64,000 nucleotides of DNA, taken from assembly GCA_027491075.1 (NCBI GenBank), contig JAIXWX010000025.1, positions 62,001-126,000 on the forward strand, given 5' to 3'. The DNA comes from Flavobacteriales bacterium (GTDB lineage Bacteria; Bacteroidota; Bacteroidia; Flavobacteriales_D; Sanyastnellaceae). Made by a program: the position numbers and the translations under genes. The notes beneath the pieces are model-generated. The model ran no database searches, was not told the origin of the DNA, and saw only the letters and a list, made by a program, of their open reading frames with translations. Below are positions 1 through 64,000 of the stretch, in pieces. Each line of letters starts with the position of its first letter. The stretch's first letter is position 1.

Positions 1-1713
1 AAGGAGGAAGGTTTTACCAAGGGACGGGATCGCAGCTTTCATTTTGGTACCAAAAAGCACCATCTTGTGGGTATGATCTCACATCTAGGGCCACAGTTGG
101 GTATAGCAGACGGTATTGCACTTGCAAATAAACTTTCAAAAGAAAAGAAGGCAACAATTGTATTCAGTGGGGATGGTGGCGCAAGCGAGGGGGATTTTCA
201 CGAAGCTTTAAACGTTGCTACCGTCTGGGATTTACCCGTAATTATTGGGATCGAGAATAATGCTTGGGGGTTGTCAACACCCAGCAGAGAGCAATTTAAG
301 TGTAAGCAGTTTATCGATAAAGCCATAGGATATGGAATGCCCGCCGAGGACGCCATCCAATTAGATGGAAACAATATTATTGAGGTGTATTCTACTGTCA
401 GAAGAGTGGCGGAGAGCATTCGAGAAAATCCTCGTCCGATACTCCTTGAATTCATGACTTTCAGAATGAGAGGACATGAGGAAGCAAGCGGAACAAAGTA
501 TTATCCTGAAGGTCTCATCGAATCCTGGGAGGCGAAAGATCCAGTGGATAATTTCGAATCATGGCTTTTAGAAATCGGCTTGATTAAAGACACCGACGTT
601 TTATCAATTCGCGAGGAGATTAAGCTGGAAATCAATACAGCCTTAAAGGCTGCTTATGATATACCCAACATTATCCCAAACACCGATAGTGAAATCAACG
701 ATGTTTTTGCTCCTTTTGCCAACCAGTTAATAGAACCAAGTGGATCAAAGACAGTCAAGCGCTTCATTGATGCTATTAGTGAGGGTTTGCGCCAAAGCAT
801 GGAAAAGCATCCCAACTTGGTGCTGATGGGGCAAGATATTGCTAAGTACGGTGGAGTTTTTAAAGTTACTGAAGGTTTTGTAGAGCAATTTGGGGTGGAA
901 AGAGTGCGGAATACTCCGCTTTGTGAGTCGGCAATAGTTGGAGCCGGATTAGGCCTCAGCATGAAAGGTTACAAAGCAATGATAGAAATGCAGTTTGCTG
1001 ATTTCGTTACATGTGGATTCAACCAAATTGTAAATAACCTTGCGAAGCTTCACTATCGTTGGGCGGAAAAAGCAGATGTTGTGGTGCGTATGCCAACGGG
1101 AGCCTCTGTCGCAGCAGGACCGTTTCATAGTCAAAGCAATGAAGCATGGTTTTTTCACACTCCGGGACTAAAAATAGCGTATCCCGCATTTCCTGCAGAT
1201 GCAAAAGGCTTGTTGTGCCAAGCATTTGAAGATCCAAACCCTGTAATGTTCTTTGAACACAAAGCTCTTTATAGAAGTATAGAGGGGGAAGTACCTGATG
1301 GCTATTATACCCTTCCTTTTGGAGTGGCAAATACGGTCAGAACAGGACATAGAGCAACAATTGTAACCTATGGGCTCGGCGTACATTGGGCAATGAGTCT
1401 AGCGGACGAGCATCCCGAATGGTCTGTTGAGGTAATTGACTTAAGAACCCTTGCACCACTTGACATGCAAACGGTTTACGAAAGTGTTCGCAAAACCGGA
1501 AGGGTGTTAGTGCTTCATGAAGACAATCTTACTGGCGGAATTGGCGGTGAATTGAGTGCTCGAATTACCGAGGAGTGTTTTTCTCATCTCGACGCTCCTG
1601 TTTCGAGATGTGCAAGCCTGGACACTCCTATTCCATTTAATGCTGAACTTGAGAAGAACTATCTGGCAAATAGCCTTTTAAAGAATAAAATGGAGGCATT
1701 ATTGCAGTTTTAA
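1..1713 (+). CDS. 2-oxoacid (branched-chain type) dehydrogenase E1, fused alpha-beta, 5' partial
   Basis: Thiamine-diphosphate-dependent E1 component that decarboxylates a 2-oxoacid and passes the acyl group to lipoyl-E2. The frame is open from base 1, so the N-terminus lies outside the window; the first ATG at 67 is internal. The alpha part shows the ThDP motif (GDGGASEGDFHEAL, about codon 60 from base 1) and the NNAWGLSTP stretch. From about base 750 the beta part begins (KTVKRFIDAISEGL, then MGQDIAKYGG and the C-terminal transketolase-like domain with EVIDLRTLAPLD). Single-chain alpha-beta E1 proteins are common in Bacteroidota. Which oxoacid is used cannot be told from sequence alone. A strong terminator follows directly. 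Confidence 0.93.
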   Translation, partial: KEEGFTKGRDRSFHFGTKKHHLVGMISHLGPQLGIADGIALANKLSKEKKATIVFSGDGGASEGDFHEALNVATVWDLPVIIGIENNAWGLSTPSREQFKCKQFIDKAIGYGMPAEDAIQLDGNNIIEVYSTVRRVAESIRENPRPILLEFMTFRMRGHEEASGTKYYPEGLIESWEAKDPVDNFESWLLEIGLIKDTDVLSIREEIKLEINTALKAAYDIPNIIPNTDSEINDVFAPFANQLIEPSGSKTVKRFIDAISEGLRQSMEKHPNLVLMGQDIAKYGGVFKVTEGFVEQFGVERVRNTPLCESAIVGAGLGLSMKGYKAMIEMQFADFVTCGFNQIVNNLAKLHYRWAEKADVVVRMPTGASVAAGPFHSQSNEAWFFHTPGLKIAYPAFPADAKGLLCQAFEDPNPVMFFEHKALYRSIEGEVPDGYYTLPFGVANTVRTGHRATIVTYGLGVHWAMSLADEHPEWSVEVIDLRTLAPLDMQTVYESVRKTGRVLVLHEDNLTGGIGGELSARITEECFSHLDAPVSRCASLDTPIPFNAELEKNYLANSLLKNKMEALLQF

Positions 1714-1746
1714 TGGAAGTTAAATTTCAATTATCAAGATTTTCAG

Positions 1747-1777
1747 GGGCTTCAATTATTGAAGCCCTTCTTTTTTT
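1747..1777 (+). terminator. Rho-independent terminator of the E1 gene
   Basis: Perfect 9-bp stem GGGCTTCAA / TTGAAGCCC with a 3-nt loop, followed by TTCTTTTTTT. It lies 33 bases after the E1 stop codon. Confidence 0.9.
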
Positions 1778-1858
1778 AGGTTGAATTTATTAAATTCGCA
1801 CCGCTACGGCAACTTTCGGGTCAAAGAATCCGACTTATAACCAAAGCCAAAATCATCT

Positions 1859-4800
1859 ATGAAGCAATTTCTAAGGATTAGCCCGTTGGTGGCCTTTTTG
1901 TTATTGTTAGGTTTTTCCTCAAAGGCTCAATTGGCAAACCCAGCCTATGAAATCGAATACACTGTGCACAATGGCAGTTATGGCGGAGTGGATCTAACCG
2001 GATATGTTACTTATGAAGTATATATTCGATTTACCACAGAAGATAGCTACTTGTTGAGCGTGTTTGGAGAAGAGGACCCAAATACAGATTGTGTGTTCGA
2101 CACCGATACAGTGACCAACTTCAACTTTCCTTGTGGATTGTTTCAATACAATACAGAAACACAATTTGGTTTTCAGAATAATTGTTTAGATGGATTGGGC
2201 TTGCCTGGATTTGAATCTGAGCCTTTTGATTCTTACATGACAATTGGTTATGAGTGCAGTGCAGAGGTAAGTTGCGACGTGCCATTCAATGCAGGATTTT
2301 GTCCTGAATGGGTGGATGCCTTTGAAGGTCCCTTGAACGCAGATTTATTTGATGGCGGAAGTTTTTTTTGGGATGGTTTCGCAATGTTCGTTACTCCTGC
2401 CTATGACCCATCTTGCTCCGTTTCTAGAGCAGGATCAGATTTCCGGGTCAAAATTGCACAGTTCACTTCATGCGGTGGCTGGAATGGTTGCGTAAGCGTG
2501 CAATTCAAGACACCAGCGCAAGTTGGAACCAATCAATCGACTTTAGTGACGGACATCTGCATGGACGTACCACATCCTTGTTTAGACTTTCCTTTGGACA
2601 CTCAGCCAGTTGTTACTAATCCTGCATGCTTCGGGGACCAGTCTATTGTGGACATTGACGACGGAGGTTTTGGTACGGTAAACTACACGCTGTACAGCGG
2701 CACAACCATCGGTAGTGGAACGATTGTAGAGACTTCTCTGAATGACGACAACGGTTGGGGCATTACTGGTTTAGCTGAAGGATCTTATTACTATATAATG
2801 GAGGAGTCTACTGGTTGTAGAGATACGTCTGTAGTGTTTGCTATAGATGAACCCGATCCGTTAATCTTTGGAGCGTCATTATTACAAGGAGTGGAGTGCT
2901 TTGGTGAAACGACGGGGCAAATAGAAGTGACATGCTCTGGTGGAACAGGAACTGTGCAAGTACTGTTCAATAATACTGGAGGTAATACCTGTGGAGATAT
3001 TATCGATAATCTTCCTTGTGGCACTTATTTAATTCAAGCTGAAGATGAGAACGGATGCGGTGCTGTAGAAAATATTGATATTGCCTGTCCTGTAGAGTTT
3101 ATTTATGAATTTGAAGCTTCGAACGTAACATGCTTTGGAGCTGATGATGCTGTCATTTCAGGTAATGCAGTTGGAGGCACTGGTGAGATAACAATAAATC
3201 TGTCCCTAGGTGGTACTGTGGTAGCTACACAATCTGGTGTTGCACTAGTACTTTTCTCATTTGAAAACTTGGATAGTGGCGAATATGAGCTGGAATTCAC
3301 AGATGAAAACGGTTGCGGCGGAATTGAGTTGATTTCTATTACAGAGCCAGTGGAAGTAAACGTTACTGCTAATCCAGTTGATGCATCTTGTTTCTCACTG
3401 TGTGATGGTTCTGTAACGTTCGATATTACCGGCGGAACAGGGCCCTTTGTTGAAGCAGTTTTTGCTTCCAATGGAAACCCAGTTCCTAACGTAAATGGTC
3501 TCTGTGCTGGCAACTTTACATATACAGTGATAGATGCAAATGACTGCGAATTTGAAGGTAGTTTTTCTATAGCCCAGCCAACAGATATTACTTTTTCAAC
3601 GAACGCTGTAGCGACCTCTTGTGCAGCTCAGTGCGATGGACAAATTGAGATAACTAATGTACAGGGTAGTTTTGGGGGGTATGCCTACAGTATAACGCCG
3701 AGTGCAGGAGTTTGTCTTGCCCCTTGTTCTGGCTCCAGCGCGACGTTTGCAGACCTCTGCGCAGGTGTTTATTCCGTTATAATCGAAGACCAAAATGGGT
3801 GCTCTAAAACCACTCCAAATCTCTCCATCACATCTCCAGCGCCTGTGGTAATTACACTCACCCCAGAAGATGTATCTTGTTTCGGACTAGGAAATGGAAG
3901 CGTTATCATCAGTGGGAATGGAGGAACGGGTCAATTGAGCTTTGTTACTACTGGAGCTCCACTTCCAACAATCGTTCAGAACTTAACGCCAGGGACTTAC
4001 ACCTATACAATAACGGATTCGAATGGTTGCCAAGCCTCAGATGATGTGATTATTGGAGAGCCATCTCTTCTTGTTTCAACATTAACCTCAACTTCAGATG
4101 TTACTTGTGGTGGTGATTGTGATGGACAAGTCTTGTATGGAGTAATCGGAGGAACAACTCCTTATAATTACATCCTGCTTCCCGGGGGATCCCTTACTTC
4201 GTCTACCGGTGTTATAGGTAATTTGTGCGCGAGTAATTATGATCTTGTACTTGTTGATGGCAATGGCTGCACCGATACATTGAACTTCCAAATTGAACAG
4301 CCGACCCCTTTAGATATAGTATTTAATGTGGATGCACCCACTTGCACTGGAATGACCGACGGAAGTGCTGTGATTACAGTTTCGGGCGGAACAGGAGATT
4401 TATTAGCAGTTTTTGGTGCATCTGTTTCTGCTTCTATTGTGAACAATGGAAATGATACGTATAGCATTCCTAATCTTGGCGAGTTAACCATTGAGGTGGA
4501 GTTATTGGATCAGTCAGGTTGCATAATTGAAGAGGAGTTTGAAGTTGTTCCAGACATTATCACTGACATGATTTTAACCACATTCTCCTCACCAGAAACT
4601 TGCTGGAACGAGCAGGATGGAACGGCGACAGTGGGAGTCCAAAATGGAAATTTACCTATTTCGTATTTGTGGGATGATCCATTGGAACAAACAACCCCAA
4701 CAGCCATTGGTCTTACTTCCAACTTAGATTATTCAGTTCGTGTTACCGATGACATTGGATGTACATTAACGACAAGTGTTTTTGTTGAGCCTACCATCGG

Positions 4801-5065
4801 ATGCTTTGTCATAACAAATGCCCTTACTCCCAATGGAGATGGAGTAAATGATACATGGATTTTGGGGGGGCTAGAATTTTTCCCAAATGCTACGGTACAA
4901 GTATTTAATAGATGGGGACAATTGATGTTTGAGTCCATTGGCTACGCAGCGCCTTGGGATGGAACTTTCCAAGGTCAACTGCTTCCAGTTGCAGACTATT
5001 ACTTCGTGATAGAGTACGCCAATGATAAGGAACCTATCACAGGAACAGTAACTATCAAATACTAA
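1859..5065 (+). CDS. SprB-like repeat surface protein with T9SS type B sorting domain
   Basis: Predicted cell-surface protein exported by the type IX secretion system. It has a signal peptide (MKQFLRISPLVAFLLLLGFS, cleaved near SKAQ). Residues about 27-145 form a module ending in FDSYMTIG that is also seen in the 6048-6626 gene. A Cys-containing region follows, then about nine SprB-type repeats (residues about 256-975), each opening with a C-F/G-G or C-x-x-x-DG motif and carrying a GGTG turn. The end (about 982-1068: NALTPNGDGVNDTW, VFNRWGQLMF, WDGTFQG) is the gliding-motility-associated type B sorting domain. Its partner PorP/SprF gene follows after 12 bases, the usual arrangement. SprB-family proteins are adhesins; the ligand here is unknown. 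Confidence 0.92.
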   Translation: MKQFLRISPLVAFLLLLGFSSKAQLANPAYEIEYTVHNGSYGGVDLTGYVTYEVYIRFTTEDSYLLSVFGEEDPNTDCVFDTDTVTNFNFPCGLFQYNTETQFGFQNNCLDGLGLPGFESEPFDSYMTIGYECSAEVSCDVPFNAGFCPEWVDAFEGPLNADLFDGGSFFWDGFAMFVTPAYDPSCSVSRAGSDFRVKIAQFTSCGGWNGCVSVQFKTPAQVGTNQSTLVTDICMDVPHPCLDFPLDTQPVVTNPACFGDQSIVDIDDGGFGTVNYTLYSGTTIGSGTIVETSLNDDNGWGITGLAEGSYYYIMEESTGCRDTSVVFAIDEPDPLIFGASLLQGVECFGETTGQIEVTCSGGTGTVQVLFNNTGGNTCGDIIDNLPCGTYLIQAEDENGCGAVENIDIACPVEFIYEFEASNVTCFGADDAVISGNAVGGTGEITINLSLGGTVVATQSGVALVLFSFENLDSGEYELEFTDENGCGGIELISITEPVEVNVTANPVDASCFSLCDGSVTFDITGGTGPFVEAVFASNGNPVPNVNGLCAGNFTYTVIDANDCEFEGSFSIAQPTDITFSTNAVATSCAAQCDGQIEITNVQGSFGGYAYSITPSAGVCLAPCSGSSATFADLCAGVYSVIIEDQNGCSKTTPNLSITSPAPVVITLTPEDVSCFGLGNGSVIISGNGGTGQLSFVTTGAPLPTIVQNLTPGTYTYTITDSNGCQASDDVIIGEPSLLVSTLTSTSDVTCGGDCDGQVLYGVIGGTTPYNYILLPGGSLTSSTGVIGNLCASNYDLVLVDGNGCTDTLNFQIEQPTPLDIVFNVDAPTCTGMTDGSAVITVSGGTGDLLAVFGASVSASIVNNGNDTYSIPNLGELTIEVELLDQSGCIIEEEFEVVPDIITDMILTTFSSPETCWNEQDGTATVGVQNGNLPISYLWDDPLEQTTPTAIGLTSNLDYSVRVTDDIGCTLTTSVFVEPTIGCFVITNALTPNGDGVNDTWILGGLEFFPNATVQVFNRWGQLMFESIGYAAPWDGTFQGQLLPVADYYFVIEYANDKEPITGTVTIKY
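2618..4660 (+). repeat. Array of about nine SprB-like protein repeats
   Basis: In-frame degenerate repeats inside the surface protein, starting at codons near residues 256, 345, 422, 509, 586, 671, 747, 826 and 913. Spacings alternate roughly between 76-79 and 85-89 residues. The repeats are similar in protein sequence but clearly diverged in DNA sequence, so this is not a recent expansion. Confidence 0.75.
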
Positions 5066-5077
5066 AAAGAAGCAGAC

Positions 5078-6037
5078 ATGAAAAGCACTAAGATATTTTT
5101 CTTCCTTTCCTTGATGCTTCTGGGCTCATTGGCGCAGTCGCAGCAGCTGTCTAGACGTTCTCAATTTCCGGTAAATACATTCATGGTAAATCCTGCAGTA
5201 GCAGGAACACAGCGTTATTCGCCCATTTTCGCGAGTTATAGGCAGCAGTGGGCGGGTTTCAAAGGAGCTCCAACAACTATTATGGCCAGTGGTCACACAG
5301 CTTTGAGAAATCATCTGGGAGTTGGTGCAATCTTCTATAATGATGACACGGGCGGGGCCATTTCAAGAGCGGGAGCTGAAATCGCAGGGGCATATAACGT
5401 TGACCTGAACAATTATGACGCAATCAGCTTTGGTTTAAGTTTAAACGCTTCTCAATACAGCTTTGATAACTCCTCTTTGGTAGTATTGGATCAAACTGAT
5501 CTTGCATTGAATGGAATGCAAACGGAATCCACGTTTAATGTAGATGCAACTTTTGGATTCTTGATTTACGGTCAACAGTATTATGCTGGCCTCTCTGTTC
5601 CTCAGTTGATACAAACTCGTTTAGGCATTGAAGAGAACTCTAGTGATGAGGAAAACAGAAATATGCGTCATTTTCAGTTGATGGGATCATATCGCTATTA
5701 TGTTAATCGTACTTGGGATGTTCAGCCTAGCGCTTTGATTCGGTTCACCATGGTTACTCCGCCTCAGATTGACCTGAATGTGAGGGTAAATTATGACGGC
5801 ACCGCATGGGCTGGTATCACCTATCGTACAAGGGACGCGATAGCCTTTATGATTGGTGGCATATGGAAGGACTTCGCTTTGGGATACAGCTATGACATTA
5901 CTACTACTTCAGCTAGAACATTGAGTCCACATACACATGAAATTACTGTTGGATATTATATAGAAAGAAAAAAAGGCAAGTTCAGAAGTAATAGTCTCGG
6001 TCCAAAACGACTGGATAGAAGTAAGGTAGTCAATTAA
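5078..6037 (+). CDS. PorP/SprF family type IX secretion outer-membrane protein
   Basis: Outer-membrane beta-barrel of the PorP/SprF family, which partners type B T9SS cargo proteins during export and surface attachment. The 319 residues begin with a signal peptide ending near LAQSQQ. Then comes the family N-terminus (FPVNTFMVNPAVAGTQRYSP, RQQWAGFKGAPTT) and alternating barrel strands with the late family motif TYRTRDAIAFMIGG and a LGYSYDITT strand. It starts 12 bases after the repeat protein and is followed after 10 bases by the small secreted protein, so the three are very probably one operon. Its position suggests it is dedicated to the upstream cargo. Confidence 0.93.
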   Translation: MKSTKIFFFLSLMLLGSLAQSQQLSRRSQFPVNTFMVNPAVAGTQRYSPIFASYRQQWAGFKGAPTTIMASGHTALRNHLGVGAIFYNDDTGGAISRAGAEIAGAYNVDLNNYDAISFGLSLNASQYSFDNSSLVVLDQTDLALNGMQTESTFNVDATFGFLIYGQQYYAGLSVPQLIQTRLGIEENSSDEENRNMRHFQLMGSYRYYVNRTWDVQPSALIRFTMVTPPQIDLNVRVNYDGTAWAGITYRTRDAIAFMIGGIWKDFALGYSYDITTTSARTLSPHTHEITVGYYIERKKGKFRSNSLGPKRLDRSKVVN

Positions 6038-6047
6038 TTTTGGAATT

Positions 6048-6626
6048 ATGAAGTACTTGTTATCTGCATACCTCATTCTCGTTTCAATTATAAGTTGGGG
6101 GCAAGTTCAGCGTGTTGAAGTGGAGGCAATAGATAATGGTGCTGCAGTTCCTGGCAAAACCATTCGAGTTTATTTGGTTTTGGCCAACGATAGCGATCAA
6201 GTGTATACCGTCTATGGTGAGGGTATTCACCTAATGGAAATTAAATCTACGAAACCGTTTTATCAGTCTTTATTAGGAGGCGCGACATCTAGATTTGTAA
6301 ATAAGAAACTGGCAAAAGAGAATTCAGAGGTGCGATATGATTCTTGGCTTACTATTGGAGCCGAGGATAATTACAATAACAACACTGATCTTCTACTTGA
6401 TCTCAATTCTTTTGAGAAAGAGGGTGCATCTATTTACACCAAAGATGGAGCTTGGTATGCCCTTCCTGGAAATAAACAGTGCTATCCAGACTCCAAGAAA
6501 AGAGTGCTTATCATGCAACTGACTTCCGAAGGAACAATGTCAGGCAAATTCAGTGTAATGGGCAAAGATGTGAAAGGTCAAATATTTCACAACTACGATT
6601 TGGAATTCACTTACAAGGCTAAATAA
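6048..6626 (+). CDS. Small secreted protein sharing the DSW/Y-TIG module of the SprB-like cargo
   Basis: Function unknown. The 192-aa protein has a signal peptide (MKYLLSAYLILVSIISWGQ). It consists of one module with the pattern VYLVLANDSDQVYTVYGEG, then FYQSLLGG, then RYDSWLTIG. The same order (YEVYIRFTTEDSYLLSVFGE, FGF, FDSYMTIG) occurs at the N-terminus of the large surface protein two genes upstream. Similar modules occur in other secreted Bacteroidota proteins. It has no sorting domain of its own, so it probably stays in the periplasm or is carried by something else. It may bind or mimic the cargo head; that is inference. Confidence 0.8.
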   Translation: MKYLLSAYLILVSIISWGQVQRVEVEAIDNGAAVPGKTIRVYLVLANDSDQVYTVYGEGIHLMEIKSTKPFYQSLLGGATSRFVNKKLAKENSEVRYDSWLTIGAEDNYNNNTDLLLDLNSFEKEGASIYTKDGAWYALPGNKQCYPDSKKRVLIMQLTSEGTMSGKFSVMGKDVKGQIFHNYDLEFTYKAK

Positions 6627-6631
6627 ATACC

Positions 6632-7120
6632 TTATTTCTTTTCGAATTTCATAGAAATCGAATTGATGCAGTAACGCAATCCTGTTGGCTTTGGACCGTC
6701 GTCAAAAACGTGACCGAGGTGACCGCCACATTTTGCGCAATGAACTTCCACACGAATCATTCCGAATGAGGTATCGCGTGTTTCTGCGATGCAACTATCA
6801 TTGTATGGGGAATAAAAACTCGGCCAACCTGTTCCGCTATCAAACTTAGTCTCGGAAGCAAAAAGGGGAACACTACATGCGGCGCAATAATACGTGCCCT
6901 GCTCGTGGTTATTCCAATATTCACCAGTGAATGCTCTTTCAGTGCCATTTTCTCGAAGCACTCTATATTGTTCGGGAGTGAGAATTTTCTTCCACTCTTC
7001 ATTGGGTTTTATCAAAGAATCCTCCATAGTCATCGATTGGTAGGAGACAGAGTTCACTTCTGTCCCGTCACAAGAGGCAATGCCCGCTAGTAATGTAAAT
7101 ATGATGTATGTAACTTTCAT
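6632..7120 (-). CDS. msrB: Peptide-methionine (R)-S-oxide reductase, lipoprotein form
   Basis: Reduces methionine-R-sulfoxide in proteins. The MsrB fold is clear: two zinc-type CxxC pairs (CAAC and CAKC), the [10 protein letters not shown] motif, [16 protein letters not shown], and the catalytic cysteine in LRYCINS. The N-terminus is a lipoprotein signal peptide with a lipobox ending LAGIASC, so the enzyme is periplasmic and membrane-anchored rather than cytoplasmic. It converges with the preceding operon with only 5 bases between stops. Confidence 0.95.
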
Positions 7121-7153
7121 TGTATTTCAACCGAAAGGTACGGGTACTTTTTG

Positions 7154-9946
7154 CTAAACAAATGGTGCAGTACTCGACTTTTGGCTTTTTTTAATACCTC
7201 TTGGAGGTCCAGCATAGACCAATTCACCGCCTTTGTTTCCGCCTTCGGGACCTAAGTCTATGAGCCAGTCGGCAGAACGAATCACATCCACATTGTGCTC
7301 AATGGCCAGGATGGAGTGTCCCATGTCAAGAAGAGCGTTGAAGCTATCCATGAGTTTTTGTACGTCATGGAAATGCAGACCAGTAGTTGGCTCATCGAAA
7401 ATAAAGAGGGTGTGTTGATTGGCACCGCTTAATCCAAGGAAAGTCGCAAGTTTGATACGTTGTGCTTCACCACCACTAAGGCTTGAGCTACTCTGTCCCA
7501 TACCAATATATCCAAGCCCTACTTGTTGCAGCGGCTGAAGTTTGGTGAGAAGATTTTTTACCACTGTTTTTTCTTTATCCTGAGAAAAGAAGTCTATCGC
7601 TTCATCTACCGTTAATTCCAAAAGATCACTCACATTTTTATCCCGATGCCTTACCTCTAGTATTTCCTCCTTAAAGCGTTTTCCTTTGCATACTTCACAT
7701 GTGAGCTTAATATCAGCCATGAATTGCATTTCTATAGTTTGCACACCTTCACCTTCACATGCTTCACAGCGCCCACCGTCCACATTAAAGCTAAAATGAG
7801 TTGGTTTATATCCGCGTTGTTTGGCTATTGGAAGGGAACTATACAATGTCCTAATTTCATCCCAAGCTTTCACATAGGTTACAGGATTTGAGCGACTACT
7901 TTTTCCAATCGGATTTTGATCCACGAATTCCACTGCCTTAATGCTTTTTATATCCCCTGTCAAAGAATCAAACTTCCCTGAGGTGTCAGAGAATCCGCCT
8001 AATTCTTTTTTTATTGCAGGGTAAAGAACATCGCGAATCAAGCTCGATTTACCAGAGCCACTAACACCACTTACAACGGTAAAGCATCGAAGAGGAATTT
8101 CAACATCGATATTTTTTAAATTGTGCTCACGAGCACCCTTTATAATCAGTTTATCTTTTCCTGGTGGATGGGCACGTTGGATTTTGATTTGCTTTTTTCC
8201 ATTAAGGTAGTGAGCGGTAAGTGTATTGTCCAGCTTTAGAAGAGTATCAATTTTACCATTGAATACTACTTCTCCACCGCGTGTTCCTGCCTCGGGACCC
8301 ATATCCACCAAGGTGTCCGCGGATCTCATAATTTCCTCGTCGTGTTCTACGACAATGACGGTATTGCCTTGATCCTTTAATTGCTGGAGAACACTAATAA
8401 GTCGTAACGTATCTCTTGGGTGCAATCCAATGGAAGGTTCATCCAATATGTACATTGAACCTACTAAACTACTGCCAAGGCAAGTTGCCAGATTAATACG
8501 CTGTGATTCTCCTCCAGATAGGGAATTAGAAAGACGATTTAGGGTAAGGTATTCTAATCCTACATCGGTCAGGTATTTCAATCTGTTTTTTATTTCTGTT
8601 AAGATTCTTTTTGCTACTTTTTCCTCAAAAGAATTCAGTTCTAGACTTTGAAAGAACGAATAACATTCACCAATAGAAATGTTCACAAGATCAGAAATTC
8701 CCAATCCGTTTATTTTGACATAGTTTGCATCCTTTCTCAGTCGCGTTCCTTTGCATTCAGGACAGGCAGTTTTGCCACGATATCTGCTCAGCATCACCCG
8801 ATATTGGATTTTGAACGATTCACTTTCCAGAAATGCGAAGAAGTCATTTAATCCACTAATGGTTGCATTGCCTTTCCACAAGAGGTCTTTATTCTCTTGA
8901 GAAAGCTGAGAGTATGGTTTGTGTATTGGGAATTTTAGTCGTGCTGCGCGCATAACAAATTCATGTTTCCATTCGCTCATTTTTTCACCCTTCCATGGTG
9001 CTACAGCATCATCATAAACGGAAAGAGATGGGTTGGGGATAACTAAATTTTCATCAATACCGATAATGCTTCCAAAACCTTCGCACATTTTACATGCACC
9101 AATTGGATTGTTAAAGCTGAACAAATTGAGGCTGGGCTCTTCAAAAGACATCCCGTCGGCTTCGAATAGGGATGAGAAAGTCTGTATTTCAGAGTTTGAT
9201 ACCTTTTCTACATGGCATATTCCCTTTCCTTCGAAAAATGCTGCACTCACGGAATCAGCTAATCGGGATAAGTTATCTTCATCTTTTGATGCAGTTACTC
9301 GGTCAATAAGCAGAAATGTCTTTTTCGCTTTAGAATTAGAGACTATGGCTTCTTCTATAGTTGTTACTGTCTCATCTAATTTTATTCTCGTGAATCCTTG
9401 TTGACCAAGTGATTCGAGTTTTTTTAGGAGAGTTTCTCCTTTTGATAGATGTATTTCACTTAGAATATAAAACCGTTCGTCTTCTTTGTGTGAAGTTATA
9501 AAATCCACTACATCCGATACCCGATGACGTTTTACTTCTTTGCCACTGATGGGGCTGTAGGTTCTTCCAATTCGCGCATATAGCAACTTTACATAGTCAT
9601 AAATTTCGGTAGTGGTTCCTACGGTAGATCTTGAAGTTCTAGAAGTTACTTTTTGCTCAATAGCTACAGCTGGCGAAATACCAAGAATCGTGTCGACATC
9701 GGGTTTTTCTAAGCGCCCCAGGAATTGACGCGCGTAGCTAGAAAGGCTTTCGACATAGCGTCTTTGACCTTCGGCATAAAGAGTATCAAAGGCTAGACTT
9801 GACTTTCCTGAACCACTCAGCCCTGTGATTACAGTAAGTTGATTTCGGGGAATGCTGATAGAGACGTTCTTGAGGTTGTGAACTCTTGCTCCCTTAATAA
9901 TAATGTGAGACTTAGGATCTTCTATGGACGAGGTAATTTTCTTCAT
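7154..9946 (-). CDS. uvrA: Excinuclease ABC subunit A
   Basis: ATPase that finds bulky DNA damage and loads UvrB in nucleotide excision repair. It has two ABC modules: Walker A GLSGSGKSSLAFDTLYAEGQ near the N-terminus and GVSGSGKSSL in the second half, each with an LSGGE(S/A)QR signature. Zinc motifs CxxC are visible (CKMCEGFG, CPECKGTR, CEACEGEG, CEVCKGKR). The length of about 930 residues is normal. The frame extends seven codons further to 9967, but the ATG at 9946 (MKKITSSIED) fits the family better. Confidence 0.97.
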   Translation of the reverse strand: MKKITSSIEDPKSHIIIKGARVHNLKNVSISIPRNQLTVITGLSGSGKSSLAFDTLYAEGQRRYVESLSSYARQFLGRLEKPDVDTILGISPAVAIEQKVTSRTSRSTVGTTTEIYDYVKLLYARIGRTYSPISGKEVKRHRVSDVVDFITSHKEDERFYILSEIHLSKGETLLKKLESLGQQGFTRIKLDETVTTIEEAIVSNSKAKKTFLLIDRVTASKDEDNLSRLADSVSAAFFEGKGICHVEKVSNSEIQTFSSLFEADGMSFEEPSLNLFSFNNPIGACKMCEGFGSIIGIDENLVIPNPSLSVYDDAVAPWKGEKMSEWKHEFVMRAARLKFPIHKPYSQLSQENKDLLWKGNATISGLNDFFAFLESESFKIQYRVMLSRYRGKTACPECKGTRLRKDANYVKINGLGISDLVNISIGECYSFFQSLELNSFEEKVAKRILTEIKNRLKYLTDVGLEYLTLNRLSNSLSGGESQRINLATCLGSSLVGSMYILDEPSIGLHPRDTLRLISVLQQLKDQGNTVIVVEHDEEIMRSADTLVDMGPEAGTRGGEVVFNGKIDTLLKLDNTLTAHYLNGKKQIKIQRAHPPGKDKLIIKGAREHNLKNIDVEIPLRCFTVVSGVSGSGKSSLIRDVLYPAIKKELGGFSDTSGKFDSLTGDIKSIKAVEFVDQNPIGKSSRSNPVTYVKAWDEIRTLYSSLPIAKQRGYKPTHFSFNVDGGRCEACEGEGVQTIEMQFMADIKLTCEVCKGKRFKEEILEVRHRDKNVSDLLELTVDEAIDFFSQDKEKTVVKNLLTKLQPLQQVGLGYIGMGQSSSSLSGGEAQRIKLATFLGLSGANQHTLFIFDEPTTGLHFHDVQKLMDSFNALLDMGHSILAIEHNVDVIRSADWLIDLGPEGGNKGGELVYAGPPRGIKKSQKSSTAPFV

Positions 9947-9985
9947 AAAATATAAAGCGCGAATCAAATGTCGTTCGAATCGATC

Positions 9986-10017
9986 AGAGAACCTTGAAAA
10001 AGAATAGAAGGTTCTCT
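9986..10017. repeat. Inverted repeat with AAGGTTCT arm upstream of the sigma factor
   Basis: Perfect 10-bp inverted repeat AGAGAACCTT / AAGGTTCTCT with a 12-nt loop, between uvrA and the sigma factor. The 8-bp core AAGGTTCT/AGAACCTT returns in the hairpin at 11089-11132. The hairpin could form in the uvrA leader or be a protein-binding dyad; there is no adjacent T-tract of the terminator type on either strand. Confidence 0.55.
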
Positions 10018-10226
10018 ACAATTGAAAAAAATGCCTTTTTTTTTATGGCTTTGGTAGGGGATTTCAAAAAATAATCGTATTTTTGATACAATTAATAAAA
10101 TAATCTAGGGAAAACGTCCGTTACACGACCCAGTACCTGCTAAGACAATTTTTTGCCTATAGACAAACTTTACTCTTTGTTCTCAATCATTTACACAAGT
10201 AGAACTCATAAAAAGAGGAGGTTGTT

Positions 10227-10814
10227 ATGCGTCTTAGCGAATTCACAGATCGCCAATTGGTAGAAGCTTATGTTCGGGGAAACGAGGAATGTTTTCAAGA
10301 GCTACTAAAGCGTTATAAAGGCCGAGTTTTCGGAAAAATTTCTATGTATGTTAAAGATCGCGCTGCTGCTGAGGATATCTTTCAAGATACCTTTATGAAG
10401 GCCATTAACGCGCTAAAAGACGGGCAATACAACGAGGAAGGCAAGTTCAGCGCTTGGATTTTGAGAATTGCACACAATCTGTGTATTGATTACTTCCGTG
10501 GTAAGAAAAAAATGCCAATGACTCGTGCCAACGACGACTTTGATCCTTTCGATTATATCTCCAGTGGTGAAAAGAACACTGAAGAAATAGCTGTAAAAAA
10601 GCAAGTCTTGGCCGATGCAAAGCGCCTGTTATCCTATCTTCCTGACGAACAGAAGGAAATAGTAATGATGCGTCTGTACTATGATATGAGCTTTAAGGAA
10701 ATATCTGACACACTTAATATTAGCATTAATACGGCATTAGGGCGAATGCGCTATGCATTGATTAATCTTCGAAAATTGGTAGAAAAGCACCAGCTTGAAA
10801 TGAATGTTTTATAA
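10227..10814 (+). CDS. RNA polymerase sigma factor, ECF-like sigma-70 family
   Basis: Directs RNA polymerase to a dedicated promoter set. Region 2 is clear (FQELLKRYKGRVFGKISMY, AEDIFQDTFMKAI, FSAWILRIAHNLCIDYFRG) and region 4 has the helix-turn-helix (LPDEQKEIVMMRLYYDMSFK, then ISINTALGRMRYAL). At 195 aa it has the usual ECF size. An unusually strong Shine-Dalgarno AGAGGAGG sits at 10215-10222, whereas most genes here lack one. A possible -7 element TATTTTTG lies at 10078-10085. A 66-aa gene follows after 68 bases instead of a typical transmembrane anti-sigma factor. Confidence 0.93.
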   Translation: MRLSEFTDRQLVEAYVRGNEECFQELLKRYKGRVFGKISMYVKDRAAAEDIFQDTFMKAINALKDGQYNEEGKFSAWILRIAHNLCIDYFRGKKKMPMTRANDDFDPFDYISSGEKNTEEIAVKKQVLADAKRLLSYLPDEQKEIVMMRLYYDMSFKEISDTLNISINTALGRMRYALINLRKLVEKHQLEMNVL

Positions 10815-10882
10815 GGTAAGTTTTTGTATCAAGGCAATAAAGTGAAATAGACTGCGTTGACCGAGTAAATTCAACCCAGCCT

Positions 10883-11083
10883 ATGGCACATTTTACTCTT
10901 CAAGACCTAGTCAATTTTACACAAAAAGAAAGCAAGATGGTAGAGGAAATTTTTCCTACCGTTGTGCAGGAAGAAGAGCAGCAACCAAGTGAGTCTGCTT
11001 TGCGCAACATTCTGAACTATTCTAAGGCACTAAGCGTTAGAAAGTCGAAGAATTCAGAGTTGATTAAGATGATTCTGAATTAA
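10883..11083 (+). CDS. Small conserved-looking protein downstream of the sigma factor
   Basis: A 66-aa soluble protein without signal peptide or membrane segment. An acidic middle (VVQEEEQQPS) is followed by ALRNILNYSKALSVRKSKNS, predicted helical and basic. I recall similar tails in small proteins of other Bacteroidota encoded next to this sigma factor, but cannot check that here. The position invites a role as a sigma-factor partner; there is no direct evidence. The stop codon is 5 bases before a long hairpin. Confidence 0.75.
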   Translation: MAHFTLQDLVNFTQKESKMVEEIFPTVVQEEEQQPSESALRNILNYSKALSVRKSKNSELIKMILN

Positions 11084-11088
11084 AAATT

Positions 11089-11132
11089 AAAGGTTCTTTT
11101 TCATTACATTTGAGTCATGAAAAAGAACCTTT
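11089..11132 (+). promoter_or_regulatory. Perfect 16-bp hairpin enclosing the start codon of the next gene
   Basis: AAAGGTTCTTTTTCAT (11089-11104) pairs without mismatch with ATGAAAAAGAACCTTT (11117-11132); the loop is 12 nt. The right arm begins exactly at the ATG of the outer-membrane protein gene, so folding would bury the start codon and first five codons. It could equally act as a weak terminator for the sigma operon, since the right arm ends in CCTTTTCC, but it lacks a long U-tract. Confidence 0.65.
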
Positions 11133-11788
11133 TCCTTTTAGTTATTCTTTGTTTTTTTCACACAATAGCACTTGCGCAGGACCGAAAGAAGGAAATCCAA
11201 GCTCGTCTAGGTTGGGGCCTAGGAGGCTATCGTTCTCTTACTACAGCCTCTTACAATGTATTGGGTGCGCAAATTGAGGAGAGCGATACCAGTGGTGCCG
11301 CTGCGAGACATCTTAATTTCGATCTACGTTATGAAATTACCCGTCGAATTGCTATAGGTTTAGATACTAAGTTTGGGTCTTATCTGTATGATGCAAACGA
11401 GGACAATACTGGTAAAAGCAACGGATATGCAATTTTTGGTATCCGTGCTGAATTTATGGTAGTAGATAGGCCGAAATTTCGTTGGTATTTGGGGGCTGGA
11501 TTCCATACTGCTGGGTTAGTCGTTGAGGAAAAGAATCAGGGGGCGTTCTCCGTAGATAATAAGGCGGAATATCGCGGCGGAGGTGTTAAGCTCAATACAG
11601 GACTTATCAAATACTTTGGTGACAGCCCTGTCGGAATTCATTTCAATGTCGGCTATGATGCGTATAATTTATCGATGGAGTCATTTACAGTTAATGGAGA
11701 TGATGTCGATTTGAGTAATTACGATGGCAATTTAGAACTTGATGGCGTAGATATTTCTTTAGGTCTGATTTTCAGAATACGGCCTTAA
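11117..11788 (+). CDS. Outer-membrane beta-barrel protein, unknown function
   Basis: A 223-aa protein with a signal peptide (MKKNLFLLVILCFFHTIALA) followed by alternating amphipathic strands typical of small porin-like barrels (ARLGWGLGGYRSL, NFDLRYEITRRIAIGLD, FRWYLGAGFHTAGL, GVDISLGLIFRIRP). The C-terminus ends in a barrel strand. No substrate can be assigned. The start codon lies inside a 16-bp perfect hairpin. The stop overlaps the convergent binding-protein gene by 4 bases. Its closeness to the sigma factor makes it a candidate regulon member. Confidence 0.8.
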   Translation: MKKNLFLLVILCFFHTIALAQDRKKEIQARLGWGLGGYRSLTTASYNVLGAQIEESDTSGAAARHLNFDLRYEITRRIAIGLDTKFGSYLYDANEDNTGKSNGYAIFGIRAEFMVVDRPKFRWYLGAGFHTAGLVVEEKNQGAFSVDNKAEYRGGGVKLNTGLIKYFGDSPVGIHFNVGYDAYNLSMESFTVNGDDVDLSNYDGNLELDGVDISLGLIFRIRP

Positions 11789-12864
11789 TTTTCTAGCCTT
11801 TTGAAATATTTGGGCTGATGATCAGGTAATATTTCTGGGTGAAATATGTAAATTAAATCAGCCAGTATTATTTGTGGTTCAAGCACAGCATCTCCAAAGT
11901 AGTCCGTATCTGTAGAGTTACAATAGAATACTTGTTTTTCTCTAATTGATTTTGCAGTTCCGAATCTCGGATCTTCCTGTATGATTTCTTGCAAGGTCAA
12001 ATCTTTTTCTCGAGCATCTATTCTTCCCCAAAAATCGCAGTCATGAACGATTTTGAAAAGCCTTTCGAAGGGTAAAGAAATATTTCCCTGTGCAATGGAA
12101 TCTTGAAAGATGTACTTGGCGCCAGCGTCGTGCAGCCAAGTTCCTTGGAAGCTATTACCTGGTGAGGCAAACCATGTCCCCGAGTTGTCACTTCCGGAGA
12201 AGACACAAGGCCTTTTTTCGTCTTTGATATGTGCAGTAGCATTTTTCAACTCAGTGTAAGCCTTTTCAATTTGGGTAAATTCAATTTCAGCTTCCTTCCA
12301 TTTTTGTAGGACCAATCCAAAAGCAAAGATCCACTCAGCTCGTCCTAAAGGATGGGTTTCTAGGTATTCAGAAATTGGAATGCACGGAATACCTTTCGAG
12401 GTGTACTTCTCGTAGTTGCCATGTCCGTAAGGATATACAAAGAACCAGTCAGGCTTAATTGATAGCAATTTTTCCATGTCCACATCATCCGCTCCAGAGA
12501 GTTCCAGGATTTTGCCTTCCTTTATTCTTGTGAGTGCATTTGCATTTTTAACGTATGAAGCGAAAGCCACTCCTTTTACGGATGCAAGTGCATCCAAATG
12601 TTCCGCATAACTAACGTGCGTAGTTGAAAGGAGCGCCACCGAAGTAGGAGTTTGATTGAGAATACGAATTATCTCCATTGTATCACCTGGATTCTGAAGA
12701 TCTAGCAATATGAGGTCGCTGTAGTTTTTATAAAAATTTATTTTGAATCCTTTAGCGTACGAAGGAGTCCATGATTTTTCAGGTGTCTCTGACGTATTGA
12801 TTTGCGAGACATTTGAAGTACAAGAAATAGCAATACAAAAGCAGAATAGTATATAAAATTTCAT
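11785..12864 (-). CDS. ABC-type iron-siderophore/cobalamin substrate-binding lipoprotein
   Basis: Helical-backbone periplasmic binding protein of the BtuF/FepB class that hands a metal chelate to an ABC importer. The lipoprotein signal (lipobox ending IAISC) anchors it in the membrane. The first lobe has TPTSVALLSTTHVSYAEHL and GVAFASYVKNA; the linker helix is followed by a second lobe with SGTWFASPGNSFQGTWLHDA and a C-terminal DTDYFGDAVLEPQIILADLI segment. No permease or ATPase gene is adjacent. A B12-riboswitch receptor occurs 50 kb away, so cobalamin is one possible ligand; heme or siderophore is equally possible. Confidence 0.88.
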   Translation of the reverse strand: MKFYILFCFCIAISCTSNVSQINTSETPEKSWTPSYAKGFKINFYKNYSDLILLDLQNPGDTMEIIRILNQTPTSVALLSTTHVSYAEHLDALASVKGVAFASYVKNANALTRIKEGKILELSGADDVDMEKLLSIKPDWFFVYPYGHGNYEKYTSKGIPCIPISEYLETHPLGRAEWIFAFGLVLQKWKEAEIEFTQIEKAYTELKNATAHIKDEKRPCVFSGSDNSGTWFASPGNSFQGTWLHDAGAKYIFQDSIAQGNISLPFERLFKIVHDCDFWGRIDAREKDLTLQEIIQEDPRFGTAKSIREKQVFYCNSTDTDYFGDAVLEPQIILADLIYIFHPEILPDHQPKYFKRLEN

Positions 12865-12921
12865 AATGCGAAGATAAGCGCGTGAAGTCCACTAAATTCG
12901 CGGCAAATCCATTCAATAAAA

Positions 12922-14562
12922 ATGGCGGGACACAACATCGATTTTAATCGCAATGAAGACAAGATGATGCAATTGGTTTCTCAGATGAATCATCGCTTAG
13001 AAAAGATCTATCTGGGAGGCGGAAAGTCAAGAATAGATAAAGAACATGAGAAGGGCAAGTTGACAGCAAGAGAACGCATCTCGTATTTATTGGATCCAGG
13101 TGCAGACACAATTGAAATCGGAGCCTTTGCAGGTTATGAAATGTATGCTGAGCATGGAGGATGTCCTGGAGGAGGTGTGGTAGTGGTAATGGGTTATATT
13201 CAAAAACGATTATGCATTGTGGTGGCCAATGATGCTACTGTTAAGGCAGGAGCATGGTTTCCTATCACAGGAAAGAAGAACTTGCGCGCTCAGGAAATAG
13301 CGATGGAGAATAAAATTCCTATCATATACTTAGTCGATAGTGCGGGAGTTTATTTGCCGATGCAGGATGAGATTTTTCCTGATAAAGAGCACTTCGGAAG
13401 AATTTTTAGAAACAACGCCATTATGAGTAGCATGGGTATTCCGCAGATTGCGGCTGTAATGGGTTCTTGCGTTGCAGGTGGAGCCTATCTACCTATTATG
13501 AGTGATGAAGCATTGATAGTAGATAAGACAGGTACCATTTTTTTGGCGGGAAGCTATCTTGTAAAAGCAGCGATCGGAGAAGATATTGACAATGAGACAT
13601 TGGGTGGAGCAACGACACATTGTGAGATATCAGGAGTTACTGACTACAAGGCCAAAGATGATAAAGATGCCTTAAATACCATTCGCAGTATTGTAGACAA
13701 ATTTGGAAGAGTTCAAAAGAGTGCCGGTTTTGATCGCATTAAATCTTTACCACCTTCGAAAGACGCTCGTGAAATGTATGGAATCTTGCCTGAGGATAGA
13801 ACCAAACCTTACGATGTAAAGGAGATTATTACAAGAATTATCGATGCGGGTGATTTTACGGAGTATAAAGCAGAGTACGGAAAGACAATAGTTTGTGGAT
13901 ACGCACGAGTGGACGGCTGGGCTGTAGGGATTGTGGCGAATCAGCGATCAGTGGTGAAAAGCAAGAAAGAAGGAATGCAGTTAGGAGGAGTGATTTTTAG
14001 TGATAGCGCAGATAAAGCTGCACGTTTTATCATGAATTGCAATCAAAAGAATATTCCTTTGATTTTTCTTCAAGATGTAACTGGATTTATGGTTGGATCT
14101 CGATCCGAGCATGGGGGTATTATAAAAGATGGGGCGAAATTGGTGAATGCCCAGGCCAATAGTGTTGTTCCGAAGTTTACTATAATCACTGGTAATAGTT
14201 ACGGTGCAGGCAACTATGCCATGTGCGGGAAGGCTTACGATCCTAGATTAATCGTAGGTTGGCCCACCGCACAGGTTGCAGTTATGGGAGGAGCTCAGGC
14301 AGCGAAAGTTTTGTTGCAAATTGAGATGGCTTCTATGAAAGCTAAAGGAGAGAATATAACGAAGGAAAGAGAAGAGGAGCTATATAAGAAAATTAAAGAT
14401 CGCTACGACACCCAGACATCTCCCTATTATGCCTCTGCAAGACTTTGGTTGGACGCAGTGATTGATCCAGTAGATACGAGAAAATGGATCAGTATGGGAA
14501 TAGAGGCGGCCAACAATGCGCCAGCCGAACGTGCATATTCAACAGGAGTACTTCAAGTCTAA
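12922..14562 (+). CDS. Acyl-CoA carboxylase beta (carboxyltransferase) subunit
   Basis: Transfers carboxyl from biotin to an acyl-CoA. The order of motifs (GKLTARERISYLLDPG, EIGAFAGYEMY, YLVDSAGVYLPMQDEIFPD, VMGSCVAGGAYLPIMSDEAL, then the C-terminal crotonase-like half with FLQDVTGFMVGS and GNSYGAGNYAMCG) is closest to methylcrotonyl-CoA carboxylase beta subunits, but propionyl-CoA cannot be excluded. The length of 546 aa is normal. The biotin carboxylase/carrier alpha subunit is not in the window. The next gene starts 3 bases after the stop, suggesting co-transcription. Confidence 0.94.
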   Translation: MAGHNIDFNRNEDKMMQLVSQMNHRLEKIYLGGGKSRIDKEHEKGKLTARERISYLLDPGADTIEIGAFAGYEMYAEHGGCPGGGVVVVMGYIQKRLCIVVANDATVKAGAWFPITGKKNLRAQEIAMENKIPIIYLVDSAGVYLPMQDEIFPDKEHFGRIFRNNAIMSSMGIPQIAAVMGSCVAGGAYLPIMSDEALIVDKTGTIFLAGSYLVKAAIGEDIDNETLGGATTHCEISGVTDYKAKDDKDALNTIRSIVDKFGRVQKSAGFDRIKSLPPSKDAREMYGILPEDRTKPYDVKEIITRIIDAGDFTEYKAEYGKTIVCGYARVDGWAVGIVANQRSVVKSKKEGMQLGGVIFSDSADKAARFIMNCNQKNIPLIFLQDVTGFMVGSRSEHGGIIKDGAKLVNAQANSVVPKFTIITGNSYGAGNYAMCGKAYDPRLIVGWPTAQVAVMGGAQAAKVLLQIEMASMKAKGENITKEREEELYKKIKDRYDTQTSPYYASARLWLDAVIDPVDTRKWISMGIEAANNAPAERAYSTGVLQV

Positions 14563-14565
14563 GAT

Positions 14566-16164
14566 ATGAGATCATTCATAGAAAAGAGACCTTTGGTTTT
14601 TTTATTGAGTTTAGCATTTTTGTTGAGACTCATTGCAGTCTTTTTTGCCAAAGGCTACATGATGCATGACGATCATTTTCTGACGGTAGAGCCTTCAGGT
14701 AGTTGGTCGGACGGATACAATTTCAACGAATGGATGCCAGGAGTTGGCAATGATCGCACTTCGCCAGAGCCTATCAGCTTTTTTTATTTATTTTTCTTGT
14801 TTTCTTTTTTCAAGTTTTTTAACCTGATTGGTATAGAGCATCCCGATACTCAAATGTATTTGATGAGGTTTATACACGCGTCATATTCATTGATGACGGT
14901 TTATCTTTCCTATCGAATAACGGAGCGAATTAGCAATAAGAGAGATGCTTTTCATGTAGGTTTGTTATTGGCGATTTTAGCGATAATTCCTAACTTTTCA
15001 GTTAGAAATTTAGTGGAGTTTGTGTGCATGCCTCCATTGCTTTATGGGGTGTGGCTGTTAGTTAAGCACAATGCGTTCCATTTTATAAACTATCGTTTGC
15101 CTTGGGGAAATGCCAGTCTTACTTTACAAGATTCTTTTTCACCTAGATTAAGCGTTTCTTGGAAAATTCTTGTGCTCGCGGCTTTTGTTATGGGCCTAGC
15201 GGTAGGAATTAGATATCAAACAGGACTATTTGTCGCCTGCGTTGGATTCGTATTTTTTCTTCAGAAAGAGTATTCAAGATTTTTGCTTTTTGGAGTGATT
15301 TCGTTTGTAGCATTTTTTGTAACCCAGGTCGATGATGTTATACTATGGGGGGGCAAACCATTTCAGCATTTACAAGGCTATTTTGGGTATAATGCAAAGA
15401 ATGCATTGAACTATCCTGGATCTCCTTTTGCTTATCTAAGTTTTATAGCATACTTTATTTTGCCTCCAGTTAGTTTGTTTCTGTTGTTTGGATTTATAAG
15501 AGAGTGGAAGCGATTTTTTTTCATTGTTTTTCCTGTGATTGCATTTGTACTTTTTCACTTCTGGTATCCCAATAGACAAGAGCGATTCATACTTCCTATT
15601 TTACCTTTCTTCATTATCATTGGCGTAATAGGTTGGCACCGGTTTTATGTGCAGTCTATTTTTTGGAGCAAGCGATCCAGCTTGTATGCATTTTGTATTG
15701 GATTTTTCATGCTTGTAAATCTTGTAGGCTTGGCTGTTCTAAGTACTATTTATTCGAAGAAAGCCAGGGTAGAAGCAATGCTTTATTTATACAATCAGGG
15801 TGATTGCAAAAATTTTATTCAGGAGTTTACACAAGGCGAAAGTGGAAGCCAAGTGCCTCAGTTTTATTCAGGTAACTGGCAATGGTATTACGTGTTTAGA
15901 AAAAGTAGCAGTGTTGAGGCCGAAGTAGCCATGATGGAAGAAGTTGCACTTCAACAGAGGGGAACATTTGACCCCAAAGAAGTTCCGAACTATATTCTGT
16001 TTTATAATGAAGATCAATTGGATGAACGGGTAGAAAGAATGAAGAAATATTTTCCAACGCTGGAATATTGCACTCGCATTTCTCCTGGTTGGTTTGATAA
16101 ACTTTTACACGAGCTCAACGATAAGAATTCATTGGAGACGGTTTTTATTTACAAGATGCCCTAA
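14566..16164 (+). CDS. GT22 (Alg9/PIG-B-like) membrane glycosyltransferase
   Basis: Polytopic membrane protein with about ten hydrophobic segments, likely using a lipid-linked sugar at the outer face of the inner membrane. The first periplasmic loop holds the acidic GT-C motif MMHDDHF. A late WYPNRQERFILPILPFF stretch matches the position and form of the HKEERF motif of eukaryotic-type GT22 mannosyltransferases. The C-terminal about 140 residues are soluble. It is packed between the carboxylase (3 bases) and the Omp85 gene (22 bases). The acceptor is unknown. Confidence 0.8.
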   Translation: MRSFIEKRPLVFLLSLAFLLRLIAVFFAKGYMMHDDHFLTVEPSGSWSDGYNFNEWMPGVGNDRTSPEPISFFYLFFLFSFFKFFNLIGIEHPDTQMYLMRFIHASYSLMTVYLSYRITERISNKRDAFHVGLLLAILAIIPNFSVRNLVEFVCMPPLLYGVWLLVKHNAFHFINYRLPWGNASLTLQDSFSPRLSVSWKILVLAAFVMGLAVGIRYQTGLFVACVGFVFFLQKEYSRFLLFGVISFVAFFVTQVDDVILWGGKPFQHLQGYFGYNAKNALNYPGSPFAYLSFIAYFILPPVSLFLLFGFIREWKRFFFIVFPVIAFVLFHFWYPNRQERFILPILPFFIIIGVIGWHRFYVQSIFWSKRSSLYAFCIGFFMLVNLVGLAVLSTIYSKKARVEAMLYLYNQGDCKNFIQEFTQGESGSQVPQFYSGNWQWYYVFRKSSSVEAEVAMMEEVALQQRGTFDPKEVPNYILFYNEDQLDERVERMKKYFPTLEYCTRISPGWFDKLLHELNDKNSLETVFIYKMP

Positions 16165-16186
16165 AAGTCACTTCTAACAGGCTTTT

Positions 16187-17338
16187 ATGATATTAAGAAG
16201 TATATCTACTATATTGTTGTTTTTATTTCTCTTCCCTGTTTTTACAAATGGGCAATTTGATTCTACAGAGCATTCGTTCGGTAAGAAAGTTGTACAGTAT
16301 GCCTATCGTTTTGTGAACGATTCCATGGATGTTGCCAAACCAAAGTTTCTTTTGTATCCGGTATTAGCTTATTCACCTGAGACGAATTTGGAGATTGGTT
16401 TTTCTGGATTGTATCTGTACTACGCTAAAGGTAAGTATGAGAAAAATAGGCTTAGTGAAATTCAAGGATTTACTTTTTTTACTTTGAATAGGCAGTATGG
16501 GGCATGGTTTGACCATTTTATTTATACAGACGATGATGATTGGTTTTTCCTTGGAAGGTTGCGTTTTCATCGTTTTCCTATATGGTATTATGGAGTAGGG
16601 CCAAACACTCTCAAGGAGAATCAAACAGTATTGAACAGTGATTATACTTTGATTAAAGAGCGTATTTTAAGAAAGGTGAGGAAGGATTTTTTTATAGGTG
16701 TAGAAGTAGATTACCAGCGTCTTTATAATGTGAGCTTTGGAAGGAAGGTTGGTACTGGGTATTTAGCTGGAGCTGACGGCACATCTAATCTGGGATTGGG
16801 TTTAGGTTTGGTATACGACAATAGAAAGAATGCCTTGAATGTGCGGAATGGTTTTTTTGCTGAGGTAGGTTATTTGTGGTATCGTCCGCAGTGGGGCAGT
16901 GAGTACACGTTTAATTCTTTGATTAGCGATTTTCGCATATTTCGAACGGTGAGACCTAAGCAAGTATTGGCTTGGCAACTTTCAGCAGTTGGAATGGGAG
17001 GGCAAGTTCCATTCAATCAACTCGCACAAATGGGTGGGGAGAGTTTGATGCGAGGGTATTATATGGGCAGGTTTCGAGATAGAACATTCGCTGCAACTCA
17101 GTTGGAGTACCGATGGCTTCCTTTCCCTGGTTGTAAGCGGTTAGGGGGTGTGCTGTTCGCAGGCTTTGGGACTGTTGGTCCAACTTGGGAGGAGTTGTTG
17201 CAACAGCGTATTCTTCCCACCGCAGGTGTAGGTTTACGGTATTTGATTTTCCCTAGAAAAGACATTTTTATAAGATTTGATGTTGGTCTCACTCCTGAAG
17301 GACCAGGGTTCTATATCTACACAGGAGAAGCCTTTTAA
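16187..17338 (+). CDS. Omp85 (BamA/TamA) family outer-membrane protein
   Basis: A 383-aa protein with signal peptide (ending FTNGQFDS) and no visible POTRA domains, so essentially only the 16-strand surface-antigen barrel. Typical elements are the early PVLAYSPETNLEIG strand, GLVYDNRKNALNVRNGFF, the lid-loop motif GGESLMRGYYMGRFRDR and a terminal phenylalanine after YIYTGEA. Short Omp85 proteins of this kind are common in Bacteroidota; some assist insertion of specific lipids or proteins. The role is not known. Confidence 0.88.
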   Translation: MILRSISTILLFLFLFPVFTNGQFDSTEHSFGKKVVQYAYRFVNDSMDVAKPKFLLYPVLAYSPETNLEIGFSGLYLYYAKGKYEKNRLSEIQGFTFFTLNRQYGAWFDHFIYTDDDDWFFLGRLRFHRFPIWYYGVGPNTLKENQTVLNSDYTLIKERILRKVRKDFFIGVEVDYQRLYNVSFGRKVGTGYLAGADGTSNLGLGLGLVYDNRKNALNVRNGFFAEVGYLWYRPQWGSEYTFNSLISDFRIFRTVRPKQVLAWQLSAVGMGGQVPFNQLAQMGGESLMRGYYMGRFRDRTFAATQLEYRWLPFPGCKRLGGVLFAGFGTVGPTWEELLQQRILPTAGVGLRYLIFPRKDIFIRFDVGLTPEGPGFYIYTGEAF

Positions 17339-17427
17339 TTAAAGAGATTTTAATCATATTGAAAGGTAACATTAGTCAGTTTTGATCATTTGTTGAAAGT
17401 TGGATTTTAATATTGTTGTTCAATTCA

Positions 17428-18795
17428 ATGCAAATGGACAGCACCACCACTTTTCTAGACAAATACAATCAAAGCGTACCACGTTACACCAGTTATCCTT
17501 CTGTCCCCTTTTGGAACCAAGAGCGCTTCGATGTAGCAGAATGGAAGTTCAGATTGAATAAAACATTTATTAATCAGTCTGGTGAAGTTTCTCTATACAT
17601 TCATTTGCCTTTCTGTGAGGATTTGTGCACATACTGTGCATGTAATAAGCGAATCACGAAGAACCATGCGGTGGAAGGTCCGTACATCGAAGCCGTCATT
17701 AAGGAGTGGTCTTTTTACAGGCATTTATTGACTGGACCAGTGGTTATAAAGGAAATTCACTTGGGGGGAGGTACACCGACTTTTTTTTCTCCTGATCATT
17801 TACGTCAACTTATTAATGGAATAACAGAGGGCTGCACTGTTTCAGAAGAACACGAGTTTTCAGTAGAGGTGCATCCGAATTATACTACTGATCTTCATTT
17901 AGAAACGTTGCGTGCTCTTGGGTTCAATAGAATTAGTATTGGTGTTCAAGATTTCGATCCGGTTGTTCAAGGACTTATCAATAGAATTCAGACCTTTCAA
18001 CAAACAGCACATGTATTTCAGAAAGCTAGGGAAATGGGTTTTAAAGGGGTGAATATTGATCTTGTTTATGGACTTCCTGGTCAAACAGAAGAGGGTATTT
18101 CTCGAACCCTTAAGAAGGTAGAGGTTTTGCGCCCTGACCGTATTGCGTTTTACTCTTATGCGCATGTGCCTTGGAAGAGCAAAGTACAGCGAAGGTATAA
18201 CGATGAAGATGTGCCACAGGGTCTAAGGAAATGGCATATGTATCGAAGAGGTCGCCAAGAACTTCTAGAGATGGGATATCAAGCCGTTGGTATGGATCAT
18301 TTTGCCCGGAAGGAGGATAAACTGATGTGTGCTTTTCGTAGAGGAGAATTGCACCGTAATTTCATGGGCTATACAACATCAAGTAATTTGCTTATGATAG
18401 GGCTAGGTGCATCGGCCATTACTGATACTTGGAGTGCTTTTAGCCAAAATGAAAGGGTTGTTGAGATCTATCAAGATAAAGTACGAAACGGTGAGTTTCC
18501 CATTGCGGCAGGTCATTTGTTGTCACGAAGGGATATGGTAATCCGTAGATTCATACTCTCACTTATGTGCAACGACCAGAGTAACATTCCTTTTTCAGAG
18601 TTAAGAGAAGCGCATATTGATTACATACTTGATAAGATTCCTTTGTTGGAAGAGGACGGGCTTATTCAAGTGGTGGGAGATAAAATTCAACTTTTGCCAT
18701 TAGGAAGAATGTTCGTCCGCAATGTCGTGGCGATTTTTGATGAGTATTTGCTAGATCGCGATATGAATGTTCCTATTTTCAGTAGAGCGATTTAA
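17428..18795 (+). CDS. hemN: Oxygen-independent coproporphyrinogen III oxidase
   Basis: Radical-SAM enzyme of heme synthesis that decarboxylates coproporphyrinogen III to protoporphyrinogen IX without oxygen. The cluster motif is CEDLCTYCACN (the HemN-specific CxxxCxxCxC), followed by the SAM-binding GGGTPTF and EVHPNYTT segments; the family opening YNQSVPRYTSYP is intact. The C-terminal HemN domain with LMCN...IPF is present. ATG at 17428 is preferred over the TTG at 17413; ATG at 17434 is also possible. The length of about 455 aa is normal. Confidence 0.96.
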   Translation: MQMDSTTTFLDKYNQSVPRYTSYPSVPFWNQERFDVAEWKFRLNKTFINQSGEVSLYIHLPFCEDLCTYCACNKRITKNHAVEGPYIEAVIKEWSFYRHLLTGPVVIKEIHLGGGTPTFFSPDHLRQLINGITEGCTVSEEHEFSVEVHPNYTTDLHLETLRALGFNRISIGVQDFDPVVQGLINRIQTFQQTAHVFQKAREMGFKGVNIDLVYGLPGQTEEGISRTLKKVEVLRPDRIAFYSYAHVPWKSKVQRRYNDEDVPQGLRKWHMYRRGRQELLEMGYQAVGMDHFARKEDKLMCAFRRGELHRNFMGYTTSSNLLMIGLGASAITDTWSAFSQNERVVEIYQDKVRNGEFPIAAGHLLSRRDMVIRRFILSLMCNDQSNIPFSELREAHIDYILDKIPLLEEDGLIQVVGDKIQLLPLGRMFVRNVVAIFDEYLLDRDMNVPIFSRAI

Positions 18796-18838
18796 TGACT
18801 CCCTTCGCTTGCTTTATCTTCGTGGTAAATTAACGATC

Positions 18839-19483
18839 ATGAGGACAGCTATATATTTCACACTGTCACTATTTTTATTCGGCTGTGTGGAGAGAGAATC
18901 ATCAATATTGCCATTTAAGGAGGGAGATATTTTATTTCAAGACCTTGATTGTGGTCCACTCTGTGATGCCATTGAGAAGGTAACAGAGGGCGTTGATAGA
19001 AGAGATTTTTCGCACTGCGGTGTAGTTGTAAAGGAAGGAGAAGATTCTTTAGTCGTAATCGAGGCAATAGGCTCCGCTGTGGTAATTACACCGTTGGAGG
19101 AATTTTTACAAAGGAGTGGAGATAAGGACTCGCTTACAAACATTCTGATAGGTCGACCTCGTTTGAATGTAGATGTGATTTCTGCCATAACCTTTCTTAG
19201 GGCGAAAATCGGTCAGCCCTATGACGATGCGTTTCTTCCGAATAATGATAAGTACTATTGCAGTGAGCTTATTGCAGATGCGTTTAGAGATAAAAATGGA
19301 GGACGCATATTCATAGATGCTCCCATGACCTTTATAGATCCAGAGACAGGATCGTTTTTTCCAGCTTGGGAGGAGTATTACCTTGCATTGGGAGTTCCCA
19401 TTCCAGAGGGTGTTTTAGGGATCAATCCTGGGTTGATATCGCGTTCGTCTTCGCTAAGTATTTTAAAAGGTAACAACTTCTGA
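18839..19483 (+). CDS. YiiX/YebB-like permuted papain-fold hydrolase, lipoprotein
   Basis: Predicted cysteine hydrolase of the YiiX/YebB branch of the NlpC/P60 superfamily. It has a lipobox (LFLFGC) close to the N-terminus. Characteristic parts are FKEGDILFQDLDCGP at the start, the RRDFSHCGVVV stretch with the catalytic His, and KYYCSELIADAF with the catalytic Cys. The frame opens at 18767 inside hemN, but the lipoprotein signal begins at the ATG at 18839. Substrate unknown: peptidoglycan or lipid amide bonds are typical of the superfamily. The next gene begins 4 bases after the stop. Confidence 0.85.
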   Translation: MRTAIYFTLSLFLFGCVERESSILPFKEGDILFQDLDCGPLCDAIEKVTEGVDRRDFSHCGVVVKEGEDSLVVIEAIGSAVVITPLEEFLQRSGDKDSLTNILIGRPRLNVDVISAITFLRAKIGQPYDDAFLPNNDKYYCSELIADAFRDKNGGRIFIDAPMTFIDPETGSFFPAWEEYYLALGVPIPEGVLGINPGLISRSSSLSILKGNNF

Positions 19484-19487
19484 TAGA

Positions 19488-21422
19488 TTGATACAACGCG
19501 CTGCAGCATACTTCTTGTTTTTTTTAGTCTCTTATCTTTTTCCGTTAGAGCCTTTTTCAGAATTTCCTGACGGTGTTCACCTATGGGCACAATCCGATTA
19601 TTTGTCTATCATTAATTTATACAATGAGAATGGCCATGATTTGGTTTCTCCAAGTACGTACGTTTTAAATCCGGAATTTCCTGATAATGGCCTGCGATAT
19701 TATCGCACAACGGAAACCGCTGGTGATCTTCAGTTTCAACCTTGGCTTATATCTTTTTTTGTCGATGATGCTGTTTCAGACATTGTAATAGTTAGAATTT
19801 ACTATTGTTTCTTCGCTTTGTTGCTCTTGATTTTCATTTTTGAAATAATCAATCTGGTCACTGCTTGCTATTGGAGTGCGCTCTTGGTTGCGTTTTTCTT
19901 TTTTTGCACTCCTCTTTTTCAATACTACAGCACTGCTGTTTTGCCTGGATTGGGATCCCTCACATTTGCCGCTGCCGGAGTATTTGTGTATGCTAAGTAT
20001 TTAAAAAGTGAGAAAGGGCTTTTAGCAGCTATCCTATTATTGTTATTCGCAGCAATGATGCGGTCAACGAATTATATGTGGTTGCTCGCTATACTGGGAA
20101 TAGAAGTATTCGCGAGAATTCGGTTAGGTAGAGTAAGGAAGAATGATTTGTGGATATTGCTATTAGTATTCGTTGGAATAGTATTTCATTTTATAGTCTT
20201 GAAGAGTGTCGATGAGAATCGAGGAAGTATATTTCTTTCCTCATTGATGCCTTTTGGAAGTTTTCGAGAGTGGATGGATGGATTGGAATATTTGAAAGAT
20301 AATGTAACGAAACTTTATTTTCATAGGGCTCAATGGGTGGCGCTTTTGGTAGTGTTAGTCATTTTTTTGTGTCAATTTTGGAATGCGAGAAGTGATAGTT
20401 GGAATCTACTTACAGTGATCTTTTTTCTTTTTGCTATTTCGTTTTTTATTGCCATGGGCAAGCAATTTATTCATCATGATTATTACTTCCTCGAGGTGTT
20501 CTTTCTCCCAATTGTACTTTTATTTTCTCAGAAAATTATATTCTTGAAAAGGATTTTTCCTAAAGGCTATTACTTCTTTCATGTACTTGTTCTTTTGGTT
20601 TTGTTTCCTTCGTGGTTTCACGCACGTTCATTGGCCGGTGAGAGATCCAAATCGAATCCAGAAAGTCGAATAACGAAGACACTCAACGATTATCAAGGTT
20701 TAGGTACGTATTTGGATTCACTTGGATATGATAGAGAAACTGTTTTATTCGTTCCTGATGCAACAGTACCCAATCTTCCATTATTGCTTTCCGAGCGACG
20801 AGGTTATTCTAATATGACCACAACTAAGGAAAGGCTTTCAGAAATGATTATCTGGCCATGGGATCTTGTTTTAGTACAAAGGGATTTTGTTCTGTCTGAT
20901 ATACATTCTGTAAATCCAGTTTTTTTTGAAAAATTGGAAATAGTGGGTAGTCATAGGGGTTTATTGCTGTTAAGAAGATCAGAGTTGACTCATAGTATCT
21001 TCGATATAATATCTCCTAACTACCATTGGAGTGCGTTCGATTCGACTCAGCTTTTGGAAGAGGAATTTGTAATGGATAAAGAGGATAAATTTGTTTTAAC
21101 AGGCGATTTTTGGAAACAAGATGAAGAATTGAATAATGTCGATTTTTTTGCAATTGAAGGTGCTTTTAAGATGGGGAGTGGATCCGATGTGTACTTAGTG
21201 GTTTCAGGACATACCGGAGATGATCAAATATTTTATTGGTCGAAATCAATGTTGGAGTTGGGAGCCAGTGAGCAGGGTCAGTGGAGAAGGTTTGTTGCCA
21301 CAATTCCAATAGAAGAAGCTAAAGCAGCGGAGCGCTTCAAATATTATATCTACAATCCGAACGGAGGGAAAGGAAATTTAACGAGTTTGAAAGTCTATCG
21401 AGGCAAGCGCAATTTCAATTAA
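19488..21422 (+). CDS. GT-C fold membrane glycosyltransferase-like protein
   Basis: A 644-aa polytopic membrane protein with roughly ten to twelve hydrophobic segments in the first 400 residues and a soluble C-terminal domain. The first loop carries FPDGVHLWAQSDYLSIINLY, an acidic motif in the place where ArnT/PMT-like GT-C enzymes have theirs. The only start in reach is TTG at 19488, four bases after the upstream stop, which suggests translational coupling. The product overlaps the convergent exonuclease gene by 8 bases. Sugar donor and acceptor unknown. Confidence 0.75.
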   Translation: MIQRAAAYFLFFLVSYLFPLEPFSEFPDGVHLWAQSDYLSIINLYNENGHDLVSPSTYVLNPEFPDNGLRYYRTTETAGDLQFQPWLISFFVDDAVSDIVIVRIYYCFFALLLLIFIFEIINLVTACYWSALLVAFFFFCTPLFQYYSTAVLPGLGSLTFAAAGVFVYAKYLKSEKGLLAAILLLLFAAMMRSTNYMWLLAILGIEVFARIRLGRVRKNDLWILLLVFVGIVFHFIVLKSVDENRGSIFLSSLMPFGSFREWMDGLEYLKDNVTKLYFHRAQWVALLVVLVIFLCQFWNARSDSWNLLTVIFFLFAISFFIAMGKQFIHHDYYFLEVFFLPIVLLFSQKIIFLKRIFPKGYYFFHVLVLLVLFPSWFHARSLAGERSKSNPESRITKTLNDYQGLGTYLDSLGYDRETVLFVPDATVPNLPLLLSERRGYSNMTTTKERLSEMIIWPWDLVLVQRDFVLSDIHSVNPVFFEKLEIVGSHRGLLLLRRSELTHSIFDIISPNYHWSAFDSTQLLEEEFVMDKEDKFVLTGDFWKQDEELNNVDFFAIEGAFKMGSGSDVYLVVSGHTGDDQIFYWSKSMLELGASEQGQWRRFVATIPIEEAKAAERFKYYIYNPNGGKGNLTSLKVYRGKRNFN

Positions 21423-22755
21423 CTATCTTTTTTATTTTCCAGCCTCTTGGCTGCTCAAGGTATGAGAGAATAAGACTTTGATTCACTTCCGTGGATGGAA
21501 TTGGGGTGATGATAGATAGGAGTTGATCAATACTTGAAATAGATTCTTCTAAAGTGTCAATGGTTCCAAATCCCTTCACGATATCTTTCTCGACAAGAAT
21601 AAAGGAGGTGATAGGAGAGGGTGAGTATTCTTTGTGCAGTAAGAAAGTAGCTCTTTCCTTTTCTATTGTTTGTAGGACCTCCTTCATGCGCTCATTGTAA
21701 GAATCCACGTTGGGTAATTCGTCCGTTTCCAAACCCGAGTGTATTCCCCAAAGACGAAGATCGATTTGAAATCTTTCGGCCGTATCTATCAACCAGGATT
21801 TCGCAATGAAAGAAGATGTAAAGGATTTTAGAGATCCAGCGTTGCTGCCCTTATTTAATGCTAGTCGTAGGTATCCTCTTTGATCGGTGTAATGAATGAT
21901 ATCGTAACGTTGGATACGGTTCTTCTGTGCTTTGTTATACTTTGGCCAATGCTTTCTGATTTCAGCGTCTTCAAGCAACAAGGCGATTAATTCATCATGT
22001 GTAGTCTTAAAATCAATAGCGTAAATTTCTTTTATAAATCCTTGAGCTTTTGCACTTTCTAAATTTCCGCTAAAATGGCTTTTCACTCTTTTCTTAATGT
22101 TCTTAGCCTTGCCAATGTAAACGGGCTGATTTTTTTTATCAAGGAAGTAATAGACACCTGTAGCTTCTGGCAATAGATCGTAATTGTTTTTTTCTATATG
22201 ATTGGGTAGAAAATTTTCTACATTCTTTTTTCCAAGTAATTTTTTGAAATCATCCTCCGTAACAAGGGGAAGTGCTTTGAAAAAAAGTTCTACTGTGGCT
22301 CTTGCATCTCCCATGGCGCGGTGAGGCGCCGAGTTGTAGATATTGAGATCTTTACACATACTTCCTAATCCATAGGATATTTTACCAGGGAAAGCTTTTC
22401 TGGCGAGTTTTACAGTGCACAAACGAGGCGGTTGAAAATCGACACCTAGGGCCGCAAATTCAGCCTTGAAAAAGCTGTAGTCGAAATTGACATTATGCGC
22501 AACAAACACTGCGTCTTTAAACAGTTCTTGTATCTCATCTGAAACATCCTCGAAGTCAGGAGCATTTCGAAGCATAGCATCGTTGATTCCCGTTAATCCC
22601 GTAATGAAGGATGATAGCTTTTTGTGCGGATTCAAAAACGTTTGAAATTCTTCAATGATTTCACCATTTTCAACCAAGCAAATCGCAATCTCTATAATGC
22701 TATTTTCTGAGGCGTAGCTTCCGGTTGTTTCAATATCGGTGATGGCAAATCGCAT
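21415..22755 (-). CDS. DnaQ-like 3'-5' exonuclease fused to GIY-YIG nuclease domain
   Basis: Two-domain nuclease. Residues 1-165 are a DEDDh exonuclease (FAITDIETTG, AHNVNFDYSF, HRAMGDARAT). About residues 195-285 are a UvrC-type GIY-YIG domain (TGVYYFLDKKNQPVYIGKAK, KRVKSHF). A C-terminal region of about 160 residues has no motif I recognise. The same architecture occurs in Bacteroidota and, as Cho-like proteins, in other bacteria; a repair role is likely. It is separate from the proofreading domain built into DnaE in this window. Confidence 0.92.
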   Translation of the reverse strand: MRFAITDIETTGSYASENSIIEIAICLVENGEIIEEFQTFLNPHKKLSSFITGLTGINDAMLRNAPDFEDVSDEIQELFKDAVFVAHNVNFDYSFFKAEFAALGVDFQPPRLCTVKLARKAFPGKISYGLGSMCKDLNIYNSAPHRAMGDARATVELFFKALPLVTEDDFKKLLGKKNVENFLPNHIEKNNYDLLPEATGVYYFLDKKNQPVYIGKAKNIKKRVKSHFSGNLESAKAQGFIKEIYAIDFKTTHDELIALLLEDAEIRKHWPKYNKAQKNRIQRYDIIHYTDQRGYLRLALNKGSNAGSLKSFTSSFIAKSWLIDTAERFQIDLRLWGIHSGLETDELPNVDSYNERMKEVLQTIEKERATFLLHKEYSPSPITSFILVEKDIVKGFGTIDTLEESISSIDQLLSIITPIPSTEVNQSLILSYLEQPRGWKIKKIVN

Positions 22756-22861
22756 GATCCAAAGTTAAGGAATTTCGAACTTGGGTTATGTGCTAGCGAG
22801 TCTCTTGTTATTTGGAAATTTCTAATAAATGTTATTCAGGAGGATTTTCCGTTTAGGGTTT

Positions 22862-22869
22862 TATCTTTG
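22862..22869 (+). promoter_or_regulatory. Probable -7 promoter element of the 22883 gene
   Basis: TATCTTTG matches the Bacteroidota -7 consensus TAnnTTTG. It lies 13 bases before the ATG, implying a very short leader. No convincing TTTG at -33 is visible. Confidence 0.4.
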
Positions 22870-22882
22870 AAAAAACTTTGAT

Positions 22883-23812
22883 ATGAGGCTTTCATTTACA
22901 ATTTTCTTTTTGTGTGTATTGACTTTAGTTCATGGACAATCCTTTCTTGGTTCTGAAGTCTCCACCTATACAGGTTATATCGAACCTCTTTGGGAAGAAG
23001 AAGAAGAAGAGGAAGACATGGAAAAGTACCGAGGCTTTGGTATAGGAATTAGCCTAGGCGGCTACTTCGCATCAAAGAAAACAGCGAATATTTACAATGG
23101 AACCAATCTTATAGGAACCCTTGGACGGGCAGACGGTGTTGATCAATTGACGATTGCCGAGCGACTGGACCCGAACGTATTTATCTTCGATGTGCAGCGT
23201 ATTCAGAATGAATTTAATGCTACTGGTGTAGAGGTTCCTTTTGATAGCAGTCCAATCAATATGCGGTACAGCCCGGCATTAGGGGTAGGAGTGCAATTGA
23301 AGTATAGTTTTGATCGATACCGAGGCGTCATCTTTAATTTGAACGCCCTACGTTTGAGAACCACTGATGTATTCACGTTACGATTCGTAGGCACAGGTCA
23401 GCAACTGAACGCACAGCAAGATGTTCGCACCTTCGATATCGTTGGCTCAGAGCAGCGTTTTGAGATAAATTTGGGTTATCGTCAGGGTTTTTTAATTAAT
23501 GAAATTTCCAACTTTTATCTTCAATTCGGAGGCAATATGTTGGGGGTTCAAATGCAGCAGAATCAAATTCGAGTGGGAGAAAATACGTTTGATCTAATCA
23601 TTGGGGCCCAAAACCCACAGCAGATTCTTACTCTTGATAACGCCCCCACAGGGATTGGTTTTGGGGCTTATGGTGCCATGGGAATGGAGTTTTTTATTAA
23701 GGATAAGTACGGTTTTGATATAGGATTTCAATTCAGTAACGATCAGATGCGTTATTTCGACTACGAGCAGCGTGGTTGGAATTATTGGCTAATGGCGACA
23801 TTCTCCCTTTAG
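22883..23812 (+). CDS. Outer-membrane beta-barrel protein, unknown function
   Basis: A 309-aa protein with a signal peptide (MRLSFTIFFLCVLTLVHG, cleaved near GQS). A strikingly acidic tract (WEEEEEEEDMEKY, residues about 38-50) sits just before the barrel. Alternating strands follow (GFGIGISLGGYF, PALGVGVQLKYSFD, FEINLGYRQGF, FYLQFGGNMLGVQ), and the protein ends in WLMATFSL with an aromatic barrel signature. No homologous family is recognised. The acidic stretch may face the periplasm and bind cations or a partner. Confidence 0.78.
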   Translation: MRLSFTIFFLCVLTLVHGQSFLGSEVSTYTGYIEPLWEEEEEEEDMEKYRGFGIGISLGGYFASKKTANIYNGTNLIGTLGRADGVDQLTIAERLDPNVFIFDVQRIQNEFNATGVEVPFDSSPINMRYSPALGVGVQLKYSFDRYRGVIFNLNALRLRTTDVFTLRFVGTGQQLNAQQDVRTFDIVGSEQRFEINLGYRQGFLINEISNFYLQFGGNMLGVQMQQNQIRVGENTFDLIIGAQNPQQILTLDNAPTGIGFGAYGAMGMEFFIKDKYGFDIGFQFSNDQMRYFDYEQRGWNYWLMATFSL

Positions 23813-23845
23813 TAAATTTCGGATTATCAGGGTTTTAATAGTATT

Positions 23846-23876
23846 TTTGCAAAAGAACGAAGATTTCGTATATTTG
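23846..23876 (+). promoter_or_regulatory. Promoter of tRNA-Arg
   Basis: TTTG at 23846-23849 and TATATTTG at 23869-23876, separated by 19 bp, match the Bacteroidota -33/-7 consensus exactly. Transcription would start a few bases before the mature tRNA at 23889. Confidence 0.8.
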
Positions 23877-23888
23877 CGCCCCGAAAAT

Positions 23889-23962
23889 GTCACCGTAGCT
23901 CAACTGGATAGAGCACTTGACTACGGATCAAGAGGTTTGGGGTTCGACTCCCTACGGTGACA
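23889..23962 (+). tRNA. tRNA-Arg (anticodon ACG)
   Basis: Complete cloverleaf of 74 nt: acceptor GTCACCG/CGGTGAC with discriminator A, D-arm GCTC/GAGC, anticodon stem CTTGA/TCAAG with loop CTACGGA (anticodon ACG, normally edited to ICG), five-base variable loop and T-loop TTCGACT. The CCA end is not encoded. A hairpin terminator follows at once. Confidence 0.96.
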
Positions 23963-23964
23963 CT

Positions 23965-23990
23965 AAAGCCAGCACATTGCTGGCTTTTTT
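23965..23990 (+). terminator. Terminator of tRNA-Arg
   Basis: Stem AAAGCCAGCA / TGCTGGCTTT with loop CAT followed by a T-tract. It starts 3 bases after the tRNA and has a near-identical copy at 24073. Confidence 0.9.
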
Positions 23991-24005
23991 TATTTTAAAA
24001 GTATT

Positions 24006-24070
24006 CTCAACTGGATAGAGCATCCCGACTGAGGTCGGGAAGGTTTGGGGTTCGACTCCCTACGGTGACA
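24006..24070 (+). pseudogene. Truncated, rearranged copy of tRNA-Arg
   Basis: CTCAACTGGATAGAGCA and GGTTTGGGGTTCGACTCC repeat the D-arm and T-arm of the intact tRNA, and the 3' acceptor strand CGGTGACA is kept. The 5' acceptor strand (GTCACCGTAG) is missing and replaced by unrelated bases. The anticodon arm is replaced by TCCCGACTGAGGTCGGGA, a GC-rich hairpin that leaves no normal 7-nt anticodon loop. It cannot form a standard tRNA. Confidence 0.85.
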
Positions 24071-24072
24071 CC

Positions 24073-24099
24073 AAAGCCAGCGCATTGCTGGCTTTTTTT
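24073..24099 (+). terminator. Second copy of the tRNA terminator
   Basis: AAAGCCAGCG CAT TGCTGGCTTT plus seven T residues, one base different in the stem from the copy at 23965. It was duplicated together with the tRNA fragment. Confidence 0.85.
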
Positions 24100-24117
24100 A
24101 TTGAATGGTAATATTCG

Positions 24118-24144
24118 AACGCAAAGTGCGCAGAGAACGCAAAG
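24118..24144. repeat. Three 9-bp repeats AACGCAAAG / TGCGCAGAG / AACGCAAAG
   Basis: Perfectly phased 9-bp units in the gap between the tRNA locus and phoH. Outer copies are identical and the middle one differs at three positions. Part of a 350-base stretch (24073-24422) with no gene that I can support. Confidence 0.6.
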
Positions 24145-24178
24145 GGGTTTTGTCTATCTCTGAAATACTTCTTTCTTC

Positions 24179-24220
24179 TTCCATGTTCCCTTTCCATGTT
24201 CCCGTTGCATGTTCCATGTC
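24179..24220. repeat. Short repeats of TTCCATGTTCCC
   Basis: TTCCATGTTCCC occurs at 24179-24190 and again at 24192-24203, followed by GTTGCATGTTCCATGTC, a partial third copy. No coding sense or secondary structure is apparent. Confidence 0.6.
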
Positions 24221-24422
24221 TTGGTTCTCATTAATTAACACGATTTTTCAAATATCTCGTTTTCAAGGAGGTTATTCTCCTTTATTGGTTAATAACTATG
24301 AGAGGGTAATATTGACTTAATATGTCATCCTTTTACTTTTATCACAACCGAATGATGGTTCTGTTCAACGGGACAAAGCCGAAAAGGGAAATTACTGTTA
24401 CACTTTCAAATTCTAAAGGCTT

Positions 24423-25763
24423 ATGCCAGCACCAAAGAAAGTTAGAAAGATTTATGTGCTCGACACATCTGTATTACTTCATGATCACAACTGTATCAAC
24501 AGTTTTGAAGACAATTTCGTCGCTATACCCATCACCGTACTCGAGGAATTAGACAAGTTTAAAGTGGGGAATGATATTAAAAATTTTGAGGCGAGGGAAT
24601 GCATTCGAATCATTGATCGTTTATCTGAAGACCATAGTTTAAAAGATTGGATTCCTTTGAACAATGGGCAAGGAGGAAAGATGAAGATCATCCTCAATAA
24701 TTCAGATGAACTTCCAGCGAATGCAGAGAAGATTTTTGATGTCAAGAAGAATGATCATAAGATACTCAACGCGGCGCTTCAACTTCAGATTGAAGATAAA
24801 AAGGCGAAGGTGATTATGGTCACGAAGGACATCAATCTCCGATTGAAAGCGAAAGCACTTGATTTACCTGCGGAAGATTACAAGACCGGAAAAGTAAAAG
24901 ACAACATGATGATGTACACCGGTAAATCGCTGGTGGAAGAAGTAGACGCGGAGTTTATTCGGAAGCTATATCAAGAAGGAGAGAGTAAGAAGATTACAGT
25001 TCTTGGAAAAGACAAGTTGAGCAATCATTTCTATATTTTAAAAAATCATCAAAGTAGTGCCCTTGCCTACTACAATGGAAAGGAAAAGTCGCTGCAAAGG
25101 GTTGATAAGGTTTATGCTTACGGTATAAAGCCCAAAAATGCGGAGCAGGCTTTTGCGATGCATGCCATTCTGAATCCAGAAGTACGCCTTGTCACCATTA
25201 GCGGTGTAGCCGGCACCGGTAAGACATTACTCGCTTTAGCAGGATCATTGGAGTTAAAGAATACTTATGATCAGTTGTTTTTGGCAAGACCGATTGTTCC
25301 ATTAAGCAATAAGGAAATTGGTTTTCTTCCTGGAGATGCTGAAGAGAAAGTGAATCCCTACATGCAGCCATTATGGGACAATTTGAACTTTATTAAGAAT
25401 CAATTTGGTGAGAACGAGAAGAAGAGAAAAGCGATCGATGAGATGCAGGCAGCGGGAAAGATTACGATTTGTCCATTGGCATTTATTCGAGGCAGAAGTC
25501 TTAGCAACTGCATTATGATTGTTGATGAAGCCCAGAATCTTACACCCCACGAGGTAAAGACGATAATTACAAGGGCAGGTGAAAATACGAAGATCATTTT
25601 AACTGGTGATGTTCGTCAAATAGATACTCCTTACTTGGACGAGCAGAGCAATGGTCTTTCCTATGTCATCGAAAGATTGAAAGGTCAAGAATTGTATTGC
25701 CATGTGACTTTAGAGAAGGGTGAGCGAAGTGAGCTAGCTAATCTTGCGAACGACATGCTTTAA
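24423..25763 (+). CDS. PhoH-family protein with N-terminal PIN domain
   Basis: A 446-aa protein that joins a PIN ribonuclease-type domain (residues about 5-150: IYVLDTSVLLHD, VLEELDKFK, DHKILNAAL, VTKDINLRLKA) to a PhoH ATPase domain (Walker A GVAGTGKT near residue 261, Walker B IMIVDEAQN near 365, TGDVRQID). This is the usual PhoH2-like arrangement, associated with RNA unwinding and cleavage. It has no gene partner; a terminator follows 23 bases after the stop. Confidence 0.95.
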   Translation: MPAPKKVRKIYVLDTSVLLHDHNCINSFEDNFVAIPITVLEELDKFKVGNDIKNFEARECIRIIDRLSEDHSLKDWIPLNNGQGGKMKIILNNSDELPANAEKIFDVKKNDHKILNAALQLQIEDKKAKVIMVTKDINLRLKAKALDLPAEDYKTGKVKDNMMMYTGKSLVEEVDAEFIRKLYQEGESKKITVLGKDKLSNHFYILKNHQSSALAYYNGKEKSLQRVDKVYAYGIKPKNAEQAFAMHAILNPEVRLVTISGVAGTGKTLLALAGSLELKNTYDQLFLARPIVPLSNKEIGFLPGDAEEKVNPYMQPLWDNLNFIKNQFGENEKKRKAIDEMQAAGKITICPLAFIRGRSLSNCIMIVDEAQNLTPHEVKTIITRAGENTKIILTGDVRQIDTPYLDEQSNGLSYVIERLKGQELYCHVTLEKGERSELANLANDML

Positions 25764-25786
25764 GAATTCATAACAACTAAACGAAG

Positions 25787-25823
25787 GCCCTGTCTAAGTT
25801 CTAACTAGGCGGGGCTTTTTTTT
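25787..25823 (+). terminator. Terminator of the PhoH gene
   Basis: Imperfect hairpin GCCCTGTCTAAGTT / AACTAGGCGGGGC with wobble pairs and one bulge, followed by eight T residues. Confidence 0.85.
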
Positions 25824-25855
25824 GAAAATCTTATATATTTGGGCAAAACTGTTAT

Positions 25856-26662
25856 ATGGCAAAGTTACAACTCAAAGTACTGGTTCCTGTTGATTTCACG
25901 GAAGCTTCAGAAGTGGCAATCAAGCAAGCAATGTTGATGAAGGAAGAGTTTGAATTACAAGTGGATTTATTCCATGTGGTGCATGAATTGATAGAAAGTG
26001 TGGAAGCTGAAAGTAGACTTCAGTTTTATGTGAAAGATCTTCGTGATGCCGGCATTGCATCTAATTTAGTCATTGAAGAGGGAAGAGTTCTTCCTACAAT
26101 CAATGCCACGTGCGCAAACGGAAACTATGGATTAATGATTTTGGGAACCCATGGTCCCAAAGGATTGCGGCAGTTGTTGTTGGGTTCTGATATTCTTCAT
26201 TTGTTAAAGGAGAATCCTTGTCCAAGTGTTGTGGTTCAAAAGAAATCCACACCTGTAGATCATTTTCGAAGGATTCTTTTGCCAGTTGGGAGTCACGATG
26301 AATATCTTGAATTGGTTCAAGCCACTGGAATTATAGCCAAATCCAGTCAATCCGAAGTAATCATTTATTTAATTCAAAGACCTGGAGAGGACTTAGCGGA
26401 AGAACTTTTGGAGAACAAAGAGATCACCATTCGAATGTTCAAAGAACATGGAGTCCATTATAAAGAAGTTACTGAAGATATGTCCGTTTTCTCGTTTGGT
26501 TTTGCGAAGCAAACTTTGATGTATGCGGAGAAGAACGAAGTCGACCTGATTGCAATGATGCCCCATGCCTCGAATGAACACAGTTATTTTGCAGATGCTG
26601 ATAAAGAGCGGATAATTATGAATGATAAAGGGATAGCGGTACTTTGTGGTGCTGGTGTTTAA
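25856..26662 (+). CDS. Universal stress protein, tandem UspA domains
   Basis: A 268-aa cytoplasmic protein. The first UspA domain is well formed (VLVPVDFTEASEVAIKQA, then ILGTHGPKG and GSDILHLL with PSVVV). The second (ILLPVGSHDEYLELVQ to the C-terminus) lacks the full GxxGxxxxGS nucleotide loop and so may not bind ATP. Bacteroidota often have such tandem Usp proteins. Its 3' end overlaps the convergent acetyltransferase gene by 4 bases. Confidence 0.92.
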   Translation: MAKLQLKVLVPVDFTEASEVAIKQAMLMKEEFELQVDLFHVVHELIESVEAESRLQFYVKDLRDAGIASNLVIEEGRVLPTINATCANGNYGLMILGTHGPKGLRQLLLGSDILHLLKENPCPSVVVQKKSTPVDHFRRILLPVGSHDEYLELVQATGIIAKSSQSEVIIYLIQRPGEDLAEELLENKEITIRMFKEHGVHYKEVTEDMSVFSFGFAKQTLMYAEKNEVDLIAMMPHASNEHSYFADADKERIIMNDKGIAVLCGAGV

Positions 26663-27150
26663 GGAATCCATCGACGCATCCACAATACGTCAAACCATTG
26701 ATCAAATTTGTATCCTACTTTTTCGTAAAGTGCAAACTCTTCGAAGTGATTTGCGCGATGAAAAGCAACACTTTGGTCATTCGGTTGTGTAATCACCGCA
26801 AATGCTTGTTTGAAACCCGACTCAGATAGTTGAAGAAATAACGCATCGTAAAGCTTTGAAGCCACTCCCTTTCGAGTGGCTTTTTCATCCATGTATACGG
26901 AAGTTTCTACACAATATCGGTATGCTTCTCTCTCCCGATAAGAAGAGGCGTAAGCGTAACCGATAACGAGTCCATTTTCTTCGGCCACGATCCACGGATA
27001 CTTTGCTGTATAGAGCTCTATCCGTTGTTGCATTGTGCTAATGCTGGGAACGGTTAATTCAAACGAAACTGCGGAGCTTTCAACATGAGGGGCATAAATC
27101 GCAGTAATTCTTTCAGCATCCGAAGGACGAACATCTCTGAAGGTTATCAT
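26659..27150 (-). CDS. GNAT N-acetyltransferase, phosphinothricin-acetyltransferase-like
   Basis: A 163-aa single-domain acetyltransferase. RDVRPSDAERITAIYAPHV and the acetyl-CoA loop ATRKGVASKLYDALF match the Pat/YncA subgroup, which acetylates small amino-group compounds such as methionine derivatives. The natural substrate is unknown. ATGA overlap with the upstream cytochrome gene (4 bases) suggests co-translation with it. Confidence 0.88.
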   Translation of the reverse strand: MITFRDVRPSDAERITAIYAPHVESSAVSFELTVPSISTMQQRIELYTAKYPWIVAEENGLVIGYAYASSYREREAYRYCVETSVYMDEKATRKGVASKLYDALFLQLSESGFKQAFAVITQPNDQSVAFHRANHFEEFALYEKVGYKFDQWFDVLWMRRWIP

Positions 27151-29120
27151 TGCCTTACCACTTTCTCAATGCGTCTTTTCTTATCAGAAATGATTTCTAT
27201 GAGGTAGGTACCTTTCGGTGCTGGAAGTTGGATTTGTGCGTTGGTTTGGTTGACCCATCGAACGTCAATAAGCGCTCCCTGAAGATTATAAATCTTTATT
27301 TCGCGCACCACATCGTTTCCATTTTGTAACGTTATCCATCCATTTAAGGTGGGGTTAGGGCCAAGTATAAACCCACGTGAATTTTCTTCCATTCCGACCA
27401 GTGTGGAACTCATTTCATCAGCGGCCATTTCTACAGAAGCAGGGCCTTCTTCCCAGTACATGGCTTCAAAAGCATTGATGGTAGGATGGTCGACTGAAAA
27501 CAACTCCTCTGTCCATCGAGGAGGAACACTTTGGTAGAAGATCTTAGCCTTGACTGTAACATTTCCATTTATTCCACTGACGGGAATATGATACCTCACC
27601 TCATCTGTTCCTGTGCCTTCTATGCCAGCCACTTTATTGAAGTTTGGGTCAGTAGATGCGGCTCCCACAATTGCAGTTGTATCGTAAGCACTGTGCAGAG
27701 TACTGAATCCTATGGGCACAAGTCTATTGTCTTTCAGCATTGTTGCAGCGCGCTCAAGCACCGTAGTAGGATCTCCGTTTACATCTCCCATGATCATTTC
27801 GTATATCTGTACTTGACCTTCACTGGAAATCAAATCATGATGAGGCTCGTAGGGTAAGTCATTTCCGAACACCTCATAAGGGTTACCGACTTCAGGTTTA
27901 CCACTATGGAAAATAGTGTTTCCATTTTCGTCGAGCATTTCGAAAGTTAAGTAAGCCCTTCTTGCAGGATATCCACTTGGGAGTTTATGTCCAGCCAAAT
28001 TCGCTACTTTAACCGTGTAGCGTGCAGTGTCTCCATCCACTTCACCCGGAATAATTTCTATTTCCGCACTTTGATTCTGAAGCATGTCCAGAGTACGTTC
28101 GATGACTGTATTGAAGTTTTGTTCAGAGGCAGTAATACCCAAAGTCTCAATGTTGTTTTTCATTAAATTCAACATAAACGTATTTCCTCCCACCAACCAG
28201 TGCTGACCAAACGGCTCTCTTCCAGGAAGAAATGCATATCCAGATGCAATAACAATGGGTTCTTCGATTCGTGGCATGTGGCAGCCTTGGCATTCTTGAT
28301 TGCTCGGACCATCGCTGTTAAAACTAGAGTTCAACCATTCGTGATAGGTTGCTTGCTCTACGAACTTGTCGCCAGTTAAATTTCCTTCTAAATCTGCTGT
28401 TTCTGTAAGTAGGGAATGGCAAGCAGCACAGAATTCCGATTTTGCAACTTTGTGATTTCCTACGGGAGCGTATCCTACGAAGCTCGTCATTGCTGCTTCA
28501 AAGATCGGGAAGCTCATTTCTTCAGAGATATATGGACCCCAGATGGTATCTGTATGATAAAAGAGTTCTCCGCTGAAGTGTTGTCCAAGATTTTCCATTC
28601 GCTGTTGGTGACATGCCCCACAGTTAACGCCATCACGAGCTAGGGAGTCTTCTTGTAACAGCTCCATCGAGTAAAATTCACCACCTTGCATTTCGTGAGT
28701 GAATCTTCCCACAGGCGCGTGACAGCTGGTACATTTGTTTACTAATTCTTGTTCATGGTCGGGATTAACTGATACTTCATGTGCCACTTTTGCTAGCCAT
28801 AGTGGATCCTTCGCAGAATTGGCCATCATGGTTGCTCTCCAGTTCTCAGTAGGGCTGACATGTTCCCCTTCCATAGTCATGTTTGCGCTGCCGATAGGAT
28901 CTATTCCATGACAGCCGGCACACTTACCGCTACCGATAAAAACGCCGTTGTCTCCGACAGGAAGGCCATTGACATTCATCATCATTGATACCATTTCTTC
29001 TTGAGAATGATAAGGCACGGGTTTTTGATCGTGACTGTACGCCGCTACAAGGCCAGTGAACATTATGGCACCAAAGCCAAATAAGCATATTTTCGGGTAT
29101 ATACGAATGAGGTTCTTCAT
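27147..29120 (-). CDS. Pentaheme c-type cytochrome with T9SS type A sorting domain
   Basis: A secreted cytochrome of about 657 aa. Five CxxCH motifs are visible: CAGCH, CTSCH, CGACH, CAACH and CQGCH, all in the N-terminal half, with further histidines for axial ligation (EGEHV, FTHEM, LGQHF). A beta-rich region follows, and the end has the type A sorting signature (GPNPTLNGWITLQN, IYNLQGALI, PKGTYLIEI, basic tail). ATG at 29120 gives a hydrophobic signal (ICLFGFGAIMFTGLVAA); the longer frame to 29183 overlaps DUF721 and is not needed. Predicted to be surface-exposed; the redox partner is unknown. Confidence 0.9.
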   Translation of the reverse strand: MKNLIRIYPKICLFGFGAIMFTGLVAAYSHDQKPVPYHSQEEMVSMMMNVNGLPVGDNGVFIGSGKCAGCHGIDPIGSANMTMEGEHVSPTENWRATMMANSAKDPLWLAKVAHEVSVNPDHEQELVNKCTSCHAPVGRFTHEMQGGEFYSMELLQEDSLARDGVNCGACHQQRMENLGQHFSGELFYHTDTIWGPYISEEMSFPIFEAAMTSFVGYAPVGNHKVAKSEFCAACHSLLTETADLEGNLTGDKFVEQATYHEWLNSSFNSDGPSNQECQGCHMPRIEEPIVIASGYAFLPGREPFGQHWLVGGNTFMLNLMKNNIETLGITASEQNFNTVIERTLDMLQNQSAEIEIIPGEVDGDTARYTVKVANLAGHKLPSGYPARRAYLTFEMLDENGNTIFHSGKPEVGNPYEVFGNDLPYEPHHDLISSEGQVQIYEMIMGDVNGDPTTVLERAATMLKDNRLVPIGFSTLHSAYDTTAIVGAASTDPNFNKVAGIEGTGTDEVRYHIPVSGINGNVTVKAKIFYQSVPPRWTEELFSVDHPTINAFEAMYWEEGPASVEMAADEMSSTLVGMEENSRGFILGPNPTLNGWITLQNGNDVVREIKIYNLQGALIDVRWVNQTNAQIQLPAPKGTYLIEIISDKKRRIEKVVRQ

Positions 29121-29176
29121 CTTGGTTTTACCTGCAGATTTTGTCGTTGCAATATACAGCGATGAAGCGAAAACAC

Positions 29177-29473
29177 CTACCAAATTTCTACATCTTCTAT
29201 GAAAATACCTCCCAAATGATCATTGATTAATTGGAGGAGTTTAGACTTGTTCATACTCAGTTCTTCTTTGAGCGCGGAACTTTCTAGTTTCACAATCAAA
29301 GTTCTTTCTCTCACCTTGACCACTTTGGTACGGTTGGAAACGGAAGGGCCTAATACTTCGTGGTATGCCCTAATGACTGAGGCTTCGTCGAATTTTTTTC
29401 GCAATCCTGCTTCATCGAGCATTTGTCGAATAACATCTTTCAGACTTTGGTCGTGATTTTTACGTTTAGACAT
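29177..29473 (-). CDS. DUF721 (DciA-like) protein
   Basis: A 98-aa protein with the DUF721 pattern: LKDVIRQMLDEAGLRKKFDE, then VIRAYHEVLGPSVSNRTKVV and LIVKLESSALKEELSMNKS. The family includes DciA, the helicase-loading factor of many bacteria, and often sits next to recF as here (27 bases downstream of it). ATG at 29473 (MSKRKNHDQ) is preferred to the ATG six codons earlier. Confidence 0.88.
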   Translation of the reverse strand: MSKRKNHDQSLKDVIRQMLDEAGLRKKFDEASVIRAYHEVLGPSVSNRTKVVKVRERTLIVKLESSALKEELSMNKSKLLQLINDHLGGIFIEDVEIW

Positions 29474-29500
29474 GGTCAAGGGATAATTCAATCCGTAGCA

Positions 29501-30700
29501 TTAATGATGTGGAATAGAGGTAGAGTGAGAAAGGCAAGTGTTTTGAGCTATTTTATAAATCTGAAATGCTGCTTTTTTAGATTGAAGGAGGTCTGGAATT
29601 CTATCAATATGAGTATCAGAAATAAAAACTTGACCCTTTATTTTATCAAGAATCCAATCTAGGAGATTCGATACGCGAAGATCATCTACTTTATCATATA
29701 AATCATCTAGAAGGAGGATCGGGTGTACTTTACTTCGGCCTCGAATGATCATGTATTGTGCAAGTTTAAGAGCAATTAGAAAGGACTTTTGCTGACCTTG
29801 GGAGGCGAATTTTTTAATAGGTTGATTTTCTATGAAAAAATCTAAATCATCCTTATGAATTCCGCCCGTAGTTCGTTCTAGGATTCTATCTTTTTCTCTG
29901 TTTTTTTTAAGAATGTCATCCATTGAAGCTTCTGCGAGCGAGGTGCTGTAGGATAGACTACCGCGTTCTTTTCCACCTGAAATCTCAGAGTATACTTGTG
30001 CAAATACCTCTTCGAGCATTACAAAAAATCGAGTTCTTTCTTCAAAGATGGGCAATGCATGAAAAGCGAGCTGATAATCCCAAGGGTCAAGTAGTTCTTG
30101 AGGCGCTCCCATTTTTCCATAGGATTTCAATACTTGATTGCGCTGACTTAGAGCCTGATTATAGCGCATAAGATGATCCAGATAGACAGGGCTATATTGA
30201 CTGATGGTAGCATCCATGAATTTTCTGCGTACTTCGCTGCCTTCCCATATTAGCTCAATGTCATAGGGAGTAATGATGATGGAGGGAAGCAAGCCAATAT
30301 GTTCAGCCAGCCTCTCATACTCTTTATGATTCCTTTTCAGTACCTTTCTTTGATTCTTTCTAATAGCACAATGAATTAACTCTGGATTTCCGGCTCGCAG
30401 AAACTCACCTGTTATTCCCGCTTGATCATGTTCGTGGAGAATATTGAGTGCGTCTGAATTATGAAAGTAAGATTTTGTAAAACTCAAATAATGCACTGCA
30501 TCTAGGAGGTTTGTTTTTCCCTCCCCGTTATTTCCTAAGAAACAAACAATAGGCGAGGAGAATTCCAAAGAAGCAGATTCGTAGTTCTTAAATTGAAACA
30601 AGGAGAGTGCACGCAATGCCAGCGTGTCAATTGATGAGAGGGGATCAGTCGTCCCATCCTTCGTAGGATTGAAATTCGTAGGCATTGTCTCCATATTCAT
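29501..30700 (-). CDS. recF: DNA replication and repair protein RecF
   Basis: SMC-like ATPase that helps load RecA at gaps. Walker A is FLGNNGEGKTNLLDA, preceded by LSLFQFKNYESASLEF; late motifs are KKFASQGQQKSFLIALKLAQ and HPILLLDDLYDKVDDLR. Start uncertain: family alignment suggests translation from about 30616-30622 (TTG or CTG in TLALRAL), whereas the first ATG at 30700 or 30685 adds about 25 residues and overlaps the upstream gene by up to 56 bases. Followed by DUF721. Confidence 0.94.
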   Translation of the reverse strand: MNMETMPTNFNPTKDGTTDPLSSIDTLALRALSLFQFKNYESASLEFSSPIVCFLGNNGEGKTNLLDAVHYLSFTKSYFHNSDALNILHEHDQAGITGEFLRAGNPELIHCAIRKNQRKVLKRNHKEYERLAEHIGLLPSIIITPYDIELIWEGSEVRRKFMDATISQYSPVYLDHLMRYNQALSQRNQVLKSYGKMGAPQELLDPWDYQLAFHALPIFEERTRFFVMLEEVFAQVYSEISGGKERGSLSYSTSLAEASMDDILKKNREKDRILERTTGGIHKDDLDFFIENQPIKKFASQGQQKSFLIALKLAQYMIIRGRSKVHPILLLDDLYDKVDDLRVSNLLDWILDKIKGQVFISDTHIDRIPDLLQSKKAAFQIYKIAQNTCLSHSTSIPHH

Positions 30701-33700
30701 TTTTTCGATGAGATCTAACTAGTCGCTTATACAGCTCTTCCAGTTCTTCCATCTGATCTTTTTTATTGTCTAGCACTGCGGTGTTTCCCGACTCCCATAT
30801 TTCTGAAGACCAGGGCTCTCCATTTTTAGGCAAAATAAAGACAGTTCCGCGCCAATCCATCTCTCTTTTCTTCTTGAATTTTACAAACAATACAGTATAA
30901 TTTTTACCCTTAATGACTTCATCGCGCGAAAGCAGTATTTCTACTTTATCGATTTTACCTTTATTGTCATACGTAGACTCATACTCCGACTCGCAATACA
31001 GCCGCAACAATGAATCTGTTACAGCATAGCTTGCAGGCATTCTCTTTGTTATTTTAAGCTCTTCTAATTGATAGAAAAGATCCAAAACCATTTTCCTTTC
31101 TTCAGTGATAAACTCGAAAGTGCTATCTGGAGTGGGGATACCATGTTTTTCATTGAACCAAATATATTCGATGAGTAGCTTGCGTTTTTTTGATTTGTAA
31201 ATCTTATCAAAGAATGCATTTACCTCAGGCTTCGATCTGAAGGGGTGTAGTATAGAGCAAAAATTCATCAGCGCATTTGTGGAAAAATTGTATGATTTTT
31301 CGTCCATTCCATTCACGCGCTTGAGTTCATTCCTTGCCTCCAAAAGAATCATCTCCAGCTCTTTTTCGATAATTTTCTTGTCTACTTGCAAACTATCGGT
31401 CAGCAGTGCCAACAAGGAGTAGGTAGGATATTCAAATTCGTCCAACGTCACCAGCGATAGCGCTTCTGGGAAAATCAATCGTGCTAGTTGAAGTGAGTCT
31501 CTTAGGGAATTCAAAGGCGAACTATTTCCCGATCTACTTCCACCAATTGGAGCTTCATCCAAGAGGAGTTTTTTCATTCGCAAGGTGGCTATTTTGGTGT
31601 CCATCCATCCCAGATTGCTGAGTATCTTATTTTGCATCTGAGCACTATCGCTGTTGAGATAGTATTGTTTTGTAAGAAACTCGATATTGACCTCCGACGT
31701 GTCTCTCCACAGCTCAGATAGTAGATTGTTTTTTATTTCCTCCTTGTCCTTTTTTTCTTGGGTTGTTGGAAGGTTTACTATCATGCTTCTGATTTCTTGG
31801 GCATTTTCCTTCAAGATTGCAACTTCTTGTAATAAAAGAATGGCATTGCTTTGAGTGGTGCTGTCCGAACTAGCCAGATCTCTAAGAAAAGTTGATCCTC
31901 CATTGGAAAATAAGGACGTCGCAAAAACAGTATCTATTGGCTCGAAGTTGTTGAAAAGCTGTTGGACGAAATCGCTGTACCCCATAGTACTATCGAACGA
32001 CGCAGTAATAGTGTACTCTGAGTGGTTGTGCAAATGCTTTAGGATCCGCAGACCTCGAGTGCTTGCAGTATCAACACATTGATAGATAGCCCTGAAACCA
32101 GTAGGGGTTTCTTGAAAATCTTCTTCTTTCAGAATAAAATCTTTGTATTCAGATACATCTCTTTTCCAATCGTCAAGAAATTCTTTTTTGTCTTCTAGTT
32201 GAGAATATTTGTGATATCTTCTTAGTTGCACCAATGCTCTTTCAGCTGCGTTAGGCGGCATAATTCGGATGCGTTCTCTTTTGCCCTCTGCCTCATTGAT
32301 ATCGTCTTCAGATTCCCATTCATAACCGTAATCCGTATTGATCTGCTCTCTATTTAAGTCAAACGGAAGTTTGGTTTTGAACATGACCAGGGTATCCGTA
32401 TAAGTATAGAATTGCTCATATCGCGGCAGACCCATTTTAAAAGATTGAAAATAGTTTTGAGCGATTTCGTCGTTCTCCGTTTTCACAAGCAATACGATTT
32501 TGCTGAGATTGTGGTATACGAATCTTAGATGCAATTTTTCCCCTTTTTTATTCTTGTAAAGACCATCCATGAAGTGAAAACTACCAGAGAATTGAGGCTG
32601 TGTTTCAGAAATCACAGTCCATTTCTTGTCTTTCTTGTAATCATCAGCGATGGTTTTTACGATATAATGGTCTTCGTCAAGATAGAAAGGCTCATAATCA
32701 TAGAATCGTTGGAAGAAATAGTAGGAATTTGTGTTTTGATCGTACGAGCTGACCTCGAAATGTGGTGTTCTATCGAGTTTACTAGTAGATGCGAAATACG
32801 TTCTGTCGCCTGGAATATTGGCGCTTAAGCTATTATCAGGAGAGAACCAAGTTTTGTTGGCCAACCTTTTTCTCTCGTAATTGAGTTTCATTGAATTAAA
32901 GAATTCATCACCATAACCTTTCTGCACTTTGTCTTTAAGGGCAGAAATTTTTTGAATGATCACTTCTTCAGGAGTATAAATAATTCTGCGTCTTTGAATG
33001 TCACCTCGGCGGCTTTTGTTAGTGATATCAACTGCTGGAAAACCACTGACAGTAACTTTTTTCATTTGGATGATATCGCCTGGTGTCGCTTCGTACAAAA
33101 TAGAATCTATGGACGCCATCACTTGTTCGGTGGAAGTGCCGAGAAAACCACCATAAGTTTTGATTCTGTACACGGAAAAATTTGCTCCATTGGGAATATC
33201 TAATGCAATCCAGCCGCTATTGTTTGAACTAGGCAGGGGATATGCTTTACCAGGACAAGAGAATGTCAAAACACTATCCGAGAATGTATAATTTTGATAT
33301 TCTCTTTTAAAAATTACTTTATCTAATTTTTCTCTTCTTTTAGCGTCTCGGGCTCCTTTCTCAATAGGCTCTACCGTAAATCCCATCTGACGCAGCATTT
33401 CAATGACTCCATCTTTTCCTGGCAGGTGAGCGCAACCCATTGCAGCGAATATTGAGTTTCCAGATTTCAACACCGAGTCAATGGAAGACACAAAAACCCT
33501 ATTCCTTTCCACGAGAATAAATTGATTGAATGCTTCACTATTGGTACGCATGCTAATACTATCCACAAGATCGAGGTCTTGTCTACGATAAGCACTTTCG
33601 ATTTGTGCTTGAAGCTCGCGCATATCTTTTCGGTCCTCTGCGTCGAAACTTTTTTTCGTTTTGGCATTTCTTTCAGCCTTGCGCGCCATTTTTCCGTAAT

Positions 33701-34241
33701 AGGTACTTTGACGATATGTTTCTAATCCAAGGGTTCTTTTTCCTAGTTTTTTTCCAGTTTGATAAATGTACATGTCTAGCCAAGTGTTTTCCTCGAAATC
33801 AGCGGCTCCGCCGTAGTCATCAAATCGGAACAACATATAGTTGAGCAAGGGTGGCTCATAGGTTAGGATATTCTTTACCGTACTTTGCAAGTCTGGATCG
33901 AAGGCGAAGAAGTTTTCCGAATTCGATCCATTTGAGTTAAAGTTATTATTATCATCACCGAAATCACCACCGAATCGTTGGCCATCAAACATCGCATCGA
34001 GCCATGCTTCAGGCTCCAGTTCGAGGGCCACTACATCTACTTGTTGTATTGCATCATAGAAAGGATCACCTAATTGAAATACCAGTTTTTCACTTACGTG
34101 CATCGTACCATAGAGATAAGACGGTTTGGCGAGTCCATTGCCGGAAACCTTCCAAAGTAGGCTTTGGTATTTCTTCTGGTTTTGGGCTTGTATGAAGAGA
34201 GTAGAAAAAGAGAGAATCAGTACTAAAAGAAATTTCTGCAT
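30645..34241 (-). CDS. Very large TraB/GumN family secreted protein
   Basis: About 1198 aa with a signal peptide (MQKFLLVLILSFSTLFIQAQ). Residues about 25-310 are the TraB/GumN domain: SYLYGTMHVSEKLVF, VALELEPEAW and the closing NSIFAAMGCAHLPG motif. TraB domains resemble a metal-dependent protease/erythromycin-esterase-like fold. The remaining 880 residues, about three quarters of the protein, carry no domain I recognise; they are rich in charged residues and contain repeated FFQRFYDYEPF and GLPRYEQFYTY-like beta segments. Most TraB/GumN proteins are only about 300 aa long. Confidence 0.85.
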   Translation of the reverse strand: MQKFLLVLILSFSTLFIQAQNQKKYQSLLWKVSGNGLAKPSYLYGTMHVSEKLVFQLGDPFYDAIQQVDVVALELEPEAWLDAMFDGQRFGGDFGDDNNNFNSNGSNSENFFAFDPDLQSTVKNILTYEPPLLNYMLFRFDDYGGAADFEENTWLDMYIYQTGKKLGKRTLGLETYRQSTYYGKMARKAERNAKTKKSFDAEDRKDMRELQAQIESAYRRQDLDLVDSISMRTNSEAFNQFILVERNRVFVSSIDSVLKSGNSIFAAMGCAHLPGKDGVIEMLRQMGFTVEPIEKGARDAKRREKLDKVIFKREYQNYTFSDSVLTFSCPGKAYPLPSSNNSGWIALDIPNGANFSVYRIKTYGGFLGTSTEQVMASIDSILYEATPGDIIQMKKVTVSGFPAVDITNKSRRGDIQRRRIIYTPEEVIIQKISALKDKVQKGYGDEFFNSMKLNYERKRLANKTWFSPDNSLSANIPGDRTYFASTSKLDRTPHFEVSSYDQNTNSYYFFQRFYDYEPFYLDEDHYIVKTIADDYKKDKKWTVISETQPQFSGSFHFMDGLYKNKKGEKLHLRFVYHNLSKIVLLVKTENDEIAQNYFQSFKMGLPRYEQFYTYTDTLVMFKTKLPFDLNREQINTDYGYEWESEDDINEAEGKRERIRIMPPNAAERALVQLRRYHKYSQLEDKKEFLDDWKRDVSEYKDFILKEEDFQETPTGFRAIYQCVDTASTRGLRILKHLHNHSEYTITASFDSTMGYSDFVQQLFNNFEPIDTVFATSLFSNGGSTFLRDLASSDSTTQSNAILLLQEVAILKENAQEIRSMIVNLPTTQEKKDKEEIKNNLLSELWRDTSEVNIEFLTKQYYLNSDSAQMQNKILSNLGWMDTKIATLRMKKLLLDEAPIGGSRSGNSSPLNSLRDSLQLARLIFPEALSLVTLDEFEYPTYSLLALLTDSLQVDKKIIEKELEMILLEARNELKRVNGMDEKSYNFSTNALMNFCSILHPFRSKPEVNAFFDKIYKSKKRKLLIEYIWFNEKHGIPTPDSTFEFITEERKMVLDLFYQLEELKITKRMPASYAVTDSLLRLYCESEYESTYDNKGKIDKVEILLSRDEVIKGKNYTVLFVKFKKKREMDWRGTVFILPKNGEPWSSEIWESGNTAVLDNKKDQMEELEELYKRLVRSHRKNEYGDNAYEFQSYEGWDD

Positions 34242-34396
34242 TCTAAAGCGATATAATAGATGGGCTAATATAAGCAAGTGGGAGGGTTGTTTTCGGGAAC
34301 GCGAATTGCTGTTCTTTAGTTTGTCTTGGTTGTTTTAATTTAATAACCTGATTATCAGCATCTTGATTGTTTATTAGGACTTCCCGAAAATCCTTT

Positions 34397-34404
34397 TAAA
34401 TTTG
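34397..34404 (+). promoter_or_regulatory. Probable -7 promoter element of the TPR gene
   Basis: TAAATTTG matches TAnnTTTG and lies 19 bases before the ATG at 34424. A TTG at 34367-34369 is too far for a standard -33. Confidence 0.4.
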
Positions 34405-34423
34405 CGCCTCTAAATTTTATACT

Positions 34424-35119
34424 ATGTCGACTCAAAAGAACGATAATACAACAATCGGTGTCCAGGAAGTTTACGGAAAGGCAGAGAGCTTTTTCGAGAA
34501 AAATAGAAAGGCATTTTTGATTGGAGGTGGTGGTATAGTGGCGATTTTAGCTGGATTTCTAGCATATCAGTTTTTAATAAAAGGCCCAAAAGAAAAAGAG
34601 GCTAACAATGCTATTTGGAAAGCGATTCAAATGCAGGAAATAGATTCTTCTGCTGCGGCACTCAATGGGGGCCCAGATTATTCAGGTTTTGAAGAGGTTG
34701 CTCAAAAATATGATGGAACGAAGGCTGGAAAAGTTGCACACTATTGGTGTGGCATCAATTACCGCGACATGGGCGAGTACGAAAAAGCTTTGGAACACTT
34801 CAAGAAAGCTGACTTTGATGACGAGGCAGTTGGTGTTATCGCACTTGGAAATGTTGGAGACATGTACGTTCAGTTAGGCAATATTGAAGAAGGTGCTTCT
34901 TGGTTGGAAAAAGCAGCTAAGAGAGCAGGAGCGTCCGATAGCCGCAATTTCACTGCGCCGCAGTACATTTTGAAAGCTGCCAAGGCATACATTGAATTGG
35001 GTAAGGAAGATAAGGCGAAATCACTCTTGCAGGATGCCGTAGAGAACTACGACAACAGATCGCAAGAATGGGGAGAAGCGACACGACTTTTAGCTATGTT
35101 GAAAGCACGTCAAGCCTAA
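34424..35119 (+). CDS. Membrane-anchored tetratricopeptide-repeat protein (YfgM-like)
   Basis: A 231-aa protein with one transmembrane helix (AFLIGGGGIVAILAGFLAYQFL, residues about 30-50) and a periplasmic TPR domain (AHYWCGINYRDMGEYEKALE, GDMYVQLGNIEEGASWLEKA, AKAYIELGKEDKAKSLLQDA). This is the YfgM layout; YfgM works with periplasmic chaperones and the Sec translocon in proteobacteria. The ribH gene starts 1 base after its stop, so the two are co-transcribed. Confidence 0.88.
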   Translation: MSTQKNDNTTIGVQEVYGKAESFFEKNRKAFLIGGGGIVAILAGFLAYQFLIKGPKEKEANNAIWKAIQMQEIDSSAAALNGGPDYSGFEEVAQKYDGTKAGKVAHYWCGINYRDMGEYEKALEHFKKADFDDEAVGVIALGNVGDMYVQLGNIEEGASWLEKAAKRAGASDSRNFTAPQYILKAAKAYIELGKEDKAKSLLQDAVENYDNRSQEWGEATRLLAMLKARQA

Positions 35120-35120
35120 G

Positions 35121-35609
35121 ATGTCTACTACAGATCTATCTTCTTATAATAAAGAACTCCTTCCCGATGCAAGTTCAATGCGCATCGGGATTGTTGTTTC
35201 TGAATGGAACAGCGATATCACTGAAAATCTGTTACGTGGGGCGCTTGAAACGCTAACAGACTGTGGAGTGACATTGGATTACATAAAAATTGTTCATGTT
35301 CCTGGGAGCTTTGAACTGCCTTCAGGTGCTCAAGCATTATTGGAAAACACAAAGGTCGAGGCCGTGATAACCCTTGGCTGTGTGATACGCGGCGAAACAC
35401 CTCATTTTGATTTTGTGTGTCAAGCTTGTGCCATGGGAGTTCAAAATGTATCTTTGAAGTACAATAAGCCAGTTATTTTTGGAGTGCTCACAGACAATAA
35501 TATAGATCAGTCTAGAGCTCGCAGTGGAGGAGCATTGGGAAATAAAGGGGTAGAAGCAGCAATAACGGCTATTAAAATGATCTCTTTAAAAAGACAGTTG
35601 GAGGATTAA
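35121..35609 (+). CDS. ribH: 6,7-dimethyl-8-ribityllumazine synthase
   Basis: Penultimate enzyme of riboflavin synthesis, condensing the 5-amino-6-ribitylamino-uracil with 3,4-dihydroxybutanone phosphate. Motifs: VSEWNSDITENLLRGALETL, VPGSFELPSGAQ, LGCVIRGETPHFDFVCQA with the catalytic His, and FGVLTDNNIDQSRAR. The length of 162 aa is standard. Its 3' end overlaps the convergent small gene by 4 bases. Confidence 0.97.
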   Translation: MSTTDLSSYNKELLPDASSMRIGIVVSEWNSDITENLLRGALETLTDCGVTLDYIKIVHVPGSFELPSGAQALLENTKVEAVITLGCVIRGETPHFDFVCQACAMGVQNVSLKYNKPVIFGVLTDNNIDQSRARSGGALGNKGVEAAITAIKMISLKRQLED

Positions 35610-35887
35610 GCTTTTTCTACTTTCTCCATCACTAATTCTTCTTTTCCTTTTCGGGTCAAAGTATACCCCATTCCGTTTTTATTGATAATGTATCCATTGA
35701 GATATAGGTGAGCAATACGTTCACCTAGCTGAGCGGTGTGATTGTCTTTTGAATCTTCACGCTCAATACGAGTCCAGTAATTTGCTTCCAGTTGAGAGAG
35801 TTTGATCAATTGATTCTTATTGTTTTTCTTATAAGTGTATATGATGTCCAACAAAACGTAATCGTACTTATCGAGCAGATCTTGCAT
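35606..35887 (-). CDS. Small winged-helix-like protein, unknown function
   Basis: A 93-aa soluble protein. The tail LNGYIINKNGMGYTLTRKGKEEL looks like the wing of a winged helix and the front is helical (LLDKYDYVLLDIIYTYKKNN). No membrane segment. It stands alone between ribH and sbcD in the opposite direction; its regulator role is inference from shape only. Confidence 0.7.
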   Translation of the reverse strand: MQDLLDKYDYVLLDIIYTYKKNNKNQLIKLSQLEANYWTRIEREDSKDNHTAQLGERIAHLYLNGYIINKNGMGYTLTRKGKEELVMEKVEKA

Positions 35888-36031
35888 AAGAAAGTTAAGT
35901 TTTAAAAATTCTTCTCGTAAAAAATATCACGAGAGTAATGAGTCGGTTTTTACTTGTTCACAAAATAATTAAGTTCTTTGGTGATAATCTTCAAAAATCA
36001 GAAGAGATTTGTTGACAAGTTGCAAACATTG

Positions 36032-37258
36032 ATGAGCACAAAGAAATTTTTACACACAGCAGATTGGCATTTGGGAAAACGACTTTTGGAGTATTCTCGA
36101 CTGCCCGAGCAAGAGCGCGTGATGAATGAGTTGGTGGAGTTGGCCGATGCACAAGCAGTGGATGTAGTGCTTGTTGCTGGTGATCTATTTGATGTGTTTC
36201 AACCTTCTCATGAAGCACAGGATTTGTTTTATAAGACCTTGTTTCGTTTGAGCTCCAATGGACGCAGGCCTGTAGTCGCTATTGCGGGGAATCATGACAG
36301 TCATGTGTTGGTCGAGGCGCCGTTACCGCTTTCTAGAGAGTTAGGGATTTTTTTGTTAGGAGCAGATTCTCGCCCAATTACTGAAATTGTAAATTCGGCT
36401 GGAATAAAAATTCAGTCACCCGAGAATGGTATTGTTTTGATAGATTTTCCTGATGGTGATAAAGCAGATATAATAGTGGCTCCTTACGCGAATGAGTCAT
36501 TGTTGAGAACGTATCTGGGAAAGGAAAATGCTCAAGAGATGCTAAGAACCATACTAAAAACGCAGTGGCACAATCATGCGCAGCACTATTTTAGAAAGGA
36601 ATCTACGCGAATTTTTATGGGTCATTTTTTTTTCATGCGAGAAGGAAGTTTGAAAGAAGAAGAACCGGAAGGAGAGCGATCAATTTTGCATGTAGGAGGA
36701 GTAGAAGCATTGTTTACAGAAGATCTTCCAAATGGATTGGATTATGCGGCACTCGGTCATTTACATCGCTATCAAACTTTAGACAATCGGGCTTTTCCTG
36801 TAGTTTACAGCAGCAGTCCGCTGGCTTATAGCTTCAGTGAAGCAGATCAAACAAAGTATGCAGTTATTTATGATTCTGGCGAGAAGACCTATATAGCGCA
36901 CCCATTAAACTCTGGATATCCATTGATTAGAAAGCGTTTTGAAAGCAATGACGATGCAATAGAATGGTTGATTCATCATCAAGAGTGTTATGTAGAATTA
37001 ACGTTAGTAACCGATGATGCGATAGAAAGTGCAGTTCGTTCTTCTTTATATAAGGCACATCCGAGAATTGTGCATTTGATTCCTGAAAGACGCGGGGGAG
37101 CAAATGAGGAGAGCATGAAAGTGGGTGCTGCGGATTTGGAATTATCCACGGAGGAGTTATTTGCAAAATACTTTCAGTCAAGAACGGGACAAACATTAAA
37201 CGCGGAACTGTTGGAGGCATTTCGTGAAATCAAAGCTAAGAAGGGAGGAAATGCATGA
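36032..37258 (+). CDS. sbcD: DNA double-strand break nuclease subunit SbcD
   Basis: Mre11-type metallophosphatase, nuclease half of SbcCD, which cleaves hairpins and protein-blocked DNA ends. Motifs: LHTADWHLGKRL, VVLVAGDLFDVFQPS, AIAGNHDSH, FMGHFF and GLDYAALGHLHRYQ. The frame opens at 35978, but ATG at 36032 (MSTKKFLHTADWH) is the natural start. The stop overlaps the sbcC start by 4 bases (ATGA). Confidence 0.96.
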   Translation: MSTKKFLHTADWHLGKRLLEYSRLPEQERVMNELVELADAQAVDVVLVAGDLFDVFQPSHEAQDLFYKTLFRLSSNGRRPVVAIAGNHDSHVLVEAPLPLSRELGIFLLGADSRPITEIVNSAGIKIQSPENGIVLIDFPDGDKADIIVAPYANESLLRTYLGKENAQEMLRTILKTQWHNHAQHYFRKESTRIFMGHFFFMREGSLKEEEPEGERSILHVGGVEALFTEDLPNGLDYAALGHLHRYQTLDNRAFPVVYSSSPLAYSFSEADQTKYAVIYDSGEKTYIAHPLNSGYPLIRKRFESNDDAIEWLIHHQECYVELTLVTDDAIESAVRSSLYKAHPRIVHLIPERRGGANEESMKVGAADLELSTEELFAKYFQSRTGQTLNAELLEAFREIKAKKGGNA

Positions 37259-40200
37259 TTCCGTTGAGATTAGAACTAGAGGGCATTTATTCTTATAAAG
37301 AAAGGCAAATAGTAGATTTTACAAGTCTTACTGATGCTGGATTGTTTGGAATATTTGGTCCAGTAGGTAGCGGAAAGTCTACGATTCCAGAGAGCATAAT
37401 GCTCGCACTTTACGGTGATCCAGAGCGAATGAGCTTGCAAAACAATAGAGCAAGTTTGATGCATTTGACCTCAGAAAAACTTCATGTAGAGTTTGATTTT
37501 GGAGTAGGTCTTAATAATGAACGCATTTTCAAAGCCGTATTTTCTTTAAAAAGAAAAAAGCGAAACTTTGAAGAATTCGAAAGACCAGATCATGATTTTT
37601 ATGAGAAAAAAGGAAATAGCTGGGAAGCACTAGTCAATGTAACTGCAGAGGATATTCTGGGAATACGGGCAGAAGATATGCGTCGTACCATGATTATTCC
37701 TCAAGGTAAATTCAAAGAGTTTATAGAGCTGGGTGCCTCGAATAGAGCTGAAATGCTTCAGAAACTGTTTGGGTTAGATGCATTCGATTTGTATGATCAA
37801 ACAAGAGCAATAAGAATTGAGCTGAAGGATCAAATGAATGTCATATCGGGCGAGTTATTAGGGATTGGTGAAGTGGATGAGGCGATAGCAGAGATCAAGC
37901 GAAACGCGGTGAGTGCTCAAATTCGTGTTGGAGAACAAATGAATCAGCAGAGTGATACGCTTTCATTGCAGTTGAAGGATGCTGAGAAGGAGTGGGAGCA
38001 TGTCAAAGAATATCTCTTGCTAACCGAACAGCTAGCGGAATTAAAGGAGCGTAAATCAATTATAGCCGAACAGAATGAATTCATTTATTTATATGACGTT
38101 TATATTAAAAATCTGAAACCTTTAGAAGACAGAGCCAAGGAATTGAAATCACGCTTGGACAAGTTAAAAGAATCTATTGCTGAGAGTAAAGCAAAGAGAG
38201 AGAGATGCAATGAAAGCAGGAATGAGCTTCAACCAGAACTTGAGAAGCTTCTTCTGAGAGAGGAGAGCATTCCTCAAAAAGAAGATCGGATTCACCAACT
38301 GAAGCGATTGAGAGAACGATATGCTCTGAAGGATATATTAGATAATAGAAATTCTGAGAAGGATGCTTGGATGGAGAAATTTTGCCAATTCACCGAAGCA
38401 GGCGAGGTATTGTTAAAGGAAGGAGAATCCCTTGATTTAAAAAGGAAGCAATTGAAATCTTCCATTCCAGAGCGGAAAGTGTTGATGCAATTTGGACAGT
38501 CAATTCAATCTCTTGAGTCCATAGAGTCTAGTAGTTCAAGTTTGGATCAGCGCATCTCTAAGCTAGAGAAGGAGATTATTTCTTTGCGTTCATCTGTTTC
38601 AGAAGTAGAGAAAAAGTGGGCGTTGAATGAAAGTAGAGATGGTAATGTTGTATTGAAAGAATTGCAAGATCATGCAGATTATCAAGCCAAGCTTTATGAT
38701 CAATGGAAAGAGAAAAGACATCTTCAACAATACGGTCATTTGCTTCATGACGGAGAACCTTGTCCTTTGTGTGGCAGCGTTGAACATCCAGATCCTTTCA
38801 TTCATGAGAGTGAGGAGTATCCTCTTTTTGAAGCCTATGAGAATGCACAAAGGCGATTGATTGATTTTTCGAATGATAGGAGTGAAATGGAGAGATTTCT
38901 TACTTCTATGAAGGAGAAAGAACAGAATTTAATTGCAGAGAAGCAACTTCTTCAGGAGACAGCAGAGGGAAAGGCATTAGCGATAAGTTTTATCAAGACC
39001 TTCGGAGTTACAACCATACAAGAAGCGAAAGAAAAGTTGAAAGTTTTTTCTGAAGTAGCCGATTCTTTAATGAGTTTGGAAACAACCACTTCTGGTCATC
39101 GACAGAAGGAGATTCAATGGAGAATTAACCAGGAGGCATGTCGAAAGGAGTTGGAAATAGCAGAGAAAGCATGTGTTGAAGTTCAAACGAAGTGGAATAG
39201 CATAGAAGAGGAGCTTAACAAGAATGAAGATGATTTTTGGAAGTCTTATTTGGATAAATCGGACGAAGAAATATCAAAGGATATAGCGGTAGTAGAACGT
39301 TTTATTCTTGATACAAAGATGAAATCGGTCGAGGTCAAGAAGCGTTTGGACGCTTTGAATTCAGAGTTGTCGGGTCTTGATCTTTTGATTTTAGAGTCAG
39401 AGAAGAATTTCAATGAACTCGAGATTGAGCGGCGTGATTGTGAAGACTCATTAGAAAAAGTGCAGGTTCAATATCAATGGACATCTACTGCTCAAGAGAA
39501 GGTTTCAAGATTTATTGGAGATATTGATTCCTTGAGAAAGTCGTCCAATGATTTTGCCATTGAATGGAGCAATGTAACGAAGCGGCTCGATGAGTTGAAG
39601 GGTATCTCCACCACCTCCCGACTCACGATAGAAATATTAGAGGAATTAAGAACAAGAGAAGCCAAGGCTAAAGCAGATTTCCAAATTTTTTCTGAATCAC
39701 TCGGAAAGTTGAAAGCGGAGCTCGAGGCAATCGAAAGTGCTTTAAAGCGAAAGTTAGAGAAGGAGAAAGAATTGGATGATTTACAGCTAAGGGACGATCG
39801 TTTTTCTCAATTAGAGAAATTATTTAAGGGCAAAGGGTTTGTTAAATTTATCTCTGGCTTTTATTTGGAAGAGCTTTGCAGAGCAGCAAACAAGAGATTT
39901 ATGGCTTTAACTCGAAATCGGTTGAGGATAGAGCTCAACGATGATTTAGAGTTTATGGTGCGCGATTATTTGAATGGTGGAAAAACGCGTAAGATGAGTA
40001 CCCTATCCGGTGGGCAAACCTTTCAGGCTTCTCTGTGCCTGGCTTTGGCCTTGTCTGAAAGGTTAAAGAGCATTCACCAAAGTGGGAGAAGCTTCTTCTT
40101 TTTAGACGAGGGTTTCGGGTCCTTAGATCGCGAGTCGTTGGCGATGGTTTTTGAAAGCCTCAAGTCCCTGCGAAAAGAAAATAGGGTAGTGGGAATAATT

Positions 40201-40284
40201 TCGCACGTAGAAGAACTAAAGCAGGAGATTGAAGTCGGGCTACGAATTGAACTCGATGTAGAACGAGGAAGCTTGATAAAATAA
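37255..40284 (+). CDS. sbcC: DNA double-strand break ATPase subunit SbcC
   Basis: Rad50-type SMC ATPase, partner of SbcD. Walker A GIFGPVGSGKSTIPESIML is near residue 35; long coiled coils on both sides flank the zinc hook CPLCG at about residue 502; the ABC signature LSGGQTFQASLCLALAL and Walker B FFFLDEGFGSLD are at the C-terminus. The length of 1009 aa is typical. Translationally coupled to sbcD through ATGA. Confidence 0.97.
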   Translation: MIPLRLELEGIYSYKERQIVDFTSLTDAGLFGIFGPVGSGKSTIPESIMLALYGDPERMSLQNNRASLMHLTSEKLHVEFDFGVGLNNERIFKAVFSLKRKKRNFEEFERPDHDFYEKKGNSWEALVNVTAEDILGIRAEDMRRTMIIPQGKFKEFIELGASNRAEMLQKLFGLDAFDLYDQTRAIRIELKDQMNVISGELLGIGEVDEAIAEIKRNAVSAQIRVGEQMNQQSDTLSLQLKDAEKEWEHVKEYLLLTEQLAELKERKSIIAEQNEFIYLYDVYIKNLKPLEDRAKELKSRLDKLKESIAESKAKRERCNESRNELQPELEKLLLREESIPQKEDRIHQLKRLRERYALKDILDNRNSEKDAWMEKFCQFTEAGEVLLKEGESLDLKRKQLKSSIPERKVLMQFGQSIQSLESIESSSSSLDQRISKLEKEIISLRSSVSEVEKKWALNESRDGNVVLKELQDHADYQAKLYDQWKEKRHLQQYGHLLHDGEPCPLCGSVEHPDPFIHESEEYPLFEAYENAQRRLIDFSNDRSEMERFLTSMKEKEQNLIAEKQLLQETAEGKALAISFIKTFGVTTIQEAKEKLKVFSEVADSLMSLETTTSGHRQKEIQWRINQEACRKELEIAEKACVEVQTKWNSIEEELNKNEDDFWKSYLDKSDEEISKDIAVVERFILDTKMKSVEVKKRLDALNSELSGLDLLILESEKNFNELEIERRDCEDSLEKVQVQYQWTSTAQEKVSRFIGDIDSLRKSSNDFAIEWSNVTKRLDELKGISTTSRLTIEILEELRTREAKAKADFQIFSESLGKLKAELEAIESALKRKLEKEKELDDLQLRDDRFSQLEKLFKGKGFVKFISGFYLEELCRAANKRFMALTRNRLRIELNDDLEFMVRDYLNGGKTRKMSTLSGGQTFQASLCLALALSERLKSIHQSGRSFFFLDEGFGSLDRESLAMVFESLKSLRKENRVVGIISHVEELKQEIEVGLRIELDVERGSLIK

Positions 40285-40295
40285 ACCGCGTATGA

Positions 40296-41342
40296 TTATT
40301 TTATAATGAACTTCTGGAACCGTTGTTGATCTGAGCCAATAATTTGTATGAAATACATTCCTGGGTTCCAATTTTGAACGTCAATTGCTGGCACTGCTTG
40401 GTTACTCGAGTAGACCATTTTTCCAGAAGCATCCATGATTTGGATGCGATCGTTCCATTGAAGTCCTTTAGTAAACAGCATGTCAGACGCGGGGATTGGA
40501 TATACCAATTGTGCTGATGTGGTTATATCTGGAACTGCTGTAATGATCGGTGCTGTGACCACGCTTGTAATAACCCCAGCTGTAGCGTTTATCTGAAGAA
40601 CAGGGATTTTGAAATCATGAGTGAGCCATTTATACTCGATACTTTCAGGACGAGGGACATTGAATCCGAGATTAAAGGCATTGACATAAATACTATCACT
40701 ACCATTGAGTACAGTTCGCACACGCAACGCATCAAAAGATTGGCCCCAAATGGTAATGGTTCCCCAACCATCCACTACATTATCTCGATCTGTCTGTTGT
40801 CTGTAGGTAAAGAAAGTGGGAACTTCTAGATTGGTTTCGGAGAAAGAGGAAGATTGATCTAGGTATTGGAGAGGTAATTCATAAACTACATCCACTGGGT
40901 TGGCCTGAGCACCTATGGGGATACCGCTTAGAGAAGCTGCGAAGCCTGTTATTGCAAATCGGTCCGAACGATTTTGGTGGTATAGGTATGCGTCTTCAAC
41001 AGTAAATTGATCAGCTATAGTGAAGCTTTCAACCCCAATTCCATAGTCGGAGTTGTGTTCTGGGTCAAATGGGTTATTAAATAGAAATTGAAATGTAAAA
41101 GGCGTATTCGCGACATCAATGCAGTTGGTAGTGGTTGTTCCACCAACGGGTTGAATGTCTTCTTCCGTTAAGATCCAATTCATGGAGGGGCCAGAAAGTT
41201 CTGGATCAAAATCGGTAAGAAGCGTGGCGTTTTGTTGAATTAGCACATCGTTGGCATCCGGAAGATGCACGGATTCTATGCTGATTTGTGAAAATGCATT
41301 GAAAGACAGAAATGCAAGTGGGAGTGAAAATATTTTTCTCAT
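40296..41342 (-). CDS. Secreted protein with T9SS type A sorting domain
   Basis: A 348-aa cargo of type IX secretion. The signal peptide starts at ATG 41342 (MRKIFSLPLAFLSFNAFSQ); the longer frame to 41381 is unlikely. The body is beta-rich without a domain I recognise. The C-terminal domain (PIPASDMLFTKGLQWNDRIQ, IMDASGKMVYSS, WNPGMYFIQI, FQKFIIK) is a type A sorting signal. It lies 48 bases downstream of a lipoprotein gene on the same strand. Confidence 0.85.
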   Translation of the reverse strand: MRKIFSLPLAFLSFNAFSQISIESVHLPDANDVLIQQNATLLTDFDPELSGPSMNWILTEEDIQPVGGTTTTNCIDVANTPFTFQFLFNNPFDPEHNSDYGIGVESFTIADQFTVEDAYLYHQNRSDRFAITGFAASLSGIPIGAQANPVDVVYELPLQYLDQSSSFSETNLEVPTFFTYRQQTDRDNVVDGWGTITIWGQSFDALRVRTVLNGSDSIYVNAFNLGFNVPRPESIEYKWLTHDFKIPVLQINATAGVITSVVTAPIITAVPDITTSAQLVYPIPASDMLFTKGLQWNDRIQIMDASGKMVYSSNQAVPAIDVQNWNPGMYFIQIIGSDQQRFQKFIIK

Positions 41343-41390
41343 TAGTAGCGTGAGCCTTGTTAGCTTAAGCGAATGTACCAAAAGAATCTG

Positions 41391-42551
41391 TTATTGGCAA
41401 ACGGGAATAAATTCTGTGGCTTCAGCTCCTGGGTCGCAGAAGTTGATGTTTGAAGTGTATTCGCTGTATCTCAAAGCGAGGAGATTGCTCGTATTGGCAG
41501 TAAGACTTGGGTCTATTACTGTCATTGGTATGTCCTTCAAGCGTATTGCTGTTCTAGAAGAGAGAAGCCCTAATCCATTATTTATATTGGTATATGTGGG
41601 GCGTTCTTGAATAATTCCTGTAGTTGGTGAGTTCACTTGATTGTAAGTAAATAGCTCTTCTCCACCAGCGTAAGCAACTAATTCCATTGCGACTGTACCT
41701 TCAAAAGGAGTATCAGTTGGATCGAACTCTCCGATTTGATAAACAATATTGTCATCCGAATTTAGAGAAGCTCCGATGTATTGAAAGATATTTTCTCCAT
41801 TAATTGCAAAAGGGATTCTGCCAAGAGAATTGATATCATTGGAGTTGAAACTGCCTAATCGATATTCTAGTGTTAGTGGTCTTTCAGAAATCAAGATGGT
41901 GTGAGTAGCATCCGTGTAGGTTCTTTCAGTTAAATAAAGTCTAAGAGCTACTTCGTAGATAGGTGCACTTTCGTCTGGATTTATATTTCCAGTAAATGTT
42001 TTGTATTCAAAAGAGATGTCACTTGTACGCTGAACCAAAGGAATAGACCTTACTTGCAGCCCTGAAGCATTTAGAAAGCTGATTTGTGAAGGAGCCACGA
42101 GTTCAGTTTCTGCACTAACATCTTGGCGTTCTTTAAAGTCTATTTCTAATCTGTATGAACGTTCCGCAATGAGTCCAGAAGGAGTAGGGAAGTAATAAAC
42201 TGTTTGAACTGGGCCATAAAAAATTCCATTGATGCTTTTTGACGAAATCTCCTTTTCTTGCAGATTAAACGTGGCAACAATTTCTCCGTCCTCAATGGCA
42301 TGCACTCTAATGCTATTGAATTCGTCCCACTTATATTCGCTGCTGTCTCTGATGAGGGCATAATCTAGGTTGTTTCCTTCTCCCAGAAAAGTTCTATTGA
42401 TTTTAATCCATTGGGTATCTTGGATAGGATCCAAAAGACCATAGACCACCGTAGTGCTTCTGTAGTCAGCATTCAAGTCCACTTCAGTTTCACACCCTTG
42501 CAGGATAAACAGAGCAGCGACGAGAGAAAGTAAAAAATAGATGAATTTCAT
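41391..42551 (-). CDS. Lipoprotein of unknown function
   Basis: A 386-aa lipoprotein (lipobox LFILQGC). The N-terminal region (TTVVYGLLDPIQDTQWIKIN, FNSIRVHAIEDGEIVATFNL) has the beta-sandwich feel of DUF4249-type Bacteroidota lipoproteins, but I cannot confirm the family. Probably at the outer membrane. Likely co-transcribed with the T9SS cargo downstream of it. Confidence 0.78.
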   Translation of the reverse strand: MKFIYFLLSLVAALFILQGCETEVDLNADYRSTTVVYGLLDPIQDTQWIKINRTFLGEGNNLDYALIRDSSEYKWDEFNSIRVHAIEDGEIVATFNLQEKEISSKSINGIFYGPVQTVYYFPTPSGLIAERSYRLEIDFKERQDVSAETELVAPSQISFLNASGLQVRSIPLVQRTSDISFEYKTFTGNINPDESAPIYEVALRLYLTERTYTDATHTILISERPLTLEYRLGSFNSNDINSLGRIPFAINGENIFQYIGASLNSDDNIVYQIGEFDPTDTPFEGTVAMELVAYAGGEELFTYNQVNSPTTGIIQERPTYTNINNGLGLLSSRTAIRLKDIPMTVIDPSLTANTSNLLALRYSEYTSNINFCDPGAEATEFIPVCQ

Positions 42552-42618
42552 AATATGTGGCGAAAATAACGAATCTGGGGCATATTTTTCTTGGAAAAAA
42601 CGAAGGATTCTTGCTTGT

Positions 42619-43677
42619 CTAGAGTCTTGCTAGAAATTCCATAGTATTTATTCCATCGGCGTAATCCTCCAGTTGAGGGGATTGAGCGGTGCCTAATGGT
42701 AAATAATCTGCTCCCACAATGCACTGAATTTCCTCATTCATGGACTGTAAGTACTCTTTTAGCGTACCTAAGTTTTCATAATATTCATAGTAAAGACTGG
42801 CAGTTGGTGCATGAAGACCTGCGTCTTGTTTGAAGAGAATAAAGCCGTTGTCCAAGAGGTCATCTTGATTGAGCAGCCAGAGCGCCTTATGATAGTCGTA
42901 GTTGTTGGCGTATTTGTTATGATTGATGATGGGATGATAGGGGTAAATGGCGGCAAATACCCTTTGGATATCATAGCCTTCTGGCAGGAAAAGCTTGGTA
43001 ATACTTCTGCATCCCAGTCCAAAGTACAAGAAGATATCTTTTCCCAAGTCAATTAATTCCTGTTCAGATTCTTCTCCGGTGATTATCGCCACACTCGTTC
43101 TGTTTTTACGAATAATGTGTGGATAGTTTTTGAAATACTCATTGAAATAGCGGGAGGTATTGTTACTTCCTGTAGCAATGACCGCTTGAAAATCCTCCAT
43201 TTTTCCTGAGGCATAAGAATAAGATTCTTTCATTTCAGGTTCAAACTTCTCTAGCATGATCAGCATTGCAGGGATGAGTTCTTTATCGTCTGATGAAAGC
43301 TTGATAAATGCGTGATGTCCGGAGAGCAAAACACAGAAGATATCGTGGAATCCGACCATTGGAATGTTACCCGCGCAAATAATTGCGATTTTTTTTGTGG
43401 ATACTTCTTCTTTTACGTACGGTTTTGCAAATTCTTGGAGATTTTCTTCCGAAAGTAAATTAGACCAGGCGTATAGTGCATTTTTTACATTTTGGGGCGT
43501 GAACCAACCATTTTGAAGGTACAGGGTTTCTATCAAAGATGTCATTCCCTCGTACTCCTCTTTGGTGAGGCCACAGGTAAATCCTGGCCAATGTTGATCG
43601 GTAGAAAGATTTTTCAAAACGTTCCCCAACTGAACAAAAGCCGCTATACGCTGTTTAAAGACCGATTTTGTAATCAT
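42619..43677 (-). CDS. LuxC-like acyl-CoA reductase
   Basis: A 352-aa protein of the LuxC acyl-CoA reductase family, an aldehyde-dehydrogenase-like fold. Features are KIAIICAGNIPMVGFHDIFC, HAFIKLSSDDKELIPAML, and the putative catalytic cysteine in FLYFGLGCRSITKLFLPEGY. In luminous bacteria LuxC forms fatty aldehyde from acyl-CoA or acyl-protein with NADPH; no lux genes are present here and the Bacteroidota version has no known role. It is divergent from a ferredoxin gene 64 bases away. Confidence 0.9.
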   Translation of the reverse strand: MITKSVFKQRIAAFVQLGNVLKNLSTDQHWPGFTCGLTKEEYEGMTSLIETLYLQNGWFTPQNVKNALYAWSNLLSEENLQEFAKPYVKEEVSTKKIAIICAGNIPMVGFHDIFCVLLSGHHAFIKLSSDDKELIPAMLIMLEKFEPEMKESYSYASGKMEDFQAVIATGSNNTSRYFNEYFKNYPHIIRKNRTSVAIITGEESEQELIDLGKDIFLYFGLGCRSITKLFLPEGYDIQRVFAAIYPYHPIINHNKYANNYDYHKALWLLNQDDLLDNGFILFKQDAGLHAPTASLYYEYYENLGTLKEYLQSMNEEIQCIVGADYLPLGTAQSPQLEDYADGINTMEFLARL

Positions 43678-43696
43678 GGACTATTCCTTATTTTTG
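43667..43696 (+). promoter_or_regulatory. Promoter of the ferredoxin gene
   Basis: TTTG at 43667-43670 and TATTTTTG at 43689-43696 with 18 bp between them fit the Bacteroidota promoter consensus. The -33 box lies inside the first codons of the divergent acyl-CoA reductase gene. Confidence 0.7.
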
Positions 43697-43741
43697 CACC
43701 GCAAAAGTAGGCAATGAATTAAACCCAAAGGAGAAAGTGCA

Positions 43742-44092
43742 ATGGCAATAATGATAACGGACGAGTGTATTAATTGTGGAGCTTGCGAGCCCGAATGTCC
43801 GAACAATGCGATTTATGAAGGTGGCGCAGAATGGAAATACAGCGATGGAACAGGCTTGAGAGGTATTATCACTCCGTTGAATACCAGTGCGGAAGTAGAT
43901 GCTGATGGAATCAATAATCCAGTGAGCATGGATGTTTATTACATCGTAACCGACAAATGCACGGAGTGTGTTGGTTTTCATGATGAGCCACAATGCGCGG
44001 CTGTTTGTCCAGTTGATTGTTGTGTGGACGATCCAGAGCATCGTGAAAGCAAAGAACAGTTGATGGCAAAGAAGGAGTTTATGCATTTGTGA
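43742..44092 (+). CDS. 4Fe-4S dicluster ferredoxin
   Basis: A 116-aa electron carrier. Cluster motif one is [12 protein letters not shown], motif two is [22 protein letters not shown] with an eight-residue insertion between the second and third cysteines, as in the Alvin-type (Allochromatium) ferredoxins. A 40-residue insert separates the motifs. It is likely a low-potential donor. Its divergent neighbour is a LuxC-like reductase, a possible client. A terminator follows. Confidence 0.95.
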
Positions 44093-44117
44093 TCATTGCT
44101 CCCTTAAATAATATCAG

Positions 44118-44143
44118 GGCATTCATTGAATGCCTTTTTTTTT
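44118..44143 (+). terminator. Terminator of the ferredoxin gene
   Basis: GGCATTC / GAATGCC stem with loop ATT, followed by nine T residues. Confidence 0.88.
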
Positions 44144-44154
44144 GGCTTGTGGAT

Positions 44155-44778
44155 TTATATAAGATCTAATACGACCAGTACAGAGAAAATAGATCCTGGA
44201 ATCCAGAAAAGTATCGTTAAGACCAAGCTGATCCAGAAGTTTGTAGTAATAGTGCCTTCGTGTAAATACACTCCAAGAGGTGGAAGAAAAATGGCTAAAA
44301 TGATTTCTACTATTTGGTCGGAAGAGTGAACATTTTCATTCTTTTTTTCGAAAGGCATAGGGGATAAATTAGCCTTAGCAGATGTTTCAGAGGGCATTGA
44401 TCTATACTCGTTAGAATTTAATTTTTCCTCTAAACGCGCTCTTTTCTTTTCTTTATGCGTGGAGATGGAATAAGAGTTTTCTTCTTTAAGGTCCGTTGGA
44501 TTAGCATCCATATCTCCTGTTGAGGTCGACTCTACAGTTTCTGATTTCAATGACACATCAGGTTGGGTAAGAGTCGCTTCGTGTTGGGTTAAGCTTTCTA
44601 CGCTGCTAGTGCTGTTAATCTCTTCTGATTTTTTAGATTCTTTACCGTCATTTTTAACGGCGGTTTTCCACTCAATGTGATAACCGGGTCTAAATGTTCT
44701 TTTTTCAATCGAACAGGATGCAAATCCCAGAGCGAAGAGGCCTATGAGTAGGAAGTTTATCTTTTTCATGACGTTCAT
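44155..44778 (-). CDS. Lipoprotein with C-terminal YqaE/Pmp3 membrane domain
   Basis: A 207-aa protein that begins with a lipoprotein signal (FALGFASC) followed by CSIEKRTFRPGYHIEW, a short motif I recall in other flavobacterial lipoproteins. The middle (residues about 40-155) is low-complexity, Ser/Glu/Lys-rich. The C-terminal about 50 residues form a Pmp3/YqaE domain with two hydrophobic segments (VEIILAIFLPPLGVYLHEG and FWISLVLTILFWIPGSIFSV). A second ATG three codons in (44769) is equally possible. Confidence 0.85.
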   Translation of the reverse strand: MNVMKKINFLLIGLFALGFASCSIEKRTFRPGYHIEWKTAVKNDGKESKKSEEINSTSSVESLTQHEATLTQPDVSLKSETVESTSTGDMDANPTDLKEENSYSISTHKEKKRARLEEKLNSNEYRSMPSETSAKANLSPMPFEKKNENVHSSDQIVEIILAIFLPPLGVYLHEGTITTNFWISLVLTILFWIPGSIFSVLVVLDLI

Positions 44779-44785
44779 TTAGTTG

Positions 44786-47700
44786 TTAATTGTTTTCGTG
44801 CAATTTAAAGGTTATTTCCGGCCACTTTTTTAATTCGTTTACGACTTGATTGTTTACGTCAACTTTATTAAAAGACATAGAAGGCATAAGTAATTCATGA
44901 GCACCGTCTTTAACTTTAAAACGCAATTGTGTTTTTCCACTTCCGTTAGGAATGTTCTTGAGTACTTCCTCAATAAACTGAGGAGTAACGGATTGAAGAT
45001 CTACCGTAATGGTAAGATATCGGGCGAGTTTTGCTCGAATTTCATAAAGCGGCTCGACACGGGTGATTTTGAACTCTAGATCTTTGTCGGCTCCTGGACC
45101 AAATTTTTTCAGTTGAATTCTTCCTACTACGTAGAGATAATGTCCTTTTTGCAATAGGTGTTTGAATTTCATGTAATCTTCTCCAAAAAGTATGAATTCA
45201 AATTGTGAGTCGTAATCTTCTAGCTTGAATGTTCCGAAAGGTTTGTTTCCCGCCTTGGAGAACTTTTCTTGAGCGTCTACCACCATTCCTGCTAATCGCA
45301 GCTCTTTATTTTTATTGGCATCCATTTCTTGGAGAAGAGAAAGTCCTCCTTCAGTGCAGAAATTTTTTATTTCCACATCGTAATCATCTAGAGGATGCCC
45401 ACTAATAAATATTCCCACCACTTCTTTTTCTCTTGAAAGTTGTGTCAAGGTATCCCAACCTTCTGTAGCTGGAGCAGAGGGTCTTGGCATAGCTGCTTCC
45501 GCCATGTCGCCGAAAAGGGATACTTGTGAAGAGTTTTTATTATCGCGGTGTGAGTTTGCATATTTCAGGAGCGTCTCTATGAAGGTTTCGCTTTTTCCAT
45601 CAGGTGTAAAATAAGCTGCTCTTGGAATGCCAAATCCATCTAGTGCTCCAGCGAGTGCCAAGTTTTCAAGTACTTTTTTATTTCCAGCTTTCGCATCAAT
45701 TCGCTCCATGAAATCAAATACATCTTGATATGATTTTTCATGTCTTTCTTTTACGATACTCTCCACTGCATTTTCTCCGACACCCTTCACTGCTGCGAGT
45801 CCAAATCGAATTTCTCCTTTTTTATTTACACCAAAAAGGGCGGCACTTTCATTGACATCAGGACCTAATACAGGAATATTTTGTGAGCGGCATTCTTGCA
45901 TAAAGAATGTTACTTGTTTAATATCGCTCATGTTGTTGCTTAGCACTGATGCCATGTATTCAGCTGGATAGTGTGCTTTGAGATACGCAGTTTGATAGGC
46001 GATCCAAGCATAGCAGGTAGAGTGCGATTTATTGAACGCGTAGGATGCAAACGCTTCCCAATCGGTCCAGATTTTTTCTAGTTTATCCGCTGGATGTCCG
46101 TTATTCATTGCACCAGACATAAACTCACCCTTCATTTTGTCGAGTACATCTTTTTGTTTTTTTCCCATTGCTTTTCTCAAAACGTCCGCTTGACCTTTGG
46201 TGAAGTTGGCTAGTTTTTGAGAAAGCAACATGACTTGCTCTTGGTAAACAGTAATACCGTAAGTTTCTTTTAGGTATTCTTCCATGTCTGGCAAGTCGTA
46301 GGTGATTTCCTCGATGCCATGTTTTCTTTTAATAAATGAAGGGATGTATTCCAGTGGACCAGGACGATACAGAGCGTTCATAGCGATGAGGTCGTCAAAA
46401 ACAGAGGGTTTCAATTCCTTGAGGTATTTTCTCATACCATCACTTTCGTATTGGAATATGGCTACTGTTTCGCCTCGTTGGAAAAGTTTGTATGTTTTTT
46501 CATCATCCAAAGGAATGGCATCAATATCGATGTCTATGCCATGCGTTTCTTTGACCAGTCGAATGGTGTGTTTAATGAGAGTAAGTGTTTTTAATCCCAG
46601 AAAGTCCATCTTCAGTAATCCTGCACTTTCTACCACACTGTTGTCAAACTGTGTACACCACATATCACTGTCTTTTGCAGTGGCCACAGGAACAAACTTG
46701 GTTATATCGTCAGGAGTGATGATTACACCACAGGCGTGAATACCGGTATTTCGAACCGATCCTTCAAGAATTCCAGCCATCTTGAGGACCTTCGCTTCGG
46801 GCCCCGAGCCTTTGTAAATATCGCGGAGTTGTTTCGCATTAGCGAGATCTTCACCACTCAGTTTTTCGCCTAATTTTTTATCATCCGATTCAAATACTAC
46901 CGACAGATCAACGTCAGGAACGAGTTTAGCGATGCGGTCGGTATCTGGAAGAGGTAGTTCAAAGACCCTTCCTGCATCTCGGATAGAGGATTTGGCGGCC
47001 ATGGTTCCATAGGTGATGATTTGTGCCACCATGTTGTTTCCATATTTTTCGCGCACATAATTGATCACCTTGTCGCGTCCTTCATCGTCGAAGTCGATGT
47101 CAATATCGGGAAGCGATACCCGTTCAGGGTTAAGAAAACGTTCGAAGAGAAGGTTGTAGCGAATAGGGTCTACATTGGTAATTCCGATGCAGTATGCAAC
47201 AGCACTTCCTGCTGCTGATCCCCTGCCAGGTCCAACGGAAACTCCCATTTCGCGCGCTTTTGCACAAAAGTCTTGAACAATAAGAAAGTACCCAGGATAG
47301 CCGCTGTCCTCAATAGTTTTCAACTCGAAGAGAAGACGGTCTTCTATTTCTTGAGATATAGTTCCATATCTTTTTTTCGCGCCTTCGAAAGTGAGATGTT
47401 CGAGAAAAGCGTTTTCTCCTCTTTTTCCTCCGTCTGCAGAGTCTAGTGCATTTTGGAATTGTTCTGGGATATCAAATTTTGGAAGAAGTACGTTGCGAGC
47501 AAGTTTATATTCTTCGCATTTTGCAGCAATTTCCAAAGTGGTATCTAATGCACTGGGCAGGTCCGCGAAGAGAGAGGTCATCTCTTCAGCTGTTTTTAAA
47601 TAGAATTCATTGTTTGGTAGGCCATAACGATACTCACGTCCTCTTTTGCCTATATAGCGTGATGGTTTTGAAACGTATTCGCCTTCTTTCACACAGATCA

Positions 47701-49051
47701 AAGCATCTTGTGCTTCTGCTTCTTCTCTCTTTGAGTAGTAGGAGTTATTTGCAGCAAAATACTTTACATTATGTTTTTCGCATAACCGAATGAGTGCTCG
47801 GTTGACTACAGTTTCCTCTTCAAGTTGGTGTCTATTTATTTCCGCATAGAAATCTTCTCCGAACAGATCCTTCCACCAACAAAACAATTCTTCTGCCTTC
47901 TCCTCGCCAACATTGAGGATAGTCCAAGGTATTTCACCGTAAAGGCCACCTGTAGTTACAATAATGTTTTCTTTGTATTGAAGTAGTGTATTTCTGTCAA
48001 TTCGTGGAACATAATAGAACCCTTCAGTGTAACCGATAGAACTGAGTTTGGCGAGATTGTGATATCCTTCTTTGTTTTTGGCTAAGAGAACAATTTGAAA
48101 TCCATCGTCCTTATTGGATTTGTCGCGCATGTCTTTGCACAAGTTGATTTCGCAACCGACGATGGCTTTAATTCCTTCTTTGTTTGCAGCTGAAACGAAA
48201 GAAAAAGCACCCATCATGTTTCCGTGATCGGTGATGGCAATCGCAGGAGCTTGATCTGCTTTTGCACGTGCGACCATAGATTTAATTTCCGTAGTAGACA
48301 TCAATACGGAATACTGAGAATGCACGTGAAGATGGACGAACGGTTTAGTTTCGCTGATGACGGCAATATTTTCTTCCGAAACATTAACTTCTGCGGTAGC
48401 AGATTTGAAGTTGCTAGCTTCTAGAATTGGCGGTTCATATTGGATAATATCACCATCCTTAATTTCAGGGACCGAAATAACTTTATTCTGAATGAGGCCG
48501 AAGAAACATTTTGCCGTAGCGTCAACGTCGAAAGCTGCATCGTGAGCTTCTTGAAAGGCAAAGCCAAACAATTTCGTGTGCAGCTCCGTGAGGGTAGGCC
48601 ATTTAAATTTACCACCTTTTCCTCCTGGAATGGCGCAGAATTCAGTGGAAAGATCCTTTGTGTCCAGAGTTTTTTTGGAGGTAATAATGGAGGCATCCCA
48701 ACCCACGCGCACCATTTCACAGCCAACAATGTTGATATCAAATTCGATATTGTGGCCCGAGATATAAACTGCTTGATCTAAAACTTTTTTAAATGCGATT
48801 AAAGTTGTAGTTAAGTCCTCACCGTCGCGTAATGCTCTTTCGGTCGATATTCCGTGAACTTTCTCTGCATTGAAAGGAATAGTAAAACCATCCGGGCGAA
48901 CGATTAAATTGCCGCGATGTATGAGTTTTCCTGAGAAATCGTGAAGTTGCCATGCCAATTGCACACATCTTGGCCAATTGCCAGTATCGTTGATGGGAGC
49001 ATTCCATGATAGAGGAAGGCCCGTTGTTTCGGTATCAAAAATGAGGAACAT
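44786..49051 (-). CDS. dnaE: DNA polymerase III alpha subunit with built-in exonuclease
   Basis: Replicative polymerase of 1421 aa. Residues 1-195 are a DEDDh proofreading exonuclease (FDTETTGLP, SGHNIEFDINI, HDAAFDVDAT). Then the PHP domain (FVHLHVHSQYS), the polymerase core with the catalytic Asp pair in LPDIDIDFDDEGRD, the tandem HhH region and a C-terminal OB fold (LRLAGMVVDAQEKFS). The added N-terminal exonuclease is a known feature of Bacteroidota DnaE. The YqaE-type lipoprotein gene follows after 7 bases. Confidence 0.97.
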   Translation of the reverse strand: MFLIFDTETTGLPLSWNAPINDTGNWPRCVQLAWQLHDFSGKLIHRGNLIVRPDGFTIPFNAEKVHGISTERALRDGEDLTTTLIAFKKVLDQAVYISGHNIEFDINIVGCEMVRVGWDASIITSKKTLDTKDLSTEFCAIPGGKGGKFKWPTLTELHTKLFGFAFQEAHDAAFDVDATAKCFFGLIQNKVISVPEIKDGDIIQYEPPILEASNFKSATAEVNVSEENIAVISETKPFVHLHVHSQYSVLMSTTEIKSMVARAKADQAPAIAITDHGNMMGAFSFVSAANKEGIKAIVGCEINLCKDMRDKSNKDDGFQIVLLAKNKEGYHNLAKLSSIGYTEGFYYVPRIDRNTLLQYKENIIVTTGGLYGEIPWTILNVGEEKAEELFCWWKDLFGEDFYAEINRHQLEEETVVNRALIRLCEKHNVKYFAANNSYYSKREEAEAQDALICVKEGEYVSKPSRYIGKRGREYRYGLPNNEFYLKTAEEMTSLFADLPSALDTTLEIAAKCEEYKLARNVLLPKFDIPEQFQNALDSADGGKRGENAFLEHLTFEGAKKRYGTISQEIEDRLLFELKTIEDSGYPGYFLIVQDFCAKAREMGVSVGPGRGSAAGSAVAYCIGITNVDPIRYNLLFERFLNPERVSLPDIDIDFDDEGRDKVINYVREKYGNNMVAQIITYGTMAAKSSIRDAGRVFELPLPDTDRIAKLVPDVDLSVVFESDDKKLGEKLSGEDLANAKQLRDIYKGSGPEAKVLKMAGILEGSVRNTGIHACGVIITPDDITKFVPVATAKDSDMWCTQFDNSVVESAGLLKMDFLGLKTLTLIKHTIRLVKETHGIDIDIDAIPLDDEKTYKLFQRGETVAIFQYESDGMRKYLKELKPSVFDDLIAMNALYRPGPLEYIPSFIKRKHGIEEITYDLPDMEEYLKETYGITVYQEQVMLLSQKLANFTKGQADVLRKAMGKKQKDVLDKMKGEFMSGAMNNGHPADKLEKIWTDWEAFASYAFNKSHSTCYAWIAYQTAYLKAHYPAEYMASVLSNNMSDIKQVTFFMQECRSQNIPVLGPDVNESAALFGVNKKGEIRFGLAAVKGVGENAVESIVKERHEKSYQDVFDFMERIDAKAGNKKVLENLALAGALDGFGIPRAAYFTPDGKSETFIETLLKYANSHRDNKNSSQVSLFGDMAEAAMPRPSAPATEGWDTLTQLSREKEVVGIFISGHPLDDYDVEIKNFCTEGGLSLLQEMDANKNKELRLAGMVVDAQEKFSKAGNKPFGTFKLEDYDSQFEFILFGEDYMKFKHLLQKGHYLYVVGRIQLKKFGPGADKDLEFKITRVEPLYEIRAKLARYLTITVDLQSVTPQFIEEVLKNIPNGSGKTQLRFKVKDGAHELLMPSMSFNKVDVNNQVVNELKKWPEITFKLHENN

Positions 49052-49115
49052 GCTTGGGTAATTTTACTTCCAATAGGAAGGAGTTCAAAGATACCAACGG
49101 TAAGAAGTGCCGGGA

Positions 49116-49787
49116 TTATTTTATTTCCCCTTTTTCGAACATTTCCACCAAATAATCACTCCATTTAATGCTTTTGCGTGCCCAATCTATTTTTAGCTCT
49201 AGCATTTCTTCCGCAGAGAGTTGCCAAATGATATTTGATTTTCGCAGGCGATGGCTAAGGTGTTGAATGATTACGGAAGCAGCCACTGATACATTCAAAC
49301 TTTCTGTAAAACCGACCATTGGAACAACTACTTTTTCATCAGCGAGTTCCAAAATTTCAGCACTCACACCGGTTAGTTCTGTGCCCATTACAATTGCAGT
49401 TTTTTGTTCAATGTTTAGCTCTTCCATAGGAACAGCTTGCTGGTGCAATGCGGTGGCAACAATTTTATATCCTTTCGCTTTTAAGTCGTGAATGCATTGC
49501 ATCGAGTTGTTAGTGGATTCGTGATATCGATGCACCGTAAGCCAATCGTAGGCACCTCTAGCAATTCGGCGATGAAGATGAAAGCTGTGAGTATTTTCAA
49601 TAGTGTAAAGATCTTGTATTCCCCAGCTTTCCATGGAGCGCGCTATTGCGCTTGAATTATGGGTTTGGTATGTGTCCTCTAGGACGAGCGCAATGTGCCT
49701 TGTACGTTGAAGGACGATCTTTTCAAAAAGTTCTTGTTTACGAGGAGTGAGATGTTCACGAAGTACATCGTAAAGCGCTTGCGACAT
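49116..49787 (-). CDS. trmH: SpoU-class tRNA (guanosine-2'-O)-methyltransferase
   Basis: SAM-dependent SPOUT methyltransferase that methylates G18 of tRNA. Motif 1 is NSSAIARSMESWGIQDLY, motif 2 IVMGTELTGVS, motif 3 VVPMVGFTESLNVSVAASVI. The length of 223 aa and the N-terminal extension (TPRKQELFEKIVLQRTRHIA) fit TrmH. On the same strand as HU and dnaE but separated from HU by a terminator. Confidence 0.92.
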   Translation of the reverse strand: MSQALYDVLREHLTPRKQELFEKIVLQRTRHIALVLEDTYQTHNSSAIARSMESWGIQDLYTIENTHSFHLHRRIARGAYDWLTVHRYHESTNNSMQCIHDLKAKGYKIVATALHQQAVPMEELNIEQKTAIVMGTELTGVSAEILELADEKVVVPMVGFTESLNVSVAASVIIQHLSHRLRKSNIIWQLSAEEMLELKIDWARKSIKWSDYLVEMFEKGEIK

Positions 49788-49804
49788 GGTTCAAAGATAG
49801 GGTT

Positions 49805-49840
49805 AAAAAAAAACCGCCTCGTCAGAGACGAGACGGTTTT
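49805..49840 (-). terminator. Terminator of the HU gene
   Basis: On the minus strand AAAACCGTCTCGTC, loop TCT, GACGAGGCGGTTTT (one wobble) followed by more T residues: a 14-bp stem 18 bases after the HU stop. Confidence 0.9.
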
Positions 49841-49857
49841 AGTTTTTTAAGCAAAGA

Positions 49858-50130
49858 TTACTTCACTTTGGTCTGAAGCTCAGCACCAGCCTTGAAACGT
49901 ACTACGTTCTTAGCTTTGATAGTGATTTCTTTACCAGTTTGTGGGTTACGTCCTTTACGAGCAGCACGCTTAGTTACGCTGAAAGAACCAAAACCTACTA
50001 ACGCTACGCGGTCACCCTTCTTAAGAGCCTTTGTAGTGCTTTCGATAAATCCATCCAAAGCTTTCTTAGCATCTGCCTTAGAAATCTTTGCGTTTGAAGC
50101 CATAGCTTCGATCAATTCTGCTTTGTTCAT
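49858..50130 (-). CDS. HU-family DNA-binding protein
   Basis: A 90-aa nucleoid protein. [40 protein letters not shown] and the arm [20 protein letters not shown] are standard HU features. It has its own promoter and terminator and is thus a single-gene transcript. Confidence 0.97.
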
Positions 50131-50182
50131 TGTATTTGTTGATTTTTAGGGTTAAACATTCAAGCATTTGCTTGTATGACGC

Positions 50183-50215
50183 CAAATGTAGAAGAGTAAT
50201 TCTCATGAAAGCAAG
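50183..50215 (-). promoter_or_regulatory. Promoter of the HU gene
   Basis: On the minus strand CTTG (50212-50215) and TACATTTG (50183-50190) are 21 bp apart, matching the Bacteroidota promoter pattern; the leader to the ATG is about 45 bases. Confidence 0.7.
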
Positions 50216-50377
50216 GTGTGACGCGGTTTTTTTGATTTTTTGTTAATAAAATACGCGATGTGTTCATAAACCCGGCATTTTTTAAGGGTTTCAGCGCCTT
50301 GAAACGCTGCAACCCCTGTGGATTGTAGGTTGTGGGGAGCCGAAACAATTTGCTTCTATTAACGTATTTTTGAGGCT

Positions 50378-51004
50378 ATGAATCATTTTATTTCCTCCCT
50401 TTTTGTTTGCGTTCTGCTACAAGGATCGCTTTTATCTCATGCTATTACTTGGAACGTAGAGGTTGGAGGCCAGCTTGGCAGCACCACCAATCCACCTTTT
50501 TTCAATCCACAGTTTTTAGAAATAACAGAGGGTGATGTCGTTCAATGGACTTGGGTTAGCGGTCCTCATAATGTTACCTCCACGGCAGGGCCTTTGTTTT
50601 TCTCTTCTGGAGATTTGAACGCTGGAGGAACATTCAATGTAACGTTTACGGTCTCGGCATTTTATACTTATGCGAATACCATTGGTAATTCAGCGAATAC
50701 AGCTTATGGAACAATTTTCGTTTTGCCATTGATTATTGGCGTGTCTGCAAATACGAGTGCAGAAGCGTTGGATGATGTCGACTTACTGTTTTCTTCCAAT
50801 ACCCAACAAGTAACCATGCACAATCCTACCTCACTCGATGTACTAGCTATATGGTATGATGTAAATGGAAGGATGATATTTAGCCAGCAAGTGATAGCGA
50901 ATGACTCACAAATAAAATCTGCACCAGAATTAAGCACAGGCGTTTATTTGGTGTTTTTGAGAACCTCAAGAGCCATGCGAACTCGTAAGATTTTTATTCC
51001 TTAG
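50378..51004 (+). CDS. Cupredoxin-fold protein lacking copper ligands, with T9SS type A tail
   Basis: A 208-aa protein with signal peptide (ending LLSHA). Residues about 22-118 look like a plastocyanin-type domain: FLEITEGDVVQWTWVSGPHN, then FTVSAFYTYANTI and GTIFVLP. The first ligand His (GPHNVTST) is kept, but the usual Cys-x-x-His-x-x-x-x-Met loop is replaced by YANTIGNSANTAYG, so no type 1 copper site is expected. The end (MHNPTSLDVLAIWYDVNGRM, ELSTGVYLVFL, TRKIFIP) is a type A sorting domain. Likely a surface structural or binding protein. Confidence 0.82.
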   Translation: MNHFISSLFVCVLLQGSLLSHAITWNVEVGGQLGSTTNPPFFNPQFLEITEGDVVQWTWVSGPHNVTSTAGPLFFSSGDLNAGGTFNVTFTVSAFYTYANTIGNSANTAYGTIFVLPLIIGVSANTSAEALDDVDLLFSSNTQQVTMHNPTSLDVLAIWYDVNGRMIFSQQVIANDSQIKSAPELSTGVYLVFLRTSRAMRTRKIFIP

Positions 51005-51010
51005 AATATT

Positions 51011-52324
51011 TTATTTTTGGATGCGGCGAAAGATCAAAAATACCACTGCTCCTATTGGAATGACCAATAATCCGAAATATGCAGCTGGATTTTTTGATTC
51101 CGCGTTCATATAAATAAACCACGCTACCACTGTGCAAAATATGATTGGTAGTATTGGATAAAGTGGCGATTTAAAGCCTGATGATTCAGTACTATTTTTC
51201 TTAGACCTGACTAGGAAGATAGCTGCACAAGTGGCTAAAAGAAAGAACCACTCAGTAATGGTTACATAGGTATATAGATCCTCGAAACCATTCCACATGT
51301 AAATCAATACAATGGCCCATGCCGACTGAAGAACAATCGCGTTTAATGGTACTCCTGTTTTTTCATGATCTTTTGCAAACGCTTTGAAGAACAATCCTTC
51401 AGCAGACATTTGTTTGATGATTCGTGGAGTGGCCAGAATATATAGACCAGCACAACCAAATACAGAAATAGCGATAAGAATAGACACCGCTATACCGCTG
51501 CCAGGGATTACCGTTTCTAATGCGTCCGCAGCAACCGTTTTCGATGATTGAATGGTGGAGACATCGAGGGTTCGCAAATAACCTATATTACAAAGTACAT
51601 ACGACAAAGTGACTACAACGGTACCGAAAAGCATGGCCAGAGGTACATTGCGCTTAGGATTTTTGGCATCTCCTGCAACAAAACTAGCATAGTGCCATCC
51701 GGTATAAGACCATAGGACACCAACGAAAGCTCCGGCGTAATTGGGGCCGCCATCATCGGCGGGATCCAGTACCAAGGCTTCAGTGGCAGCGAATGCATCG
51801 CGCTCTCCTAAGAGTAAAGCAAGAATCAACAATCCGTAGATTCCAATTATTTTCAATATAGTAGAAACGTTGGCAAACCATTCGCTAGAGCGAATTCCGA
51901 AGGTGTTGAATAGTGTAAGCACCACAATAGAAATAGCGGCAAATGGAGCTTTCATGTCATCTGAAAACCCAATTATTTTTTGCATATAGTCTGCAAATAC
52001 GATAATCAATGCCGCAATGGTACCAGAAGAAACAACAGCCAATAAGCACCACCCGTAAAGAAAGGCAGGAAGTGAGCCATACGATTTATTCAAATACGTG
52101 TATAGTCCCCCAGATTGAGGGAAACGGGAACCGAGTTCGGCGAAAACCAATGCTCCAAATAGGGATATTACTCCTCCAAGTATCCATAATCCCGTCATTT
52201 CTATAGGATTTGGAACTGCGGAGGAAATGTCGGTGGGTGTTTTGAAGATTCCGCTGCCAATAGTGCTTCCAATAGCAATCATCGTCAGTGCGAAAAGGGA
52301 TAGACCACGGGAGTTTTGGCTCAT
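51011..52324 (-). CDS. APC-superfamily amino-acid permease
   Basis: A 437-aa transporter with about twelve transmembrane helices. TM1 has the broken-helix glycines (MIAIGSTIGSGIFKTP), followed by GLWILGGVISLFGALVFAEL and SGGLYTYLNKSYG. It resembles LAT-type exchangers and other amino-acid/H+ permeases (YfnA-like). Substrate not assignable. A -7-like TACATTTG lies on the minus strand at 52346-52353. Convergent with the cupredoxin gene with 6 bases between the stops. Confidence 0.92.
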   Translation of the reverse strand: MSQNSRGLSLFALTMIAIGSTIGSGIFKTPTDISSAVPNPIEMTGLWILGGVISLFGALVFAELGSRFPQSGGLYTYLNKSYGSLPAFLYGWCLLAVVSSGTIAALIIVFADYMQKIIGFSDDMKAPFAAISIVVLTLFNTFGIRSSEWFANVSTILKIIGIYGLLILALLLGERDAFAATEALVLDPADDGGPNYAGAFVGVLWSYTGWHYASFVAGDAKNPKRNVPLAMLFGTVVVTLSYVLCNIGYLRTLDVSTIQSSKTVAADALETVIPGSGIAVSILIAISVFGCAGLYILATPRIIKQMSAEGLFFKAFAKDHEKTGVPLNAIVLQSAWAIVLIYMWNGFEDLYTYVTITEWFFLLATCAAIFLVRSKKNSTESSGFKSPLYPILPIIFCTVVAWFIYMNAESKNPAAYFGLLVIPIGAVVFLIFRRIQK

Positions 52325-52388
52325 ATATCAATAAATGGTGAGGTCCAAATGTAGAAACAAATTCGATGTTCCTATTTTTGCTTCCTAT

Positions 52389-52943
52389 ATGAAGTTCATT
52401 CAATCAATTAAAGAGCGCTTAGGCATTCGATTTTTACATCGTGAGCCGGAGCCTAACAGAGAACGGCGCGGCTATAATTTCAATAGTGCTACGCGGATAG
52501 GTGTGCTCTATTTGGATTCAGATGAATCGTTTTATAATCAAATCAGATTTTATGCTCGTCAGCTCAAGGAGCAGTTCGATGTAAAATCCGTGATTTGCCT
52601 AGGATATGTGAATGAGGGAAAGAAGAAGTTTCCCTCTTATCAAGTACAAAAGCTAGAATTAAACTACTTTGCGAAGGAAGATTTGAATTGGCACTTGAAG
52701 CCATTGCAGAATGTGGAGTCCTTTCTTCGAGAAGATTTTGATATTCTCCTTGATTTAAGTGGAGGAAACAGTGTGCCATTGAATTATGTGCTCAAGGAAA
52801 GCAAAGCCCGCATGAAGGTTGGTCTGCGAGGAACCAAGGGCGAACGATATTACGATTTCCTACTTAACATGGGCTCCAATACTTCCACGGAACAAATGAT
52901 GGAACAATTAAATATGTATTTAAGTAACCCAAAAATAAAATGA
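52389..52943 (+). CDS. DUF6913-type protein upstream of dapA
   Basis: About 184 aa, cytoplasmic. ATG at 52389 (MKFIQSIKERLGIRFLHREP) is chosen; the frame is open further upstream but runs into the divergent promoter region. It shows ATRIGVLYLDSDESFYNQIR, FDILLDLSGGNSVPLNYVLK and a C-terminal MMEQLNMYL helix. I associate this with the Bacteroidota family DUF6913 next to dapA; function unknown. It overlaps the dapA start by 4 bases (ATGA), so the two are made together. Confidence 0.82.
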   Translation: MKFIQSIKERLGIRFLHREPEPNRERRGYNFNSATRIGVLYLDSDESFYNQIRFYARQLKEQFDVKSVICLGYVNEGKKKFPSYQVQKLELNYFAKEDLNWHLKPLQNVESFLREDFDILLDLSGGNSVPLNYVLKESKARMKVGLRGTKGERYYDFLLNMGSNTSTEQMMEQLNMYLSNPKIK

Positions 52944-53827
52944 ATCAATTAAGAGGTTTAGGCGTGGCAATGGTCACCCCATTTAAAAAAGACTTGACAC
53001 CTGACTTGCCAGCCTTAAAAAAGTTGACCGAATTTTTAATTTCAGGGGGCGTGGATTATCTGGTAGTAATGGGTACTACCGGCGAATCAGTCACCTTAGA
53101 TAAAGAAGATAAGAAGGCTGTATTGGATACTGTATTAAGCGCAAATGCAGGTAGAAAGCCGGTAGTTATAGGTATCGGCGGTAATAATACTTTGGAAATT
53201 GCAAACCAACTTTCAAGATTGGACGCTACTGGTTTAACCGCTGTTTTGTCTGTTACCCCTTACTACAATAAACCAACGCAGAATGGATTGTTCGAACATT
53301 ATAAAGCGTTGAGCGAAAGTTCCAAGCTACCCATCATTCTGTATAATGTTCCTGGTCGAACCTCCGTAAATCTTTTACCAGATACGGTTTCACGCATCGC
53401 GTTCGACTGTCGCAATGTGATTGGAATCAAGGAAGCAAGCGGTAATATTGAACAAATCATGCAGGTGATCCATGAAACACCAAAGGAGTTTTTGGTGATC
53501 AGTGGCGATGACGCGCTAACTCTGCCATTGATAAGTGCCGGTGCAGATGGGGTGATTTCAGTGGTTGGAAATGCATTTCCAAAGGAGTTTGTTACTATGG
53601 TAAAAGCAGCTCTGGAAAACAAGTTTGAAGAGGCGCGGCCAATACATTATAAGTTATTAGAAATAATAAAGCATCTTTTCGTAGAAGGAAATCCAGCGGG
53701 AATAAAAGAGGTTCTTTCACATTTGGATATTTGCGACAATTACATGCGTTTGCCTTTGGTGCCCGTGTCGCAGACCACTTCAGAGCGCCTACGTCGCTTG
53801 ATGATTGACGAAGAGTTTATTAAGTAG
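52940..53827 (+). CDS. dapA: 4-hydroxy-tetrahydrodipicolinate synthase
   Basis: First committed enzyme of lysine/diaminopimelate synthesis, condensing pyruvate with aspartate semialdehyde. Motifs: GVAMVTPFKKD, VVMGTTGESVTLDKED, VTPYYNKPTQNGLFEHYKAL, ILYNVPGRTSVNL and the Schiff-base lysine in GIKEASGN, with ISGDDALTLPLI after it. The length of 295 aa is normal. The 3' end overlaps the convergent pseudogene by 8 bases. Confidence 0.97.
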   Translation: MNQLRGLGVAMVTPFKKDLTPDLPALKKLTEFLISGGVDYLVVMGTTGESVTLDKEDKKAVLDTVLSANAGRKPVVIGIGGNNTLEIANQLSRLDATGLTAVLSVTPYYNKPTQNGLFEHYKALSESSKLPIILYNVPGRTSVNLLPDTVSRIAFDCRNVIGIKEASGNIEQIMQVIHETPKEFLVISGDDALTLPLISAGADGVISVVGNAFPKEFVTMVKAALENKFEEARPIHYKLLEIIKHLFVEGNPAGIKEVLSHLDICDNYMRLPLVPVSQTTSERLRRLMIDEEFIK

Positions 53828-54759
53828 TAGAAAACAATGAGCAATAATCTTGAAAGGCTTGGTGAAACGACCGAGCCTTATCAAGTGCACTGAACTTGTA
53901 GGTTTCGTCCAGACCTTTAGAAGAGGAAAACTTTATCATTCCGTAGGTGATTTTGGGAATTTCTTGATTGTGTTTGTAACGCAAATCTGGCTGACCATTT
54001 TTTCTTTCATATAAATAGCCCACACCTGAGATTTTGGCATCAGGAGCGACAACTTCCATTTCTCTAGCGGTGGCTTCTAAAAATTGTGCCTGGATATCTT
54101 GATATTGAAGAAGCTTCACTTCATAGATATCATCTATGATTAATAAGAAGTGTGGATAAAAGTACAGATGCCCTCCATTGATGTTTTGAAAATGGAGGCA
54201 AGTATGGTTGGAAGTTAAGAATGGTGGTTCTTTCTGATCCAAAGTAATCGGTTTGCGTTCCACCTTTTTATTTCCACGACTGTTCGCATTTTGATTTTCG
54301 TTGTCTGTAAAGGTGGTAATGTCCCAAATGAAATGTGAGCTACATAGCTCGTCAAAAGCCATTCTTAATTTTTTATCGAATGAAGATATATCCACTTCCG
54401 ATTGAAGGTCAATGCTAATTTTATCTTCTTGAAGAAAGGTTTCGCATTCTTTCAGGTCCTCAATGGCTAGTTCATATTGCTGTTTGAAGGTTGGAATAAA
54501 CCATCCAATCAGAAGAATTATTTGAAAAGACGTTCGTTCGCGTATCCGAATTTTTTATTTCAGATGTACTTTTTTTCTGTCCTTTTCCTAAATATTGACG
54601 GTCATATAAGCCAGTGCCAGGTATACCAGTATTAAGAGTAGTTCCGTTTTTAGAAAGGTTTAAACTCAGGCCTAGTATTCCAACTGTAGAGCTGATTCCA
54701 GAACGAGATAAGTTAACAGTAAACCCTGGGAAAACCCGTATTCGCTTTCTGAATTTCAT
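53820..54759 (-). pseudogene. DUF4236 protein gene split by a one-base frameshift
   Basis: Two frames on the minus strand form one gene. 54759 down to about 54557 encodes the DUF4236 domain (FRKRIRVFPGFTVNLSRSGI, LNTGIPGTGLYDRQ). It then shifts and ends early at 54472. The other frame is open from just below 54557 to 53820 and gives SFQIILLIGWFIPTFKQQYE, a membrane segment, then an acidic helix and a C-terminal domain of about 190 aa (FDKKLRMAFDELCSSHFIWD). Removing one A from the A6 run (plus-strand T6 at 54551-54556) joins them into a 312-aa protein. The GTG at 54395 would be a false start. Real mutation, phase variation or sequencing error cannot be told apart here. Confidence 0.82.
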
Positions 54760-54780
54760 CTTAAGAATGTTCTTTGTTTT

Positions 54781-56106
54781 CTAAGGCGCAATATATGGTT
54801 CGCAAAGTCTTAAATAATTGTAACCAATGTTAAGATCAATAATTAATGGGTTTTGAATGCCTTGTTTATAATGCAAGTTGCCAATGGCTTCGGGCAGCTT
54901 TTCTAGAAAGAAGGCAGCAGGGGACATAGGTTTTTTGGAAATCGAATTTACTGCTTGAATGAATGTTCCAACTACCACAACATCATTCTTCTCCTGTGAG
55001 TTCTTGGATTTGAGCTTAAGTGAATAGAACGGAATTCGGTACTGTTGGTCTTGAAAGGTAGAAGGTAGTAACACAATTGTATTTTGCTCTTGTCTCATAT
55101 TTCCAACGTAGAGGTTTATATTTTGCAACGTAGGATAGAAAACGAAATAGGGCAGTTTTTTCCAATTCTCACATGCATTCTTAAATTCCAGCGCTTCCTG
55201 ATGAGTGAACTGGTAGAGTTCGGCAATAGAGTCAACTGAGGAAGGGCAAATGATCACCATCTTCATTTTCGATTTTTCATCCCTCAGAATTTTGTTGACT
55301 TTACTAATCTTGTAGATTTTACGAATGTCTTTTAGAAAAAGGGTCTTGCCAGATTCTTGCGGCAAATCCTCAGTATAGAAAACTTTATTCAAATCCGTTT
55401 CTTTCGACGGTCGTGGCGGGGAGTAGTCGTATATAGATTGTGTCGATTTGGTGTTTCGAATATAGAAACCATTTTCTGGGAGATCGGAAATTAACTTTTC
55501 TTGACTTGAATGCTCCAATGGGCTTTTTACATATTGATTCGTTGTGAGAAAACTATGATTGGGTGTAGTGTTTGTTGAATGTGCTACTCTCACGTGGAAC
55601 AATTCGAAAATGGCATCTGCCTCTGCTTTGGAGACAGACTTACCCATCATGATAGGATATAAATCACTGCCGTCTGCATACGACATTGCATTTCGAACAG
55701 GGGCTGGCATCAGTTGTGACTGAAGCGAAATCATCTTCATACCCGGGCTAAATCCTTCGGAATCCTTCCATGCTTTTTTCACAAAGCTGGCGTCATCAAG
55801 TCGATCGAGGTGAGTTACTTCGAAAAGAGTAAGCCTCTCTTGAATGGCAGACGCAGAGAGCCGAGTAACATCTAATTCTACAAGTGCATTCCACTTACCA
55901 CCCGTTCTTAAATCGTTGCCTCTATCGATTCCACGAGATGCATCATAGACGATTTCTAGATCGTCTGTATAACGTGCCATGTCCACAAACTCATCACTGC
56001 TTCGAAGGCAGGTTTTGAGGATTCCTCCAATACCTACAATAGAAATTATAACCAGTTTTATCCCTGAAAGTAAAGAGGAGAATGAGTTTTCTGGTTTCAT
56101 GGACAT
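54781..56106 (-). CDS. Unknown 441-aa membrane-anchored protein
   Basis: Not recognised. One N-terminal transmembrane segment (IKLVIISIVGIGGILKTC, residues about 16-34), then a long soluble region. Visible parts are ARYTDDLEIVYDASRGIDRG, VELDVTRLSASAIQERLTLF, a probable helical part around PIMMGKSVSKAEADAIFELF and beta-rich C-terminal stretches (NDVVVVGTFIQAVNS). It is 6 bases downstream of the retropepsin gene and 21 bases upstream of the DUF4236 gene, so the three form an operon. Confidence 0.75.
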   Translation of the reverse strand: MSMKPENSFSSLLSGIKLVIISIVGIGGILKTCLRSSDEFVDMARYTDDLEIVYDASRGIDRGNDLRTGGKWNALVELDVTRLSASAIQERLTLFEVTHLDRLDDASFVKKAWKDSEGFSPGMKMISLQSQLMPAPVRNAMSYADGSDLYPIMMGKSVSKAEADAIFELFHVRVAHSTNTTPNHSFLTTNQYVKSPLEHSSQEKLISDLPENGFYIRNTKSTQSIYDYSPPRPSKETDLNKVFYTEDLPQESGKTLFLKDIRKIYKISKVNKILRDEKSKMKMVIICPSSVDSIAELYQFTHQEALEFKNACENWKKLPYFVFYPTLQNINLYVGNMRQEQNTIVLLPSTFQDQQYRIPFYSLKLKSKNSQEKNDVVVVGTFIQAVNSISKKPMSPAAFFLEKLPEAIGNLHYKQGIQNPLIIDLNIGYNYLRLCEPYIAP

Positions 56107-56112
56107 AAAATA

Positions 56113-57168
56113 TTATCGCTCTAATGTGAGGATGGACTTGGTCGGATCAATTTTGTATGATTTGAATTTGTTTAGTAAACTCTGTCCGCATAAGAGAGAA
56201 AGTTCAGGGGCAACTGCCACAGTTACATTTTTCACCACATAGTCTCCAATAGTAATTTCATTTATCTCGTACATTTCTACAGTAATAATTCTCGAGTCTG
56301 CCAGCTCATATTTAGTCAAACCTAAGTAGTCATCGTCTGAGATTAGTCCTTGATCCATCCACTGAAAAAGATATTCCTCAGAAACACATAAGTCGCTTGC
56401 TCCGGTGTCTAGTAAAAAATAAGAAGATTTTCCCCCGAAAGTCAGTTTGATTTTAAAGTTTTGTGCACCATTCGAAATTAAAGGGATGTTTGATTTTTTA
56501 GCGGAGCCTATGATATCGTTAGGATTGTATGTTGTAGGAGTGCGGACGAAAGTCTCTTCATCGATGGAAATATTTCCTGCCATCGCTTGCATCATGCAAG
56601 TCATAACAATCTCATTGAACACTTCACTATTTGTATCTTCGGCTTGCATGACTTGCTCGAGCGTATATCCCTTTTCATAAATTTTATCGATTGCACATGA
56701 ACAATAGTTTTCTGCTTGTTCGGTTGTTAGAAGGGCTGAAGCTTGCGGATCTGCCTTGATTTCGCTCAGACAAGCGGCATATCCAAGTTGTTTTTCAATA
56801 TCGCTATATTTTGATTTATCTGAAAATGTCATAGAATTATCCATGGGGTATTCTTCTGCACATTCTAAAAGGAGAGGCAGGTATTTTTCTCCTGTAAATA
56901 AGCGCAACATATCGGCTTCTGATTGGATGGATTCAAGTTCGCTCATTTCCATTTCCAGAAAAACATTGTCAGCCATGCAACTGCAGTAGCTGTAAAAACT
57001 CATCTTTTTACCCCCCAGTTCCATGTGTTCTGAAGTAGCGGAACTCATGCACTCTTGCATGAAATCGGCTTTCATACCAATAAAATATCCATCTTTAGTG
57101 AATAGACTGTCGCTCTGGCTTCTTCCAAGGAGTGGGATAAAGGTTAAAAGAATAAATATGTTTTTCAT
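56113..57168 (-). CDS. Retropepsin-like aspartic protease with cysteine-rich N-terminal repeats
   Basis: A 351-aa exported protein (signal MKNIFILLTFIPLLGRSQS). The C-terminal about 120 residues are a single-lobe aspartic protease: FLLDTGASDL with the catalytic Asp (about residue 255), then ITIGDYVVKNVTVAVAP and LLCGQSLLNKFKSYKI. Retropepsins work as dimers. Before it are two copies of a four-cysteine unit with the pattern C, about 25-30 residues, YCSC, about 35-45 residues, C (copy one SYCSCMADN, copy two NYCSCAIDK). First gene of a three-gene operon. Confidence 0.85.
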   Translation of the reverse strand: MKNIFILLTFIPLLGRSQSDSLFTKDGYFIGMKADFMQECMSSATSEHMELGGKKMSFYSYCSCMADNVFLEMEMSELESIQSEADMLRLFTGEKYLPLLLECAEEYPMDNSMTFSDKSKYSDIEKQLGYAACLSEIKADPQASALLTTEQAENYCSCAIDKIYEKGYTLEQVMQAEDTNSEVFNEIVMTCMMQAMAGNISIDEETFVRTPTTYNPNDIIGSAKKSNIPLISNGAQNFKIKLTFGGKSSYFLLDTGASDLCVSEEYLFQWMDQGLISDDDYLGLTKYELADSRIITVEMYEINEITIGDYVVKNVTVAVAPELSLLCGQSLLNKFKSYKIDPTKSILTLER

Positions 57169-57442
57169 ATTTCAAATATAGTATACGAATAAATAGGAAA
57201 GTGCAGTGAGAGGCATGAAAAGTGAAACCTGATACAAAGGAAAGCACACTGACTTTTGATACTCTGAGGGCGCTTGTAGAAAATGGTTGGAGATCAATTA
57301 TCAAAAGTGGAATCAATATGAATGGTGATGTTTAAAAAAGAAAGCCCGAGAGCAATCGGAACGTGAGATACATTAACGAAGTGCATTCCTTTGTTTGATA
57401 AGGTGATGTTAGGAGTTCCTAGTTGAAAGAAGGCAGTTATTC

Positions 57443-58627
57443 CTACAAAGACGATAGTGTTTTTCTTAGTACCTCCAAGAAAAGGTCAATTTCTTGATAG
57501 TTAATGGATAGGGGAGGTGCTATACGAAAACTGCTAGGGCAAGAGAGAAAGAAGAAACTTATGACACCTTGTTTTAAATTTTCTTCGACAACTTTGTATA
57601 CTGTTTCTTCATCTTTCAGGTCAATCGCAAAATACAATCCCCGTTGTCTGACATTTATGACGCCTGGTAATTGGCGAATCGCATTCGCTAGATATAACCC
57701 TTTTTTTTCTGCCTGTTCCACAAGTTTCTCATTTTTCATGTGTTGAATAGTGGAAGCCACGGCAGCACATATAACCGGATGACCAGCAAAAGTGCTAATA
57801 TGACCGAGAATGGGATCGTGAGTGAGTTGGCGCATATTTTCTTCACTGCTAACAAAACAACCTACGGGCATTCCACCGGCTAATGCCTTTCCCAGTGTTA
57901 AAACATCGGGGACAATGCCGTATTGTTCGAAAGCAAACCAGGTTCCGCTACGACCCATGCCACATTGAATTTCATCGAGTATCAAGAGAGCGCCCACATC
58001 AGTACAGCGTTGCCTTAATGCGGTCATGTATGTCGCATCGGGTATTCGAATACCAGCATCGCCTTGAATGGTTTCCATGATGACACAAGCTGTTTTGTCA
58101 TCGATTAAATGAAGGTCATTGGGTTCATTGAAGCGAATAAAATATACCTCCGGTAGCAAAGGACGGAATGCAAACTTCTTTTTTTCATTTCCGCTAACAC
58201 TTAATGAGCCATGCGTACTTCCATGATATGCACCTTTGAAGCTCACAATTTTACTTCTTCTCGTTACACGTTTCGCCAATTTCAATGCTGCTTCGTTGGC
58301 TTCAGTGCCAGAGTTTACAAAAAATGCGGTTTGCAGCGTTGTTGGAAGAAGACTGCATAACTCTTTTGCAGCAGCGATTTGGCTTTCCTGAAGGTACTCT
58401 CCGTACACCATTACGTGCATATGACGATCGAGTTGGTCTTTGATAGCCTGAATCACGGGTTTCACTCCATGTCCAATATTGTTGACACCAATGCCAGAAA
58501 CCATATCCATATAGGCATTGCCATTCTTATCATAAATATAAATACCTTCTGCCTTATCTATTTGTAGGCCCAGCGGAAACATGGTGGTGTGGGCCAACTT
58601 ATTTTTAAAGAAAATCCCGTTTTCCAT
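57443..58627 (-). CDS. Class III (acetylornithine/ornithine-type) aminotransferase
   Basis: PLP-dependent fold-type I aminotransferase of 394 aa. Motifs: YMDMVSGIGVNNIGHGVKPV, VNSGTEANEAALKLAKR, AYHGSTHGSLS, LILDEIQCGMGRSGTWFAFE with the conserved Asp, and the PLP lysine in LTLGKALAGGMPVG. Substrate not assignable from sequence. Its ATG shares one base with the stop of the GH92 gene (TAATG), so it is translated by coupling to it. Confidence 0.93.
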   Translation of the reverse strand: MENGIFFKNKLAHTTMFPLGLQIDKAEGIYIYDKNGNAYMDMVSGIGVNNIGHGVKPVIQAIKDQLDRHMHVMVYGEYLQESQIAAAKELCSLLPTTLQTAFFVNSGTEANEAALKLAKRVTRRSKIVSFKGAYHGSTHGSLSVSGNEKKKFAFRPLLPEVYFIRFNEPNDLHLIDDKTACVIMETIQGDAGIRIPDATYMTALRQRCTDVGALLILDEIQCGMGRSGTWFAFEQYGIVPDVLTLGKALAGGMPVGCFVSSEENMRQLTHDPILGHISTFAGHPVICAAVASTIQHMKNEKLVEQAEKKGLYLANAIRQLPGVINVRQRGLYFAIDLKDEETVYKVVEENLKQGVISFFFLSCPSSFRIAPPLSINYQEIDLFLEVLRKTLSSL

Positions 58628-61380
58628 TATTTAATAATGAATTCATCGGCAAATATCCAACCGCTTTCTCCTGCACCTAAATGCCATTCGGGAATTTCAA
58701 TTAATGGATATGCAACCACTTTTACATAGCGACCTGAAACCTGAACTGCTCCTCCAATTTCCTTGTGATCCACTGTTTCATTGGTCAATTCTAGCTCCTC
58801 GTAAATGTTGAGTGACTTCCAGTTTTTTCCGTCATCCGAAATGTAAAACTCTGTTCTCACTGGATACCATATCCATGATTTGGTATCGCGAAGGCAAGAA
58901 AGTGCTATGTAATTTAGATTTTCTTTTTTACCTAGATCGACGGTAGCAATAAGATTATTTCCTCTATATCCTTGCCAAGTTCCTGTTTTAAAATCAAGTC
59001 CACCTTTTACTCCATCAATCAAAGCTTCTTGTCCTCCACCGGTGTATTGATTGTCGAATTTAGAACTTAGATTCAGTTTTCGATTATTATTGCGTTTGTA
59101 ATACAAAGCGGTAACTTCTTTACTTGAATAATCACCTGAAGTAGCCTTTACAACCAGCTTTCCAGATTCTTTAATGTAGAATTGACGAGTACTGATTTCA
59201 GTTACATCGTTTTTCTCATTGTAGAAATATCCTGAGATCACTGTATAAGGATCAGGGTGGGATATTGTAATTAGTGTTGAGTCTATAAAAGAAGTCGATG
59301 GTCCTGATACAATAGGTACAGAAACAATGTCATCATAAGTAATTCGACTTTTAGGAGCGCGTGAATACTTTATTCCTTTAGCGATCATTTCAGGCGACAC
59401 CGTTCCGAAGCTCTGAAATTCGGCAATACCAGGAAGAGTGCTGTATACATTGTGAGAGGTTAGAACATACCATGCTGACATTTGTCCGCAATCTTCGTTA
59501 CCACAGAGTCCATCAGGAGTCGGTTTGTAAAGTTCTTTTTGGATACGTTTCACCAAATCTATGGTTTTCTCATCAGTTGGAAGCACATAATTATAAAGAA
59601 AAGCTACGTGATGACTTGGCTCGTTTCCATGGGCGTATTGTCCAATCAGTCCAGTGATATCGGCTTGCTCTCGGCCTGTGGTTTTTGAAGATGCTGTAAA
59701 CATTTCATCCAGGTACGTAAGCACTTTTTCTTTTCCACCTGCCCATGATATAAAGGTTTCTATGTCGTGTGGTATGAAGAAACGGTATTGCCAAGCGTTT
59801 GCTTCAGTAAAGTTGAAGTCAACTTGAAATGGATCAAAAGGTTCCGGAAAACCGCCGTTGCGGCGTGGTCTCATGAATTTAGTTTTTGGATCAAATACGT
59901 TTTTCCAGTTTTGCGCACGGGTCATATATTCTTCATAAATGCCATCGTTTCCTACCATTCTTCCAAACTGTGCAATGCACCAATCATTGTATGCGTATTC
60001 CAGCGTTTTACTTACGCTCTCGCTATAGTTTTCAGAAGGCACAAATCCTTTTTCATAATATTCACCTTTTTCTTGAGAATTAAGAGAGGTCGCCATCATT
60101 GCATTGAGCGCTGTAGTTGTGTTAAAATTTCTTATACCTTTTGCATAAGCATCCGTGATCACAGACACCGCGTGATAACCAATCATGCAGTTTGTTTCAT
60201 TCGCCGCAAGCTCCCAAACGGGCAAAGAGAATGTTTGTTCATACATGTCTAGCATAGATTGAATAAAGTCTCCCGTTCTTTCTTTTTCGATAATGGTCAT
60301 GAGCGGGTGTAATGCGCGGAAAGTGTCCCATAGAGAGAAAACGGTGTATTGAGTTCTTTTTCCACCCTCGTGAATTCCCTTATCTATTCCTCGATATCTA
60401 CCGTCAACATCACTCCAGATATTTGGAGTCGTGCAGGCGTGATATAAAGCAGTGTAGTAGTTAGTCTGATGGTCCTTATCATTGGAGGTAATGGGGAGTT
60501 TGAGCATTTGCTGCTCCCACTTTTGTTGAGCTGATTGCTTGTATTTATTTAAATCCCAGTGAGGGGCTTCTGTCCAGAGGTTGTGCTGAGCTCCCCATGA
60601 ATCGGTGCCGCTAATACCTACCTTAACGATGAGTTCGTTGTTTTTTGAGGGGCTAAAAAGAACAGAGAAGAGCTGTTTTTCTTCGAGTATCACACTTTTT
60701 TCTCCAAACTCATTTTCCACTTCTGATTGCTCAAGAAGTTGTTCCAGATTTTGAAATGGTTTAGAGAAGACCGCATAAAAGTAGCAGTGTTGTTCAGTTG
60801 CCCATGCCTTGGATATGCGATGACCATATATGACGGTATCTCCATATGTTTTGAAATCGTAAGAAATCAATTCATCGCGGTGTGCCATGTCAATAAAAAG
60901 TCGTAAGGTGTCGTTGGGAGAGAGTGTATACTTATGAATACCTACTCTTTCGGTAGCGGTTAGCTCGACATTAATATTGTAGTTGTCAAGTTTTACTTGA
61001 TAATAACCGGGAGCAGCTGATTCATTTTTATGAGAAAACGCTGATGCGTAAGCCTCATTCCACTTGATCGTATTTTTAGTTTTCCCGTTAGTAGGCATGA
61101 AGAGAATGTCCCCATAGTCGCTTACTCCTGTGCCTTGCAGGTGGGTGTGAGAGAATCCATAAATTATGCTATCAGAATAGTGATAACCGCTGCATCCGTC
61201 CCAACCGGTCAAACGAGTATCTGGAGAAAGTTGGACCATTCCAAATGGCATGGTAGCACCCGGATAAGTGTGTCCGTGACCACCTGTGCCGATAAATGGG
61301 TTAACCCAATCCGTTAGCGGCTTCTGACTCCAACCTATCAAAGAGGTGACCGCAAGAGAAAACAGGACAAAATATCTCAT
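58627..61380 (-). CDS. GH92 family alpha-mannosidase with C-terminal discoidin-like domain
   Basis: Secreted calcium-dependent exo-alpha-mannosidase of 917 aa. The signal peptide ends near IGWSQ. The N-terminal beta domain starts WVNPFIGTGGHGHTYPGATM, FGMVQLSPDTR; the catalytic barrel has SESVSKTLEYAYNDWCIAQF, HGNEPSHHVAFLYNY and GNEDCGQMSAWYVL. About residues 780-915 look like an F5/8 type C (galactose-binding) module (LIDGVKGGLDFKTGTWQGYR). It probably trims mannose-rich glycans in the periplasm. There is no SusC/D pair nearby, unlike a classical PUL. Confidence 0.94.
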   Translation of the reverse strand: MRYFVLFSLAVTSLIGWSQKPLTDWVNPFIGTGGHGHTYPGATMPFGMVQLSPDTRLTGWDGCSGYHYSDSIIYGFSHTHLQGTGVSDYGDILFMPTNGKTKNTIKWNEAYASAFSHKNESAAPGYYQVKLDNYNINVELTATERVGIHKYTLSPNDTLRLFIDMAHRDELISYDFKTYGDTVIYGHRISKAWATEQHCYFYAVFSKPFQNLEQLLEQSEVENEFGEKSVILEEKQLFSVLFSPSKNNELIVKVGISGTDSWGAQHNLWTEAPHWDLNKYKQSAQQKWEQQMLKLPITSNDKDHQTNYYTALYHACTTPNIWSDVDGRYRGIDKGIHEGGKRTQYTVFSLWDTFRALHPLMTIIEKERTGDFIQSMLDMYEQTFSLPVWELAANETNCMIGYHAVSVITDAYAKGIRNFNTTTALNAMMATSLNSQEKGEYYEKGFVPSENYSESVSKTLEYAYNDWCIAQFGRMVGNDGIYEEYMTRAQNWKNVFDPKTKFMRPRRNGGFPEPFDPFQVDFNFTEANAWQYRFFIPHDIETFISWAGGKEKVLTYLDEMFTASSKTTGREQADITGLIGQYAHGNEPSHHVAFLYNYVLPTDEKTIDLVKRIQKELYKPTPDGLCGNEDCGQMSAWYVLTSHNVYSTLPGIAEFQSFGTVSPEMIAKGIKYSRAPKSRITYDDIVSVPIVSGPSTSFIDSTLITISHPDPYTVISGYFYNEKNDVTEISTRQFYIKESGKLVVKATSGDYSSKEVTALYYKRNNNRKLNLSSKFDNQYTGGGQEALIDGVKGGLDFKTGTWQGYRGNNLIATVDLGKKENLNYIALSCLRDTKSWIWYPVRTEFYISDDGKNWKSLNIYEELELTNETVDHKEIGGAVQVSGRYVKVVAYPLIEIPEWHLGAGESGWIFADEFIIK

Positions 61381-61422
61381 GGAGACAAAAGTAATTCAGG
61401 ATTGCTAAAAAGACCTAGGAAG

Positions 61423-61848
61423 TCACTTACAAACACCACAATTGGCTCGATCGTGATTCATTCCAAAATGAAGGACAGAAGGCTTGGCAGGTTTAATTTT
61501 TTCGAAATAGATTTTTCTTTGCGCATCTGTAAGGCGTGCGGTTAAATCCAGTTCGCGGAGTTCTTTCAGATTTTTTCTTTTTTCGTTTAAAGCGGTAACC
61601 TCTGTGTTAATGGACTCTTCTGATTGTTCACTTTGTTGTACATTTTTTATTTGCTGATCTACAGCATACATTTCAAAGGTATAGTGCGAGTAAATACTGT
61701 CCAGTGTTGGTTTTTGAAGTTCAGTAGAAATAATCTCTGTATGAAAACGACGTAGCCAACTGCTGTCTTGGGGTAGCAAATTATTTTGCGCCATGCAAGA
61801 TAAATTGGCAAAAGATATAAATCCTATAATGAGAAGTTGTAACCTCAT
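61423..61848 (-). CDS. Small secreted protein with C-terminal HDRANCGVC motif
   Basis: A 141-aa protein with a signal peptide (LLIIGFISFANLSCMAQ; the Cys could also be a lipobox). The middle is helical with a coiled-coil tendency (EVTALNEKRKNLKELRELDL, TDAQRKIYFEKIKP). It ends NHDRANCGVCK: His, two cysteines spaced CxxC at the very C-terminus, suitable for metal or heme-like binding or a disulfide. Divergent from the B12-regulated receptor, 288 bases away. Function unknown. Confidence 0.75.
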   Translation of the reverse strand: MRLQLLIIGFISFANLSCMAQNNLLPQDSSWLRRFHTEIISTELQKPTLDSIYSHYTFEMYAVDQQIKNVQQSEQSEESINTEVTALNEKRKNLKELRELDLTARLTDAQRKIYFEKIKPAKPSVLHFGMNHDRANCGVCK

Positions 61849-61875
61849 TTTTTTTCTTAGGCAATATTCATTCCT

Positions 61876-61909
61876 TTTGAGTGGTAAAGATAGAAATTAC
61901 TTATGTTTG
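61876..61909 (+). promoter_or_regulatory. Promoter of the cobalamin riboswitch transcript
   Basis: TTTG at 61876-61879 and TATGTTTG at 61902-61909, 22 bp apart, just upstream of the riboswitch. The spacing is slightly longer than consensus. Confidence 0.6.
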
Positions 61910-61920
61910 CAACGCGAAAC

Positions 61921-62090
61921 GGTTTTTCTTTCTTTATGCGATGAAAGAAAATGAAAAGGGAAGCGCGTGAAAATCGCGAACTGTGCCCGCAGCTGTAATC
62001 CCATAATTAAGGGGCCTGTCAAGTCAGCATCCACTGGTCGAAGAGATCGGGAAGGAGACAGGAATCCTGGGAAAGTCAGAAGACCTGCCA
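61921..62090 (+). ncRNA. Cobalamin (adenosylcobalamin-type) riboswitch
   Basis: Conserved blocks in the right order: GGGAAG (61958-61963), TGCCCGCAGCTGTAA (61984-61998), the B12-box region AGTCAGCATCCACTGG (62022-62037), GGGAAGGAGACAGG (62049-62062) and AAGTCAGAAGACCTGCC (62073-62089). A local hairpin TTTCTTTC/GAAAGAAA opens the element. Its 3' edge is 46 bases before the receptor ATG, so binding of B12 would shut off receptor synthesis, as known for this riboswitch class upstream of btuB. Confidence 0.93.
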
Positions 62091-62135
62091 TTTCGAATTA
62101 TAACCGAATGTGCTCGGGAAGAAGCACTGCAGGAT

Positions 62136-64000
62136 ATGAAGACTTACATTTTATCTTTAATATCAGCGTCTGCGTTTGCGCATTCTGTTTGTGCGCAATC
62201 GGATTCAACGATGCAGGAGAAGGATTTGCAAAGCCTAGAGTTTGTTTCTAACAGTTATGGCTTTCATTCTACGCTTGATTCATTGAACAGGGAACGTTAT
62301 GCGTCTTCGAGTTTGGGCCAAATGCTTCAGATTACTAACTCAGCGCAGGTGTTACAATACGGTCCGCAGGGATCGTTGATAACGGCGCGAATCAATGGGG
62401 GAGCCTCGGATCATACCGTAGTGAGTTGGAATAACCTGGTAATCAATTCGCCGTCGCTTGGCCTTACGGATCTTTCGCTTGTTCCTTCCTTTTTCTTTGA
62501 TCAACCTGTTTTGGGTTTTGGGCATTCCCGAAATGCAGGCCAAGGTGGTCTTTCAGCACAATTGGGTTTGGAATCTCCAAGAAAATCTCAACGAAAGGTG
62601 AAATGGATTTCGGGCATCAATTCTATGCAGAATACCTTCGGTGCATTGCAGTATACGGATGATTTGGGTGCATTTTTTACCGATTGGAGAATTCTAAAAG
62701 AAAGCAATCGCAACGAGTTTCAATACAGAGACATCTTTCAACTTCGGAGCCCATTGGTACTGCAAGAAAACAATAATGCCATTCAAGATGCAGTTCAAGG
62801 GACTCTTGGTTGGCGTTCAGAAAGGAGAAACTTACATGCTAGAGTATACGGTTGGTGGCAACATCGTCGATTGAATATTCCGGGCATCATGGGCGTGGAC
62901 AACGATGTAATAGCGAATCAGGTAGATTCTATTTTTCGTTGGGGGGGAGAATTCCAGTTTACTGCTCTTGGTCATTGGAAAGTTAGCTTCAATCGGAGTG
63001 AGGAGTTTCAGCGGTATAGGAGTTATTTTAATGCGTTTCTTCCAGCTACCATTGATTCTAGATTGAGAACAGTCGTTGATCAATTTGCTGTAAATTATAT
63101 TTGGTCAAAGAGAAGGTGGGAAGTGTTTTCTGATGGAAGGATTCAGCGAGCTGTAGCCCGTAATTCCAATTTCGAGAATGGGCAAGTAGAAGAGTGGATA
63201 AAAGTAGTAAATGCTTCGGTGAAGTATTTATGCACTCAGTACATCCAAACAGAAGCTTTTATATATTTTGAGCATCGATCCGATTTAAGGACTTCCCCAG
63301 CATTTGGACTGAAGATTTTAATTGAAGAAAAGCAAGCGGGCGATTTTGCTCCAGGAGTATTGATTCAAGGAGGAAGAAAATTCCGTGTTCCAGATTTTAA
63401 CGAGCGATTTTGGCAACCATCAGGTAATCCAAATCTATTACCAGAACATGGTTGGAATGTATCAACCCGTTTTCATTGGAAGTTGCTAGAGTCATCTGCG
63501 TGGCGATCATCGATTAAAATAGAAGGATTGTATCAGTCTATTGAGAATTGGATTCAATGGGTGCCATTGCAGCAGTGGACTCCTGTTAACTATAAAACGG
63601 TCCGATCCGCGACATTGAATTTTTCTGCTGACATGGAGTATCGTTTTCGGACGCTCAAAATTCTTACCACTGCGCGTTATCAATGGAATAGAACCCGTGG
63701 GGTGAATGACGCGAATTGGAATGAGACAAGAGCATTCATCTTGCCTTATACTGCTTCAGGATTGGGTTTTGCGGGATTAGATTTATTATGGAAAAGATGG
63801 GAGTTTGGGAGCAATTTTCGATTCACTTCGGTTCGTTATTTTCAAGAGTTTATGGGACAAGGTCTCACTCCTTTGATGCCGTCCTTTTATACCATCGATG
63901 GTCACTTTGGGATGAGGTTGGATAGAGAAGGGATACATGTACTCAGATTGAGGTGTGAGAATGTTTTGAACGAGCAGTACCAGATGATCCGTGCCTACGC
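62136..64000 (+). CDS. TonB-dependent receptor, BtuB-type cobalamin transporter, 3' partial
   Basis: Outer-membrane active transporter; 621 codons are visible and the frame is open at the window end. ATG at 62136 starts a signal peptide (MKTYILSLISASAFAHSVCA). The plug domain follows (SLGQMLQITNSAQVLQYGP, SLITARINGGASDHTVVSWN, NNLVINSPSLGLTDLSLVP), then a beta-barrel with alternating aromatic strands (FRVPDFNERFWQPSGNPNLL is a conserved barrel motif). No N-terminal carboxypeptidase-like domain. B12 as ligand is inferred from the riboswitch just upstream. Confidence 0.93.
   Translation, partial: MKTYILSLISASAFAHSVCAQSDSTMQEKDLQSLEFVSNSYGFHSTLDSLNRERYASSSLGQMLQITNSAQVLQYGPQGSLITARINGGASDHTVVSWNNLVINSPSLGLTDLSLVPSFFFDQPVLGFGHSRNAGQGGLSAQLGLESPRKSQRKVKWISGINSMQNTFGALQYTDDLGAFFTDWRILKESNRNEFQYRDIFQLRSPLVLQENNNAIQDAVQGTLGWRSERRNLHARVYGWWQHRRLNIPGIMGVDNDVIANQVDSIFRWGGEFQFTALGHWKVSFNRSEEFQRYRSYFNAFLPATIDSRLRTVVDQFAVNYIWSKRRWEVFSDGRIQRAVARNSNFENGQVEEWIKVVNASVKYLCTQYIQTEAFIYFEHRSDLRTSPAFGLKILIEEKQAGDFAPGVLIQGGRKFRVPDFNERFWQPSGNPNLLPEHGWNVSTRFHWKLLESSAWRSSIKIEGLYQSIENWIQWVPLQQWTPVNYKTVRSATLNFSADMEYRFRTLKILTTARYQWNRTRGVNDANWNETRAFILPYTASGLGFAGLDLLWKRWEFGSNFRFTSVRYFQEFMGQGLTPLMPSFYTIDGHFGMRLDREGIHVLRLRCENVLNEQYQMIRAY

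Follow-up and report, generated by a model that had tools for sequence, protein, structure and literature searches.

A pentaheme c-type cytochrome with a type IX secretion tail in Flavobacteriales and its proposed role as a surface redox relay

How might a multiheme cytochrome be displayed on a Gram-negative cell when it ends in a type IX secretion tail? Porin-cytochrome conduits place multiheme cytochromes at the outer side of the outer membrane, and the hemes of c-type cytochromes are attached in the periplasm. The question is raised by one gene in a window of 64,000 nucleotides (the whole stretch of DNA analysed here, G000:C25:62001-126000) from a Flavobacteriales genome of 3.02 Mb in 34 contigs. 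Its product unites five CxxCH motifs and a type A sorting domain of the type IX secretion system (T9SS) in one protein, as the initial annotation had claimed and as motif scan, TIGR04183 and PF18962 confirm. The reading preferred here, to which we assign a probability of about 0.6, is that of a T9SS-secreted pentaheme c-type cytochrome of the ExtKL/c552 (PHC) kind acting as a surface redox relay. No description of a T9SS-exported multiheme cytochrome was found in the open-licence PMC literature, an absence that weighs little. A term search did not return the word “cytochrome” from the accessible text of a 2023 review of T9SS effectors (PMC10202324), and extracellular multiheme cytochromes have already been predicted in Bacteroidota in an article whose available portion does not mention T9SS (PMC11495043).

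The gene, its surroundings and its pentaheme core

The cytochrome gene occupies 27147..29120 on the (-) strand and is defined by profile matches and an open reading frame of 657 aa, with an ATG start at 29120 and a stop at 27147-27149. Judged by eye, the N-terminus consists of basic residues and then a hydrophobic stretch, and residues 1-27 (29040..29120, (-)) are read as a signal-peptide-like segment whose cleavage site is estimated. No lipobox was seen there by eye, and C12, in the middle of this segment, is the sole cysteine outside the heme motifs. These motifs, all on the (-) strand, are CAGCH (I, residues 67-71, 28908..28922), CTSCH (II, residues 130-134, 28719..28733), CGACH (III, residues 167-171, 28608..28622), CAACH (IV, residues 231-235, 28416..28430), and CQGCH (V, residues 277-281, 28278..28292). 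The core, which holds an invariant GHKxPSG motif (H378), spans residues 57-572 (27405..28952, (-)), its limits being those of residues 30-545 of the AlphaFold model plus 27, while the sorting domain takes up about residues 583-657 (27150..27374, (-)).

Downstream, a GNAT acetyltransferase gene (26659..27150, (-)) shares its first 4 bases with the end of the cytochrome gene, stop codon included. The next gene upstream is a dciA homologue (29177..29491, (-)), which ends 56 bases before the cytochrome ATG and is preceded by a gene with an SMC_N match (29501..30700, (-)) that we read as recF; Usp and PhoH genes are also among the neighbours. The order recF-dciA-cytochrome is found again in related loci: of 96 neighbourhoods compared, 28 contain the recF family and 25 the dciA family. 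This cluster (window 27147-30700), shared by many related genera, is an unexpected setting for a cytochrome of the cell surface. Adjoining recF is a secreted-looking ORF of 1210 aa (window 30645-34277), which recurs in 7/96 of the neighbourhoods and whose N-terminal part presumably resembles TraB/GumN proteins. Scans for promoters and terminators around the cytochrome gene gave nothing above shuffles, and among the adjoining genes we recognised neither a porin nor a cytochrome of ext type.

An AlphaFold2 model built on alignment A2 has a mean pLDDT of 88.2, and its core aligns along its length with the pentaheme cytochrome c552 of Thermochromatium tepidum (5ze8; VIA-align Z 24.8, rmsd 2.9, 352/385 residues). 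Profile searches of PDB sequences lead to the same protein (E 1.5e-12) and to MccSep (E 1.1e-7). Because the core matches c552 structurally over its full length, the protein belongs with the ExtKL/PHC pentaheme cytochromes. It shares with c552 five hemes, followed in the sequence by an Ig-like domain with an H-x-x-P-x-G motif, but the two are 24% identical, the 5ze8 chain matches the core alone, and at its C-terminus the window protein continues for about 75 residues more, which form the T9SS tail. A pentaheme with an Ig-like domain is likewise found in ExtKL/MccSep (NF040886, PDB 9wt8) and in the PHC of cable bacteria; unlike ExtKL, however, the window cytochrome has an open frame without an in-frame UGA, and it carries the tail. 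The ExtKL model gives weak but consistent matches in 54/57 members of A2, there below its cut-off, and in 39/40 members of the wider alignment A3. Under the equivalog rule of NF040886 the window protein scores 28.3 against the 250 bits set for membership, which makes it a relative and not a member; assignment to NrfA, HAO or MtrC was rejected, their matches being weak and local. In the part of the cable-bacteria study available, ExtKL, Gsu2801 and the cable-bacteria pentahemes are grouped as the PHC family, related to T. tepidum c552 (PMC11976967).

Which residues would hold the five hemes? Axial ligands were judged by conservation only, over 96 aligned rows. Outside CxxCH, histidines H307, H378, and H427 are present in at least 95/96 rows, and a histidine just before heme IV stands in register in 74/96, that of the window protein being shifted by one; M99, M211, and M316 are near-invariant, and H114 and H260 are specific to the clade. 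With four near-universal histidines for five hemes, one heme would thus be open, methionine-ligated, or ligated by H114 or H260. An open site would suit a surface or extracellular multiheme enzyme, and not a relay, acting on a small substrate such as selenite, nitrogen oxides or peroxide. This fits the count of only about four such histidines, the classing of sPHC and lPHC as potentially catalytic, with pentacoordinated hemes, by the cable-bacteria authors (PMC11976967, from the portion available), and the link drawn between ExtKL and selenite reduction in an excerpt of another study (PMC5877670). The fifth ligand could nevertheless come from M99, M211, M316, H114, or H260, and we regard an enzyme as unlikely, if worth keeping in mind beside the relay.

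The sorting tail and the proposed route out of the cell

The tail is recognised by both sorting-domain models, clearly by TIGR04183 (E 3.5e-9, 36.5 bits, cut-off 23) and narrowly by PF18962 (28.3 bits, cut-off 27). It is predicted by AlphaFold to form a seven-strand sandwich with the Ig-like fold of T9SS C-terminal domains (CTDs), and this model matches 8gl6, 8glk, and 8gl8, the CTDs of RemA, NucA, and RemZ solved in the T9SS translocon (SprA), with Z 10.0-11.1 over 71-73 residues (VIA-align); the NucA CTD is also matched in the profile search of PDB sequences (E 1.5e-6). The protein resembles known type A cargo (RemA, RemZ, and NucA of Flavobacterium johnsoniae, and the gingipain RgpB) in its C-terminal sandwich and, as far as its start can be judged by eye, in a Sec-signal-like N-terminus, but differs from it in being a multiheme c-type cytochrome.

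The named relatives are nearly all metagenome-assembled genomes of uncultured Flavobacteriales, Cryomorphaceae, Crocinitomicaceae, and Saprospiraceae; the label “Chryseobacterium gleum” on some of them is, we think, wrong. The cytochrome is matched in 50/60 relatives at E <= 1e-5, and its body is present in 46/60, the match covering the tail only in the other four matching genomes (G050, G052, G054, and G057). Exactly five CxxCH motifs are found in 43/43 homologous ORFs of loci L001-L043, and across 40 diverse aligned rows the Cys and His of these motifs hardly vary, if at all; deviations in the wider set are contig-end fragments and a six-heme Paracoccus protein (L045). As for the tail, TIGR04183 is matched by 57/57 members of A2 at E <= 0.01. 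In the wider A3 set it is matched in 23/40 rows and 14/40 stop where the tail would start, which leaves three rows that extend over the length of a tail yet fall short of the threshold. The family tree was made by a quick method, in which the long branches L148, L045, L044, L129, and L128 are placed unsurely. One tailless homologue with a lipobox-like start (by eye) lies on a plasmid of Sulfurovum mangrovi (L044:5854-7518), and the pentaheme family therefore crosses phyla.

Ten pairs were compared for dN/dS. In the five unsaturated ones the tail has values of 0.04-0.09 and the core has 0.02-0.04; the remaining pairs, the window's own among them, are saturated in core, tail or both. To judge from these ratios, the tail is under purifying selection. 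A chance occurrence of CxxCH motifs or of the tail is ruled out by the conserved five motifs, the 57/57 TIGR04183 matches and the dN/dS values. Might the tail nonetheless be a vestigial or non-functional Ig-like domain on a protein that stays in the periplasm? Several paralogue tails do look degenerate: that of L171 scores 21.1 against the TIGR04183 cut-off of 23, and that of a second copy in the same genome (C25:399341-401107, 44% identical to the window cytochrome) passes TIGR04183 at 26.8 against 23, with no PF18962 match in its Pfam list. We consider a vestigial tail very improbable all the same, given a tail kept in every A2 relative, its low dN/dS and its modelled likeness to translocon-bound CTDs. 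The claim of an authentic type A signal, conserved among relatives, accordingly stands, on the cut-offs passed, the 57/57 relatives and the fold match. The second copy itself lies beside a Met-zincin of DUF4953 and a lectin whose T9SS tail is of type B (CHU_C) (L031:2765-9614, G000:C25).

The genome encodes machinery that export would call for. SprA is present, matched in two neighbouring segments of a single frame of 2470 aa, PF18962 has 120 matches over cut-off among the 140 matches listed, and C25:309-312 kb holds genes for a pair of cytochrome c assembly proteins, one of them containing a CcmF C-terminal domain. That T9SS exports folded proteins, a premise of the initial annotation, is stated in the accessible part of a review (PMC9251779). 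Taken together with heme attachment in the periplasm, this movement of folded cargo leads us to infer that the hemes are attached before export.

The proposed course of events is as follows. The precursor would be exported by Sec and its five hemes attached in the periplasm by the Ccm machinery; the folded cytochrome would then dock in the SprA-PorV translocon by means of the sandwich at its C-terminus and be released to the surface, where the tail would be cut off and the protein anchored like other type A cargo. There it would relay electrons for extracellular partners, for instance T9SS-displayed quinoprotein dehydrogenases or acceptors in soluble or solid form. Tailless relatives instead encode this pentaheme body together with a fusion of cytochrome c and a likely outer-membrane barrel. 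Export by T9SS is the best-supported of these steps, and one in which we place high confidence; surface display is well supported by the sequence evidence. Anchoring, relay role, and direction of electron flow are what the cytochrome would be expected to have, the relay role because of paralogue neighbourhoods and family kinship.

Tail or barrel, and possible partners of tailed copies

How the family is distributed was surveyed in 395 Bacteroidota genomes, the family and fusion searches being taken as covering the same sample, whose size and genome labels agree. At E <= 1e-30 the pentaheme family occurs in 23 genomes, of which 12 have a tailed copy and the other 11 solely a tailless one. Searched with a protein from one tailless neighbourhood, fusions of cytochrome c and a likely barrel occur in 14/395: in 11/11 of the tailless genomes, in 0/12 of the tailed ones, and in three without the family. 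In all 11 tailless genomes the fusion gene immediately precedes the cytochrome gene and shares its strand, the matched parts being 104-190 bases apart. The nominal Fisher value of this pattern, 7e-7, overstates independence, as the 11 tailless genomes are one clade.

Five fusions of a one-heme cytochrome c with a likely outer-membrane barrel were located (L176:8959-10152, L177:5653-7092, L178:5730-6929, L179:9536-10780, and L181:6030-7226). Their C-terminal domain gives weak PF13557 matches (5/5 at E <= 10, best 1.5e-4, one over cut-off) and ends in a conserved aromatic residue (a terminal Trp), and on these two grounds it is likely to be an outer-membrane barrel; the fusion is plausibly a candidate outer-membrane conduit of its own. 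In this the tailless relatives resemble MtrCAB/Pcc conduits, from which the tailed genomes differ in having the barrel fusion in 0/12 cases, and the window's own genome in having no match to the MtrB family (the MtrB/PioB barrel, PF11854, one family searched). No outer-membrane barrel partner was found among the neighbours of the window cytochrome either, and the fusion barrel is absent from its genome. This pattern, a new one, suggests that tailed copies and tailless copies beside a barrel fusion represent two routes of the same cytochrome to the surface. One genome, G359, has tandem pentahemes that are 54% identical, one tailed and one tailless (L182:7413-11000), perhaps partners in the periplasm and at the surface.

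What, then, would the cytochrome exchange electrons with? Neighbours of tailed paralogues give some indication. A GSDH gene lies within 1.5 kb of 13/79 cytochrome pieces (0.3 expected) and an ASPIC gene within 2.5 kb of at least 13/79 (1.2 expected), counts that are not phylogenetically independent. The ASPIC genes are all on the same strand as the cytochrome, and the GSDH genes are divergent in 12 of 13 cases and on the same strand in one. The GSDHs vary in type, with a strong PQQ-dehydrogenase match in G017 and a Hhip-like protein in G007, and among those scanned a T9SS tail over cut-off is found at L043, L169, and L175 but not at L041 or L038. In G017 (L169:4031-10366), PQQ-dehydrogenase-like, pentaheme cytochrome and FG-GAP/ASPIC-type genes stand side by side, and all three proteins are over the TIGR04183 cut-off. 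The window's own genome encodes, unlinked to a cytochrome, a GSDH that bears a T9SS tail, is akin to soluble quinoprotein glucose dehydrogenase (E 4.8e-42) and is followed by a TonB-dependent receptor (L165:7698-11416, G000:C2); a similar pair adjoins the cytochrome in G017, and our guess is that the receptor takes up PQQ. At the window copy, in its recF-dciA-cytochrome-GNAT cluster, no GSDH or ASPIC neighbour is present, and the partner argument is thus borrowed from the paralogues.

A wire for long-range extracellular electron transfer is a further, rather improbable reading. The protein is kin to T. tepidum c552 and ExtKL, for which a relation to the archaeal nanowire AvECN has been put forward (Baquero et al., as cited in the accessible text of PMC11976967), and its tailless kin adjoin the cytochrome-barrel fusion, a plausible outer-membrane conduit. 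Yet a conduit of MtrB/PioB type is missing from the genome within the one family searched, nothing observed points to polymerisation, and a C19 cluster encoding one protein with six CxxCH, another of molybdopterin/FeS type and a third with one heme resembles, in our reading, alternative complex III, which makes an aerobic chain likely. The structural matches listed for the model include no nanowire chain, an absence that carries no weight. A surface redox relay is favoured over such a wire. Of what had been proposed for this locus, a route outside the usual porin-cytochrome systems has held up, with neither MtrB/PioB in the genome nor barrel fusion in the tailed genomes. Extracellular electron exchange has fared less well, as nothing was found that would conduct electrons from the respiratory chain out to the cell surface, and the neighbours of tailed paralogues fit secreted enzyme partners at least as well as a wire to minerals or electrodes.

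Meaning for the family and its hosts

A broader picture can be drawn, although we consider it quite improbable as a whole. Bacteroidota may run part of an electron-transport chain outside the cell, with heme-loaded, T9SS-shipped pentahemes of the nanowire-related c552/ExtKL kind arrayed on the surface next to PQQ-type dehydrogenases and FG-GAP/ASPIC proteins that are themselves displayed through T9SS. Substrates would then be oxidised and electrons handed over beyond the outer membrane, and T9SS export and the cytochrome-barrel conduit would be interchangeable evolutionary solutions.

The surface relay, for its part, makes a question testable, namely whether T9SS carries a covalently heme-loaded protein. 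The exclusivity of tail and barrel within one family (11/11 against 0/12) is a natural experiment on surface delivery. If the relay reading is true, T9SS would be a route for multiheme cytochromes to the outside of the Gram-negative cell, apart from porin-cytochrome conduits, and this in a lineage met repeatedly in metagenomes from freshwater and the sea.
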